From NCBI RefSeq assembly GCF_000026985.1, contig NC_017390.1, positions 691,995-742,511 on the forward strand: DNA of 50,517 bases, given 5' to 3'. Both the position numbers and the translations under genes were made by a program. This DNA is from Erwinia pyrifoliae DSM 12163. GTDB taxonomy: Bacteria; Pseudomonadota; Gammaproteobacteria; Enterobacterales; Enterobacteriaceae. The notes below the pieces were generated by a model. It saw only the letters and a list, made by a program, of their open reading frames with translations. It did no database searches and was not told the DNA's origin. Each line of letters starts with the position of its first letter. Position 1 is the first letter of the stretch. Positions 1 to 50,517 of this stretch are shown here, piece after piece.

Positions 1-86
1 GAAACTTCAGCGACGGAATAGCCGCGTTCCGTTATTTGACGGACGGCTTCTTCTTTAAATTCAGGTGTAAATCGTGGTGTGCCCAT
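1..86 (-). CDS. IS3-family transposase OrfA, N-terminal part (runs off the window)
   Basis: On the minus strand an ATG at 86-84, preceded by an AGGAGG ribosome binding site (92-97), opens a frame reading MGTPRFTPEFKEEAVRQ and then ITERGYSVAEV. This is the typical start of an IS3-family OrfA, the helix-turn-helix half of the transposase. Only 28 codons lie inside the window, so intactness cannot be judged. The element's outer end lies just to the right, in the 40-bp repeat at 105-184. The family is recognised from the protein start; the exact IS name is not determined. Confidence 0.8.
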   Translation of the reverse strand, partial: MGTPRFTPEFKEEAVRQITERGYSVAEV

Positions 87-104
87 ACGTTCCTCCTATG
101 CTCA

Positions 105-184
105 AAATATACGGTAGGATCGTCTACTGGCATAGGGGCAGTCCAAATATACGGTAGGATCGTCTACTGGCATAGGGGCAGTCC
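105..184. repeat. Perfect 40-bp tandem duplication of an IS end
   Basis: Two identical 40-bp units, 105-144 and 145-184, follow each other directly. Read on the minus strand each begins with GGACTGCCCCTATGCC, with a T just outside the second unit (position 185), like the terminal inverted repeat of an IS3-family element (TGGACTGCCCC-type). The OrfA start lies 18 bases inside the inner unit. The simplest reading is that the element's left end is present twice in tandem. Confidence 0.75.
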
Positions 185-393
185 ATAAAGGCCATTGCTC
201 ATAAAACTTATCTCGCTCTGTAAACTTCCGTCATTTTGGCTTTTTCACCTTTCCCTTTTGGAACACATATCGTCAGCTTTTGGCCGCACCCGGGCCATTT
301 GCGCGACGTTGATGTTCGCCGCACAAGCCTTGCCAGCTCGCGTTTTCTGACTGCGCCTTGTGTGTTTGAGTGCACAAAGTGCGCGCATTGTCA

Positions 394-537
394 ATGACCT
401 TAATCCCCGCAAACATAGGGTATCAGCGTGTTGTTTTCACTTATACGCGTGATACGCGAGCCGTGGTCTTGCAGTACGATCCTATGCCTCAAGCGCGGCG
501 CATGGGGCTGCATCACACAGAGGAACTTAACCAATGA
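394..537 (+). CDS. Small phage ORF, 47 aa, coupled to the next gene
   Basis: ATG at 394 opens a 47-codon frame beginning MTLIPANIGYQRVVF and ending GLHHTEELNQ. Its TGA stop (535-537) overlaps the ATG of the following small ORF in an ATGA arrangement, which suggests translational coupling. It lies directly upstream of a phage lysis cassette in the same direction. I do not recognise the family. It could be the 3' remnant of a longer phage gene, because the region to its left carries no clear coding signal. Support comes from coupling and position only. Confidence 0.4.
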   Translation: MTLIPANIGYQRVVFTYTRDTRAVVLQYDPMPQARRMGLHHTEELNQ

Positions 538-659
538 AAATATGTGCTCATCAAACTAACACGGGAATCGCCCTCTGCGGGCGTGCTTACGGGCCTACCC
601 AGGATGGTAATGCACAGGCATCACGGGCCTGCCCGGGCTGTGTCCAGTTAAGGGAATAG
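534..659 (+). CDS. Small cysteine-rich phage protein, 41 aa
   Basis: This 41-codon frame starts MKICAHQTNTG and has four cysteines (C4, C15, C33, C36), the last two as a CxxC, suggesting a small zinc-binding fold. It starts inside the stop of the preceding 47-aa ORF (ATGA overlap) and ends 5 bases before the holin, so it appears to belong to the lysis operon. The function is unknown. Cysteine-rich miniproteins of this kind are often found in late regions of enterobacterial prophages, but I cannot name this one. Confidence 0.5.
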   Translation: MKICAHQTNTGIALCGRAYGPTQDGNAQASRACPGCVQLRE

Positions 660-664
660 GGAAA

Positions 665-883
665 ATGATGTGTCTTGAGCGGGTTAGCGCTTTGATCTCT
701 TACAACGTCGCTGTACAGCTGACGTGGCTGGGCCATCTGTCTCTAAAGGATGTTTCGACACTGGCCGGTATGCTGACTGGCATACTGATGCTGGCTATTA
801 ACTGGCATTACAAACACAAATCTTGGCAGCTGCTGCGCCGTGGCCAAATCACGCGAGGGGAATATGAATCATTCAATCGTTAA
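665..883 (+). CDS. Phage holin (HP1-like, small membrane protein)
   Basis: The protein has 72 residues. It has a hydrophobic stretch at about residues 31-46 (LAGMLTGILMLAINW), a weaker one before it, and a basic tail (HYKHKSWQLLRRG). This looks like the small holins placed directly before SAR endolysins in P2/HP1-type and lambdoid prophages. Holins permeabilise the inner membrane at a set time and let the endolysin act. Two possible starts, ATG 665 and ATG 668, lie behind AGGGAATAGGG. Its 3' end overlaps the lysozyme start by 20 bases. The identification rests on size, membrane character and position before lysozyme and spanins. Confidence 0.75.
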   Translation: MMCLERVSALISYNVAVQLTWLGHLSLKDVSTLAGMLTGILMLAINWHYKHKSWQLLRRGQITRGEYESFNR

Positions 884-1373
884 ACATTGTGCTGTCGGCG
901 CGGTACTGGCTGCTGCTGCCATGCTGCCGAAATATCAGCAGCTGCATACCTCACCAGATGGGCTGAAACTGTTGGCGGACTATGAAGGCTGTCATCTGAT
1001 GCCTTATCAGTGCAGCGCCGGGATATGGACGGACGGCATCGGCAACACCGAAGGCGTGGTATCGGGCCGCAGCATTACCGGGCAGCAGGCAGCAGGGAAT
1101 TTAATCACCAATGTACTGCGCGTTGAATCAGCACTGGCGCAGTGTTTGACGGAACCTGTGCCGCAGTCAGTGTATGACTCGCTGGTCTCTCTGGCCTTTA
1201 ACGTCGGTACCACTAAAACCTGTGGTTCGACGATGGTGAAGCTGCTAAACGAAAAGCGCTGGCGTGACGCCTGCCAGCAGCTGCCGCGCTGGATCTATGT
1301 TAAAGGCGTGTTCAACCCGGGGCTTAAAAAGCGCCGCGCAAGGGAGATGGCGTGGTGCCTGACCGGAATATGA
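864..1373 (+). CDS. Phage endolysin, GH24 lysozyme with signal-anchor N-terminus
   Basis: The ATG at 864, behind CGAGGGGAAT, gives 169 residues; an upstream in-frame ATG at 840 would only add a leader lying inside the holin gene. Residues 8-20 form an Ala/Gly-rich, weakly hydrophobic segment typical of signal-anchor-release endolysins, which are exported by Sec and freed when the membrane is depolarised. The glycosidase core follows: E41 in DYEGCHLMPY, then C50 and T56 in CSAGIWTDGIGNTEG. The spacing matches the Glu-Asp-Thr triad of T4-type lysozymes with Asp replaced by Cys. The enzyme would cleave the MurNAc-GlcNAc backbone of peptidoglycan. The gene overlaps the holin upstream and shares an ATGA with Rz downstream. 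Confidence 0.9.
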   Translation: MNHSIVKHCAVGAVLAAAAMLPKYQQLHTSPDGLKLLADYEGCHLMPYQCSAGIWTDGIGNTEGVVSGRSITGQQAAGNLITNVLRVESALAQCLTEPVPQSVYDSLVSLAFNVGTTKTCGSTMVKLLNEKRWRDACQQLPRWIYVKGVFNPGLKKRRAREMAWCLTGI

Positions 1374-1792
1374 TACGCGCACTGGTGGTGATGTTAGTGC
1401 TGGTAGTGCAGGGCTGGCAGTCGTGGCAGCGAAGCGAAGACCGCAACATTATTGAAGAGCAGGCGGTAACGCTGAAAAGCCAGGCGCAGGCGCTTAACAA
1501 ACAGAACGGCCAGCTTATCGGCCTTGCCATTTTGACCAAAACCAACAGTCGGGAGCAGATGCGGCTTTATGCGGCGGCGGAACACACCACCGCGCTATTG
1601 CGCCAGCGTCAGCGCCGGATTGAGGAGCTAAAACGTGAAAACGAAGATTTACGCCGCTGGAACGACACTTCTTTGCCTGATGATATTATCCGGCTGCGCA
1701 GCAGACCGGCGCTCACCGGAGGCGCATCTTACCGTGAGTGGCTGTCCCGAAGTGACGCCGTGCCGGCTGGAGAGGTCCGCTCCGCGCGATAA
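1370..1792 (+). CDS. Rz-like inner-membrane spanin (i-spanin)
   Basis: The ATG at 1370 overlaps the lysozyme stop (ATGA), giving 140 residues. An N-terminal hydrophobic anchor (ALVVMLVLVVQG) is followed by a long polar region rich in Gln, Glu and Arg, predicted to form a periplasmic coiled coil up to about residue 100. This is the architecture of lambda Rz, the inner-membrane half of the spanin that fuses inner and outer membranes at lysis. The second half, Rz1, starts inside this gene in another frame. An upstream in-frame start at 1352 is possible but lies within lysozyme. Confidence 0.85.
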   Translation: MIRALVVMLVLVVQGWQSWQRSEDRNIIEEQAVTLKSQAQALNKQNGQLIGLAILTKTNSREQMRLYAAAEHTTALLRQRQRRIEELKRENEDLRRWNDTSLPDDIIRLRSRPALTGGASYREWLSRSDAVPAGEVRSAR

Positions 1793-1937
1793 TGGTGATC
1801 TGAACGCCGTTCTGGATGAAACAGAGGCTGCATGGGCGGCCTGTGCTGACAAAGTCGACACCCTAATTAACTGGCAGAAGCGAGAAAGCGAACAAGCAGC
1901 AAAACTTAAACAGCGCACTGACCTCAATCCGCGATAA
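1635..1937 (+). CDS. Rz1-like outer-membrane lipoprotein spanin (o-spanin)
   Basis: This 100-residue frame begins MKTKIYAAGTTLL and has a lipobox ending LSGC, so the mature protein would start at C21 and be lipidated for the outer membrane. It starts within Rz in a different frame and runs about 145 bases past the Rz stop, the overlapping arrangement seen in many spanin pairs. The part beyond the lipobox has several cysteines and ends in a charged segment. Together with Rz it would complete the last step of lysis. Confidence 0.8.
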   Translation: MKTKIYAAGTTLLCLMILSGCAADRRSPEAHLTVSGCPEVTPCRLERSAPRDNGDLNAVLDETEAAWAACADKVDTLINWQKRESEQAAKLKQRTDLNPR

Positions 1938-2815
1938 CTCCGTCAGACGCTTGCCTGTGCCTTTGGAAACAAACGACTTGCTGGCGGCAAGCGGGGACGG
2001 TTCGATGCCGCAGGATCACCGCCGCCAACACTCAACGCACAGCAAACTGGCGTCCGGTTCGGGGAGGCACGCGGTTACGGTTTGTTGTGGGATAAGCGGG
2101 CAACTATCGGGGAACGATCGTTTCGTCGTCCTGTGGTACTGTAAACAGTCATTAACGATAACAGGAAGAGAAAATGATTTGGGTAGCAGTCGATTATCTT
2201 TCTCTGTATCTATCTTTTTTTACCCATTAACGGGACTGTCCGGGTAATGGGCGGGGGATATTTTTTATAACTTGCTACAGGTTGTTGAGAGTGTGGTACC
2301 AGCGCGTGTTGCACCAGGGTGTTTCAATATGAGCGGCGAGCCTGTTTTGCCATATATTCATTTTTATTTCCCTGTTCGGCTTGTAGTGTGAGCTGGCCGC
2401 TGAAGGCCTGATTGAACTGGCGATTTTAATCGAATGTGCGGTGGTGAGAATAAAACCCAGCGCTTGATAAACCAACGAATACTTTACTCCACGCCTTACT
2501 GATATTTTTTCTGAGGTGCAGTGAAGTGGACAGTGTCTTGAAGAATTCAGGCATGGAAGTAAATCTCACTGGATATTTTATCATGTCGCTTTTTATCCGT
2601 TATTGAATATTAAATTCATAAATTGGCAATAGTTACTTGCCTTGCGTCACTATAAATTGGTTATTTCCGGAGGCGATTTTTCTTCAACTATCAACGAAAC
2701 TGTTATTGCTGATATGACGATAAAATTACCTTCTGGAAATCTTTAATGATGTTTCTGATAACGTCCCTGATGTCTTGCCAGGCTTCGGCGGTGGTCGCCC
2801 ATGAGGGAGCAGTTT
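1938..2815. other. Gene-poor stretch after the lysis cassette
   Basis: No gene can be supported here. A short open stretch at about 1951-2247 has no credible start and no recognisable product; another frame in the same place also reads as protein-like for about 50 codons. Both look like fragments of a deleted phage gene. The part from about 2250 onward is AT-rich and without coding signal. Confidence 0.5.
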
Positions 2816-3343
2816 TCAATAGAGGCTGTCGAATCCCTGTGACTCGCTCCACAGGCGATTAAACTCCTGCTGGTACATTGCTGCCAGTGCCGGCGCATTT
2901 CGCACCAGAAGCACGTTTTCAGCGTTGCGCTTCGCGGCGTTGGATGTGTAGTTAAATGAGCCAGTCTGTACCGTGTTGCTGTCAATGACCATAAATTTAT
3001 TGTGCATGAAGATGTATTGCGCGTTCAAACGCACCGGCACGTCCTGGTTAGTCAGGAAGGTAACTGCGGTGTACTTATCGTTATTGGCCTTTGCATCGGC
3101 TACCAGCCGTACAGATACTCCACGGTTCTGGGCGGCGATGAGTGCGGCTGCAATGGGGTGACTGGTGAAGCTGTAAGCCGCTATATCAATGCTTTGCTCT
3201 GCACCATTAATGGTGCTCAACACGATCTGCAATGCGGCCTGGCCCGCAGAAGGAGAAAAGCCGACGGAAATTTCAGGTGCGTCTGTGGCGACCGCCGGGG
3301 GGGACATGATGATAGCCAGCACAAAAAATATCGATTTACGCAT
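2816..3343 (-). CDS. Secreted phospholipase D-family nuclease (Nuc-like)
   Basis: The 175-residue protein has a signal peptide of about 20 residues (MRKSIFFVLAIIMSPPAVAT) and one HKD motif, HNKFMVID at residues 114-121 (H114, K116, D121), followed by GSFNYTSNA. A single HKD copy, this length and a signal peptide are typical of the Nuc endonuclease group known from plasmid pKM101, which dimerises to build one active site and cleaves DNA and artificial phosphodiesters in the periplasm. It stands alone on the minus strand between phage remnants, so it may be cargo of the prophage or island. Nuclease rather than lipase activity is inferred from subfamily resemblance. Confidence 0.85.
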   Translation of the reverse strand: MRKSIFFVLAIIMSPPAVATDAPEISVGFSPSAGQAALQIVLSTINGAEQSIDIAAYSFTSHPIAAALIAAQNRGVSVRLVADAKANNDKYTAVTFLTNQDVPVRLNAQYIFMHNKFMVIDSNTVQTGSFNYTSNAAKRNAENVLLVRNAPALAAMYQQEFNRLWSESQGFDSLY

Positions 3344-4830
3344 GATTGTTAACTCCAGTTTTAGCTTATTGAGGGGGAATTAAACAGGTTACGGGTCTTT
3401 TTATGGACGACTACCACTTTATTATCGCGCTAGGAATAAAGAGATAACCAGGCAACATTTCACTGACGCAGCCGGGATTATGATGTGTCCTTAGCCGCCC
3501 GCAGCGCCAACCGGGTAATGCCTGTCTCAACCAGCTGCACGCATGTTGGAGTGATAAAGACAATATCAACAGTGGGGGCAGTAGCGAGCATTGACTCAGG
3601 CCCACCAACAGGCAACAGGACTGAAATCCGGAGAGATGAAATAATCTGTCCGGTGTTTATTGCGTGAATTACCCTCGGCTAAGAAGTTCAGATATAACAA
3701 ATAATCAGTAAAGGTGACTTTATTATCCGAATCCGTCATGCCTCAAGATATATAGGTATTGATCGCATTTTTTTCATACGTAAGTTTAGCTCATCACGCT
3801 TCACGTATTTGCCGATTTTTCGGATGTTGAATTATTTTTAATGGTTATTCCATTTCGAAGGGGATTTATTGTTAATTATATTAACATTAACAGCTGCTTC
3901 GATCTTGCGGGATTTTGCGAGGCAGTGCTCAGTTTCTGAAGAAAATCGTTTTACTGCATTGATGGCCGGCGGTAAGGGTTATTACGTAAAGAAGATAAAG
4001 CATAGTGATTATTCAGAATCAGCCATTCAGCAAAAGGCCAGATGGAGTAAGTCGCAGAATGAATATCGCTATTACTGGTAAGGGTAAATTACTGTGCTAT
4101 TTTCTGCTTTTTCTACCCAATCCTACCCGTTTCCGTGTCGGGAAGGTGACGTATGCTATCACTGTCCTGAGAGTTTGATCATTTCATATCACTGCCTGTC
4201 ATTTCTTATAAAGGAACCAGGCCTGTGATAAATACAAGGCAATTTTGTCAAGTTTTAGCTGCCGTTAGTCATGGCGGAATGATAAGTGATTGTCTTGAAA
4301 GATTCATAATCTCAACGGAAGAAAGCTATTAATTTTTCTGTGTAACCCAATATGTCACCTAATCCCTGGCACCACCAAAAAGTAATTTGGAACTTAAGGA
4401 ATTTACTGGCCTTTCTGGCGCTAAACTGAAAGACATTATGTGGTTTATACATTTCCGATCGTCATCTGCGCTTTGCCTGATAGCGGTGACTTTTCTCATC
4501 GCAGCTGCCGGGGGATCGCGTAAATACGAGAAGGCGACCCCGGCGCAATGACAGTGCAGCAAATACGGGGTGGCTTCGTTCCAGCTACGGCCGGCAGCAG
4601 CGCGAGACGAACGGCATATGGCGATGCGGGTAAAACTCAGAGGCCTAAAAGCGCCAATTGTTGAGGATCCTGGATCATCAGCGAACTGCCCCATAATCTG
4701 GCATCGGGTAAAGCTGTTGTTGCACATAATGGTTTTTTTGATTTTTTTCTCTTTATGGATTTTTTACTTCCCAAAATGGAACTACTTGATATTATTATAG
4801 CTCAATATGGAATATTAAAGGTACGCAATT
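3344..4830. other. Long AT-rich stretch with no convincing gene
   Basis: Nearly 1.5 kb between the nuclease and the Ogr gene. The only entry I list inside it is a weak 70-codon frame at 3869-4081. A longer minus-strand open stretch at about 4359-4727 has no recognisable domain. I interpret the region as prophage or island debris. Confidence 0.45.
3869..4081 (+). CDS. Possible small hypothetical protein, 70 aa
   Basis: A TTG at 3869 follows a purine-rich CGAAGGGGA at 3856-3864, a plausible ribosome binding site. The frame encodes a short hydrophobic start (LIILTLTAASIL) followed by a polar, Lys/Tyr-rich tail ending YRYYW. I recognise no family. The start codon is rare and the surroundings look non-coding, so this may be a chance frame. 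Confidence 0.25.
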   Translation: MLIILTLTAASILRDFARQCSVSEENRFTALMAGGKGYYVKKIKHSDYSESAIQQKARWSKSQNEYRYYW

Positions 4831-5046
4831 ATGATGAATTGTCCGTTATGTGGTCGGTCGGCCCACACCAGAAGCAGTTTCCAGGTTTCAACGGAAACCA
4901 AAGAGCGCTATAATCAATGCACCAATATTGAATGTGGGCACACATTCGTCACGCATGAAAGCTTTGTCCGAACGGTCAGCCGGCCGGCAAAAATCAGTTC
5001 AGCACCGCCGCATAATAAAGGAGTGCAGGAAAAACGCGTATCGTAG
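4831..5046 (+). CDS. ogr: Ogr/Delta-like phage late-gene activator
   Basis: The 71-residue protein starts MMNCPLCGRSAHTRSS and has zinc ligands C4, C7, C30 and C35, with KERYNQC and GHTFVTHESF around the second pair. This matches the P2 Ogr / P4 Delta family in length (P2 Ogr has 72 residues) and motif spacing. Family members bind zinc and the alpha subunit of RNA polymerase and switch on late promoters of P2-type phages. In P2 the gene sits at the end of the tail operon next to the attachment site, and here it is about 0.5 kb from a tRNA gene. Its expected targets (tail and capsid genes) are not next to it, so it is probably a remnant. Confidence 0.9.
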   Translation: MMNCPLCGRSAHTRSSFQVSTETKERYNQCTNIECGHTFVTHESFVRTVSRPAKISSAPPHNKGVQEKRVS

Positions 5047-5089
5047 CCCGTTTTTGACTGCACCAAAATGCTGGCATCTGTTCCTGTCG

Positions 5090-5107
5090 AGGCCGCATCA
5101 GCGGCCT
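5090..5107 (+). terminator. Hairpin after ogr, candidate terminator
   Basis: The arms AGGCCGC (5090-5096) and GCGGCCT (5101-5107) pair perfectly around the loop ATCA. The hairpin lies 44 bases after the ogr stop. Only a short T-rich end (TCTACTCT) follows, so termination may be weak. Confidence 0.5.
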
Positions 5108-5500
5108 TCTACTCTGCTCAATACGGATTAAAGGCTTCCCGTCTGAAGTTGAACTGGCTGGAAACAGTCAATGCGCGGCCCAGGCTTACCTGGCGAAAAA
5201 GCACCGTACTCTGCCGAGGAAATGGCCCCCCCGTATCCTGACTGATGATTTTCTGGTCTCCGTTCAGGCATGTCCTCAGGAGGTGACGTGATGGCCACCG
5301 GATATTAGATAGTCAAAGGGGATAAACCCGCTGTGGCGGCACCGTTTTAAAGGGTTGTCTCGAAAAAAACGGGGAGAAAATAACAGCTATAAATTTTCAC
5401 TACCCTGTCTTTTTAGTCGCTATAGCTAACCCCTCAGATCAGAGCGCAGGTGATAACGGAAATCTCACGGGATACTTTTGCGGCACTGGCCGCCATAAAC

Positions 5501-5528
5501 AAAAAAGCCACTCCTTGCAGAGTGGCTT
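5501..5528 (-). terminator. Rho-independent terminator of the tRNA-Ile gene
   Basis: On the minus strand AAGCCACT and AGTGGCTT pair around CTGCAAGG or a similar short loop, followed by a run of T (the six A at 5501-5506 on the plus strand). It lies about 27 bases beyond the tRNA 3' end in the direction of tRNA transcription. Confidence 0.75.
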
Positions 5529-5554
5529 AATTATATGATTTTAGAGCTAAAATT

Positions 5555-5631
5555 TGGTGGCCCCTGCTGGACTTGAACCAGCGACCGAGCGATTATGAGT
5601 CGCGCGCTCTAACCAACTGAGCTAAGGGGCC
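5555..5631 (-). tRNA. tRNA-Ile2 (anticodon CAU, lysidine-modified type)
   Basis: The minus strand reads GGCCCCTTAGCTCAGTTGG at the 5' end, has the anticodon loop CTCATAA (anticodon CAU) and ends GCAGGGGCCACCA with an encoded CCA. The acceptor stem GGCCCCU/AGGGGCC and the body match E. coli ileX/ileY, the minor isoleucine tRNA reading AUA after TilS converts C34 to lysidine, rather than a methionine tRNA. The prophage remnant lies on its 3' side, which suggests it served as an integration site. Confidence 0.9.
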
Positions 5632-5797
5632 TGTGGCGCGGGATTATAGTGTAACTGCGCGGTACGATCCAGCATTTAACATCTGATTGCTGTATTTCCA
5701 GGCAAACTCACTATGCCGGGAAGCAGTTGAATCTTAAACTTTATCTTGCCAGCTTCAGTTATCACGCACCTTCAGCGTCAGGGATCGGCGCTATAGC

Positions 5798-6316
5798 TTA
5801 ATCAGATATCGGGGATTCATCCGTTTGCCGCTGTTCGCCACGCCCGCCAAGCTTTCTTGGCGGGCGGGAGATAAGTGTGTTCATCATGCCATGCTTCATC
5901 AGCAGAACATTGCCGTGCTGCGCCAGCTGTTCTGCCGCGCGCTGCTTAGCCTGCTCGTGAAATTCAACTTTTCCGCTATAGCCAAACAACCCCAGGGCGC
6001 GCAGCAGCGGCAGCCATATAAACGGTGGCAGAGCGGGAAATGCCAGCGGCATCACCAGAAGTGTCAACTCACTATAAAGCGCAACAACCCTGTTTGCAGT
6101 CTTGCCGAGCTTCTCCAGCGATGAACGCGCACGCGGCAGCGGGCTGGTGACAATAATATCCGCCAGCCCGGAAAGGTGCAGGCTACTGTCCGGAGGTCGA
6201 TCGCAAATTTCAGCCAGATCCCAGGTTTCGCACCATCGCGTCATTGCCAGCGCGGAGCGGCGACCGGACAGCGAGTCATTGGGTTAACCGTGGCGCATCG
6301 GTGTGATGGTCATCAT
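5798..6316 (-). pseudogene. Histidine phosphatase family gene with a stop after the RHG motif
   Basis: From the ATG at 6316 the minus strand reads MMTITPMRHG, then TAA (6286-6284), then PNDSLSGRRSALAMTRW and an uninterrupted 160-odd residues with RARSSLEKL and LLMKHGMMNTL, typical of phosphoglycerate mutase-like histidine phosphatases. The stop sits exactly where RHGKP or RHGQP would have Lys or Gln, so one substitution (AAA or CAA to TAA) explains it. Restarting at the ATG at 6244 would lose the catalytic RHG histidine and leave no phosphatase. Its start overlaps the stop of a small upstream gene (ATGA). Confidence 0.8.
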
Positions 6317-6519
6317 TTTTTCGCCTGGTCGAGGGCTGCTTTCAGCATCTTAACTTTCGCCCGGTACGCTAACAAATCTGCAGTTTTTCGAGCTGTCATC
6401 TGTTTGTCATACAAAGTGGTTATAGTTCTGGGTGGCACCCGGTGCGCAACATGTAAGAATAATCCTTGTTTTCTGGCTTTATTCCTGGGTGGAAAGAATA
6501 TTTTCATTTTTCTTTTCAT
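6313..6519 (-). CDS. Small basic hypothetical protein, 68 aa
   Basis: The frame starts MKRKMKIFFPPRNKARKQ, is rich in Lys and Arg, and ends in an amphipathic stretch (TADLLAYRAKVKMLKAALDQ). Its TGA overlaps the ATG of the histidine phosphatase pseudogene, suggesting the two formed a coupled operon. I recognise no domain. An internal start at the second Met (MKIFFPP) is possible. Coupling is the main support. Confidence 0.4.
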   Translation of the reverse strand: MKRKMKIFFPPRNKARKQGLFLHVAHRVPPRTITTLYDKQMTARKTADLLAYRAKVKMLKAALDQAKK

Positions 6520-6608
6520 TGTATCACAATGATTTAATTAACTATTAATGGTTATTGTGATGCAGGGCTTCGAAAAAACGCTTCTAAAATTGGTAAGACT
6601 ACTTGATT

Positions 6609-6626
6609 TATCTACACGCGTAGATA
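6609..6626. promoter_or_regulatory. Candidate LacI-family operator
   Basis: TATCTACACGCGTAGATA is a near-perfect dyad (arms TATCTA/TAGATA, CpG near the centre), the style of site bound by LacI/GalR regulators. It lies about 260 bases before the transporter that precedes the LacI-type gene at 8363. The link to that regulator is inference. Confidence 0.4.
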
Positions 6627-6886
6627 CAATGAAGGGGTAGTGAAAATTCACGGTGTTTGATAATTGTCAGCTACCACAAGGTCACATTTGTTTTACGTTA
6701 CTTATGCGGCTGGTCATTTTGGACCGTCGGCGTAAAGCGAATATAGCGTTCCAACACCAGGGAACTTTATAACGATCCTTAGTTATGGCTTTTTAACATC
6801 GCATCTTCACTGGCGAATTTTCCTCCACTGAGGAGTGTGTACCAGGGAAGGTGCAAAACAGAGCTCCTCACCTCAGGGAAATTTTC

Positions 6887-8281
6887 ATGTCTACACCTCA
6901 AAACCATGCACAGGATATGGCTTTATCAGCCGTTTCTGCGGCAGATGAACGTCTCACCACTCGCGAAGGGCGCAAAGATTTCTGGCGCGCCACCCTGTCA
7001 TGTTGGCTGGGTACTGCGATGGAATATGCCGATTTTGCGCTATACGGACTGGCCGCCGGTATTATTTTTGGCGATGTCTTCTTCCCCGAATCGACGCCTG
7101 CCATGGCACTGCTTTCTACCTTCGCTACCTGGTCGGTTGGTTTTATTGCCCGCCCGATTGGTGCACTCTTCTTCGGTTGGCTGGGTGACCGTAAAGGTCG
7201 CAAAACGGTAATGATCTCTACCATTATCCTGATGGGCGTCTCAACCACCCTTATTGGTCTTATTCCCAGCTACGCGTCGATTGGCCTGTGGGCGCCGGCC
7301 TGTTTAGTGCTATTGCGTTTCAGTCAGGGCTTCGGTGCCGGGGCGGAACTCTCCGGAGGCACGGTGACGCTGGCCGAATATGCGCCTACGCGGCGGCGCG
7401 GCCTTGTTTCCTCGATCATCGCACTGGGTTCAAACAGCGGTACGCTATTGGCTTCCCTGGTTTGGCTGGCGGTGGTGCAGATGGACCAGCAGTCACTGCT
7501 GGAATGGGGCTGGCGCATTCCGTTTCTGTGCAGCTCGCTGATTGCGCTGGTCGCGTTGTGGATCCGCCGTAACCTGAAAGAAACTCCGGTATTCGAACGT
7601 AAAAAAGCCGAGATGGAAACGCAGCGTGCACAGGTGCTGGCTACACGGTCACAGGTCCAGGATACGCGTTCTTTCTGGCGTCGTAGCCGTGCTTTTCTGA
7701 CCATGGTCGGTCTGCGTATCGGTGAGAATGGTCCTTCCTATCTGGCCCAGGGCTTTATTATCGGCTATGTGGTCAAAGTGCTGGCGGTAGATAAGTCGGT
7801 CGCCACCAGCGCGGTCTTAATTGCTTCACTGCTGGGCTTTCTGATCATACCGCTGGCTGGCTGGCTTTCGGATCGCTTTGGTCGCCGCATTACTTACCGT
7901 TGGTTCTGTCTGCTGTTAATCATCTATGCTTTCCCGGCCTTTATGCTGCTGGATTCGCGTGAACCCGCCATTGTCATTGCCACTATTGTGACGGGCATGG
8001 GGCTGGCATCGTTGGGGATCTTTGGCGTGCAGGCAGCGTGGGGCGTGGAAATGTTTGGCGTGCATCATCGCTATACTAAAATGGCCACGGCCAAAGAGCT
8101 GGGGTCGATTCTATCTGGTGGAACAGCACCGCTGGTGGCGGCGGCACTGCTTTCCTGGACAGGGCACTGGTGGCCGATTGCCACCTATTTTGCGGTGATG
8201 GCGACTATTGGTTTCCTTACCACCTTCGTGGCACCGGAAACGCGTGGGCGCGATCTTAATGCGGCAGAAGATGCGATATAA
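6887..8281 (+). CDS. MFS transporter, MHS (ProP/ShiA-like) type
   Basis: The 464-residue protein has the twelve-helix pattern of the major facilitator superfamily. It shows the motif GWLGDRKGRKTVM between helices 2 and 3, RFSQGFGAGAELSGG in helix 4, a second GWLSDRFGRR half-motif after helix 8, and a 40-residue charged linker in the middle. These fit the metabolite:H+ symporter family. The start MSTPQN at 6887, with CAGGGAA upstream, is preferred over in-frame starts further 5'. It precedes a LacI-type regulator and a nucleoside hydrolase in the same direction, so I infer that it imports a nucleoside or related compound. Confidence 0.85.
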   Translation: MSTPQNHAQDMALSAVSAADERLTTREGRKDFWRATLSCWLGTAMEYADFALYGLAAGIIFGDVFFPESTPAMALLSTFATWSVGFIARPIGALFFGWLGDRKGRKTVMISTIILMGVSTTLIGLIPSYASIGLWAPACLVLLRFSQGFGAGAELSGGTVTLAEYAPTRRRGLVSSIIALGSNSGTLLASLVWLAVVQMDQQSLLEWGWRIPFLCSSLIALVALWIRRNLKETPVFERKKAEMETQRAQVLATRSQVQDTRSFWRRSRAFLTMVGLRIGENGPSYLAQGFIIGYVVKVLAVDKSVATSAVLIASLLGFLIIPLAGWLSDRFGRRITYRWFCLLLIIYAFPAFMLLDSREPAIVIATIVTGMGLASLGIFGVQAAWGVEMFGVHHRYTKMATAKELGSILSGGTAPLVAAALLSWTGHWWPIATYFAVMATIGFLTTFVAPETRGRDLNAAEDAI

Positions 8282-8362
8282 CGACGAACTGACAGCGTCG
8301 TGATAGATGGGCCAGAGATTTTCTCTGGCCTTTATCGTTTCGATATATGGGGGGTATCAGCA

Positions 8363-9379
8363 GTGGCGAAACAGGTTAAGCAGCGCGCCACCCGAGCCGA
8401 TGTGGCGCAGGAGGCTGGCACGTCGGTGGCGGTGGTCAGTTACGTTGTCAACAACGGTCCGCGCCCGGTCGCTCCCGCAACGCGCGAAAGGGTACTGGCT
8501 GCGATCAAGAAAACCGGTTATCGGCCGAACAATGTCGCTCGGGCGCTGGCTTCAGGCACCACCAAAACCTACGGGCTGGTGGTGCCAAATATTGATAATG
8601 CGTTTGTTGCCTCTCTCGCTCATGAACTGCAACAGGAAGCGTTAGCCAACGATATGGTCATGCTGCTGGGCGATGCCGGCGACGATCGCAAACGCGAGCT
8701 GCAGCTGATCAATAACCTGTTGAGTCAGCAGATTAACGGGATCATTTATGTCAGCGTCGACCGCCATCCCTATATTGATGTTTTGCAAGCCAGCGGTACG
8801 CCATGCGTTATGCTCGACCGCGTCGATCCGGCTTTGCAGGTCAATGTGCTGCGCGTGGATGAGCGTGAAGCCGCGCGTCAGGTGACATCTCACCTGCTGA
8901 GTCATGGCTATCAGCAGGTGGGCATTATCTGCGGTCCGCTGGAAAGGCTTAACTCGCAGGACAGGCTGCATGGCTGGCGCGAGGCGCTGGCAGAATATGG
9001 CGTGCCGGAGCGCCCTGAGTGGATCTTCTCCACGCCTTATACCCGTCAGGGAGGCTATCAGGCGGCACAGCGAATGTTACAGGGCGGAACACTTCCGCGC
9101 GCGCTGTTTGCCACCAACGAGGCACAGGCCATTGGCTGTATTCGTGCCTTATCGGAGCACGGTATCAAGGTGCCGGATGACGTCGCGCTGGTGTGTTTTA
9201 ACGGAACTGACCAATCTGCTTATCACCTGCCGTCGCTGACGACCGCTCGTCAGCCGGTGCGTGAAATGGCAAAGGCTGCCATCAAAATGCTGGCGAACTG
9301 GAACGGAGAAACCGTGCTACGTGAGTTTTCTCATCAATTAGAAATTGGCGAGTCTTGCGGCTGCAAGCTGGTCAGATAA
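8363..9379 (+). CDS. LacI/GalR-family transcriptional regulator
   Basis: The N-terminus carries a helix-turn-helix (RATRADVAQEAGTSVAVVSY) and the hinge helix signature GYRPNNVARALASG, followed by a periplasmic-binding-protein-like sensor with GLVVPNIDNAFVA and CFNGTDQSAYHLPSLTT. The best start is GTG 8363, 7 bases after GGGGGG; a start further upstream would add a leader not seen in the family. The length of 338 residues is normal. It lies 81 bases after the transporter and 14 before the nucleoside hydrolase, so it probably represses this set until the substrate or a product is present. Confidence 0.9.
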   Translation: MAKQVKQRATRADVAQEAGTSVAVVSYVVNNGPRPVAPATRERVLAAIKKTGYRPNNVARALASGTTKTYGLVVPNIDNAFVASLAHELQQEALANDMVMLLGDAGDDRKRELQLINNLLSQQINGIIYVSVDRHPYIDVLQASGTPCVMLDRVDPALQVNVLRVDEREAARQVTSHLLSHGYQQVGIICGPLERLNSQDRLHGWREALAEYGVPERPEWIFSTPYTRQGGYQAAQRMLQGGTLPRALFATNEAQAIGCIRALSEHGIKVPDDVALVCFNGTDQSAYHLPSLTTARQPVREMAKAAIKMLANWNGETVLREFSHQLEIGESCGCKLVR

Positions 9380-9393
9380 AAAGATAACATCAG

Positions 9394-10380
9394 ATGAAAC
9401 GATTAATTATTGACTGCGATCCGGGGAATGGAATTGCAGGTGCCAACGTTGATGACGGGCTGGCTATCGCGTTGGCGCTGGCCGCGCCAGAGATTTCACT
9501 GGAACTGGTCACCACCGTAGCGGGGAATACCCCAAGCGAGATTGGTTACAGCGTGGCAAGAGATCTGATCGAGCGCGCAGGTCAATCGGTGCCGGTGATT
9601 AAAGGGGCGGATGCGGCGTTAATTGAACCCAGTGCACCGTGGCGTGGTGTCCTGGATTTGCGGGTGCACCAGCAGCAGTTGGCGCATCTTTGGCAGGGCG
9701 TACGCCAGCCACAAGTTTATTTACCGCCGCCGGAAGAAGCAGCCGATGCCATCGGACAACTGATTTGCGCCAATCCGGGTGAGATAACGCTGGTGGCAAT
9801 TGGTCCATTAACTAACGTTGCTCTGGCGCTGGAACGTTACCCGCAGATGGCTGATGCGGTGCAGAAAATTGCCATTATGGGCGGCGTATTTGCGCTGGAT
9901 GACTTTATCAAAGACACCAACTTTGGTATCGATCCTGAGGCGGCACACAAAGTGCTGACCAGCGGGGCGAACATCACGCTGGTGCCGATGGATGTCACCA
10001 GCCAAACGCGAATGACCCATCAGGATCTCGACCGTATTGCGCAAATAGACACGCCGCTGGCGCACTTTGTGACCGAGACGCTGCGCCCGTGGATCGATTA
10101 CTCCATGCAAACCCGACGTCTGGCGGGTTGCTGGATACATGATGCGCTGGTCGTCGCCTGGCTGCTCAACCAGCAGGTAGCGACCGCTGGTGACTATTTT
10201 GTCAATGTTGAACTGCGGGAAGGCATGACGCGCGGTAAATCATGGCGTTATCGCCACCCGCTGCGGCTTGATGTCGGTATTGGTCAGCCGCAGGGCAGCC
10301 CGGTGCAGGTATTGCAAACGGTTGATAACGCATTACTGCTGGCTATGTTGGAACAGTATCTGGCACAGCCATTGGGGTAA
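9394..10380 (+). CDS. Nucleoside hydrolase (IunH/Rih family)
   Basis: The 328-residue enzyme has the calcium-binding start of ribonucleoside hydrolases. The usual DxDPGxDDA is stretched here to DCDPGNGIAGANVDDG (D7, D9, D20, D21), with about seven extra residues between DPG and DD. Later family features are present: LVTTVAGNTP, LTNVALAL, KIAIMGG, DFIKDTNFGIDPEAA and IHDALVVAW. Members cleave the N-glycosidic bond of nucleosides to base plus ribose. The altered metal loop probably marks a subgroup with its own substrate preference. It is the last gene of the transporter-regulator-hydrolase set. Confidence 0.88.
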   Translation: MKRLIIDCDPGNGIAGANVDDGLAIALALAAPEISLELVTTVAGNTPSEIGYSVARDLIERAGQSVPVIKGADAALIEPSAPWRGVLDLRVHQQQLAHLWQGVRQPQVYLPPPEEAADAIGQLICANPGEITLVAIGPLTNVALALERYPQMADAVQKIAIMGGVFALDDFIKDTNFGIDPEAAHKVLTSGANITLVPMDVTSQTRMTHQDLDRIAQIDTPLAHFVTETLRPWIDYSMQTRRLAGCWIHDALVVAWLLNQQVATAGDYFVNVELREGMTRGKSWRYRHPLRLDVGIGQPQGSPVQVLQTVDNALLLAMLEQYLAQPLG

Positions 10381-10431
10381 TGGCAGATCGCCTGGGCGAG
10401 CCTCTGCTTTCATTCAGGTCCGCCCGTCAGA

Positions 10432-11838
10432 TCATTTCATTGACCGCTGCCAGCGCCAGCGGTCAATGGCCAGCAGAACTGGCAGGCTCACGCCCATCAC
10501 CGGTAAACTCACCGCGACCAATACCGTCAGCACCAGCAGCATCAGACGAATGCCGGGAGTTAACTGCCGCCAGCATCCCAGCAGCGTAGCGAACGGGGAC
10601 GTTTCTCCCGCCTGCGGACGTCGTAACCACCACATGCGGTAGCCAATCACAATCATCAGGCACAGCCCGAGGCCAAACAGCGCCAGTACCAGCTGATTGG
10701 CTATGCCGAACAGTACGCCCATATGCGCATCCACCCCCCAGCGCGTCAGCCTGGCCAGCAGGCCAAATTGCGCGAACGTTACTTTATCAACAATCGTATT
10801 ATTCTGTGGATCCACCGCCACGCTGTCCACCTGGGTCGGCCAGCGGTGGTCTGTCTCGGTTACTGTCCAGGCCTTATCCGTACGATAAGCCGGGCGGATT
10901 TCCAGCTTCGCCGCATCAATGCCTGCTGCGCGCGCCGCATGCAGTACGCTATCGAACCGGGCTGGATTGATGGTAACCGCCTCGCCGCCGTGCATTATCA
11001 TGCTGTGGCCGTGGTGCCCGGCATGCTCGTCCATTGCCATATCCATCGCCGGGGCGGGTTGAAGTGAGGTATTTACCACCGGCGTCATCCAGCCAAAATG
11101 GCTGCGCAACAGGGCGATGTTATCCCCGGCCCAGCGTGACCAGGTTAGCCCGGTGGCAGAGAAAAACACCATTCCGAGCAACAACGCCAGGCCAACAGCC
11201 GTGTGCCATCGGCGAAATCGCCCCAGGCGCCGTGCCGGCGGGGGTTGGGGAGTTGACGATTGACGGCGCGCGGCGCGGTTGCTTGCCCACAGCAGCGCCC
11301 CCCCGAATGCGGCAACCCACAACCAGCTGGCCGCCAGCTCACTGTAAATACGGCCGACATCGCCCAACAGCAAATTGCGGTGCAGGTAATCCAGCCAGGT
11401 ACGCAGGGGGAGTATGCCGCTGGTGCCGTACACCGTCATGACGCCGCGTACCTCCAGGGTTTTTGGATCGATAAATACTGCGCGTGTTTCCGAGGGAGCA
11501 AGATCGGCTCGGTAAAACATCACGCGGGTGGTTTCCCCCTGGTAGGGCGCGGGGCGCACGGCGGCAATCTGCGCGTCTGCGCCGATAAACTCACTGGCGC
11601 GAACGACCTGAGCGGAGAGCGGCTGGTCAGCACCAGATGATGAAATGAACAGCTGCCGTTGATAAAGCACCTTCTCCAGCTGCGGGGTGACAACGTACAG
11701 GGTGCCGGTGAACGCGGCGATAAAAATAAACGGGGCGATAAACAGCCCAATATCGAAATGCAGACGACGCAGCAGCGGTAGCAGGCTGCTGCGGGCAGAG
11801 GTGGCGTGCGCGGGCGCATGCCGGATTTGTTCTGACAT
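10432..11838 (-). CDS. PepSY-associated transmembrane protein
   Basis: The start MSEQIRH at 11838 has GGAAGAG just upstream and is preferred over the ATG four codons earlier; it gives 468 residues. The layout is typical of PepSY_TM proteins (PiuB-like): helix 1 (GLFIAPFIFIAAFTGTLYVV), a periplasmic PepSY region, further helices near SWLWVAAFGGALLWA and LALLLGMVFFSATGL, a His/Met-rich loop (MDMAMDEHAGHHGHSM) and two C-terminal helices. Such proteins are found next to iron and copper uptake genes, and some act as ferric-siderophore reductases. The His/Met loop suggests metal binding. A DUF2946 gene lies 82 bases upstream on the same strand. Confidence 0.85.
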   Translation of the reverse strand: MSEQIRHAPAHATSARSSLLPLLRRLHFDIGLFIAPFIFIAAFTGTLYVVTPQLEKVLYQRQLFISSSGADQPLSAQVVRASEFIGADAQIAAVRPAPYQGETTRVMFYRADLAPSETRAVFIDPKTLEVRGVMTVYGTSGILPLRTWLDYLHRNLLLGDVGRIYSELAASWLWVAAFGGALLWASNRAARRQSSTPQPPPARRLGRFRRWHTAVGLALLLGMVFFSATGLTWSRWAGDNIALLRSHFGWMTPVVNTSLQPAPAMDMAMDEHAGHHGHSMIMHGGEAVTINPARFDSVLHAARAAGIDAAKLEIRPAYRTDKAWTVTETDHRWPTQVDSVAVDPQNNTIVDKVTFAQFGLLARLTRWGVDAHMGVLFGIANQLVLALFGLGLCLMIVIGYRMWWLRRPQAGETSPFATLLGCWRQLTPGIRLMLLVLTVLVAVSLPVMGVSLPVLLAIDRWRWQRSMK

Positions 11839-11920
11839 AAACTCTTCCATCCGCCTGTTTACCAGGCATAAACCACGGGCTGCGGGGATTTCCCACAGTC
11901 AATATGTCACGGGATTAACG

Positions 11921-12361
11921 TCAAGCTCGGTAGCGGGGTGGGGCGCGTGGGTGGAAGAAGCCTGGGGTAAAAAGGGTCGGCGGCGGCGGGGATCGCGTCA
12001 CGTCCGGGATCCCCGCCGCCAGTAAGGCTGACCATAGCAGCAATGACGGCAGCAGATCGAGCGGCAGATGCACCAGCAGCAGGCAGTAGCCGCAGGCGCT
12101 GTCATCCATTACCGGCAGCACCGGGCGTTTGGTATTGTCGGCAGCTGAATCGGCTGCGGCCAGCGAACGATCGTCCGCTGATATATCCCACTCTGCCTCC
12201 ATCGCCATGCCCATGGCGTGATGCATCATCATGCTGTCGCCGCCGCGTTGCTGCGCCAGTGATTTTGAAATCACCGGAGCGATAAACAGCAGCAGCATGG
12301 CCAGCAGGGCAGAGCAGGCGGCAAAACGGCGATGTGTGACAGAGTGCAGGATCGTCAACAT
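11921..12361 (-). CDS. DUF2946 domain protein
   Basis: The 146-residue protein begins with an export/anchor helix (FAACSALLAMLLLFIAPVI), followed by a Met/His-rich stretch (GDSMMMHHAMGMAMEAEW) and the DUF2946 signature CGYCLLLVHLPL, then a hydrophobic segment and a Pro-rich tail. DUF2946 proteins are periplasmic or membrane proteins of unknown function commonly beside copper or TonB/PepSY genes. Here the gene precedes the PepSY membrane protein on the same strand, so both may serve metal handling in the envelope. Confidence 0.8.
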   Translation of the reverse strand: MLTILHSVTHRRFAACSALLAMLLLFIAPVISKSLAQQRGGDSMMMHHAMGMAMEAEWDISADDRSLAAADSAADNTKRPVLPVMDDSACGYCLLLVHLPLDLLPSLLLWSALLAAGIPDVTRSPPPPTLFTPGFFHPRAPPRYRA

Positions 12362-12566
12362 CCTTCTCAGAACCAGGAATATTCTGTGGGATTGTACTGG
12401 AATTTACGGCGCGAGGTAAAAAGGAATACTGTCGAACGTGCTTATTTTGGCGAAATAACCTTGATGATGACCGGCGGGCTTTTTCACCGCCGCCAGCACT
12501 GACCATCGTCTGCTGTCCGGCAGACAGGCCATCATTGTCATACTGAAAACCTGTTGAGGAGCCTGC

Positions 12567-12960
12567 ATGGCGGGTCACGATATCGGATTGACGCATATGG
12601 CATTTGTCATTGCGGATCGGCCAAAAAACATCGGTTTTTACCCGCACGGCACCGGAATGCAGATAATACATCAGCGGGAGCCAGCTATTGCTGCGGCGGA
12701 GAAAGTCGCCTGGCTGTCCGGTTTAACCCGATCGTGTGCGCTTGCCTGGTGCAGACGAGCACCAGGCAAGATATGCCGCTGGGGGCATTTGGCCATCCTG
12801 GCGTTGCCTGTGCCAGCCGTGAAAAGCTGGCTGACAACGCGCAGATGGCGCGGCAAGAAGGGGGTTGCGGCGTGCACCGCCACCGTTAGCACAGCCGGTA
12901 GGCTATGGCGCATTTCTTGCCGATCCGTACGGCAATACGCTTGAGCTGTTACAGGGTTAG
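12567..12960 (+). pseudogene. VOC-family (glyoxalase-like) gene with two frameshifts
   Basis: The reading frame starts MAGHDIGLTHMAFVIAD and shows the first half of a vicinal-oxygen-chelate module up to VAWLSGLTRS. Homology then continues in another frame (CLVQTSTRQDMPLGAFGHPG and SREKLADNAQMARQEGG) and ends in the third frame with YGAFLADPYGNTLELLQG before TAG at 12958. Metal ligands expected of the family (His near the start, Glu in LELL) fall in different frames, so the gene cannot make a working enzyme. The breaks lie near 12725-12740 and 12880-12900. Confidence 0.75.
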
Positions 12961-13170
12961 CAGGTCTGTCTGGAAGTGATGGCGGTCGGCAAAGCCTACT
13001 CCCGCAGCGGAGATTGTGTTGTACGGCTAATGATTCGTCTGGTAACACAATATCGCTTACATTTACATTCTGATGCGAAGACTGACAAATGCGCCCGGGG
13101 TCATGCTGCAATGACATGATATAAACAAATAATTAACATCTTACTCCGCCTTCAGACAGGAAACAGCCTA

Positions 13171-14376
13171 ATGCTCAACTGGACTTCCACCCAGCGCAAT
13201 GTGGCGTTTGCCAGCTTTGCCAGCTGGACGCTGGACGCATTTGACTTCTTTATTTTGGTCTTTGTGCTTAGTGATATCGCCGTCAACTTCCACACCCGTA
13301 TTTCCGAGGTCTCGCTGGCGATAATGCTGACGCTGGCGGTACGGCCTGTCGGCGCGCTGCTGTTTGGCCGTCTGGCGGAAAAATATGGCCGCAGGCCGAT
13401 CCTGATGGTCAATATCATCACTTTCACCCTGTTTGAACTGCTGTCCGCCTGGTCGCCGACGCTGGAATGGTTCCTGATTTTCCGCGTGATTTACGGTGTG
13501 GCAATGGGCGGCGTGTGGGGCGTGGCTTCATCGCTGGCGATGGAAACCATACCTGACCGTTCACGGGGATTGATGTCCGGGGTATTCCAGGCGGGTTACC
13601 CATGCGGTTATCTGCTGGCTTCGGTGGTTTTCGGCCTGTGCTACTCGCTGGTGGGCTGGCGCGGTATGTTCCTGATAGGCGCACTGCCGATCCTGCTGCT
13701 GCCGTTTATCTGGTTTAAAGTGCCTGAATCGCCGGCATGGCTGGCAGCGCGTCAGCGCAAAGAAAACGTGGCGCTGCTGCCGGTGCTTAAAAGCCACTGG
13801 AAGTTGTGCGTTTATCTGGTATTGCTGATGGCCTGCTTTAACTTTTTCAGCCACGGTACGCAGGATCTCTACCCGACCTTCCTTAAAGTGCAGCACGGAC
13901 TGGAACCGCACATCATCAGCATTATTGCCATCTTCTATAACATTGCGGCGATGCTGGGCGGGGTTTTCTTTGGCGTACTGTCGGAGAAAATTGGCCGTAA
14001 AAAAGCGATTATCATCGCAGTTATTCTTGCGCTACCGATATTGCCGTTATGGGCCTTCTCCAGCGGTTCCTGGGCCATCGGTATCGGCGCGTTTCTGATG
14101 CAGTTTATGGTGCAGGGTGCCTGGGGCGTGGTGCCGACTTATCTGAGCGAACTGGTACCCGCAAATGTGCGTGCGGTACTGCCGGGGTTTGTCTACCAGC
14201 TGGGAAACCTGATTGCTTCGGTGAATGCCACCTTGCAATCCGGCATTGCGGAAGCGCACGGTAATAATTACGGGCTGGCGATGGCTATCGTTGCCGCAAC
14301 GGTAGCGGTGCTGATCTGCCTGATTGTTGCCGTCGGTCGTGAAACGCGCGGTATCAGGATTTCGGGCCAGTCTTAG
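13171..14376 (+). CDS. MFS transporter (carboxylate/sialate-type)
   Basis: The 401-residue protein has twelve predicted helices. FASWTLDAFDFFILVFVLSD in helix 1 and GRLAEKYGRRPIL after helix 2 recall the SHS lactate-transporter and NanT-like group; GVLSEKIGRKKA is the second-half copy of the loop motif. RVIYGVAMGGVWGVASSL is the expected helix 4. The ribosome binding site AGACAGGAAA lies just before the ATG. The gene stands alone, with a GC-rich hairpin after it. A monocarboxylate substrate is a family-based guess. Confidence 0.82.
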   Translation: MLNWTSTQRNVAFASFASWTLDAFDFFILVFVLSDIAVNFHTRISEVSLAIMLTLAVRPVGALLFGRLAEKYGRRPILMVNIITFTLFELLSAWSPTLEWFLIFRVIYGVAMGGVWGVASSLAMETIPDRSRGLMSGVFQAGYPCGYLLASVVFGLCYSLVGWRGMFLIGALPILLLPFIWFKVPESPAWLAARQRKENVALLPVLKSHWKLCVYLVLLMACFNFFSHGTQDLYPTFLKVQHGLEPHIISIIAIFYNIAAMLGGVFFGVLSEKIGRKKAIIIAVILALPILPLWAFSSGSWAIGIGAFLMQFMVQGAWGVVPTYLSELVPANVRAVLPGFVYQLGNLIASVNATLQSGIAEAHGNNYGLAMAIVAATVAVLICLIVAVGRETRGIRISGQS

Positions 14377-14390
14377 CATCTTACGTAACG

Positions 14391-14411
14391 GGCCGGCCTC
14401 AGCAGCCGGCC
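14391..14411 (+). terminator. Strong GC hairpin after the MFS gene
   Basis: The arms GGCCGGC (14391-14397) and GCCGGCC (14405-14411) enclose a 7-base loop, starting 14 bases after the transporter stop. There is no T-run behind it, so it may stabilise the 3' end rather than terminate on its own. Confidence 0.4.
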
Positions 14412-14541
14412 AGCCCACCTTAAACGGTGATAAAGCGCGCCGCCGCCGGATATCAATGCGGTAACCCGTAAGTGAATACTTTTTTTTGCTAATAAAAAGT
14501 TAAATCAGAGAGGCTGGCTCGCAGCGCCGTTCGGCCGGGTG

Positions 14542-15639
14542 TTATACGATATCTGCAGGTTTACCGAGCGGTCTGTTTAACGCGTCCTGAAGGTGGATAA
14601 CCCTGTTACGCCCCCGGCTTTTAGCCAGGTATAATGCGCGATCGGCATGGGCCAGCGCCTTGTCAAAGTCATCTGCCATTAAGGGCGCAATCCCCACGCT
14701 GATGGTGACGTGAGTAGCGACCTTATTGTTGAATCGGTGGGGGATCTCAAGACCCAGAACGAACTCACGAATACGTTCGGCCTGCTTTATGGCCATGGAT
14801 TCGGTGGCGTTAGTCAGTAATACCAGAAATTCTTCTCCGCCATAGCGGGTAACAATATCACGGGAGCGCACCGCGTCGCGGATAGCCACCGACACGCGCG
14901 TCAGCGCCTGATCGCCCATCGCGTGACCGTAATTATCGTTATAGGCTTTGAAGTGGTCGATATCCAGCAGCATAACATAATGGTTGCCCATGTGTTTATC
15001 GAGGATATCCGCCAGCCGGTTCTTAAGCCCGCGTCGGTTATACAGCCCGGTCAGCGGGTCCAGCATACTCAGGTCACAGTAGGTTTCCTTCTCTTCATAG
15101 AGCTGGCGAACCAGACGCCGGGTGAACTTATCGCTCTGCCGCTGCATCAGATGATGCAGAGTAAAACCCATCAGCGGCAGAATAATGATAAACAGGATGA
15201 TCAGCATATTTTGGCTTTTATCGAGCGTCAGTACGGCGATCGAAGCCGGTGCTGTATGCAGGATAAAGGCCGGCAGATAGTCACCCAGCGCAATAGCGCT
15301 GATAAATAATACGCTGACCAGCGCGACCAGAAGATAAGCGCCATCAAGAAATAAACCCTGCTGATACCTGATAATGATATGCCATGCCCAAAGTATTCCG
15401 ATTAACGCCGCCGCGAGATTTAATAGCGGTAACTTTATTGCAGGTTTTAACAGCATTAACGCGATTATGCCGGCACTGGTGACGATAATGGCGATGGTCG
15501 GCACGGTGACAGTCAATGTTGCATGATGAATAACGCGAAGGATGCAAAAGGTTGCCGTAGCGGTGTTGAGGAAAAGAAATAGCATCAACGACAGCCGTTG
15601 CTTGCTGTCCAGTAACTCATCGTAGCTTTGCAAATTCAT
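14542..15639 (-). CDS. Membrane-bound diguanylate cyclase (GGDEF)
   Basis: The first 165 of 365 residues hold about six hydrophobic helices. A linker leads to a GGDEF domain with DPLTGLYNRRG (194-204), LLDIDHFKAYND and the active-site loop GGEEF (267-271). The product-inhibition I-site RxxD is present as RSRD (258-261), exactly five residues before GGEEF. An active, c-di-GMP-producing and feedback-inhibited enzyme is expected, making c-di-GMP from two GTP. The membrane part is a possible MASE-type sensor. In Erwinia, c-di-GMP promotes biofilm and represses motility; the role of this paralogue is unknown. It stands alone on the minus strand. Confidence 0.92.
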   Translation of the reverse strand: MNLQSYDELLDSKQRLSLMLFLFLNTATATFCILRVIHHATLTVTVPTIAIIVTSAGIIALMLLKPAIKLPLLNLAAALIGILWAWHIIIRYQQGLFLDGAYLLVALVSVLFISAIALGDYLPAFILHTAPASIAVLTLDKSQNMLIILFIIILPLMGFTLHHLMQRQSDKFTRRLVRQLYEEKETYCDLSMLDPLTGLYNRRGLKNRLADILDKHMGNHYVMLLDIDHFKAYNDNYGHAMGDQALTRVSVAIRDAVRSRDIVTRYGGEEFLVLLTNATESMAIKQAERIREFVLGLEIPHRFNNKVATHVTISVGIAPLMADDFDKALAHADRALYLAKSRGRNRVIHLQDALNRPLGKPADIV

Positions 15640-15816
15640 TATATTTACTCGTGACTGCCCTGAAATATCAACGTGCCAACACCGTTAAGCCACTGATTCA
15701 TAGTGGAATAGCTTAGAGTCGTTATGGTGAGAATTTTCTGGAGTGTGGTTGTCAATCTATCATTTAAAAACAGCACTGTCATCAGCAAGGAGAATTCCCC
15801 AACAATTGTTGCTGCA

Positions 15817-15860
15817 AATTGATAATGATTACCATATGATATTGGTAATCATTATCAATT
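15817..15860. promoter_or_regulatory. Double Fur box upstream of the DUF1435 gene
   Basis: Two perfect 17-base arms, AATTGATAATGATTACC (15817-15833) and its reverse complement (15844-15860), flank a 10-base AT-rich centre. Each arm holds a 7-1-7 type Fur site (TGATAATGATTACCA and TGGTAATCATTATCA). The site ends 24 bases before the start codon, so iron-loaded Fur should repress the gene. Confidence 0.85.
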
Positions 15861-15884
15861 AAGACGTTAAGGGGATGCCGGATA

Positions 15885-16118
15885 ATGTTCAAAAGAATGG
15901 ATAGTGGCTGGGGCGTGCTGGTGCCCTGTGCAATGATGCCATTGCTGGCGCTGATGAAACTGTCATTTGGCGAATGGCGCGTGCTGATGGTGGCGGCGTT
16001 TCTGGCAACCGTGTTAATGCTGTTTCATCAGCGCCTGCGTCACTTTCTGCTGCTGCCGTCCTGCATTGCTGTGGGCGGTGGGCTTGCTGCGGTCTCGGCG
16101 AATTTCAGCTCGATATAA
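15885..16118 (+). CDS. yjjZ: DUF1435 small membrane protein (YjjZ-like)
   Basis: The 77-residue protein has three hydrophobic segments (GVLVPCAMMPLLALM, RVLMVAAFLATVLMLF, HFLLLPSCIAVGGGLAAV) with basic loops, as in DUF1435 proteins such as E. coli YjjZ. The neighbourhood agrees: in E. coli yjjZ is followed by the leuV-P-Q tRNA cluster and rsmC, as here. AGGGGAT lies upstream of the start. The strong Fur site in front makes it an iron-starvation gene. The molecular function is unknown; the name rests on family and gene order. Confidence 0.75.
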   Translation: MFKRMDSGWGVLVPCAMMPLLALMKLSFGEWRVLMVAAFLATVLMLFHQRLRHFLLLPSCIAVGGGLAAVSANFSSI

Positions 16119-16220
16119 AGGGTTCATGGGCAGTGGCGATGAAAAAATGACAGGGCGTGTTGACTGGCGTCAGAGGTTCAGATGCGGGGAGACAGGGGGA
16201 TTAATCAGTGGGATTCAACA

Positions 16221-16307
16221 TGGTGCGAAGAGAGGGACTTGAACCCTCACGTCCGTTAGAACACTAACACCTGAAGCTAGCGCGTCTACCAATTCCGCCA
16301 CCTTCGC
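16221..16307 (-). tRNA. tRNA-Leu (anticodon CAG), copy 1
   Basis: The minus strand starts GCGAAGGTGGCGGAATTGG, has anticodon loop CTTCAGG (CAG), the long variable arm of leucine tRNAs and an encoded CCA (16223-16221). It is the counterpart of E. coli leuV/leuP/leuQ. The variable arm differs from copy 2 by a rearranged TTC/CTT. Confidence 0.95.
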
Positions 16308-16340
16308 GCAGATGCTGCGTAATATGAATATCGTGGTTTT

Positions 16341-16427
16341 TGGTGCGAAGAGAGGGACTTGAACCCTCACGTCCGTTAAGACACTAACACCTGAAGCTAG
16401 CGCGTCTACCAATTCCGCCACCTTCGC
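16341..16427 (-). tRNA. tRNA-Leu (anticodon CAG), copy 2
   Basis: Identical to copy 1 except in the variable arm. It lies 33 bases upstream of copy 1 in the transcribed direction, so both are probably cut from one transcript. E. coli has three copies here, this genome two. Confidence 0.95.
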
Positions 16428-16605
16428 ATACCCGCAATATAACAAGGTTATATCGCAACCACGGAGGCGCATTCTAGAGGTTTTACCCGGTACGTCAACA
16501 GTTATTTCTTATGGTTGAAACAAACGCGGGAAAAAACATCTTGCAGGTGTGATTAGCGTAAAAAAGAGAAGAGGGCGGAAAAAATAGCCGCCCCCTGATG
16601 CGTGG

Positions 16606-17634
16606 TTACTTTTTGGCCGGGCGGCCCTTAACGGCACGATAAACCTTGAAGCGGCCGTTTTGCAGCAGCACTTCATGGCTGCCGAAGGCTTCGTCCAGCA
16701 CCTGTGGATAGGGCAGGAAGGCGTTAGCGACGATACGCAGCTCACCGCCGGTATTCAGATGGCTCACCGCGCCACGGATCAGCGTCTGCGCGGCATCCAG
16801 GCTGGTTTGCACGCCATCGTGGAACGGGGGATTAGAAATGATCATATCGAAGCGGCCGCTGATGTCGGAGTAGACATTACTGGCAAATACGTCACCTTCC
16901 AGCTGGTTGGCCGTCAACGTCGCTTTGCTGGAGGCAATCGCCGCCGCGTTGACGTCGGTCAATGTCAGGCGAACTTTCGGTGAGAAGCTGGCCAGCATGG
17001 CGGAGAGCACCCCGGCACCGCAGCCCATATCCAGCACTTTACCTTTCATATGCGGCTTGAGGGTGGAGAGCAGCAGCTGGCTACCGATGTCCAGACCATC
17101 TCGACTGAACACCCCCGGTAAGGTTTTGACGGTCAGTTCTCCCAGCGGATACTCATCCCAGAACGCGTCGGCATCAAAGGTGGAATTGCTGTCAAGGCGG
17201 CCGTGATACAGACCGCAGCGGCGGGCGCTGTCGATTTTTTCCAGTTTTGCCCAGCTTTCCACCATTTGCTCTGCGCTACGCACGCCGCTGCGATTTTCAC
17301 CAACGACAAAAATATCGCTGCCAACCGGCAGCAGGGCCAGCAGGTTTTGCAGCTGATACTGTGCTTCCGGCTTATTCTTCGGCCAATAATAGACCAGGGT
17401 ATCACAGTCGGCTACCATCGCGGCGCTGGCAACAAGGCCATAATGGGCATTTTCCCCCAGCACGCGACTGAGGATTTGCCAGTGATGATATTGCTGGGTA
17501 TGTACCCGGCTCAGCGCGGTTTCAAGTTGGGCGGGCAGGTCATCCTGCAGATCGCCAGCAAACAGCACGCGGCGTTGAATAAATTCATCACTGTGGCGCA
17601 GTATGACTTCACTGGCCGGGGTAAATGCGGACAT
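16606..17634 (-). CDS. rsmC: 16S rRNA m2G1207 methyltransferase RsmC
   Basis: From ATG 17634 ([18 protein letters not shown]) the protein has 342 residues, against 343 in E. coli. The inactive N-terminal methyltransferase-like half is followed by the catalytic half with the SAM-binding motif [14 protein letters not shown] and the amino-methylation motif NPPFHDG. It methylates N2 of G1207 in helix 34 of the small subunit. A long in-frame extension upstream of the ATG overlaps the holD region and is not used. Gene order tRNA-Leu / rsmC / holD matches E. coli. Confidence 0.96.
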
Positions 17635-17803
17635 CGATGGCTCCTTATAAATCAGAGCGGCGATTATAGTTGTTTGTTGGCGCATAATCATCGGCTTTGT
17701 TAGCATACGTCCGGCATACTTTAAGCCGCTAAGGCGTTCGCCGCCCTTCTGCAACGCCATAATGTTGGCGAAAAGCGGCCCCCCGGCAATCGGACAGGAA
17801 AAA

Positions 17804-18226
17804 ATGATGTCTCCCAGACGTGACTGGTTCTTACAGCAAATGGGGATTACGCAGTATACGCTGCGGCGTCCGCGCGCCTTGCAGGGCGAGATCGCGATAA
17901 CGTTACCCGCTGAAACCCGCCTGGTGATCGTGGCGGATAATCCGCCCATGCTGCACGACCCGCTGGTGGCGGACGTTTTACGCGCCCTGAATCTGCATCA
18001 ACCGCAGGTGCAGGTACTTACCCCAGACCAGCTGGCGATGCTGCCGGATGATGCCTGCTGTCCCAGTTGGCGTTTAGGGCTGGAAGCCCCGGTGACATTA
18101 GCCGGAACCCAAATTGCTTCGCCCGTACTGGCGGAGCTTTATCATAATGCCGAGGCCAAACGGTCGCTCTGGCAGCAAATTTGCCAACATGAATCAGATT
18201 TCTTTACTCACTCTGCACGACCTTGA
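17804..18226 (+). CDS. holD: DNA polymerase III psi subunit HolD
   Basis: The start [20 protein letters not shown] aligns with the E. coli HolD beginning (MTSRRDW...); the second ATG at 17807 is equally possible. The length is 140 residues. Psi links the clamp loader to chi and thereby to SSB-coated template. It is divergent from rsmC, 170 bases away, and its 3' end overlaps rimI by 38 bases, as in E. coli, where holD and rimI are co-transcribed. The tail after about residue 115 is less conserved, normal for the family. Confidence 0.93.
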
Positions 18227-18629
18227 CGCTGCGTTTGCCATTGAGCAGCGCAGCCATGCTTTTCCCTGGACGCAAAAGACCTTTGCCAGCAATCAGGGCG
18301 AGCGTTATCTCAACTTCCGGCTGACGGTTGACGGCGTACTGGCCGCCTTCGCCATTACTCAGGTGGTGCTTGATGAAGCCACGCTGTTTAACCTGGCGGT
18401 CGATCCGGCATTTCAGCGCCGTGGGCTGGGGCGTGAACTGTTACGGCATCTGATAAAAGAGCTGGAGCAGCACAGCGTGATGACGTTATGGCTGGAAGTT
18501 CGTGCTTCTAATCGCCCCGCGATTGCGCTGTATGAGCAGCTGAATTTCAATGAAGTCTCTGTTCGCCGCCATTATTATCCCACTGCCAACGGCAAAGAAG
18601 ACGCGGTCATTATGGCGCTTACCATTTAA
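18189..18629 (+). CDS. rimI: Ribosomal protein S18 alanine N-acetyltransferase RimI
   Basis: The ATG at 18189 ([16 protein letters not shown]) lies within the end of holD and gives 146 residues, close to E. coli's 148. The acetyl-CoA binding motif of GNAT enzymes is present as QRRGLGRELL, followed by LEVRASNRPAIALYEQLNF, the typical motif B. It acetylates the N-terminal alanine of ribosomal protein S18. It is co-transcribed with holD and probably yjjG, which starts 14 bases downstream. Confidence 0.95.
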   Translation: MNQISLLTLHDLDAAFAIEQRSHAFPWTQKTFASNQGERYLNFRLTVDGVLAAFAITQVVLDEATLFNLAVDPAFQRRGLGRELLRHLIKELEQHSVMTLWLEVRASNRPAIALYEQLNFNEVSVRRHYYPTANGKEDAVIMALTI

Positions 18630-18643
18630 CGGGAACCTGATCG

Positions 18644-19324
18644 ATGCTTAACAACTGGGACTGGATTTTGTTTGACGCGGACGACACGCTGTTTCACTTT
18701 GACGCGTTTGCCGGTTTGCAGCGGCTTTTTCAACGTTACGATGTCGCGTTCAGTCGTGCCGACTACGACGACTATCAGGCGATCAACAAGCCGCTATGGG
18801 TCGACTACCAGAATGGCACCATCAGCGCGTTGCAGTTGCAGCACCAGCGTTTTGAGGGTTGGGCAGCAAAGCTGGATGTAACGGCACATAGTCTCAATAG
18901 CGGTTTTCTGGCGGCCATGGCCGAACTTTGTACTCCACTACCCGGTGCCGTGGAACTGCTTAACGCGCTGAAGGGCAAGGTTAAAATTGGCATTATCACC
19001 AACGGCTTTACCGCGCTACAGCAGGCGCGGCTTGAACACACCGGTTTCTCCGGCTACTTCGACCTGCTGGTGATATCTGAGCAGGTGGGATATGCCAAAC
19101 CGCATCCGGCGATCTTTGGTTATGCGCTGAATCACATGGCTAACCCGCCGCGCAACCGCGTATTGATGGTGGGGGACAATCCGGATTCGGATATTCTCGG
19201 CGGCATCAATGCCGGCATGGCGACCTGCTGGCTAAACCAGGATCACCGCTGCAAGCCGCAAGGGATCAATCCTGACTGGCAGGTCTCCTCCCTGACCGAA
19301 TTGCAGACTTTACTGGGCGCGTAA
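18644..19324 (+). CDS. yjjG: Pyrimidine 5'-nucleotidase YjjG (HAD family)
   Basis: The 226-residue protein shows HAD motif [12 protein letters not shown] (nucleophile D11, D13), motif II IITNGFT, the motif III lysine in YAKPHPAIF and motif [14 protein letters not shown]. coli YjjG dephosphorylates dUMP, dTMP and non-canonical pyrimidine nucleotides and keeps 5-fluoro-type analogues out of DNA. The position after rimI is conserved. In E. coli the next gene is prfC; here the type VI locus follows instead. Confidence 0.95.
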
Positions 19325-20303
19325 GCGCCTTTGCTGCGCTCTGAACCATTCATTAGCGAATCTTAATCTATGGTTTTGGTTGTTTGTGCTAATGATCAGG
19401 CTGATTCATTTTTTTATTCTAACAATCTGTCTTTGTGCACGTCTTTTTAGCCATCATCGCCATCCTGCCCTCTGTTCTGCCGCTTGCGCTTTTTTTCTTG
19501 GCGTGGCGAGCAAAATTTTTAAAAAAAATTCCTGTCATGCAAATGTGATTTATCGATAGGTTAACGTCGGTTGATGATAAAAAATCCCTTATTAATATAG
19601 GAAAAATCCTAACTAATTTCAGACTTTACGTAGAATTACTTCCTTTATTCTTATATAAGTTTATCTGAAGATAACTCCCGCTCCAGGTCGCCGTTGAATT
19701 ATTGATTTTTGTCTGTAAAATTGCCGAAAAACTTACAATTCAGGGTGAACCTTTTCTGGTCAGCGGGATGACTGATGTTTATCTCGTGCGGTAGCTATGC
19801 GAGTAATTGCTAAAAAACCCTCTCCTGACACTCTTGTTAGAACGCGTAATCCGTTGCATTTGGGCTGATTCAGCCGCAGCACGACAGGTCATATTTTAAA
19901 CGGTCATTCACGGGGGCGGTTCAGACCGCCCATTCAAATATTTCAAAAGGTTATGCCCTGTTACCGCAAGCGACATTTGCGGGTGATATTTCAGTGAGCG
20001 ATTAATGACTTATTTAACGCTGAAAATTAATCATTCAAGCCGTTGTGTCCCCGCCTGGTTAATTTGGCATGGCGTGTGCAATCAATTATCTGTGCTGATG
20101 TAAATCATTTTTGTTGGCGACAGCCCGAAAGCGGCTGACGTTGCCAGCAAAATATTCAGTTTACCGTGGCGACCTGTGCCACTACTGCGCCAGCCGGGTC
20201 GTCATCCTTCTTTGCTAACCAGGCTACTGTCATTTTTTCTAAGGTTGTACTGCGGGTTTGACTGCCCGTTCCCCGTTATTTTTGAGAAAACGTTAAGAGG
20301 ATT
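19325..20303. other. Long intergenic region before the T6SS operon
   Basis: About 980 bases without a supported gene. It is AT-rich in the first half (A and T runs near 19515-19620) and contains a 7-bp perfect hairpin at 19914-19931 (GGGCGGT / ACCGCCC, loop TCAG) without a T-run, and a candidate sigma-54 promoter at 20065-20080. The length and composition suit a regulated promoter region for the secretion operon. Confidence 0.5.
20065..20080 (+). promoter_or_regulatory. Candidate sigma-54 (-24/-12) promoter
   Basis: TGGCATGGCGTGTGCA matches the consensus TGGCAC-N5-TTGCA with exact GG/GC spacing and two mismatches. It lies 220-240 bases before the first T6SS gene, in the right direction. Several T6SS loci use RpoN with a VasH-type activator; no such activator is in this window, so the assignment is tentative. 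Confidence 0.45.
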
Positions 20304-20807
20304 ATGGTGAAAATTCGTATCGCATTAAGTCTGCTGTTCGTGTTGAGCGTCGTTGGATGTAAAACCCCGCCTCCGCAAATCACCGACGACACGGTGGTTT
20401 CCAGCACGGTTGACGGCGTTAAACTGAGCTACCGCCACGCTATTACGCCGCCGCAAAGCTTTACGCCGGTCAATGAAGAGTATCGTGCGCTGTATGCGGC
20501 CTCGGTAATGGCTCGCCCGGATTTTGGCGGCAAGCTGGTACGCCATCTGGAAAACGGTCAGACCTTTACCGTGCTGGGTTCAGTTGAAAACAACTGGTTT
20601 GCCATTGCTGATGCCGGACAGGAGCAGCTTATCGGCTATGTGCCGCTGCGTGCCGGTGTGAAAAGCGCACTGTACGATCAAACGGTAAAAGCGGACCAGC
20701 GGCGTAAACGTGTGCGCACCCCGGCGAAAAAGAAGACCTGTGTTGCGGTGGACGGTGACAGCAAAGCCTGCCAGAACAACAACAACGGTACCTGGATCAT
20801 TGACTGA
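20304..20807 (+). CDS. T6SS-linked lipoprotein with SH3-like domain
   Basis: The signal peptide ends in a lipobox with C19 (FVLSVVGC), so this 167-residue protein should be a lipoprotein. After a spacer (residues 20-65), residues about 65-125 look like a bacterial SH3 domain (GQTFTVLGSVENNWFAIAD and LIGYVPL). A basic segment (RRKRVRTPAKKK) and an Asn-rich end with CVAVDGDSKAC follow. It is the first gene of the T6SS operon, 18 bases before tssJ. A peptidoglycan-related accessory role is inferred from the SH3 fold and lipid anchor; the exact function is unknown. Confidence 0.7.
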   Translation: MVKIRIALSLLFVLSVVGCKTPPPQITDDTVVSSTVDGVKLSYRHAITPPQSFTPVNEEYRALYAASVMARPDFGGKLVRHLENGQTFTVLGSVENNWFAIADAGQEQLIGYVPLRAGVKSALYDQTVKADQRRKRVRTPAKKKTCVAVDGDSKACQNNNNGTWIID

Positions 20808-20825
20808 TAACGCGTTAATGGCAGC

Positions 20826-21344
20826 ATGACTATGCACAGACTCTCGATTTCTCGCCTGATAACTCAGTCGTTTTTACTGGCAGCGTTTACCCTGCTGGCC
20901 GGTTGTGTTTCGTCTTCACGCAGTGTCCCCGCGCAATACAGCCTGGTTTTTCAGGCTCACCCTCAGATCAATGATTCGGCTCCGCTAAAGGTGCGGGTGC
21001 TGTTGCTGAAGTCGGATGCGGATTTTATGGCGGCTGATTTCTACTCGCTGCAAACCCATCCGCAGGCAGTGCTGGGGCAAAACCTGTTGAACAGTGAGCA
21101 GTTTTTCCTGATGCCGGGGCAGACTGACAAAAAACGGGTCGGGCAGAGCAGCCCGGAGGCGCGTTATATCGGCATTATGGCGGAATATCAAACGCTTGAT
21201 GGCAAAAAGTGGCGAGTTTCTTTGCCGGTGCCCCTTCCTGCCGAACGCCATTTTTATCAAATTTGGCAAGGGGATGCGGATAATCTGCGCGCCGACGTTA
21301 TCGCCGATATCAACGGTGTCCGTGTTATTAACGCCCGCGATTAA
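20826..21344 (+). CDS. tssJ: T6SS outer-membrane lipoprotein TssJ
   Basis: The 172-residue protein has a lipobox LLAGC with lipidated C27 and the beta-sandwich sequence of TssJ/VasD (YSLVFQAHPQIND, then PLKVRVLLLKSDADFMAADFYSL in pieces, then IGIMAEYQ). TssJ sits in the outer membrane and holds the periplasmic end of TssM. The ATG at 20832 is an alternative start. It is followed after 19 bases by tssK, the usual JKLM order. Confidence 0.92.
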   Translation: MTMHRLSISRLITQSFLLAAFTLLAGCVSSSRSVPAQYSLVFQAHPQINDSAPLKVRVLLLKSDADFMAADFYSLQTHPQAVLGQNLLNSEQFFLMPGQTDKKRVGQSSPEARYIGIMAEYQTLDGKKWRVSLPVPLPAERHFYQIWQGDADNLRADVIADINGVRVINARD

Positions 21345-21363
21345 CGCGGACACAGGAGTCATC

Positions 21364-22707
21364 ATGAGCAAAGCAGAAAAAGTAGTCTGGACCGAAGGAA
21401 TGTTTCTGCGTCCGCATCATTTTCAGCAGAGCGAAAACTACCTGCAAAGCACGCTGCGCGACTGGGGACAGGCGCAGCGTCCGTGGCTTTGGGGTCTGCA
21501 CGACATTGAATTTGATAAATCGATGCTGCGCCAGGGCAAAGTCGCGCTGCTCTCGGCCAGCGGCCTGCTGCCGGACGGCACGGCGTTTGCCTTCTACAAT
21601 GGTCACGACGCGCCACCGCCGCTCTTTATCCCCGATAATCTGACTCAGGCCAAAGTGGTACTGGCGCTGCCGGCAAGGCGCGGCGGGCGTGAAGAGGTGA
21701 TCTTCAGCGAGGCTGGTGATTCGCTGGCGCGCTTTATCAGCTTCGAGCGGGAAGTGGATGATTTTAACGCCATGGCGGTCGGTCAGGCGGCGGTACAGTT
21801 TGGCCGTTTACGTCTGCGGCTGATGCTGGAAAGTGAACTGAGCGCCGAATGGACCGCCATCGGCGTGGCGCGCATCAGTGAAAAGCGCAGTGACCACCAA
21901 CTGCGTCTGGACGCCAGCTATATCCCGCCGATGCTCAATGCCATCAACCAGTCGCAGCTGATGGAATACATAGGCGATATCCACGCCCTGCTGGCGCAGC
22001 GCAGCCAGCAGATTGGCCAGCGCTTGCAGCAGCCTGGGCGCTTTAATACCGCCGACATGGTCGACTTTATGCTGCTGACGCTGATCAACCAGCAGCTGGG
22101 GCATATCAGCCATGTGAAAAGTCTGCCGCTTGTCCATCCTGAAACGTTGTTTCACGGCTGGCTGGTGTTCGCGGCTGAACTGACCAGCTGGATGCCGTCG
22201 CGCACCCCGGACGCGGCGCTGCCGGTTTACCAACATGACGATCTGGCTGGTTGCTTTAGCCAGCTGCTGCTGCTGCTACGTCAGGGGCTGTCGCAGGTGA
22301 TGGAAGAGAATGCGCTGCAGCTGCCGCTGACCGAGCGCTCACACGGCCTGAACGTGGCTACGGTGCCGGAGTCCTCGATGGTGCGCGAGTTTGGCTTTGT
22401 GCTGGCGGTGCGCGCCAACGTGCCGGCCGAAGCGATACAAACCCACTTCCCGGCGCAGATGAAAGTGGCTCCCGTCACCAAAATCCGCGATCTGGTCCAG
22501 CTGCAGCTGCCCGGCATTATGCTGCGGGCAATGCCGGCCGCTCCACCACAAATTCCGTGGCACGCTGGCTACAACTATTTTCAGCTCGATAAGGGCAGCG
22601 AACTGTGGCAGGAAATGGAAAAGTCCGGCACCTTCGCGCTGCACCTGGCCGGCGAGTTCCCGGGGCTGGAGATGGAGTTCTGGGCAATCCGCAGTCACTC
22701 AGTCTGA
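21364..22707 (+). CDS. tssK: T6SS baseplate protein TssK
   Basis: The start MSKAEKVVWTEGMFLRPHHF at 21364, with ACACAGGAG upstream, is the well-conserved TssK N-terminus; in-frame codons further upstream lie inside tssJ. The length of 447 residues is normal. TssK forms trimers that link the baseplate wedges to the TssL/TssM membrane complex. The C-terminal end (YNYFQLDKGSELWQEMEKSG, then FALHLAGEFPGLEMEFWAIR) is typical of the receptor-binding domain that contacts the membrane complex. Confidence 0.96.
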   Translation: MSKAEKVVWTEGMFLRPHHFQQSENYLQSTLRDWGQAQRPWLWGLHDIEFDKSMLRQGKVALLSASGLLPDGTAFAFYNGHDAPPPLFIPDNLTQAKVVLALPARRGGREEVIFSEAGDSLARFISFEREVDDFNAMAVGQAAVQFGRLRLRLMLESELSAEWTAIGVARISEKRSDHQLRLDASYIPPMLNAINQSQLMEYIGDIHALLAQRSQQIGQRLQQPGRFNTADMVDFMLLTLINQQLGHISHVKSLPLVHPETLFHGWLVFAAELTSWMPSRTPDAALPVYQHDDLAGCFSQLLLLLRQGLSQVMEENALQLPLTERSHGLNVATVPESSMVREFGFVLAVRANVPAEAIQTHFPAQMKVAPVTKIRDLVQLQLPGIMLRAMPAAPPQIPWHAGYNYFQLDKGSELWQEMEKSGTFALHLAGEFPGLEMEFWAIRSHSV

Positions 22708-22724
22708 GCAGGGACTAAAGCATA

Positions 22725-23966
22725 ATGATACAGGAAAGACATTCTGAAGCCGCCCAGGCGGGTATGGGCGGTGCCAACAGCCATAATCCTCTGGTGGCCG
22801 CAGCGAACCCGCTGCTGAACGCCATTCCACAGATTCGCCATTCGATTTCTCATCCCGATCCGGCCGGTTTACGCCAGCGGCTGGTCGATGAGATCCGCCA
22901 GTTTGAAATGAACTGTCAGCGCGCCGGGCTGCCGTGGGAAGTGATCATTGGCGCGCGTTACTGTCTGTGTACCGCGCTGGACGAAGCGGCGGCGCTTACC
23001 CCGTGGGGCGGGCGCGGCGTCTGGCCCGGCAACGGGCTGCTGGTCACCTTTCACAACGAAACCTGGGGCGGCGAGAAGTTTTTCCAGCTGCTGGCGCGTC
23101 TGTCGCAGACGCCACGCGAACAAATCGCCCTGCTGGAGCTGATTAACTTCTGCCTGCAGCTGGGCTTTGAGGGGCGCTACCGGGTGATGGACAACGGGCG
23201 ATCCCAGTTGGAAACCATCAGGCAGCGCCTGTTGCAGATGATCCGCTCGGTGCGCGGTGGCTATGCGCCGCCGCTGTCGGCACATCCGGAAGATCACCCG
23301 GTGACGCGTCAACTGTGGCGTCCGGTGGTGCCGCTGTGGGCCTGTACCGCTGTGGTGGGCTTCCTCGCCTGCCTGCTCTATATTCTGCTCAACTGGCGGC
23401 TGGGCGACTATACCAGCCCGGTGCTGGCCTCAATTTACCAGACGACCCTACCCGAAGTCAGTATTCACAATCCCGCGCCGCCGCAGCCAGCAGCGGTTAA
23501 CCTGAAAACTTTCCTGAAACCGGAAATTGAACAGGGGCTGGTGGTGGTGCGCGATGAAGCCGACCGCAGCGTGGTGACGCTGAAAGGTGACGGCCTGTTC
23601 ACCTCCGCATCGACCGACGTGCGTGGCCGCTACGCCGAGGTGCTGGATCGCGTTGCCGCCGCCATGAACAACGTCAGCGGCCGCATCCTGGTGGTGGGCT
23701 ACAGTGATAACGTACCGATCCGCAGCGCACGCTTTGCCTCCAACTACGAGCTTTCCCTGGCGCGTGCGCAGTCGGTCAGCGAACAATTGCAGCAGCATCT
23801 GACGCAGCCGCAGCGGGTCAAAGCGGAAGGGCGTGGCGATAGCAATCCGCTTGCGCCGAATAACAGCGCCGGCAATCGCGCCCGCAACCGACGCGTAGAA
23901 ATCACGCTGCTGGTGTCACCGGGCAGTACCCGGGCCGAGCTGAACGACATGGCGCAAGGAAATTAA
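22725..23966 (+). CDS. tssL: T6SS inner-membrane protein TssL with OmpA-like domain
   Basis: The 413-residue protein has a DotU-type cytoplasmic domain (residues about 40-185; ARYCLCTALDEAAA, WGGEKFFQLL), one transmembrane helix (about 206-224, CTAVVGFLACLLYILLNW) and a C-terminal OmpA-like peptidoglycan-binding domain (VVGYSDNVPIRSARFASNYE, then NRARNRRVEITL). It belongs to the evolved TssL proteins that carry their own wall anchor, so a separate TagL-type anchor is not needed. It starts 17 bases after tssK and ends 3 bases before tssM. Confidence 0.95.
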   Translation: MIQERHSEAAQAGMGGANSHNPLVAAANPLLNAIPQIRHSISHPDPAGLRQRLVDEIRQFEMNCQRAGLPWEVIIGARYCLCTALDEAAALTPWGGRGVWPGNGLLVTFHNETWGGEKFFQLLARLSQTPREQIALLELINFCLQLGFEGRYRVMDNGRSQLETIRQRLLQMIRSVRGGYAPPLSAHPEDHPVTRQLWRPVVPLWACTAVVGFLACLLYILLNWRLGDYTSPVLASIYQTTLPEVSIHNPAPPQPAAVNLKTFLKPEIEQGLVVVRDEADRSVVTLKGDGLFTSASTDVRGRYAEVLDRVAAAMNNVSGRILVVGYSDNVPIRSARFASNYELSLARAQSVSEQLQQHLTQPQRVKAEGRGDSNPLAPNNSAGNRARNRRVEITLLVSPGSTRAELNDMAQGN

Positions 23967-23969
23967 CCG

Positions 23970-26900
23970 ATGTTGAATATGCTGTTTGCCGTTTTAACCC
24001 ACCGCCTGCTGTGGGGCTTTGTCGGTATCACCGCGCTGTCGTTTATTATCTGGGTGATTGGCCCGGTATTTTCGATAGCCGACTCGCGCCCGCTGGAGCC
24101 TGAAGTCAACCGTCAGATCAGTATCGGCCTGCTCTATCTGGTGTGGGCGCTGGGCAACCTGGTGCCGCGCCTGTACAACGCCTGGATGAACCGCAAGCTG
24201 ATGGGCAGCCTGAAAACCACCCCTGGCGAACAGCCGGACGGTGATAATCCGCGTCTGACCAGCGAAGACCGGGTGCTGGCTGAACGCTTTAACGAAGCCT
24301 CCGAGCTGCTGAAAAAAGCGCATTTCACCCACGCAGCCGGCCGCCGCTCGCCGTTCTGGGCGCAGCGCTTCAGCCGTCAGTATCTTTATCAGCTGCCGTG
24401 GTATGTGGTTATCGGCGCGCCGGGAGCCGGGAAAACCACCGCGCTGGTCAACTCCGGGCTGCAGTTCCCGCTGGCCGACCGCTTTGGCAAATCCGCGCTG
24501 CGCGGCATTGGCGGCACGCGCAACTGTGACTGGTGGTTTACCAATGAAGCGGTGCTGCTCGATACCGCCGGGCGTTACACCACCCAGGAGAGCCAGCAGC
24601 AGCAGGATGCCGGAGAATGGCAAGGCTTTATCAACCTGCTGCGCAAATACCGCGCTCGCCAGCCGATCAACGGCGTGATTGTCACCGTCAGCGTATCCGA
24701 CCTGTTAACTCAGTCGGCCGAGGCCGCACAGCAGCAAGCAGTGGCGCTGCGCCAGCGCCTGACCGAACTGCATGAACAGCTGGGCATTCGTTTCCCGGTT
24801 TACGTGCTGGTCACCAAAGCCGACCTGCTGAAAGGCTTCCGCGCCTACTTCGCCAAATTCGACAAGGCCCAGCGCGAACAGATCTGGGGTTTCACCTTCC
24901 CGTGGGAACGGGCGAAGATGAGCGATTTTGACCTGCAGGCGGCGTTCAGCCAGGAGTACGCCCGGCTGCAACAGCGGCTGGATGCCGGATTGCCGGATAC
25001 GCTGCTGCAGGAGAGCGATGGCCAGGCGCGCGCCGAAAGTTTTCTCTTTCCGCAAGAATTTGCCGCGCTGCGCCCGCTGCTGGCGGAATACCTGGACAGG
25101 GTGTTTGCCCGCTCCGACTTTGAGACCCAGTTTTCACCGCGCGGCATCTATTTTGCCAGCGGCACCCAGGAAGGGCTGCCGTTTGACCGGGTTATGGGCG
25201 AGCTTAACCGCGCCTTACAGCTGCCGCAACAGGATGCGGCCAGCGGCCAGAGCGGCAGCTGGGACCAGACCAGTAAAGACGCGCCGATCCCCGGCAACAA
25301 GGGGCAGAGCTTCTTCCTGACGGACGTGCTGCAAAAAGTGATTTTCCCCGAGTCCGGGCTGGCGGGCAGCAACCGCTGGTGGGAGCTGCGCAACCGGGCG
25401 CTGCTGTGGTCGGGCTATATCGCCCTCGCCGCCGCGCTGGTGATTAGCGCGTTGCTGTGGTTTACCAGCTATGGCAATAACAAAAGCTATCTGCAACAGG
25501 TGCAGGCGCGGGTGCCGGAAGTGGTGCGGCAAAGCAGTGCGCTACAGGGCAGCGAGCAGGGCGATCTGTTTGCGCTGCTGCCGTTCCTCAACAGCCTGCT
25601 GACGCTGCCGGAAAGCAGCGAATTTGACCTGAACTCACCGCCGATAAGCCGCCGTATGGGGCTGTATCGCGGAGCCGAGGTCAGCGATGCCACCCAGGCG
25701 CTGTACCACAGATCGCTGAAGCAGCTGCTGCTGCCGCAGGTGGCGCAGCTGATTACCGGCTGGCTGCGCAACGATAACGGCAGCGATGCTGATTACAGCT
25801 ATGAGGCGCTGAAAGCTTATCAGATGCTGTATCAGCCGCCGCATTATGACGGCAAGTTCCTGCATGCCTGGCTGATGCTCAACCTGCAGCGCACTCTGCC
25901 GCAGAACGTCACTCAGGCGCAGCTGAAGCAGCTGGAATGGCATCTTAGCCAGCTGCTGGAAAACCAGATCCAGGCTTCTCCCTATGCGCGGGATGACGCG
26001 CTGGTAAAGCGCGAGCAGGCGCTGATTAACCAGATGCCGCTGTCACAGCGCGTCTGGGGGCGGCTCAAGCGCCTGCTGGAGCGCGATGAAAGCCTGAAAG
26101 CGGTGTCGCTGGCCTCTCTTGGCGGCCCGCAAAGCGAGCTGGTGTTCTCGCGCAAAAGCGGGCGCTCGATTGCAGAGGGCATTCCCGGCCTGTTTACCCC
26201 GGCCGGCTACTGGCAGAGCTTTGATAAGCATATTGCGGCGGTGACGGCGGCGCTGCATGATGACGACCGCTGGGTGCTGGGCGTACAGTCAGCCGGGGAG
26301 AGCCAGCAGCAAACCGATGCGGCGGTGCGCCAGCTGTATATCGGCGACTATATCCGCCAGTGGGATGGCCTGTTACAGGACATTCAGCTGAACAACAGCG
26401 CCGATCTTGCCCAGCGCATCAATAGCGCCCGGCTGCTTTCCGGTAACAACTCGCCGCTGCGCAAGCTGGTGATGAACCTCAGCCATTATCTGGTGCTGGA
26501 AAAATTGCCAACGGATGAGAAACAGACGGGCAAAGAGAAGGACGCAGAAGCCGATAACAGCGCCACCCGTACCCTGCAGGCGCTGTTCCGCTCGCGCCAG
26601 AACAGTACGGCGGCGGCGGCAGAGCAGGCTCCTGAACAGGCGGTGGCCAACCACTTTGCGCCGGTTATCGAACTGGCACAGCCGCTGGAACAGGGCGGTA
26701 AAACCATCGCCTTTGATGACTTTATCCGCCAGATTGATGACCTGTACCGCTATCTGACGGCGGTGCAGGATGCCGCCAACAGCGGCATGCCGCCGCCCGC
26801 CGGAGATGCCATCAGCCATCTGCAGGCCAGCGCCGGACGGTTACCCGGTTCGTTGCAAACCCTGTTCTCCACGCTCGCGGTCGGTGCCAGCAGTGACGCG

Positions 26901-27602
26901 CAGCGCCGCGAACTGGAAAACGTACGCAAGCGCATCAGCAGCGAAGTGGGCGGCTTCTGCCGCCAGGCGATTGCCGGGCGCTACCCGCTGGTACGTTCGG
27001 CGCGCAGCGAAGTGACGCCGGATGACCTGGCGCGCATGTTTGCCCCCGGCAGCGGCCTGATGGACAGCTTCTTCCGCGATAACCTCGCCAATAAAGTGGA
27101 TACCACGCAGTCGGCCTGGCGTTTTACGCCGGGCATTGACGGCAAGAGCATCGGCGGCGAAGACATTTTGCGCCCGTTCCAGCAGGCGCAAAGCATCCGT
27201 GATGCCTTCTTTGCTAACGGTGCCACCACGCCAGCGTTTCGCGTGACGGTGCGCACGCTGCGCATGGATAACGATATCCTTAACCTGACGCTGGATGTTG
27301 ACGGCCAGCTGCTGCGTTATAGCCACGGGCCGCAGGCGGTACAGTTGATGAACTGGCCGGGCAGTGGCGGCACCAGCCAGGTGCGTATGCAGCTGGGGCT
27401 GGTGGATGGCACCACCTCTACGCTGGTGACTAACGGCGTCTGGGCGCTGAACCGCTTCTTTGACCGTGCACAGTTAGCGCCGGGCAGCAGCAGCCTGAGC
27501 CGTCAGGCCAGCTTTAACGTTGACGGCCATCGCGTGACGCTGGAGTTCACTCCGAACAGCATCCGCAATCCGTTTCAGCTTTCCGGGTTCTCATGCCCGT
27601 AG
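23970..27602 (+). CDS. tssM: T6SS membrane-complex protein TssM (IcmF)
   Basis: With 1210 residues it is full length. Two N-terminal helices (about 13-34 and 51-66) are followed by a cytoplasmic NTPase-like domain with Walker A GAPGAGKTT (149-157), LLDTAGRYT and VTKADLLKGF, then a third helix near residue 480 (GYIALAAALVISALLWF). The large periplasmic part ends with the TssJ-binding C-terminal domain. TssM forms the ten-fold trans-envelope channel with TssL and TssJ. The intact Walker A suggests nucleotide binding, not kept in all TssM proteins. Confidence 0.97.
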   Translation: MLNMLFAVLTHRLLWGFVGITALSFIIWVIGPVFSIADSRPLEPEVNRQISIGLLYLVWALGNLVPRLYNAWMNRKLMGSLKTTPGEQPDGDNPRLTSEDRVLAERFNEASELLKKAHFTHAAGRRSPFWAQRFSRQYLYQLPWYVVIGAPGAGKTTALVNSGLQFPLADRFGKSALRGIGGTRNCDWWFTNEAVLLDTAGRYTTQESQQQQDAGEWQGFINLLRKYRARQPINGVIVTVSVSDLLTQSAEAAQQQAVALRQRLTELHEQLGIRFPVYVLVTKADLLKGFRAYFAKFDKAQREQIWGFTFPWERAKMSDFDLQAAFSQEYARLQQRLDAGLPDTLLQESDGQARAESFLFPQEFAALRPLLAEYLDRVFARSDFETQFSPRGIYFASGTQEGLPFDRVMGELNRALQLPQQDAASGQSGSWDQTSKDAPIPGNKGQSFFLTDVLQKVIFPESGLAGSNRWWELRNRALLWSGYIALAAALVISALLWFTSYGNNKSYLQQVQARVPEVVRQSSALQGSEQGDLFALLPFLNSLLTLPESSEFDLNSPPISRRMGLYRGAEVSDATQALYHRSLKQLLLPQVAQLITGWLRNDNGSDADYSYEALKAYQMLYQPPHYDGKFLHAWLMLNLQRTLPQNVTQAQLKQLEWHLSQLLENQIQASPYARDDALVKREQALINQMPLSQRVWGRLKRLLERDESLKAVSLASLGGPQSELVFSRKSGRSIAEGIPGLFTPAGYWQSFDKHIAAVTAALHDDDRWVLGVQSAGESQQQTDAAVRQLYIGDYIRQWDGLLQDIQLNNSADLAQRINSARLLSGNNSPLRKLVMNLSHYLVLEKLPTDEKQTGKEKDAEADNSATRTLQALFRSRQNSTAAAAEQAPEQAVANHFAPVIELAQPLEQGGKTIAFDDFIRQIDDLYRYLTAVQDAANSGMPPPAGDAISHLQASAGRLPGSLQTLFSTLAVGASSDAQRRELENVRKRISSEVGGFCRQAIAGRYPLVRSARSEVTPDDLARMFAPGSGLMDSFFRDNLANKVDTTQSAWRFTPGIDGKSIGGEDILRPFQQAQSIRDAFFANGATTPAFRVTVRTLRMDNDILNLTLDVDGQLLRYSHGPQAVQLMNWPGSGGTSQVRMQLGLVDGTTSTLVTNGVWALNRFFDRAQLAPGSSSLSRQASFNVDGHRVTLEFTPNSIRNPFQLSGFSCP

Positions 27603-27612
27603 CCGCAAGGAA

Positions 27613-28329
27613 ATGATGATGAGCCAGATGCCTGCAATTGGCTGGTACGGCAAATTGCCCAGTGCCGGTGATTTTCTGAAACGCCGCTTCCCGGATGCGC
27701 TGTTTAACGCGTGGAGCCACTGGTTCCAGCTTGGGCTGCTGGACTGGAAGCAGAGCGAAGAGCAGCGCCCGGACGGCGGCCGCCAGTTCGGCAATGCCCC
27801 GGTATGGAACTTTGTCGTTCCGCCGCTGCTGGGTAGCCGCCTGGTGCAAATGGGCTGCCTGCTACCCGCCCGCGACAGCGTGGGGCGGCAGTATCCGGTC
27901 TGTGCGCTGCTCAGTTACAGCCTGACGCAGTGGTCCCCCCAGCGCCTGGCGCGGGCGGGCGAGTGGTATCAGCAGCTGGGGCGTACCCTGCTGCTGGGCG
28001 TGCGCAACGGCTGTTCGGCCGAACAGCTCGACGCGGCGCTGCTGGCGATCCCCGCCCCGCCCGAGCCGGAGGAGAACGACGCATCCGGCATTCTGGAGGC
28101 GATTGGCTACGATGACCAGCAGGACACGCTGGGCTGGCGTCAGGCGGCGGACTGCTTCAGCCCACAGCAGTACAGCAGCTTCTGGTGGACCAACCGCACC
28201 GATGGCTATCCGCTTTATACCCATGTGCACAGCGGCAACTTCACCAGCCAGCTATTTTCGATGCTGTTCGACCCGGCGGCGGGCGCGAAGCCCGGTCGTA
28301 ACGGGCTTTACCCACCGATGTTTGAGTAA
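27613..28329 (+). CDS. tagF: T6SS-associated protein TagF
   Basis: The sequence after the triple Met start reads IGWYGKLPSAGDFLKRR, the hallmark of TagF (BMA_A0400 family), with FVVPPLLGSRLVQMGCLLPARDSVGR in pieces and FWWTNRTDGYP further on. The length is 238 residues if the first ATG is used; the third (27619) has better spacing from AAGG. In Pseudomonas TagF is a post-translational repressor of T6SS firing that acts together with or in parallel to the PpkA/PppA pathway, whose genes are also present here. Confidence 0.9.
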   Translation: MMMSQMPAIGWYGKLPSAGDFLKRRFPDALFNAWSHWFQLGLLDWKQSEEQRPDGGRQFGNAPVWNFVVPPLLGSRLVQMGCLLPARDSVGRQYPVCALLSYSLTQWSPQRLARAGEWYQQLGRTLLLGVRNGCSAEQLDAALLAIPAPPEPEENDASGILEAIGYDDQQDTLGWRQAADCFSPQQYSSFWWTNRTDGYPLYTHVHSGNFTSQLFSMLFDPAAGAKPGRNGLYPPMFE

Positions 28330-28346
28330 CCGAGTAAGGAAACGCG

Positions 28347-29354
28347 ATGAATCTTGAAGCGCTGCTGGCCCCGGTCACGCCTGACCGCCCCTGTGGGGAA
28401 AACCTTGAATATGACGCCGACTACATGGCGATGGACCAGGCCAGCGCCGGTAAAGCCGAACAGCAGTTTGGCGATACCATCATTCCGGCGGAACCGGCGG
28501 ACTGGAACAAAGTCGAGCGGCTGGCGCTGGATCTGCTGGGGCGCAGCAAAGATCTGCGCGTGATGCTGGCGCTAACCCGCGCCTGGACCCAGCTGAGAGG
28601 GTTGAGCGGCTATGCCGACGGCCTGCAGCTGATCCAGCAGGCGCTGCTGCTTTACTGGCAGCCGCTGTGGCCGTCACTGGAAGAAGATGGCGTAGAGGAT
28701 CCGTTTTACCGCCTTAACGCGCTGGCGGCGCTGGGGGACAAATCGGCACTGACCGGCGCGTTGCGCCAGGCTCCGCTGCTGCGCTATGCCACCGACGAAA
28801 TCAGTCTGCGTGACGCCTGTGCGCTGCTCGACGGCAGCAAAACCGAATGCTCCGGCTATCCCGGTGGCCGCGCCCGCCTGCAGGATGAGCTGGCGCGTGG
28901 AGGGCAGCCCGGTATTGAAGCGGTCATTAAGATAAGTGAGCGGTTACTGACAATTCGCGAGACCCTGACCGAACAGCTGGGCGCTACGGCCCTGCCGGAA
29001 ATGGAGCAGCTGCTGAAAACCATTAATACCGTGGCTGCCGGCTGTCAGGCCACCGACCTCAACACCCTGATCCCCCAGACGGAAACCGCCGCCAGCAGCG
29101 CTACGCCGCCGCCCGCCGCCCAGCTGCACGCCGACTGGCGCAGCGTGCAGCTGGGTTCGCGCAGCGATGCGCAGCTGATGCTGGAAAAGGTCAAACAGTA
29201 TTTCAGCCAGCACGAGCCAAGCCATCCCGCCCCGCTGATGATCGGGCGGGTACAACGCATGATAGAGCTGGACTTTATGGACATTATCCGCGATCTCGCC
29301 CCGGACGGCGTACACCAGCTGGAGACGATTTTCGGGCGTCGCGACCACTCATAG
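28347..29354 (+). CDS. tssA: T6SS baseplate/cap protein TssA (ImpA N-domain)
   Basis: The first 120 residues form the ImpA_N domain (LLAPVTPDRPCGENLEYDAD, LYWQPLWPSLEEDG). A middle region follows, then a C-terminal part ending LMIGRVQRMIELDFMDIIRD. The length of 335 residues places it among the short TssA proteins (P. aeruginosa TssA1-like) rather than the 500-residue class. TssA primes tail-tube/sheath assembly at the baseplate. It lies between tagF and tssB with short spacers. Confidence 0.93.
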   Translation: MNLEALLAPVTPDRPCGENLEYDADYMAMDQASAGKAEQQFGDTIIPAEPADWNKVERLALDLLGRSKDLRVMLALTRAWTQLRGLSGYADGLQLIQQALLLYWQPLWPSLEEDGVEDPFYRLNALAALGDKSALTGALRQAPLLRYATDEISLRDACALLDGSKTECSGYPGGRARLQDELARGGQPGIEAVIKISERLLTIRETLTEQLGATALPEMEQLLKTINTVAAGCQATDLNTLIPQTETAASSATPPPAAQLHADWRSVQLGSRSDAQLMLEKVKQYFSQHEPSHPAPLMIGRVQRMIELDFMDIIRDLAPDGVHQLETIFGRRDHS

Positions 29355-29416
29355 CCTGCATCGCAGGCGCTATACGCGTCAAAATTTCATAACGCGCACA
29401 CACAATGGAGAACACC

Positions 29417-29953
29417 ATGGCAGTCAGTAAATCCAGTGGGCAAAAATTCATTGCCCGTAACCGCGCGCCACGCGTGCAGATTGAGTACGACGTGGAAATC
29501 TATGGTGCGGAACGCAAAATCCAGCTGCCCTTCGTGATGGGCGTGATGTCCGACCTGGTCGGGAAACCGCTGGATCCGCAGCCGGGCGTTGATGAACGTA
29601 AGTTCCTTGAAATCGACGTCGACAACTTCGACGAACGCATGAAGGCGCTCAAACCACGCGTGGCATTCCAGGCAGAAAACACCCTGACCGGAGAAGGGCG
29701 TCTTAATATCGATCTGACCTTTAACAGCATGGAAGACTTCTCGCCGGATGCGGTGGCACGTAAAGTCGAGCCACTCAATCAGCTGCTGGATGCCCGTACC
29801 CAGCTGGCTAACCTGCTGACCTATATGGATGGCAAAAACGGTGCGGAAGAACTGATCGGCAAAATCCTGCAGGACCCGACGCTGCTGCAATCACTCAGCC
29901 ATCTGCCGAAAGCTGACGACAAGGCAGCCGACGACCACGGCAACAAGGAGTAA
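29417..29953 (+). CDS. tssB: T6SS contractile sheath small subunit TssB (VipA)
   Basis: The preferred start is MAVSKSSGQKF at 29417, 6 bases after GGAGAA; the ATG at 29405 would add four residues. The 178-residue protein shows RVQIEYDVEIYGAERKIQLP and FVMGVMSDLVGK, typical of VipA. TssB with TssC builds the contractile sheath, whose spent form is taken apart by ClpV. It is followed after 3 bases by tssC. Confidence 0.97.
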   Translation: MAVSKSSGQKFIARNRAPRVQIEYDVEIYGAERKIQLPFVMGVMSDLVGKPLDPQPGVDERKFLEIDVDNFDERMKALKPRVAFQAENTLTGEGRLNIDLTFNSMEDFSPDAVARKVEPLNQLLDARTQLANLLTYMDGKNGAEELIGKILQDPTLLQSLSHLPKADDKAADDHGNKE

Positions 29954-29956
29954 GCG

Positions 29957-31456
29957 ATGAGCAACCCATTCCAACAGTCAGGCGATTTGCAGCAGCAGGC
30001 CTACAGCGAGGACGCGTTCAGCGCGCTGCTGAATAAAGAGTTCCGCCCGAAAAGCGACCAGGCGCGCGCGGCGGTGGAAAGCGCGGTGAAAACCCTTGCG
30101 CAGCAGGCGCTGGAAAATAGCGTTACCGTCTCCAACGATGCCTACCGCACCATCCAGGCGCTGATTGCCGAGATCGACGACAAGCTTTCCCAGCAGGTCA
30201 ACCAGATTATCCACCATGAAGACTTCCAGCAGCTGGAAGGGGCGTGGCGCGGCCTGAGCTATCTGGTTAACAACACCGAAACCGACGAGATGCTGAAAAT
30301 CCGCTTTATGAGCATCTCTAAGCAGGAGCTGGGCCGCACCCTGAAACGCTATAAGGGCGTCAGCTGGGATCAAAGCCCGATCTTTAAGAAGATCTATGAG
30401 GAAGAGTACGGCCAGTTCGGCGGCGAACCCTTTGGCTGCCTGGTGGGCGACTACTACTTCGATCACGGCCCACAGGACGTGGAGCTGCTAAGCGAAATGG
30501 CGCGTATCGGCTCTGCCGCCCACTGTCCGTTTATCACCGGCACCGCGCCGGGAGTGATGCAGATGGAGTCCTGGCAGGAGCTGGCCAACCCGCGTGACCT
30601 GACCAAAATCTTCCAGAATACCGAATACGCCGCCTGGCGCAGCCTGCGTGAATCGGAAGATGCGCGCTACCTCGGCCTGGTGATGCCGCGCTTCCTGTCG
30701 CGTCTGCCTTATGGCATCCGCACCAACCCGGTGGACAGCTTCGACTTTGAAGAGCAGACCGACGGCGCTAACCACGGCAACTACACCTGGACCAACGCCG
30801 CCTACGCGATGGCGGCCAATATCAACCGCTCGTTTAAAGATTTTGGCTGGTGTACCTCGATCCGTGGCGTCGAGTCCGGCGGCGCGGTGGAAAACCTGCC
30901 GTGCCACACCTTCCCGAGCGACGACGGCGGCGTGGACATGAAATGCCCGACCGAAATCGCCATCAGCGACAGGCGTGAAGCCGAGCTGGCGAAAAACGGC
31001 TTTATGCCGCTGGTGCACCGCAAGAACTCCGATTTTGCCGCCTTTATCGGCGCACAGTCGCTGCAAAAACCGGCGGAGTACCACGATGCCGACGCCACCG
31101 CTAACGCCCGACTGGCGGCGCGCCTGCCGTATCTGTTCGCCTGCTGCCGCTTTGCTCACTACCTGAAGTGCATCGTGCGCGACAAGATTGGCTCCTTCCG
31201 CGAGCGCGACGAGATGGAGCGCTGGCTGAACGACTGGGTGATGAACTACGTTGACGGTGACCCGGCTAACTCCTCGCAGGAAACCAAATCACGCAAGCCG
31301 CTGGCTGCCGCTGAGGTGCAGGTGCAGGAGATCGAAGATAACCCGGGCTACTACGCGGCCAAGTTCTTCCTGCGTCCGCACTACCAGCTGGAAGGTCTTA
31401 CCGTGTCGCTGCGCCTGGTGTCCAAACTGCCGTCGCTGAAATCGAACGACGCGTGA
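29957..31456 (+). CDS. tssC: T6SS contractile sheath large subunit TssC (VipB)
   Basis: The 499-residue protein has the standard TssC blocks: LEGAWRGLSYLVNNTET, FGCLVGDYYFDHGPQDVELL, the central VESGGAVENLPCHTF and the gp18-like end YQLEGLTVSLRLVSKLP. It pairs with TssB to form the sheath and with ClpV for recycling. Its stop overlaps a GTG codon of the following frame, but the real start of that gene is more likely downstream. Confidence 0.98.
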   Translation: MSNPFQQSGDLQQQAYSEDAFSALLNKEFRPKSDQARAAVESAVKTLAQQALENSVTVSNDAYRTIQALIAEIDDKLSQQVNQIIHHEDFQQLEGAWRGLSYLVNNTETDEMLKIRFMSISKQELGRTLKRYKGVSWDQSPIFKKIYEEEYGQFGGEPFGCLVGDYYFDHGPQDVELLSEMARIGSAAHCPFITGTAPGVMQMESWQELANPRDLTKIFQNTEYAAWRSLRESEDARYLGLVMPRFLSRLPYGIRTNPVDSFDFEEQTDGANHGNYTWTNAAYAMAANINRSFKDFGWCTSIRGVESGGAVENLPCHTFPSDDGGVDMKCPTEIAISDRREAELAKNGFMPLVHRKNSDFAAFIGAQSLQKPAEYHDADATANARLAARLPYLFACCRFAHYLKCIVRDKIGSFRERDEMERWLNDWVMNYVDGDPANSSQETKSRKPLAAAEVQVQEIEDNPGYYAAKFFLRPHYQLEGLTVSLRLVSKLPSLKSNDA

Positions 31457-31518
31457 TAAAGCGGGGCGGGGTGACAGAAAGGGGCGGCAATACCGCCTCT
31501 TTAGCGGGAGGAAAGCGG

Positions 31519-31728
31519 GTGTTGAGAAAATCGCTGCGCTGGTTATTGCGTATAGCGCTGACGTACCTGGCTTTCCTCGGTTTTGTTGCCTGTGCTGGCT
31601 ATTATGTTCTGATATTCGACTGGCATATTTCCGCGACTGCAATCGCATTGCATATTGCCCTGATGATCGTTGCTATAGCTATTTTGATTGGCATTTATGG
31701 TATTGCAGAAAAACTCAGGTCAGCTTAA
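31519..31728 (+). CDS. Small two-helix membrane protein between tssC and hcp
   Basis: The best start is GTG 31519, 7 bases after GGGAGG, giving 69 residues; an earlier GTG at 31453 overlapping the tssC stop is less likely. The protein has a basic start (LRKSLRWLLR) and two hydrophobic helices (ALTYLAFLGFVACAGYYVLIF in part, and ALHIALMIVAIAILIGIYG). No known T6SS core component has this form. It could be a small accessory membrane protein or a leftover immunity protein. Position and ribosome binding site support it; function is unknown. Confidence 0.6.
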   Translation: MLRKSLRWLLRIALTYLAFLGFVACAGYYVLIFDWHISATAIALHIALMIVAIAILIGIYGIAEKLRSA

Positions 31729-31999
31729 CGGCCGACAGTAAATAATCAGCGCTGGCCTGCTGGTAAATAAAGCAGGCTAAGCGTCATCAAATTTAGCGGT
31801 TAATAGTGGGGATATGATTGATCGCTATATATCTCTGAATACCTCCCGCGTGGCGATATTCAGAAGCAGGGCAGAGGTAAATATAGAATATTTATTTGTA
31901 TATTTATCTGTATGCTATATCAGTGCTTTATCTAAACCCAAAGGTTTCCTGAAGGAAGCAGGGTAAAAGCAATAACTTAACTAATGAGAGTAGATAACC

Positions 32000-32482
32000 A
32001 TGGCTATTGATATGTATTTGAAAGTTGACGGTGTTACCGGTGAATCTAAAGATGCTAACCACACCGGCTGGATCGATGTGACTTCTTTCTCCTGGGGCGC
32101 TACCCAGCCGGGCAACATGTCCGTAGGCGGCGGCGGCGGTGCCGGTAAAGTGAACTTTAACGATCTGCACGTTGATGCAAAAATCGATAAAGCAGTTACC
32201 GCGCTGCTGAAAAACTGCGCCAGCGGTAAGCACGTCGGTAAAGTAGAAGTTTCCGTATGTAAAGCGGGCGGCACTCAGATTGAGTACACCCGTATTACTC
32301 TGGAAGACGTGCTGGTAACCCGCGTCGAGTTCTCGGGTGCAGGAAACGGGGAAACTTTGGGCGTAACCTACGCATTCCAGGCTGCCAAAGTGAAACAGCA
32401 GTACTGGGAGCAGAGCACCACCGGTGGTAAAGGCGCAGAAAGCAGCGCTGGCTGGAATATTAAAGAGAATAAAGAAGCGTAA
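32000..32482 (+). CDS. hcp: T6SS tail-tube protein Hcp (TssD)
   Basis: The 160-residue protein shows the Hcp pattern MAIDMYLKVDGVTGES, GWIDVTSFSWGATQPG and VEVSVCKAGGTQ, then LEDVLVTRVEFSG. Hcp forms stacked hexameric rings making the tube that is shot into target cells, and its lumen carries small effectors. It has a 270-base leader after the upstream gene and a strong terminator behind it, which points to separate, high-level expression. A Gly-rich loop (SVGGGGGAGK) is a common variant in enterobacteria. Confidence 0.97.
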   Translation: MAIDMYLKVDGVTGESKDANHTGWIDVTSFSWGATQPGNMSVGGGGGAGKVNFNDLHVDAKIDKAVTALLKNCASGKHVGKVEVSVCKAGGTQIEYTRITLEDVLVTRVEFSGAGNGETLGVTYAFQAAKVKQQYWEQSTTGGKGAESSAGWNIKENKEA

Positions 32483-32494
32483 TCACTACGTTTT

Positions 32495-32523
32495 AGTAAC
32501 CCCATCAGGGGTTACTTTTTTTA
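32495..32523 (+). terminator. Rho-independent terminator after hcp
   Basis: AGTAACCCC and GGGGTTACT pair perfectly around ATCA and are followed by eight T. The hairpin lies 13 bases after the hcp stop, so most hcp transcripts should end here and the effector genes behind would be read less or from their own promoter. Confidence 0.9.
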
Positions 32524-32536
32524 TAAGGAATGAGTA

Positions 32537-32980
32537 ATGACTTCTGCGACAATAAGTATTGTTAGAATGTGGGAAACATCATTATCAACAATAAGTAAAT
32601 TTTCTATTTCCGGAACAGATATTTCAGGGTTCATGCTGGAAAGACCGGGGCCTGATACTATAATATCTAATTTAAGGTTGAGGATTCCAGAAGGAATATA
32701 TAATTTAAAGTGGCATAATAGCGGGAAACACTCAATTGCTAAACATAATCCTGTTCCGCTTTTGTATAATGCCACTGTTCCTGTTTCGAGATATATATTA
32801 ATCCACAATGGAAATGTAGCATCTGATAGTGATGGTTGTTTATTAATTGGTTCCGTGAAAACTCAGAATAGCGTACTTTCCAGTGTTCCTAAATTACTTG
32901 AGTTGAAAGAGTTTTTGCAAAGAGTTGGTATTGAAAACGTCAAGGTAAGAATTACCAGTTGTTATTCATTATGTCGATAG
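32537..32980 (+). CDS. DUF5675 protein, probable T6SS effector
   Basis: The 147-residue protein fits DUF5675: LSTISKFSISGTDISGFMLE, then LRIPEGIYNLKWHNS, then ILIHNGNVASDSDGCLLIGS. The pair H90 and C101 in IHNGN...DSDGC resembles the His/Cys catalytic signature of L,D-transpeptidase-like enzymes, although the whole YkuD motif is not present. It has no signal peptide, starts just after the hcp terminator, is much more AT-rich than its neighbours, and is followed by exported proteins. This suits an Hcp-delivered effector acting on the cell wall. Effector status and activity are inference; the domain assignment is by recognition. TTG or GTG alternatives for the start are less likely. Confidence 0.65.
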   Translation: MTSATISIVRMWETSLSTISKFSISGTDISGFMLERPGPDTIISNLRLRIPEGIYNLKWHNSGKHSIAKHNPVPLLYNATVPVSRYILIHNGNVASDSDGCLLIGSVKTQNSVLSSVPKLLELKEFLQRVGIENVKVRITSCYSLCR

Positions 32981-33004
32981 ATCAAAAACTTCAAAGAGGT
33001 AGTG

Positions 33005-33742
33005 ATGTTAAAGTTGAAAAAGTATATTTTTTTGTTGATTGTTACTTTACTTTCTTCATTCGCAGTTTACGCCAACGATAGCGAAGCCAATGAAAAAAAT
33101 ATCGAAGGCATATTACAGGCATATTGGTTTCCTGCTGTAAATGATGACGGTTCAGAGGGTAAGTCTGAACTGATGCTGCGCTTCCTGGATGGCAGTAGCC
33201 AGACATCTCCCAAAGTGATTGATCTGTTCAAAACAAAAAACAGAGAAGGTTTACCAGAGAACAGCAATTTTACGGATGCCAGAACTATTGCCTTAATTAA
33301 AAAAGAGTTTATCGCTATCCCCGATAACTTCTTTCGTTTCAAAGAGGGGCATATTGAACAGGCTGGTTCATTAACCCTGAGCAGCGAGTTGGAAAATGTG
33401 GAGTGCGACAACAAAAATTATTATGCGCACTTTATCTCTTTTAAGGCGACGGCCAGCGGTCAGCATAACGCAGAGGATATTGCCAGGCGCAGTGGTTGTG
33501 GGGGTTATCCCTGGTTACAACGCTTTTCCAAAAATCTTAATAAAGAAACGGTGACATTTAAATCACAGCCAGATGCAAAAAGTAAAGTTGTCTATACCGT
33601 TACCACTGACGATACTGTAGTAAAGATAAAGAGTATCAACGCTGAGTGGATCTATGCGGCCATTTATGATGAATCTAAGCCAGAGATGTCCGGCAATATT
33701 CGCGGCTATATTTTAAAGTCCGATCTCTCTTTGCTGAATTAG
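33005..33742 (+). CDS. Exported protein with SH3-like C-terminus, probable immunity
   Basis: From ATG 33005, behind AAAGAGGTAG, the 245-residue protein has a clear signal peptide (YIFLLIVTLLSSFAVYA) and would act in the periplasm. The middle is not recognised. The last 65 residues (VTFKSQPDAKSKVVYTVTTD, then WIYAAIYDES, then GYILKSDLSLLN) look like a bacterial SH3 domain with the usual WxxV/GYI core. It is AT-rich and lies 24 bases after the DUF5675 gene. A periplasmic partner directly after a candidate wall-active effector is the usual place for an immunity protein. That role is inferred from position and export signal. Confidence 0.6.
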   Translation: MLKLKKYIFLLIVTLLSSFAVYANDSEANEKNIEGILQAYWFPAVNDDGSEGKSELMLRFLDGSSQTSPKVIDLFKTKNREGLPENSNFTDARTIALIKKEFIAIPDNFFRFKEGHIEQAGSLTLSSELENVECDNKNYYAHFISFKATASGQHNAEDIARRSGCGGYPWLQRFSKNLNKETVTFKSQPDAKSKVVYTVTTDDTVVKIKSINAEWIYAAIYDESKPEMSGNIRGYILKSDLSLLN

Positions 33743-33810
33743 AGTTAGTCCAACCTTTGTTTATAACATATCAATAGCTATGTGAGAAACCAGCGCAGAT
33801 AAGGGACGTT

Positions 33811-34203
33811 ATAAATAAATTATTATCACTCTCTTTACTGATCCTTGCCCTACAGGCAAGTACCGCTTATGCCATCGATGATTGCTCTAAGGGCAAGATT
33901 GATCCTAAGGTTTATGCCTGTGCAGACAAAAACAGAATTGAGGCCGAGGCTGATTTAAACAAAGAATACGCAGCAACCAAAAGTCGCGTTGAGTATTACT
34001 TAAAAAGTGACCAGGCTGAAAAGAAAAGATATCTTGATAAGTTACTGGCAGCGCAGAGAGCCTGGCTTAAATACCGTGAGTATGATTGTCAGTTAGCAGG
34101 TTGCGCGGCGGATGAAGGATCAAATCCAAGTATTACTTTCACTAATGTTTGTATCACTAATCGTAATATTGAAAGAATAAAACGATTGAAGAAGATTCCT
34201 TAA
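33811..34203 (+). pseudogene. LprI-like exported protein gene with ATA in place of ATG
   Basis: A 130-codon frame, intact to its TAA, begins at 33811 with ATA-AAT-AAA (INKLLSLSLLILALQ). It continues with a signal peptide ending TAYA, then IDDCSKGKIDP, VYACADKNRIEAEADLNKEY and AAQRAWLKYREYDCQLAGC, the LprI/DUF1311 pattern. The same 5' block occurs at 36767 with ATG and differs in the first 24 bases only at this G to A. No ATG, GTG or TTG is available before the signal peptide ends. It is probably silent, or very weakly made from ATA. Confidence 0.75.
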
Positions 34204-34373
34204 TTGCTATCTGAGTGTTTTATTGAGCTTTTAGTTGTGATAAATACAGATATATACGGTGTTGTATGGGTTGAAGTGCTAATATTAGCCATCCATATAA
34301 CACCGTAGTAGAAACTGAAAGCAGCCCGTTTAATAATCCATTAAAAATTTGAAACTCAATACATGGACCTGGT

Positions 34374-35156
34374 GTGAGAATATTTACTGTCCTTATCAGT
34401 TTTATGGTAACTGCAACTTATGCGCTTAATGCCAGTGCTCTAAATTTAGAAAATACACTTTGGCAAGTTAAAAAAGTACATCCAGACGTCGATTCTGGCA
34501 GGCGAATGATTTACGGTGAAAACGATCCTCGTCTTGTAGGTCGTTTTCTCCAGCTCAATAAAAATAATATAGAGAGCGATCTGCCTGACTTTTTTGACTG
34601 CAAAATGCCTGATTATCAAAAGCAAAAATTAGCGCTTGATGAATGGGTAAAAAGAGCAACCGGGATAGCTGAAACAACCGGTGCCAAAGCCTGGCGTTTA
34701 AATGTCAGAGGCAGTGATATTGTCACCACCTTTACTGTGCATTGCCAGACAGGTATGTTTGACGGAGGTGGCTATGGGGAATATGGGGCAATGATAGCCC
34801 AGCTTTCACCCGCAGAGATTATTATTAACTGGGGTGAGACAACCCTTGTTGAACTTAATCCGGTTAATAAAAATGATATAAAACCCTCGTTTGATTGCGG
34901 CAAAGCACAAGCGGAAAGTGAAAAGGCCATCTGTGCTGACTATCGTCTTTCTTCTCTGGATAAGAGCGTATTTGATGCCTGGCGTGTTGCTAAAGCACTG
35001 GCTAAAGATGTCGCTAACACAGAGCTGTTAGCTACCGTCGTTGCCAGTCAGAAAGCCTGGCTGATGAACAGAAACCAGTGTGGATCTGATCCTCAGTGCC
35101 TGGCTAAAAGTATGACAGAGCGTATGGAAAAATTAGCAGAAACTCAAAATGAGTAG
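34374..35156 (+). CDS. Exported protein with LprI-like C-terminal domain
   Basis: A GTG at 34374 with GGACCTGG upstream starts a 260-residue protein with a signal peptide (RIFTVLISFMVTATYALNASA). Residues about 24-170 are an unrecognised domain beginning LNLENTLWQVKKVH. Residues about 174-255 are an LprI-type domain (SFDCGKAQAESEKAICADYR, then LATVVASQKAWLMNRNQCG) with four cysteines likely to form disulfides. LprI of Mycobacterium inhibits lysozyme, so these proteins may block wall hydrolases. It stands in the islet behind the DUF5675 effector with several related genes. It is the only intact long member; function as immunity is inferred. Confidence 0.65.
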   Translation: MRIFTVLISFMVTATYALNASALNLENTLWQVKKVHPDVDSGRRMIYGENDPRLVGRFLQLNKNNIESDLPDFFDCKMPDYQKQKLALDEWVKRATGIAETTGAKAWRLNVRGSDIVTTFTVHCQTGMFDGGGYGEYGAMIAQLSPAEIIINWGETTLVELNPVNKNDIKPSFDCGKAQAESEKAICADYRLSSLDKSVFDAWRVAKALAKDVANTELLATVVASQKAWLMNRNQCGSDPQCLAKSMTERMEKLAETQNE

Positions 35157-35176
35157 CGATCGACTATTACAGCGCA

Positions 35177-35224
35177 GATAAGGAATACAATGAATAAGCC
35201 AATTTTAGAAAGAAGGTATTCTTT
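35177..35224 (+). repeat. Orphan copy of the LprI-gene 5' module
   Basis: GATAAGGAATACAATGAATA at 35177 onward matches the ribosome-binding and start region of the LprI-like genes at 33811, 36232 and 36767, but here it leads into an unrelated short frame of 12 codons and then the next pseudogene. The 7 bases before it (AGCGCAG) are shared with the copy at 33791-33797. Confidence 0.6.
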
Positions 35225-36022
35225 ATGAGATTAAATATTCTTTTACTTTTAATTAGTGGGCCATTTTCTCTATTTCAGGCATACGCTCGTAATGATTCCT
35301 CACTAAACCTCAAAGGTGACTGGGAGGTGAAAAATCTCTATAAAAACACAAATATATCAAGACGTCCTGATCTTATCCCTGGAGACCCTAATTTAGTTGG
35401 GCGAACCGTGAATTTTAAGGACAGCCATTATTAATGGCGGGGTCGTTATACAGGGGTGCCAGTTTCCAACATTCACTAAAAAATCACCGCTACCACTCGA
35501 TTCACTTGTAGCTTTAACTGCTGGTGAAGAACCAAACGATAAAGCAGCTAAAGAGTATGACTTACCCTTAGCTGGAAATACTAAGGTGACACCTTACTTA
35601 ATCTCATGCAAGAGCGGTTTTTTGGGACCTAGGGGACAAGAAATTGGCAACTGGCTGATAAAATATGATGATGATAAGATCCTGACAAACTGGTTTAATC
35701 AAACCTATCTATTACTTGAAAAGTTACCGGCGAAAGTCACTCCTACACCATCATTTGATTGTAAAAAGCCACATCAAAAACTGAGAAAGCAATCTGCCCT
35801 GATTATGAACTCTCCTCCTGGGATAGAAGTGTTACCCTGGCGTACAGTATCTCTGAACAATATATAAAGGGTATCGGTATTAACGTGAAAAAGGAGCTGG
35901 AAGCGTTGAAGGTTTCGCAACGTAATTGGTTGAAGGAACGCAACTCCTGTGGTGATAACACTCAATGCATCTCGGATAAAATGCAGAATCGTGTCTCTGT
36001 CCTTGTTGAGGCGGTAAAGTAA
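35225..36022 (+). pseudogene. Long LprI-like paralogue broken by two frameshifts
   Basis: The frame from 35225 starts MRLNILLLLISGPFSLF and continues LNLKGDWEVKN and GDPNLVGRTVNF, a clear paralogue of the gene at 34374 (LNLENTLWQVKK, NDPRLVGRFLQL). It stops at 35434. The homology goes on in another frame (IGNWLIKYDDDKILTNWFNQ, then TPSFDC) and, after the A-run at 35762-35766, back in the first frame (KTEKAICPDYELSSWDRS, then VSQRNWLKERNSCGDN) to TAA at 36020. One base is missing near TGTAAAAAGCC. The protein would have been about 265 residues. Confidence 0.8.
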
Positions 36023-36231
36023 GTTGATCTGTTACCACGCTATGGAGTGATAATATATTCATTCCATATTCAATAAAACGTGGTGCTTAATTATTTAACA
36101 ATGAATTACCTGATACCAGGTAACTATGTTGTTTATATTTATTGCTATTCCTTATCAGCTTTTATCAATATCTGAATGGCTATCCAGGCCACAATATGTA
36201 ACTAAATAGATAACCCCTGATAAGGAAAACG

Positions 36232-36633
36232 ATGAATAGGCTATTATCACTTTCTCTTCTGCTCGCAGGGCTACAGATAAGCTGCTCCGCTTATGCAATC
36301 GACGATTGTGCAAAGGAAACCAGCGATCCGGCTGTTTTTACCTGTGCGGAAAAAAATAAAGACACAGCCGAAAAGAACCTTAATCATGAGTACCTCGCGG
36401 CGAAGACACGCATCGATGATCTGTTTTCTCATGAGGCTGATGTAAAAAAAGAATACCTCACTACTTTTATTGAGTCTCAGCGGGGGTGGCTGAAATATCG
36501 CGATGGGCAATGTAAGTTATTTGCACACATTGCTGACAAAAACAGTAATCCTTATATTGTATTCACTAATAATTGCATTGCTGAATTAGATGAAAACAGA
36601 AGCAAGCAGTTAAAAGAAATACCATACGATTGA
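36232..36633 (+). CDS. Short LprI-like exported protein, intact copy
   Basis: The 133-residue protein has the signal peptide NRLLSLSLLLAGLQISCSAYA and the LprI pattern DDCAKETSDPAVFTCAEKNK, EYLAAKTRIDDLF and SQRGWLKYRDGQC, with cysteine pairs expected in a periplasmic protein. GATAAGGAAAACG precedes the ATG. It is the intact counterpart of the ATA-started copy at 33811 and of the stub at 36767, so gene duplication is evident. A hairpin with a weak T-rich tail follows 22 bases after the stop. Confidence 0.75.
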   Translation: MNRLLSLSLLLAGLQISCSAYAIDDCAKETSDPAVFTCAEKNKDTAEKNLNHEYLAAKTRIDDLFSHEADVKKEYLTTFIESQRGWLKYRDGQCKLFAHIADKNSNPYIVFTNNCIAELDENRSKQLKEIPYD

Positions 36634-36655
36634 ATTTAGCTGTTTGCATCAAAAA

Positions 36656-36690
36656 AATGCACCCTGCTTTTTACGGTGCATTGTATTTAA
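36656..36690 (+). terminator. Candidate terminator after the short LprI-like gene
   Basis: AATGCACC (36656-36663) and GGTGCATT (36675-36682) pair with an 11-base loop, followed by GTATTTAA. The T-run is poor, so strength is uncertain. Confidence 0.5.
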
Positions 36691-36766
36691 GGTTGCATAT
36701 AACTAATAATTGCAAATGGTGAAAGCAAGCTGGTTATCTCATAAGTCACCATCGATAAGGAAAACC

Positions 36767-36922
36767 ATGAATAAATTATTATCACTCTCTCTTTTAATTA
36801 TGCGCTCCAGCTGGCAGTCTGCGTTAAGCGTATCAGCAGTAGTTAAAACGATCGCCACCTACGCAGCACCCCAAACCCAGCGCCTAAACCCCGCCGCTTT
36901 TCCCCAGAGGGGCGCAGTTTAA
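36767..36922 (+). pseudogene. Truncated LprI-like gene stub
   Basis: GATAAGGAAAACC and ATGAATAAATTATTATCACT repeat the start of the short LprI-like genes. After MNKLLSLSLLIM the similarity ends and the frame runs into unrelated, basic sequence until 36922, just before tagH. It is a 5' fragment left after deletion, possibly by recombination with a neighbouring copy. Confidence 0.65.
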
Positions 36923-36983
36923 CCGCCGTATTACCCTGCATCATTGATGCAGAAAGGTAACCACCTAAACGCAGGAACACGTT

Positions 36984-38804
36984 ATGCGATTTACAATTAT
37001 AACGAGCAAACAGGGCCAGCAGCCGCCGCAGGGCAGCTGCGACTTTCTGCCGCCCGGCGGCACCATTGGTCGTGGTGCTGATAACAACCTGGTGCTGCCG
37101 GATGATGACCGCACCATTTCACGCCTGCAGGCTATCGTGCATATCAGCGCCACGGGCGAGTGCCATATCACCAATCGTGGCAACGTGACGCGCGTCCACC
37201 TGAATGATATTCCGCTGGAGCGTGGCCGCCAGGTCGAGCTGCAGGATGGCGATATTATCGGCATTGACGACTATCGCCTGCAGGTCAGCGAACTGAGCGC
37301 AGGCGCGCAGCCGCTAAGCCAGCCGGTGCCAGCGCCCGCAGCGCCGCGCCCGCAGCCGGTCGCCCCGGCGGCAGCCGCTGCGCCAGCTGCTATCCCCAGC
37401 GAGATCTGGGACAGCCTGGCGCAGGAGTTCTCGATCTCCGATAACCTCTCCAGCCGCAGCAAAGCCAAACCGCAAAGCCAGGCTAACCCGCTGACCGCCC
37501 CGGCCGCCGCCGAGCGTAATCCGGCCGATCCGCTGGCGCAGCTGGCGCAGAACAGCGATCCGCTAAACCTCGAACGCCGCGATCGCACCCCCGACCGCCT
37601 GTTTAACCAGGATCCGCTGTTTAAACAGGACAGCATCTTTGATGACAGCACCCCCAGTACGCTGTTCCAGCCGCCGGGGGCAAAAAGCAGCGTTACGCAG
37701 GGCGCACGTCAGGATGAGCAGGACCCGCTGGCGCTGTTCGGCGCAGGCGCAGCGCCACAGGTCGATCGCGACGACCCGCTCGGCCTGATGATGGGCAGCG
37801 CCGTGCCGCTGACGCCGCCAGAGGATAAGCCGCAGCAGACCTCAGAGCAGCCGATCATTCCGCTAACGCCAGAACCCGTGCCGCCTGTCACCGGGGAAAA
37901 AACATCATCTTCGGCGGATGAGCTGCCGGACAGCGATTTCAGCCTGTTTGGCGACGACAAAACGCAGCAGTCAGACGAGGCCAACTCGCCGCTGTTTGAC
38001 GTGCCGCCGCCTGGCCCGGCCGCCGCTCAGCCTACGGCGTCCTCCGCCAGCGGTGACTACGGCGGTATTACGCTGCCGACCCCTCAGGCGCGCGCGCGTA
38101 GCAGCACTCCACCACCGAAAGGTCGGCTGAGTATCGACCCGGTGGCCAACAGCACGGCGCACAGCAGCGGCAGCAGCGGTGAAGTGCTGGACGGCGATCT
38201 GATGGCGGCGCTGGTCGGCGGTATGGGCCTGCAGGATCTGCAACCCACACCGCGCTTTGACCAGCACGCGATGCAGGAGCTGGGGCAGATGCTCAGCATG
38301 TTCTCGCAGGGCACGGTGGCGCTGCTCTCTTCGCGTTCGATCCTTAAGCGCGGCGTAAAAGCCGAAATGACGGTGATCCTCGACGAGGCCAATAACCCGT
38401 TTAAGCTGCTGCCGTCCGGCAAATCGGTACTGATGCAGATGTTTGGCAGCCGCATGCCGGGCTTTATGCCGCCAAAACAGTCGGTGCGCGATGCGCTGGT
38501 CGATTTGCAGGCGCACCAGCTGGGGATGATCGCCGGCATCCGTGCGCTGATTGCCTCGATGCTGCAATCATTTAATCCCCAGCAGCTGGAGGAGGAAGCG
38601 CGCCAGGAAGGTGCCATCTCGCGCCTGTCGCTGCCGGGCAGCCGCAAAGCCGCGCTGTGGGACCACTTCAGCAAACGCTATAGCGAAACCGCCGGCGAGA
38701 TTGAAGACGACTTCCATACCCTGTTTGGTGAAGCCTTCCTCCATGCTTACGATATGGAAGTCAACCAGTACAAAGACTCACAGATCAGATCGGAAGAAAG
38801 ATGA
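36984..38804 (+). CDS. tagH: T6SS FHA-domain protein TagH
   Basis: The 606-residue protein has an N-terminal FHA domain (residues about 1-95; GGTIGRGADNNLVLPDDDRT, then ISRLQAIVHI), a long Pro/Ala/Gln-rich disordered middle (about 105-405) and a conserved C-terminal domain (MQELGQMLSMFSQGTVALLS onward) typical of TagH/ImpI/VasC. FHA domains bind phosphothreonine, and in P. aeruginosa Fha1 phosphorylated by PpkA activates the system. The usual SRxH of the pocket reads SRLQ. Its stop overlaps the start of the phosphatase gene (ATGA). Confidence 0.93.
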   Translation: MRFTIITSKQGQQPPQGSCDFLPPGGTIGRGADNNLVLPDDDRTISRLQAIVHISATGECHITNRGNVTRVHLNDIPLERGRQVELQDGDIIGIDDYRLQVSELSAGAQPLSQPVPAPAAPRPQPVAPAAAAAPAAIPSEIWDSLAQEFSISDNLSSRSKAKPQSQANPLTAPAAAERNPADPLAQLAQNSDPLNLERRDRTPDRLFNQDPLFKQDSIFDDSTPSTLFQPPGAKSSVTQGARQDEQDPLALFGAGAAPQVDRDDPLGLMMGSAVPLTPPEDKPQQTSEQPIIPLTPEPVPPVTGEKTSSSADELPDSDFSLFGDDKTQQSDEANSPLFDVPPPGPAAAQPTASSASGDYGGITLPTPQARARSSTPPPKGRLSIDPVANSTAHSSGSSGEVLDGDLMAALVGGMGLQDLQPTPRFDQHAMQELGQMLSMFSQGTVALLSSRSILKRGVKAEMTVILDEANNPFKLLPSGKSVLMQMFGSRMPGFMPPKQSVRDALVDLQAHQLGMIAGIRALIASMLQSFNPQQLEEEARQEGAISRLSLPGSRKAALWDHFSKRYSETAGEIEDDFHTLFGEAFLHAYDMEVNQYKDSQIRSEER

Positions 38805-39595
38805 ATATTACTTTAGCCTCAATGTCGAATCAGGGAGCGCGCACCAGCAATCAGGATCAGGTCGGTGAAATTGTCGGCGACCGTTCCGCCTGCTTTGTGG
38901 TGTGCGATGGCGTGGCGGGCCTGCCCGGCGGCGATATTGCCGCCAGCGTGGCGCGCGATACCCTGTTGCAGCGCTTTGACGGTCAGCAGCATCTTAACGC
39001 CCAGCTGATCCGCCAGTATGTCAACGATGCCAACAGCGCCATCCGTCAGCGGCAGAAAGCCGATCCGCCCCATCACCGTATGGGCACCACGCTGGTCAGT
39101 CTGTTTATCGACCGCGATTATCAGCTGGCCTACTGGGCGCATGCCGGTGACAGCCGCCTCTATCTGTTCCGGCGTGGTTATCTCTACCACGTCACCACCG
39201 ATCACAGCCTGGTGCAGCAGATGAAGGATGCCGGGCATCAGACCGACGGCATCAACGGCAACCTGCTCTATTTTGCCCTGGGGATGGGCGATGAAGACCG
39301 GGATGCCAGCTACAGCGACGTGGTGCCAATAGAAGATGGCGATGCGTTTCTGCTGTGTACCGATGGCTTCTGGCACGGCGTGTCGCAGCACCATATGCAG
39401 CAGTCGCTGCATATGGTCAACACGCCGCAAGAATGGCTGACGTTAATGCAGCAGATGATTAAAAAGAATGACCAACAGTCGGACGACAAGCAGGACAACT
39501 ACAGTGCGGTTGCCGTCTGGGTGGGGGAGCCACAAGACACCACGCTGCTGCATTCCCTGTCGGAAGCAGCACAATTTATTGCTCTGCGCGATTAA
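38801..39595 (+). CDS. pppA: T6SS PP2C-type protein phosphatase PppA
   Basis: The 264-residue enzyme shows the PPM metal-binding motifs SNQGARTSNQDQ, FVVCDGVAGLPGG, AHAGDSRLYLFR, FLLCTDGFW and KQDNYSAVAVWV. It would remove phosphate from targets of the kinase encoded at 48784, in the first place the FHA protein encoded just upstream, and so damp T6SS activity. It is translationally coupled to tagH by an ATGA overlap. Confidence 0.94.
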   Translation: MNITLASMSNQGARTSNQDQVGEIVGDRSACFVVCDGVAGLPGGDIAASVARDTLLQRFDGQQHLNAQLIRQYVNDANSAIRQRQKADPPHHRMGTTLVSLFIDRDYQLAYWAHAGDSRLYLFRRGYLYHVTTDHSLVQQMKDAGHQTDGINGNLLYFALGMGDEDRDASYSDVVPIEDGDAFLLCTDGFWHGVSQHHMQQSLHMVNTPQEWLTLMQQMIKKNDQQSDDKQDNYSAVAVWVGEPQDTTLLHSLSEAAQFIALRD

Positions 39596-39612
39596 TACAG
39601 GAAAAGGAACTT

Positions 39613-40581
39613 ATGAAATATTGGCTGTCAGGTGCGTTGACTTTCATCATCGCGTCCAGCGCATGGGCGCAGGATTTCCGGCTCGTCCAGTCCCCGGCGC
39701 TTAAGCTGGATATCTGGATCGATAACGTAAAAAGTAACAGCCCCGAAGGCTGGTGCGCGCGCGAGCTGCCGCTGCGCATTGTGGCCAATGGCAAAAAAGA
39801 TCCGGCGCTGCTGGATGACTATTTGCCAAAGGTGGGCAGCTTTTTGCAGAAGCAGTGCACCGCACTCAATCAGATTAACTGGCAGATGACTGACAGCAGC
39901 GGCAAAAAGCTGGCTGCGGGAAGCGCCAGCAAAGCTCAGGGCTGGGCGGTGAGAGCCACGGCGCAAGCGCCAGTGCATACGCCAGCAGTGGGCCAAACCC
40001 CGGCGGCGGAAGACCTTTCACCAGCGGCAGATACCACGCCGTGGGTGCAGTTCAGCCTGTTGGACGGCTGTCACTTCCGCACCTACTGGCGCGGCAGCAG
40101 CCAGACCAGCGCGCTGTTTGTTCCGGCCAAAGGCGGCGTCAGCTGCGGCAGCGACGGCTGGCTAAAGGGATCGGGCGAAACCACCCAGCTGGCAAATGGT
40201 GCGGCGAAAAATCTGCCGATGACCTTCCTGCAAGGCTTCCCGGTGGCTGGTCTGAATGGTAAAACGCCGGGCAGCGGCCTGCAAATTGTCACGGTAAACA
40301 ATCAGCGCATGGTGCTGAACGACAGCAAGCTGGCAGACAGCTGGATGGTGCTGCCCTATGCCCCGGAGCTGAACGGCTGGCAGGCGAACGGCTTACTGGT
40401 GTTACGGATCTCTGCCGCAGAGGCTGCCAATAACAACACTCTGCAACAACGGCTGAATGAAGTGCGTAATCTGTGGTCGCCGCTGCTGAAAAACAGCACT
40501 GACCTGACCATCAAACTGGTGGATGAGCTGCATCCACAGCTGCAGGACCCGGCCGCCGGTGCCTTCCGTACCCTGCATTAA
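39613..40581 (+). CDS. Exported T6SS-cluster protein of unknown function
   Basis: The 322-residue protein has a signal peptide (YWLSGALTFIIASSAWA, cleaved before QDF) and no further membrane segment, so it should be periplasmic. A first domain (residues 20-115, with WCARELPLRIVANGKKDPAL) is joined by a Pro/Ala-rich linker (about 118-138) to a second domain with WVQFSLLDGCHFRTYWRGSS and a third stretch ending LKNSTDLTIKLVDEL. I do not recognise a named family. It lies in the core operon between pppA and tagJ, spaced 17 and 9 bases, so it likely takes part in the secretion machine or its regulation. Confidence 0.75.
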   Translation: MKYWLSGALTFIIASSAWAQDFRLVQSPALKLDIWIDNVKSNSPEGWCARELPLRIVANGKKDPALLDDYLPKVGSFLQKQCTALNQINWQMTDSSGKKLAAGSASKAQGWAVRATAQAPVHTPAVGQTPAAEDLSPAADTTPWVQFSLLDGCHFRTYWRGSSQTSALFVPAKGGVSCGSDGWLKGSGETTQLANGAAKNLPMTFLQGFPVAGLNGKTPGSGLQIVTVNNQRMVLNDSKLADSWMVLPYAPELNGWQANGLLVLRISAAEAANNNTLQQRLNEVRNLWSPLLKNSTDLTIKLVDELHPQLQDPAAGAFRTLH

Positions 40582-40590
40582 GGACACGCC

Positions 40591-41412
40591 ATGCATTCGT
40601 TACAACATCTGATGGACGGCCAGTCGCTGGCTGAAACTCTGGCAAGAATCGAAAGCCAGATAAAACGCCAGCCTGCCGATGCCGATCTGCGCGCCAGCTT
40701 TGTCCAGCTGCTGTGCCTGGCGGGCAACTGGAGCCGGGCGCAGACGCAGCTAAAATCCTGGCTGGCGCTGAAACCACAGGCGCAGCCCACGGTCCAGCTG
40801 CTGGACCAGACGATTAACGCTGAACGCCAGCGTGCGGCGGTATTTGCCGGTGAAGCATCACCGCGTATGCCGGGCGCGGCATGGAATTGGGCAGAGCAGC
40901 TGCTGGCCGCGCTGGCGGCCGATGCCGCTGGCGATCGTGCTCAGGCGCAACGGCTGCGCGGCTGCGCTTTAGAAGCGGCGCAGCTGAATCCCGGGCAGTT
41001 GACGCACCAGAACCAGCAGCAAACCTTTGACTGGCTTACAGACGGTGACGGGCGGCTCGGCCCGGTGTGCGAACTGATTGCCAACGGACAGTACAGCTGG
41101 CTGCCGTTCAGCGCCATCAGCGAAATACGCTTTCAGGCTCCGGTCAGCGTCACCGACCTGGTATGGCGGCATACGCTGGTCAGACTGGTGGATGGCAGCG
41201 AGCAGGTGTGCCAGATACCGGTACGCTATCCGTTTGTCGAACAGGCCGACGACCGCTACCGGCTGGCCACGCTGACCGAATGGCAACCGCTGCCGGGCGA
41301 TGACCAGCAGTTCAGCGGCCACGGGCAGAAATGCTGGTTCAGCGCCGACGCCGAATTCCCGCTGCTGGGCATGGAGATGCTGGCGTTTAGCGATGCAGAG
41401 CCAGCCTTATGA
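40591..41412 (+). CDS. tagJ: T6SS accessory protein TagJ (ImpE/SciE family)
   Basis: The 273-residue protein has an N-terminal helical part resembling TPR repeats (ADADLRASFVQLLCLAGNW, RAQTQLKSWLALKP) and the ImpE signature further on (WLTDGDGRLGPVCELI, then LVWRHTLVRLVDGSEQ). TagJ proteins bind the sheath subunit TssB and assist ClpV-dependent sheath turnover in some systems. The stop overlaps the ATG of tssE. Confidence 0.88.
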   Translation: MHSLQHLMDGQSLAETLARIESQIKRQPADADLRASFVQLLCLAGNWSRAQTQLKSWLALKPQAQPTVQLLDQTINAERQRAAVFAGEASPRMPGAAWNWAEQLLAALAADAAGDRAQAQRLRGCALEAAQLNPGQLTHQNQQQTFDWLTDGDGRLGPVCELIANGQYSWLPFSAISEIRFQAPVSVTDLVWRHTLVRLVDGSEQVCQIPVRYPFVEQADDRYRLATLTEWQPLPGDDQQFSGHGQKCWFSADAEFPLLGMEMLAFSDAEPAL

Positions 41413-41975
41413 GCCAGCACAGCGATGAAGGGCATAAGCTGCTGCACGGCGGTTACCGCCAGCGCCGCCAGCAGGAAGGGCTGAACATCCGCGACAAAAT
41501 GCAGCCATCGCTGCTCGATCGTCTGACCGACAACGCGCCGGATAATCCGCGTGAAGCGGCGCACAGCACGCTGATCTCGCACAGCGCGCTGCGGCGCAAC
41601 GTGCTGCGCGACCTGCAGTGGCTGTTTAATACCATTAACAATGAAGCGCAGCAGGATCTGTCACCATTCCCGCATGTACAGCGTTCGACGCTGAACTTTG
41701 GCATTTCGCCGCTGGCGGGGCAGCGCATGTCGGATATTGAATGGCAGGATATCCAGCGCAAGCTAAGCGCGGCGATCCTCAACTTCGAACCGCGCATTCT
41801 GCCCGCCGGGTTACAGGTGCGCTGCGTGTCCGACACCAGCTCGCTTGACCTGCACAACGTGTTGTCGATTGAGATCAAGGGCCGCCTGTGGTGCGTGCCG
41901 TATCCGCTGGAATTTCTGTTTCGTACCGATGTGGATCTGGAAAACGGCCATTTTGCCCTGCGTGATATGGGTTAA
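41409..41975 (+). CDS. tssE: T6SS baseplate protein TssE (gp25-like)
   Basis: The 188-residue protein has a longer than usual N-terminus (residues 1-30), then QPSLLDRLTD, the helix LRRNVLRDLQWLFNT and a gp25-like core ending in SIEIKGRLWCVPYPLEFLF. TssE is a wedge protein that couples baseplate to sheath and is related to phage T4 gp25. It is coupled by overlap to tagJ (ATGA) and followed after 18 bases by tssF. Confidence 0.93.
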   Translation: MSQHSDEGHKLLHGGYRQRRQQEGLNIRDKMQPSLLDRLTDNAPDNPREAAHSTLISHSALRRNVLRDLQWLFNTINNEAQQDLSPFPHVQRSTLNFGISPLAGQRMSDIEWQDIQRKLSAAILNFEPRILPAGLQVRCVSDTSSLDLHNVLSIEIKGRLWCVPYPLEFLFRTDVDLENGHFALRDMG

Positions 41976-41993
41976 TCAAGAAGGTCAATTGTC

Positions 41994-43868
41994 ATGGACA
42001 GTAAGCAGCTCGACTATTACAACCGTGAACTGGCGTATCTGCGCGAAATGGGCGCGGAGTTTGCCGGGCGCTATCCAAAGGTGGCAGGCCGTCTTGGCAT
42101 GCGCGGCGATGAGGTGGCCGACCCCTACGTTGAGCGGCTGATGGAGGGCTTTGCCTTTCTCACCTCACGCGTGCAGCTGAAAATGGACGCCGAGTTTCCG
42201 CGCTTCTCCCAGCGCCTGCTGGAGATGATTGCGCCGAACTACCTGTCGCCAACGCCGTCGATGGCGATAGCCGAACTGCAGCCGGACAGCCGCAAAGGCG
42301 ATATCAGCAACGGTTTTCTGGTGCCGCGCGGCACCATGATGGACAGCCAGGCGCTAAAGCAAAACGGCGTCACCTGCAGTTACACCACCGCCCATGACGT
42401 GATGCTGCAACCGGTGCGCATCAAAAGCGTTGAGCTGGGCGGCATTCCGGCCAACGTCCCGCTCGGCGAACTGGGGTTAAGCCAGCGCGGCGCGGTCAGC
42501 GCCCTGCGCATCCGCATCGCCTGTGACGAGAGCATCACGCTTGCACATCTTAGCTTCGACAGCCTGATGTTCTTCCTCAGCGGGCCGGATATGCAGGCGC
42601 TGCAGCTGCTGGAGCTGGTGATGCAGCACTACGTGGGCGGCTACTGCCAGAGCGTGGGCAGCAGCCCGCAGCGCACGCTACTGGGCGATGATGCGCTCCA
42701 GCAGGAAGGGTTTGCCGCAGACCAGGCGCTGCTGCCAAACGATCTGCGTAATTTCGATGGCTATCGCCTGTTGCAGGAGTACTTCGCCTTCCCGGCCCGC
42801 TTCCAGTTTATCAGCATCAGCCAGCTGCGCCCGCTGTTACAAGCCTGTGACCCACAGGCGCGTGAATTCGATATCGTGCTGCTGCTGGACAGCGCCAACC
42901 CGGGGCTGGAGCGGGTGATTGACCACAGCCATCTGGCGCTGCACTGCACCCCGGTAATCAACCTGTTTCCGAAAGTGGCGCAGCGGCAAAAGCTCAGCGA
43001 CAGCGTGCACGAATATCATCTGGTGGTGGATAACATCCGCCCGCTGGACTACGAGATTTTCTCGGTGCAGAAGCTATACGCCAGTGGCGAGCGCCAGCGC
43101 GAGGAGCAGCAGTTCCGCCCGTTCTGGAGCACCTTCAGCGATGACGGCGGTAACTACGGGGCTTACTTCTCGCTGCGGCGCGAACAGCGCACCCTGTCCG
43201 AACATGCGCAGCGCTTCGGCACGCGCACCGGCTACGTCGGGTCGGAAGTGTTTCTGTCGCTGGTCGACGAGCACAATTCGCCCTGGCATGAGGATCTGCG
43301 CTATCTGACTGCCGAGGTGATGTGTACCAGCCGCGATCTGCCGCTACTGCTGCTGCAACAGCAGGGGCAGTTTGTGATGCCTGATTCGATCCCGGTGCGC
43401 CAGCTTACGCTGCGTAAAGGGCCGACGCCGCCACGTCCGGCGCTGGCCGAGGGAAAAATGGCCTGGCGGCTGGTCAGCCATTTGCAGATGAACTATCTCA
43501 GCCTGATGGACGGTGATGACGGGCAGGGGGCGGCGGCGTTACGCCAGATGCTCGGGCTTTACGCTAATCTCGCCGAAGCCGCTGCGGCGCGCCAGATCGA
43601 CGGTATTCGCCACTGCCAGCTGAAGCCGGTGTTCCGGCGCGTGCCGGAGCCTGGCCCGATTGTCTTTGCCCGTGGCATCGGCATTGAGCTGGAGGTGGAC
43701 GAGCAGGCGTTTTCCGGCAGCAGCCCGTGGCTACTCGGCAGCGTGCTGGAGCGGGTGTTCTCGCGGCTGGTGGCGATCAACACCTTTACCGAAATGACGC
43801 TGACCAGCCAGCAGCGCGGCGAGGTCGGCTACTGGGCGCCGCGCATGGGCAAAAGGACACTGATATGA
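41994..43868 (+). CDS. tssF: T6SS baseplate protein TssF (VasA/ImpG)
   Basis: The 624-residue protein starts MDSKQLDYYNRELAYLREMG, typical of TssF, and contains YVERLMEGFAFLTSRVQLKM, FPRFSQRLLEMIAPNYL and VINLFPKVAQRQKLSD as expected. TssF (two copies per wedge) with TssG, TssE and TssK forms the baseplate and resembles T4 gp6. Its TGA overlaps the ATG of tssG. Confidence 0.97.
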   Translation: MDSKQLDYYNRELAYLREMGAEFAGRYPKVAGRLGMRGDEVADPYVERLMEGFAFLTSRVQLKMDAEFPRFSQRLLEMIAPNYLSPTPSMAIAELQPDSRKGDISNGFLVPRGTMMDSQALKQNGVTCSYTTAHDVMLQPVRIKSVELGGIPANVPLGELGLSQRGAVSALRIRIACDESITLAHLSFDSLMFFLSGPDMQALQLLELVMQHYVGGYCQSVGSSPQRTLLGDDALQQEGFAADQALLPNDLRNFDGYRLLQEYFAFPARFQFISISQLRPLLQACDPQAREFDIVLLLDSANPGLERVIDHSHLALHCTPVINLFPKVAQRQKLSDSVHEYHLVVDNIRPLDYEIFSVQKLYASGERQREEQQFRPFWSTFSDDGGNYGAYFSLRREQRTLSEHAQRFGTRTGYVGSEVFLSLVDEHNSPWHEDLRYLTAEVMCTSRDLPLLLLQQQGQFVMPDSIPVRQLTLRKGPTPPRPALAEGKMAWRLVSHLQMNYLSLMDGDDGQGAAALRQMLGLYANLAEAAAARQIDGIRHCQLKPVFRRVPEPGPIVFARGIGIELEVDEQAFSGSSPWLLGSVLERVFSRLVAINTFTEMTLTSQQRGEVGYWAPRMGKRTLI

Positions 43869-44923
43869 CACAGCAGCCCGCCGCGCAGGCAGAGAAAATT
43901 CACCGCCTGCATCGCCTGCCGCCGGACTTCTGGGCGGCGCTGTGCGCCACGCCGTGGCGCTATGACCTGTTCCAGCTGCTGCGGCGGCTGGATGCGCAGG
44001 GCGGTCACCGCTATCCGCTGGGGCGTGCGCCGCTGCCGCGCCACGAACCGCTGCGCATCGGCCAGCGGCCGTCGCTGGCCTTTGCCCCGGCGGCCATCGC
44101 CGGCGTCACGCCGCGTGAAAACAGTGCGCTGCACGATGTCTCGATCTACAGCTTCGGCCTGTTTGGCCCCAACGGCCCGCTGCCTGTCCATCTGACGGAA
44201 TATGCGCGTGAGCGCAGCGACCACCACCAGGACAACAGCCTGAGCGCCTTTGCCGATCTGTTCCACCATCGCCTGACGCTGCTGTTTTACCGCGCCTGGG
44301 CAGATGCGCAGCCCACGGTGGCGCTGGACCGGGCGGAAAAACGCCAGTTTGAGCGCTGGCTCGCCAGCCTGATCGGCATGGGGCAGCCGGGGCAGCTAAA
44401 ACAGGGCAGCCTCAGTGCGCATTCACGGCTGGCGCTGGCCGGGCATCTGACCCGCCACGCCCGCGATGCCGAGGGACTGCAAAAAGTCCTCAGTCACTAC
44501 TTTCAGGTGCCGGTGCGGCTGGTGGAAAACGTGCCTCACTGGCAGCCGGTTGACCGTCGCGACCGCGCCAGCCTGGGGGCCGGACGGCGCAAACCGCGAC
44601 TCGGGGTTTCTGCGTTTCTCGGCGTGGCGGTGCGCGATGTGCAGCACAAGTTACGTCTGGATCTGGGACCGCTGCCAATGGCCAGCTACCAGCGTTTTCT
44701 GCCCGGCGAACCCTGGGCGGTGCAGCTGCGCGACTGGGTGCGTCAGTATCTGGGCATTGAATTTCTCTGGGAGGTGCGGCTGATCCTTGACGCCGCCGAT
44801 GTGCAGGGCGTCACCCTCGGCGGCGCATCCCGGCTGGGATACAGCAGCTGGCTGGGACAGCCGGCTATCCCACAGCACCGCAGCGATCTCACCTTTAGTC
44901 CGGAGCCGCAGGAAAGTGTTTAA
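43865..44923 (+). CDS. tssG: T6SS baseplate protein TssG (VasB/ImpH)
   Basis: The ATG at 43865 lies in the tssF stop (ATGA) and gives 352 residues. PWRYDLFQLLRRLDAQ, then RHEPLRIGQRPSLAFAP, then IYSFGLFGPNGPLPVHLTEY are the hallmarks of TssG. It binds TssF and TssK in the wedge. After it the composition changes sharply to the AT-rich DUF4225 islet. Confidence 0.96.
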   Translation: MTQQPAAQAEKIHRLHRLPPDFWAALCATPWRYDLFQLLRRLDAQGGHRYPLGRAPLPRHEPLRIGQRPSLAFAPAAIAGVTPRENSALHDVSIYSFGLFGPNGPLPVHLTEYARERSDHHQDNSLSAFADLFHHRLTLLFYRAWADAQPTVALDRAEKRQFERWLASLIGMGQPGQLKQGSLSAHSRLALAGHLTRHARDAEGLQKVLSHYFQVPVRLVENVPHWQPVDRRDRASLGAGRRKPRLGVSAFLGVAVRDVQHKLRLDLGPLPMASYQRFLPGEPWAVQLRDWVRQYLGIEFLWEVRLILDAADVQGVTLGGASRLGYSSWLGQPAIPQHRSDLTFSPEPQESV

Positions 44924-44964
44924 ATAACTTTTGATAATATAAAAAATACAACAAGGAGGTGGTT

Positions 44965-45711
44965 ATGTTTACAAGTGTCAGAAAATCTGAATTTGAAACT
45001 GCAGTAGATCAATTACGCCAGCTGAGTTATTCACTTTCGCTAACCTGGCTTCCTCAAGGTGTAACGCGTCACCTTTTTCAAAAAGAGATTAATGATCTTA
45101 TTCGTTACGTAAGCAATGAAGTTGATATTAACTGTCTGTCTGTACAGGGTGGCTATGAAATCATCAAAAAAGAGACGGAAAGGTTAAGGCTTCAGGAGTT
45201 TGATATTATTTCTGGGAAAGTGAAACAATACCTGGCTATAGAAAAATCAGTTCGGGATAAAAAAGCTAATCTTTTTCTGAAACAGATAGGTTTTGTCAGC
45301 GGTGGTAGTCAGGTGTTTGCTGGTTTCGGTGTTTGTGCTGCATCCTTAGGGGTTGCATGTGCGACATACGGAACACCTCTGATTGTACATGGGATGAACA
45401 ACACCTATGAAAGTGGTTATTACCTTCTGTACCGGACGGAAAAACAAGGTTATACGCGTCAGGCCTATCGAGAAGTGGCGCAAAAGCTTGGATACAGTGA
45501 TAATAAGGCGAACCTGGCCTATGCAAGCATTGATATTGCTTTGTCCGGCTATGGCATGGCGCGTAACGTACCAAAGCAAGACTCCTGGCGCTTGTTTAAT
45601 CATATCAACTCTGATTTTATTCGGGGTTGGCAAGAGATGGGAAAAGTCCCTATGGCTGCGGAGTTAACAGGCGTTGCCTCTACAGCATATAGTATCCGTC
45701 AACTCAATTAG
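44965..45711 (+). CDS. DUF4225 protein, probable T6SS effector
   Basis: The ATG at 44965 sits 5 bases after AGGAGG and gives 248 residues. The C-terminal two-thirds fit DUF4225, with a Gly-rich hydrophobic centre (FVSGGSQVFAGFGVCAASLG, then VACATYGTPLIVHGMN) and YESGYYLLYRTEKQGYTRQA, then LAYASIDIALSGYGM. The N-terminal part is helical and charged. DUF4225 proteins occur beside T6SS genes and at the ends of polymorphic toxins, and the hydrophobic core suggests membrane insertion. It lies between tssG and clpV in a block richer in A and T, before a small membrane protein. No export signal is visible. Function is inferred. Confidence 0.65.
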   Translation: MFTSVRKSEFETAVDQLRQLSYSLSLTWLPQGVTRHLFQKEINDLIRYVSNEVDINCLSVQGGYEIIKKETERLRLQEFDIISGKVKQYLAIEKSVRDKKANLFLKQIGFVSGGSQVFAGFGVCAASLGVACATYGTPLIVHGMNNTYESGYYLLYRTEKQGYTRQAYREVAQKLGYSDNKANLAYASIDIALSGYGMARNVPKQDSWRLFNHINSDFIRGWQEMGKVPMAAELTGVASTAYSIRQLN

Positions 45712-45723
45712 GTTGAATTTATT

Positions 45724-46044
45724 ATGTACAGTGAAGTGACTATCTCTGACAACTCCTGGTTAATTACCCTCGGTTATGAAGTATGCTCGGTTGCTATTTT
45801 AGTTTTTTTTGTCTTCTTAAGGTTCAGGCACGAAATTATTTTCAGATATCATAATTTATTTACCATTATAGTAGTGATGATTTTTTCATTTATCCAGTAT
45901 CAGATTATCAAGTTTGGTGCTGACGATATATATCGATTCTTTGGCTACGCTGCATGGGATGATTCTTCAATAAGATACTCTGCCATGTTCTTCTTTGTAG
46001 CTTATATTATTTTCGTGGTTGATTTTAAATCGCTAAAAAGATAA
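45724..46044 (+). CDS. Three-helix membrane protein, probable immunity to DUF4225
   Basis: The 106-residue protein has three hydrophobic helices (VCSVAILVFFVFL, LFTIIVVMIFSFIQY, YSAMFFFVAYIIFVV) and a short polar loop with DDIYRFFGYAAWDD. It lies 12 bases after the DUF4225 gene, is equally AT-rich, and is followed by the normal T6SS core. A membrane protein encoded beside a membrane-directed toxin is a common immunity arrangement. I know no family name for it. Confidence 0.6.
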   Translation: MYSEVTISDNSWLITLGYEVCSVAILVFFVFLRFRHEIIFRYHNLFTIIVVMIFSFIQYQIIKFGADDIYRFFGYAAWDDSSIRYSAMFFFVAYIIFVVDFKSLKR

Positions 46045-46138
46045 CCCGGTTAACGCTTATCAATCTGCCGTCTGATGAGGATTGCACGCTGCGCAATCAT
46101 GCCGTTTTTAAACAGAACACTAACTACTGAGATCAATC

Positions 46139-48754
46139 ATGTCAGAAATCAGCCGCGCCGTACTGTTCGGCAAACTGGATACGCTGTTATTTACCTCTCT
46201 GGAGAGCGCCACCGCGTTTTGTAAACTGCGCGGCAACCCCTATGTGGAGCTGGTGCACTGGCTGCACCAGCTGATGCAGCATCAGGGCGGTGACTTACAG
46301 CAGCTTATCCGCCATTTTTCACTGGATGAAGAGGCGCTGACGCGGGATATCGTGGCGGCGCTCGACAGGCTGCCGCGCGGAGCCAGCGCGGTCTCTGACC
46401 TGTCCGAACATATCGACAGCGCGGTGGAGCGCGCCTGGGTTTACGGTTCGCTGAAGTTTGGCGTACAGCAGATCCGTGGCGGTCACCTGCTGATTGGCCT
46501 GCTGAAAACCTTTAACCTCGCCAACCTGCTGAAAGGCATCTCGCCGCAGTTCAGCCGCATCAGCGTTGATGTGCTGCTGGAGCAGTTTGATCAGGTATTT
46601 GGCGACAGCAAAGAGGCACAGCAGGTCAGCGCCGCGCCGCAGACTGCCAGCGGTGAAATCCCACAGCAGCAGGGTACGCTGGCGCAGTACGCGCAGGATC
46701 TGACGGCGCGCGCGCGCGATGGCAAGATCGATCCGGTGGCCGGGCGCGACCAGGAGATCCGCCAGATGGTGGATATTCTGATGCGCCGCCGCCAGAACAA
46801 CCCGCTACTCACCGGGGAAGCCGGGGTAGGCAAAACGGCGGTGGTGGAAGGGCTGGCGCTGCGTATCGCCGCAGGCGACGTGCCTGAACCGTTGCAGCAG
46901 GTGCAGCTGTGGCTGCTGGATATCGGCATGTTGCAGGCCGGAGCCGGGATGAAGGGTGAATTTGAGGCGCGGCTTCAGGCGTTGATTAATGAAGTGCAGT
47001 CCAGCCCGACGCCGATCGTCCTGTTTATTGATGAGATCCACACCCTGGTCGGCGCGGGCGGTCAGCAGGGTACCGGCGATGCCGCCAACCTGCTGAAACC
47101 GGCGCTGGCACGCGGCCAGCTGCGCACCATCGGTGCCACCACCTGGGCGGAATACAAAAAGTACATCGAGAAAGATCCGGCGCTGACCCGCCGCTTCCAG
47201 ACCGTGCAGGTGCACGAGCCGGACGAGGAGAAAGCGCTGCTGATGCTGCGCAGTACCGTCAGTCCGCTGGAACAGCACCACTGCGTCCTGCTGCTGGATG
47301 AAGCGGTAGCGGCGGCGGTCAAGCTCTCGCATCGCTATATTCCGGCGCGTCAGTTGCCGGATAAGGCGGTGGCGCTGCTGGATACCGCCTGCGCACGCGT
47401 TGCCGTCAGCCAGAGCGCCCAGCCACCGCAGCTGGAAGACTGCCTGCATCGCATTCATGCGCTGGAGATTGAGCGCGATATCGCCGGGCGTGAAGCGAAA
47501 GTCGGTATCGGCGAGGCCGGGCGCGTGGCGCAGTTGGAGCAGCAGCTGGCGGCGCTGGCCGAACAGCGCGACAGGCTTAACGAACGCTGGCAGCAGGAGC
47601 GCGCGCTGGTGGACGACATCATCGCCCTGCGCGGGCAGCTGAGTGCAGAGACGGCGGAAGACCAGGCGAGCCTGCATCAGCAGCTTACCGCACGCCAGCA
47701 GCAGCTGCGTGAACTTCAGGGCGAAGCCCCGCTGCTGTTCGCGGCGGTGGATGCCAACGTGGTGGCGGCGGTGGTCGCCGACTGGACCGGCATTCCGCTG
47801 GGGCGCATGGTGAAAAACGAAATTGATGCGGTGCTCAAGCTGGCTGATACCCTTAATCAGCGGGTGATTGGTCAGCGCCACGGGCTTGACCTGATCGCCA
47901 AACGGGTGCGCACCTCGCGCGCACGCCTGGACGACCCGAACAAGCCGGTCGGGGTCTTTATGCTGTGCGGGCCATCCGGGGTGGGTAAAACCGAAACCGC
48001 GCTGGCGCTGGCGGAAACGCTGTACGGCGGCGAACAGAATATTATCACCATCAATATGAGTGAGTTCCAGGAAGCGCATACCGTTTCCACCCTGAAAGGT
48101 GCGCCGCCGGGTTATGTCGGCTATGGTGAGGGCGGAGTCCTGACCGAAGCGGTACGCCGCCGTCCGTACAGCGTGGTGCTGCTGGATGAAATTGAAAAGG
48201 CGCACCCGGACGTGCATGAAATCTTCTTCCAGGTGTTTGATAAGGGCTGGATGGAGGATGGCGAAGGGCGGCATATCGATTTCCGCAACACCATCATTAT
48301 TCTCACCTCTAACGTCGGTACGCAGCTGATTAGCGCCATGTGTGCTGACCCGGAACTGATGCCGCAGCCGGAGGATCTGGCCGGAGCGCTGCGCCCGCCG
48401 CTGCTGGAGGTGTTCCCCCCGGCGCTGCTGGGCCGCCTGCTGGTGGTGCCTTACTATCCGCTCAGTGATGAGGTGCTGGCCAATATCGTGCGTCTGCAAT
48501 TACAGCGTATTCAGCGGCGGCTGGAGGAGAATCACGGTATTATCTCCGAAGTGGATGACAGCGTGATTAGCCAGATTGTCCAGCGCTGTACCGAAGTGGA
48601 GTCCGGCGGTCGCATGGTCGACGCCATTCTTACCAATACCCTGTTGCCGCAAATGAGCCAGATGCTGCTGTCTGCCAGCGCGCGCGACGAACAATACCGT
48701 CGCCTGCGCGTTACGTTACATCAGGGCGAATTCCAGTGTCAGTTTGAGGCGTAA
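46139..48754 (+). CDS. tssH: T6SS sheath-recycling AAA+ ATPase TssH (ClpV)
   Basis: The 871-residue protein has a Clp N-domain (1-155), a first AAA+ module with Walker A GEAGVGKT (226-233) and [14 protein letters not shown], a coiled middle domain (about 440-545) and a second AAA+ module with GPSGVGKT (about 611-618) and [14 protein letters not shown]. It forms hexamers that extract TssC from contracted sheaths. The promoter region is the 94 bases after the immunity gene. Confidence 0.97.
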
Positions 48755-48783
48755 AGCCATTAGCTATCAGAGAGTTATCAATT

Positions 48784-50205
48784 ATGTCACAACAGGATAA
48801 CAGCCAGGCGATGCCTAATGCATTACCGGTTGGCTACCGATTCAATGAGTTTGAAATCGAGCAGGTGATTGGCGGCGGCGGCTTTGGCATTGTCTACCGC
48901 GCACGCGATCACCAGCTGGAACGCACCATCGCCATCAAAGAGTTTATGCCCGCCTCGCTGGCGGTGCGCAACGACGACCTGACGCTGGTGCTGCGCAGCG
49001 AACACTTCAGCAAAACCTTTCATGCCGGGCTGAACAGTTTTATTCAGGAGGCGCGCCTGCTGGCGCGCTTTACCCACCCGAACCTGCTGCACGTACTGCG
49101 CTTCTGGGTGCAGAACGATACCGCCTATATGGGCACGGCCTTCTACAGCGGTACCACCCTGTCGCGTCTGCAGCAGCAGCGCCCGGAAATCATTAACGAA
49201 GCCTGGATCCGCAAGCTGCTACCGCCGCTGTTTGGTGCCATTAACACCATCCATCGGGAAGGCTATCTGCACCGCGATATCTCGCTGGATAATATCCAGA
49301 TTCAGGATAACGGCGCGCCGGTGCTGCTGGACTTTGGTTCAGCGCGCAAGGCGATTGGCAACCTGTCCGACGAAACTGAAACCATGCTCAAGCCGGGTTT
49401 TGCGCCAATCGAACAGTACAGCGACGACAACGAAAGCGAGCAGGGCACCTGGACCGATATCTACGCGCTGGGCGCGGTGCTGCATACGCTGATTATCGGT
49501 TCACCGCCGCCGGTCAGCGTGGTGCGCAGCATTGAGGATAACTACCAGCCGTTAGCGCAGCGCCGTCCGGCGGGCTATTCGCTGCCGCTGCTGACCGCCA
49601 TCGACCGGGCGCTGGCGCTGCAGGCGGAAGATCGTCCGCAGACCGTTGACCAGCTGGCAGCGCTGATGGAGCTGAAAGAATCGGATCTCGATGCCATTCA
49701 CGAGGTCAAAGTCGGCACATCCAGCACCATGCTGGTGGCGGTTGAGGATGAAGAACCCGCGCCAACGGTGGCCAACAAGCTGCAGCGCTTTAAGCTGCCG
49801 GGAATGATTGCCGCCGGAGTGCTGGTGGGGATCGGCGTGGGTGCGCTGCTGAACTCCGGCGGCGACGATGTTCAGCCGCAGACCAGCCAGCCTCCGGCGG
49901 TGCAACCCGCTACAGAGGTAGCCAACGCCGCCCCGGCTGCCGTTCCGGCGCAGCAGCCAGCGGCCCCGGCGGCGGTCGCGCCACCGCCTGAACCGGTGGC
50001 ACAGGTTTGGCTGCAGCTGGCGCGGGGTGACCAGGTGGAGATCAACGGCAAGGCCGAAGCGCTGATGCCGTCCCCCAACGGTTTTGCCACCCTGCAGCTG
50101 CCGCCGGGTGAATACCAGTTCCGCATCTCCAACGGCCGCCAGACGCGCAGCCAGACCATCACCATCGAACACGAAGGTGCGTGGCTGTTAAATCCGCAAA
50201 GCTAA
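48784..50205 (+). CDS. ppkA: T6SS Ser/Thr protein kinase (PpkA-like)
   Basis: The 473-residue protein has a Hanks-type kinase domain: Gly loop VIGGGGFGIVYRA (28-40), Lys52 in IAIKEF, E89, catalytic HRD (163-165) in HRDISLDN, DFG (183-185) and TDIYALGAVLHT. A single transmembrane helix lies at about 340-356 (IAAGVLVGIGVGALL), followed by a Pro/Ala/Gln linker and a 70-residue periplasmic domain. The catalytic Lys two residues after HRD is Ser, a variant also met in other bacterial kinases. It would phosphorylate TagH and respond to envelope signals, as PpkA does in Pseudomonas. It is 29 bases downstream of clpV. Confidence 0.93.
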   Translation: MSQQDNSQAMPNALPVGYRFNEFEIEQVIGGGGFGIVYRARDHQLERTIAIKEFMPASLAVRNDDLTLVLRSEHFSKTFHAGLNSFIQEARLLARFTHPNLLHVLRFWVQNDTAYMGTAFYSGTTLSRLQQQRPEIINEAWIRKLLPPLFGAINTIHREGYLHRDISLDNIQIQDNGAPVLLDFGSARKAIGNLSDETETMLKPGFAPIEQYSDDNESEQGTWTDIYALGAVLHTLIIGSPPPVSVVRSIEDNYQPLAQRRPAGYSLPLLTAIDRALALQAEDRPQTVDQLAALMELKESDLDAIHEVKVGTSSTMLVAVEDEEPAPTVANKLQRFKLPGMIAAGVLVGIGVGALLNSGGDDVQPQTSQPPAVQPATEVANAAPAAVPAQQPAAPAAVAPPPEPVAQVWLQLARGDQVEINGKAEALMPSPNGFATLQLPPGEYQFRISNGRQTRSQTITIEHEGAWLLNPQS

Positions 50206-50251
50206 CCCCTCGCCCGCCGTCGTGCGGGCGCTGTTCTTCTGGAGTTCCCCT

Positions 50252-50517
50252 ATGTTTGACCGTATCACCGTACAGCTGCCGATGGACGGCCTGCTGTTCT
50301 GGCGCATGAGCGGGCGCGAAGCGCTGTCGCAGTCATTTGAACTGAGCGTGCAGCTGTTAAGCACCGATGCGCGCATCGAGCGCAGGGCGCTGCTCGGCCA
50401 GCCGATCGTCATCTCCATCCCCACCCAGGGGATAATGAGTACCCGCTACCTGAACGGCAAAATCACCAAAGTGTCGGTCAGCAGCCAGGAGCTGAGCGGC
50501 ACGCGCTACGCGGTGTA
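50252..50517 (+). CDS. vgrG: T6SS spike protein VgrG (TssI), N-terminal part
   Basis: The ATG at 50252, with TCTGGAG upstream, starts MFDRITVQLPMDGLLFWRMS and REALSQSFELSVQLLSTD, the gp27-like start of VgrG. It runs off the window after 88 codons, so the presence of a C-terminal effector domain or downstream adaptor cannot be seen. The spike caps the Hcp tube and carries effectors. Confidence 0.93.
   Translation, partial: MFDRITVQLPMDGLLFWRMSGREALSQSFELSVQLLSTDARIERRALLGQPIVISIPTQGIMSTRYLNGKITKVSVSSQELSGTRYAV

What the first reader, a model, noticed from the sequence alone, without database searches (positions are those of the whole stretch)
33811..36922. Decaying tandem family of LprI-like exported proteins inside the T6SS locus
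Five related genes or fragments lie between the effector and tagH: a short copy with an ATA start, a long intact copy, a long copy with two frameshifts, a short intact copy and a stub. They share a signal peptide start and the LprI cysteine pattern. LprI is known as a lysozyme inhibitor, so an array of periplasmic inhibitors next to a wall-active effector would be an immunity reservoir that expands by duplication and then decays. This combination is, to my knowledge, not described.
Basis: partly seen in the sequence, partly recalled or inferred. Interest (0 to 1): 0.78.

Follow-up and report, generated by a model that had tools for sequence, protein, structure and literature searches.

The report
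Leftover immunity genes behind hcp
A plant-associated bacterium keeps, beside one current cell-wall weapon and its antidote, a row of partly decayed antidote genes that match weapons found in its relatives but not found in itself; rows of this kind are already known, and the row does not look like copies of one gene.

Summary
The islet is real and lies between hcp and tagH of T6SS-1 of Erwinia pyrifoliae DSM 12163T (identified by exact replicon sizes). It is best read as an array of mostly orphan T6SS immunity genes, not a tandem LprI family serving the neighbouring DUF5675 gene. DUF5675 has an L,D-transpeptidase-like fold in the model and an immunity-type partner (33002-33742), paired likewise in the 2 other genus genomes found to hold it. 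LprI genes belong to lysozyme-like effectors: 12 of 44 LprI ORFs in 33 fetched islands lie directly behind one, and 29 of 30 effector loci in a family-wide sample have an LprI match just downstream. No pesticin-type effector was found in this genome. A and D are not sisters (AU p 0.0013), which speaks against local duplication and for module displacement as described in Vibrio cholerae. The last 'stub' is the leader of a deleted Tai4-type gene. A (ATA start) and C (frame changes) are decayed. Least ordinary: the ribosome-site-plus-signal-peptide leader is shared between unrelated immunity families, while near-identical mature domains carry different leaders, suggesting recombination at leaders. 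LprI genes in such hcp islands are in print; this is a new member of a known kind.

The parts
32000..32482 (+). hcp (T6SS-1 tube protein), left border of the island
   Evidence: Pfam T6SS_HCP 127.3 bits
32537..32980 (+). DUF5675 protein: probable current effector, L,D-transpeptidase-like fold in the model
33002..33742 (+). exported partner of DUF5675, probable cognate immunity protein
   Evidence: homologue 18-19 nt behind DUF5675 in 2 of 2 other genus genomes found to hold DUF5675
33785..33837 (+). leader copy 1 (ribosome site + start of signal peptide), of A
   Evidence: the repeat finder D1; leader match to Tai4-type genes of G016 and G009
33811..34203 (+). A: short LprI gene, ATA in place of a start codon; orphan
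   Evidence: PF07007 47.8 bits; clade with four Pantoea genes, one of them directly behind a pesticin-type effector
34374..35156 (+). B: open long LprI-like gene (N-terminal beta-rich part + C-terminal helical LprI-like part); orphan
   Evidence: relative directly behind a phage-lysozyme effector in G020
35170..35197 (+). remnant of a further leader copy upstream of C
   Evidence: the repeat finder D6; 35085-35199 aligns with G009, where a Tai4-type gene follows
35225..36022 (+). C: decayed long LprI-like gene, in pieces in different frames
   Evidence: pieces match the long type apart
36206..36258 (+). leader copy 2, of D
36232..36633 (+). D: open short LprI gene; orphan
   Evidence: PF07007 50.1 bits; 86% to G016; dN/dS 0.17 over 133 codons
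36741..36793 (+). leader copy 3, of the lost Tai4-type gene
36767..36922 (+). E: stub; leader of a lost Tai4-type gene running into DNA upstream of tagH, not LprI
36984..38804 (+). tagH, right border of the island
   Evidence: name from the finding, no family search run; homologue at the same border of the relatives' islands

Best explanation
The islet is an orphan-immunity array in the hcp island of T6SS-1. The current module is DUF5675 (an effector that by its fold should act on peptidoglycan peptide stems) with its immunity partner at 33002-33742. Behind it lie immunity genes of other effectors no longer present: A and D for peptidoglycan-binding, pesticin-type (T4-lysozyme-like) muramidases, B and C for a peptidoglycan-binding phage-lysozyme type, and E the leader of a lost Tai4-type amidase immunity gene. 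New effector-immunity modules enter behind hcp and older effectors are lost; the exported inhibitors stay, may protect against neighbours that still inject the old effectors, and decay when not selected. Shown: architecture, pairing in relatives, no pesticin-type effector found here, non-sister copies A and D, decay. Inferred: effector displacement as the route, inhibition, protection in life.
For: DUF5675 is followed by a 33002-type gene in 2 of 2 other genus genomes found to hold it (59 other genomes searched, 35 of them same genus). Of 44 LprI ORFs of 90 aa or more in 33 fetched hcp islands (window not counted; 7 loci that repeat others left out), 12 lie directly behind a lysozyme-like effector and 32 do not. 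With the effector profile, 33 of 295 family genomes matched; of the 30 loci given out, 29 have an LprI-profile match within about 210 nt downstream on the same strand, none upstream. No match to that profile here nor in G009, G016, G017, while the 3 genomes known to hold it rang. Of 3 PG_binding_1 hits in this genome, the two that I read are not such effectors; the third, in a 621-aa frame, was not read. A+D clade rejected, AU p 0.0013. Each of the three pieces of C scores higher against the long gene of G035 or G002 than against B (47.0 to 37.0, 65.5 to no hit, 39.7 to 35.8 bits). D is constrained, dN/dS 0.17. Printed precedent: V. cholerae immunity gene arrays by effector displacement (PMC5361080, passages).
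Against: No remnant of a displaced effector was seen in the islet outside the named genes, so displacement is inferred from relatives. A's best identity in the tree set is 51%, hardly above its 50% to D; the case rests on the tree, where A has a long branch, and an old duplication before these genera parted is not excluded. B and C were not tested by a tree. The long type follows a phage-lysozyme row in 1 of 2 cases (G020, not L082). Of 14 pesticin-class rows, 10 are followed by LprI, and an eleventh, split one too; L064, L079 and L082 are not. 'Pesticin' is a sub-threshold Pfam match in two of the three effectors scanned and no match in the third, L047, which is 57% identical to one of the others. 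Three of the 29 family-wide LprI matches are weak, one locus is the Ewingella contig also used in the effector alignment, that alignment was made from effectors beside LprI genes, and I did not check which of the 30 loci lie in T6SS clusters.
Confidence: 0.82

Rival explanations
1. Tandem duplication: one LprI gene was copied in place and the copies decayed.
For: Neighbouring elements; A and D 50% identical, about as much as A to any row of the tree (51%), with a shared leader; B and C both long-type.
Against: A+D as one clade rejected (lnL 30.3 lower, AU p 0.0013); A groups with Pantoea genes, D with G016 and other Erwinia. C's three pieces score higher against genes of other genomes than against B. 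E is not LprI. The leader is shared with Tai4-type genes too, so it does not mark LprI duplicates.
Confidence: 0.08
2. The LprI genes are immunity proteins for the neighbouring DUF5675 effector.
For: Neighbourhood only.
Against: DUF5675 has its own partner in both other genomes, and neither has an LprI ORF of 90 aa or more in its hcp island. The model has a transpeptidase-like, not a lysozyme fold. LprI follows lysozyme-like effectors elsewhere. The neighbourhood of the 57 wider DUF5675 homologues was not examined.
Confidence: 0.03
3. The LprI proteins guard against lysozymes of plants, insects or other hosts, and their place in the T6SS locus is secondary.
For: The family is named after a mycobacterial lysozyme inhibitor (as reported in PMC8867033, passages).
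Against: Tight pairing with lysozyme-like effectors in relatives. Not exclusive: an inhibitor could do both.
Confidence: 0.06
4. They serve this strain's own GH108 lysozyme-type effector in the vgrG island (genome C3 about 748950-749640).
For: A GH108 + PG_binding_3 ORF is present (L055:6950-7633), and a broken LprI gene lies about 2.3 kb downstream.
Against: The GH108 ORF is followed 6 nt on by an ORF with no Pfam match that begins like an exported protein (L055:7643-8356), the usual place of an immunity gene.
Confidence: 0.07

Closest known systems
Orphan immunity gene arrays of V. cholerae T6SS clusters (PMC5361080, passages read)
   Same: Immunity genes without effectors behind a current module; copies in one strain not each other's closest relatives; displacement model.
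   Different: Other immunity families; here at the hcp-tagH interval of Erwinia T6SS-1, with leaders shared across families and decayed members.
hcp island of Pantoea agglomerans C1 (PMC12472927, passages) and hcp/vgrG islands of Pantoea and Erwinia (PMC3235180, passages)
   Same: Same place between hcp and tagH; the first reports orphan immunity proteins of Tai4 and LprI type there; the second includes this very strain.
   Different: The passages read do not pair each LprI with an effector class, test duplication or describe leaders. In the second paper 'lysozyme inhibitor', 'DUF1311' and 'immunity' do not occur in the main text; its supplement was not read.
LprI / DUF1311 immunity beside wall-active T6SS effectors (Salmonella Dublin, PMC8867033, passages; WHIX effectors, PMC12135965, passages; Carobbi 2022 seen only as a title in reference lists, not held)
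   Same: Exported LprI protein next to a peptidoglycan-acting effector.
   Different: Here the LprI genes are orphans.
Tlde1a, T6SS L,D-transpeptidase effector (PMC9638812, passages)
   Different: 13-14% identity; the printed motif spacing is not met; activity untested.

Membership tests
LprI (PF07007), copies A and D | profile match above the curated cut-off | tested here: met
   47.8 and 50.1 bits against 22
LprI (PF07007), copy B | profile match above the curated cut-off | tested here: not met
   15.8 bits, stretch 175-252 only; called LprI-like, not a member
LprI (PF07007), stub E | profile match | tested here: not met
   no family; DNA points to a Tai4-type leader
LprI function | inhibits a lysozyme | not testable with these tools
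   needs bench work
T6SS orphan immunity array | immunity genes whose relatives sit in effector-immunity pairs elsewhere | tested here: met
   12 of 44 LprI ORFs directly behind lysozyme-like effectors; 29 of 30 family loci
T6SS orphan immunity array | matching effector absent from the genome | tested here: met
   for A and D: no match to the pesticin-type profile, 3 of 3 control genomes positive; for B and C only PG_binding_1 was searched, 3 hits, 2 read
T6SS orphan immunity array | copies not closest to each other | tested here: met
   A and D, AU p 0.0013; B and C by pairwise scores only
T6SS orphan immunity array | protects against incoming effectors | not testable with these tools
   needs competition assays
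L,D-transpeptidase-fold effector (DUF5675) | fold | tested here: met
L,D-transpeptidase-fold effector (DUF5675) | catalytic motif with the printed spacing | tested here: not met
   invariant H90 and C101 only 11 residues apart; it may work like one but is not filed as a member
Tai4 (PF16695), stub E | Tai4 domain | tested here: not met
   only the leader remains; in G016 an intact PF16695 gene (50.4 bits) stands at this place

The most novel reading that the evidence does not exclude
In these arrays the leader (ribosome site plus signal-peptide code) is a module of its own: it recombines between unrelated immunity families, so that a mature inhibitor domain can be put behind another, already working export leader. 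Evidence: leader matches between LprI and Tai4 genes, whose mature parts show no homology (hhalign probability 1.3); among 117 immunity genes, 14 cross-family pairs in leader windows against 3 and 2 in two body windows, while same-family pairs are fewer in leaders (55) than in bodies (188, 203). Of the 14, two join Tai4 to the stub E and two are only 17-20 nt long. The leader was found only in hcp islands, 6 of 6 matches in four genomes, though that search missed A's own copy. Copy B against its Ejp617 relative: 7 of 25 identical in the leader, 230 of 235 after it. Tai4-type genes of G009 and G017: 92.7% alike in mature DNA, 48% in the leader, if G017's start is read rightly. Fast change of signal peptides by itself could explain the last two, not the cross-family sharing.
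Probability: 0.5. Interest if true: 0.55.

Novelty: new member of a known kind. Interest (0 to 1): 0.4.

Why it matters
It gives cognate predictions that can be tested (short LprI with pesticin-type muramidases; the 33002 type with DUF5675), proposes a fold for DUF5675, and shows an array in the act of decay with marks of recombination. If leader exchange is real, it offers a simple route by which orphan immunity genes stay exported and expressed when they move.

Full report
Where it is. The window is G000:C3:691995-742511. Contig C3 has 4,026,286 bases and the assembly 4,072,827; the genome paper of E. pyrifoliae DSM 12163T gives a chromosome of 4,026,286 bp and plasmids of 35,901, 4,960, 3,070 and 2,610 bp (PMC2827408, passages), which sum to the same figure. 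[quoted passage not shown] The genes from DUF5675 to D have 34-43% G+C and E 49%, against 60-63% for tssC and tagH.

What is there. Hcp, DUF5675 and the 33002 gene precede five elements: A, B, C, D, E. A and D are LprI by Pfam; B is LprI-like in its C-terminal part only; C is broken by frame changes; E is a stub. A has ATA where its relative in G017 has ATG, but the G017 copy is itself frame-shifted, so A has decayed in both lines in different ways. Past constraint is visible: dN/dS 0.10 and 0.19 over pieces of 29 and 95 codons for A against G017, and 0.17 over 133 codons for D against G016; Hcp and TagH against G016 give 0.24 and 0.11.

E is not LprI. The window aligns with G016 from 36194 to 36793 and again from 36878 on; in G016 the gap holds an intact Tai4 gene. 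Likewise 35085-35199 aligns with G009, where the same leader heads a Tai4-type gene, while of B only the last 23 residues were matched there. The array therefore looks like a mosaic of pieces seen apart in relatives.

What the neighbours say. Of 37 genus genomes, this one included, 28 have an Hcp match and 36 an LprI match. I fetched hcp islands of 23 relatives; 15 of 23 hold an LprI ORF of 90 aa or more. Read by eye, many islands begin with an effector and its immunity gene and run on through immunity-type genes of several families up to tagH. Pairings by position: Tae4-Tai4 in 8 of 9 rows, glucosaminidase type with its 121-aa partner in 4 of 4, muramidase type with its partner in 5 of 6, an eCIS-core-like type with its partner in 4 of 4, DUF5675 with the 33002 type in 2 of 2, pesticin type with short LprI in 10 of 14, plus the split L046 effector followed by LprI. 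Several partner classes were named from such neighbours, so these rows are not independent. Rows without LprI: L064, nothing within 250 nt; L079 and L082, 32-35% matches. The phage-lysozyme class is followed by long LprI in G020 and by another family in L082, a 32% match. Pfam backs the effector classes, but the pesticin match lies just under its cut-off in two effectors (25.3 and 23.9 against 25.8 bits) and is absent in the third, L047, 57% identical to the first of them.

Wider test. With the pesticin-type profile, 33 of 295 family genomes matched at E 1e-30. Of 30 loci given out, 29 have an LprI-profile match downstream on the same strand and none upstream; 26 of 29 have E under 1e-6, three lie between 5e-5 and 1e-3, and one locus, L113, has none. 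One of the 30 is the Ewingella contig also in the effector alignment; whether the loci lie in T6SS clusters was not checked. This genome has no match, nor have G009, G016 and G017; G013, G020 and G005, whose effectors are in the alignment, do.

Duplication or displacement. In a tree of 40 short LprI proteins, D pairs with G016 (100/99) and A with four Pantoea genes (100/98), one of which, L071_6453, stands directly behind a pesticin-type effector. Holding A and D together costs 30.3 log units (AU p 0.0013). A has a long branch (0.73), and its best identity in the set, 51%, is hardly above its 50% to D, so an old split is what the tree shows, not closeness to one partner. C's pieces score higher against genes of G035 and G002 than against B. 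The V. cholerae paper uses the same argument against duplication (PMC5361080, passages).

The current pair. The DUF5675 model (pLDDT 92.7) matches L,D-transpeptidase-fold proteins in 28 of 29 rows shown, among them Tlde1a; for Pgp2, DpaA and 1zat this class is recalled, not in the title. H90, G92, N93, G100 and C101 are invariant in 46 sequences. The spacing of His and Cys differs from the motif printed for Tlde1a. A library search for DUF5675 listed two phage papers only, not read.

Leaders. A 53-nt leader recurs at A, D and E. In leader windows of 117 immunity genes there are 14 cross-family matches, against 3 and 2 in two body windows; 11 of the 14 involve this clade, two of those join Tai4 to the stub E, and two of the 14 are only 17-20 nt. 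The leader of D hits only hcp islands in four genomes, 6 of 6 matches, without ringing at A. In G016 the two Tai4 genes are 87.8% alike in mature DNA but 35% in the leader. At sites that tell the two types apart in G009 and G017, G016's Tai4b is b-type at 28 of the first 29 and a-type at 15 of the last 20, as after gene conversion; the control, G016's Tai4a, is itself b-type at 7 of 50, so exchange may have gone both ways.

Limits. G016, G009 and G017 are unnamed; I recall, but did not test, that they look like E. amylovora and close kin. No function was measured. Names such as 'immunity' rest on position, export signals read by eye and known families. Absence from print is not claimed for anything beyond the searches named.

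Noticed in passing
window 32537-32980: DUF5675 family protein modelled with an L,D-transpeptidase-like fold; Pfam lists the family as of unknown function.
   Followed up: yes
G000:C3:751966-752242 (L055 about 9967-10243): A further LprI gene in the vgrG island, broken, next to a transposase-like ORF on the other strand (L055:10271-11311, called so by eye).
   Followed up: partly
L055:7643-8356 and 11464-12211: Two copies, near-identical by eye, of the ORF behind the GH108 effector, the second split, on either side of the transposase-like ORF.
   Followed up: no
L043:7750-8118 and 8789-9157: Two Tai4 genes in G016 with different leaders and signs of gene conversion in the 3' part.
   Followed up: partly
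L037:9759 and 12014, L038:8122: A second case of a leader shared between unrelated immunity families (a 123-aa type and long LprI).
   Followed up: no
L045 and L063: Two hcp copies inside one island, each followed by a muramidase-type effector.
   Followed up: no
genus search, G001, G006, G007, G012, G014: LprI domain matches inside open frames of 409-523 aa, larger than the usual single-domain proteins.
   Followed up: no
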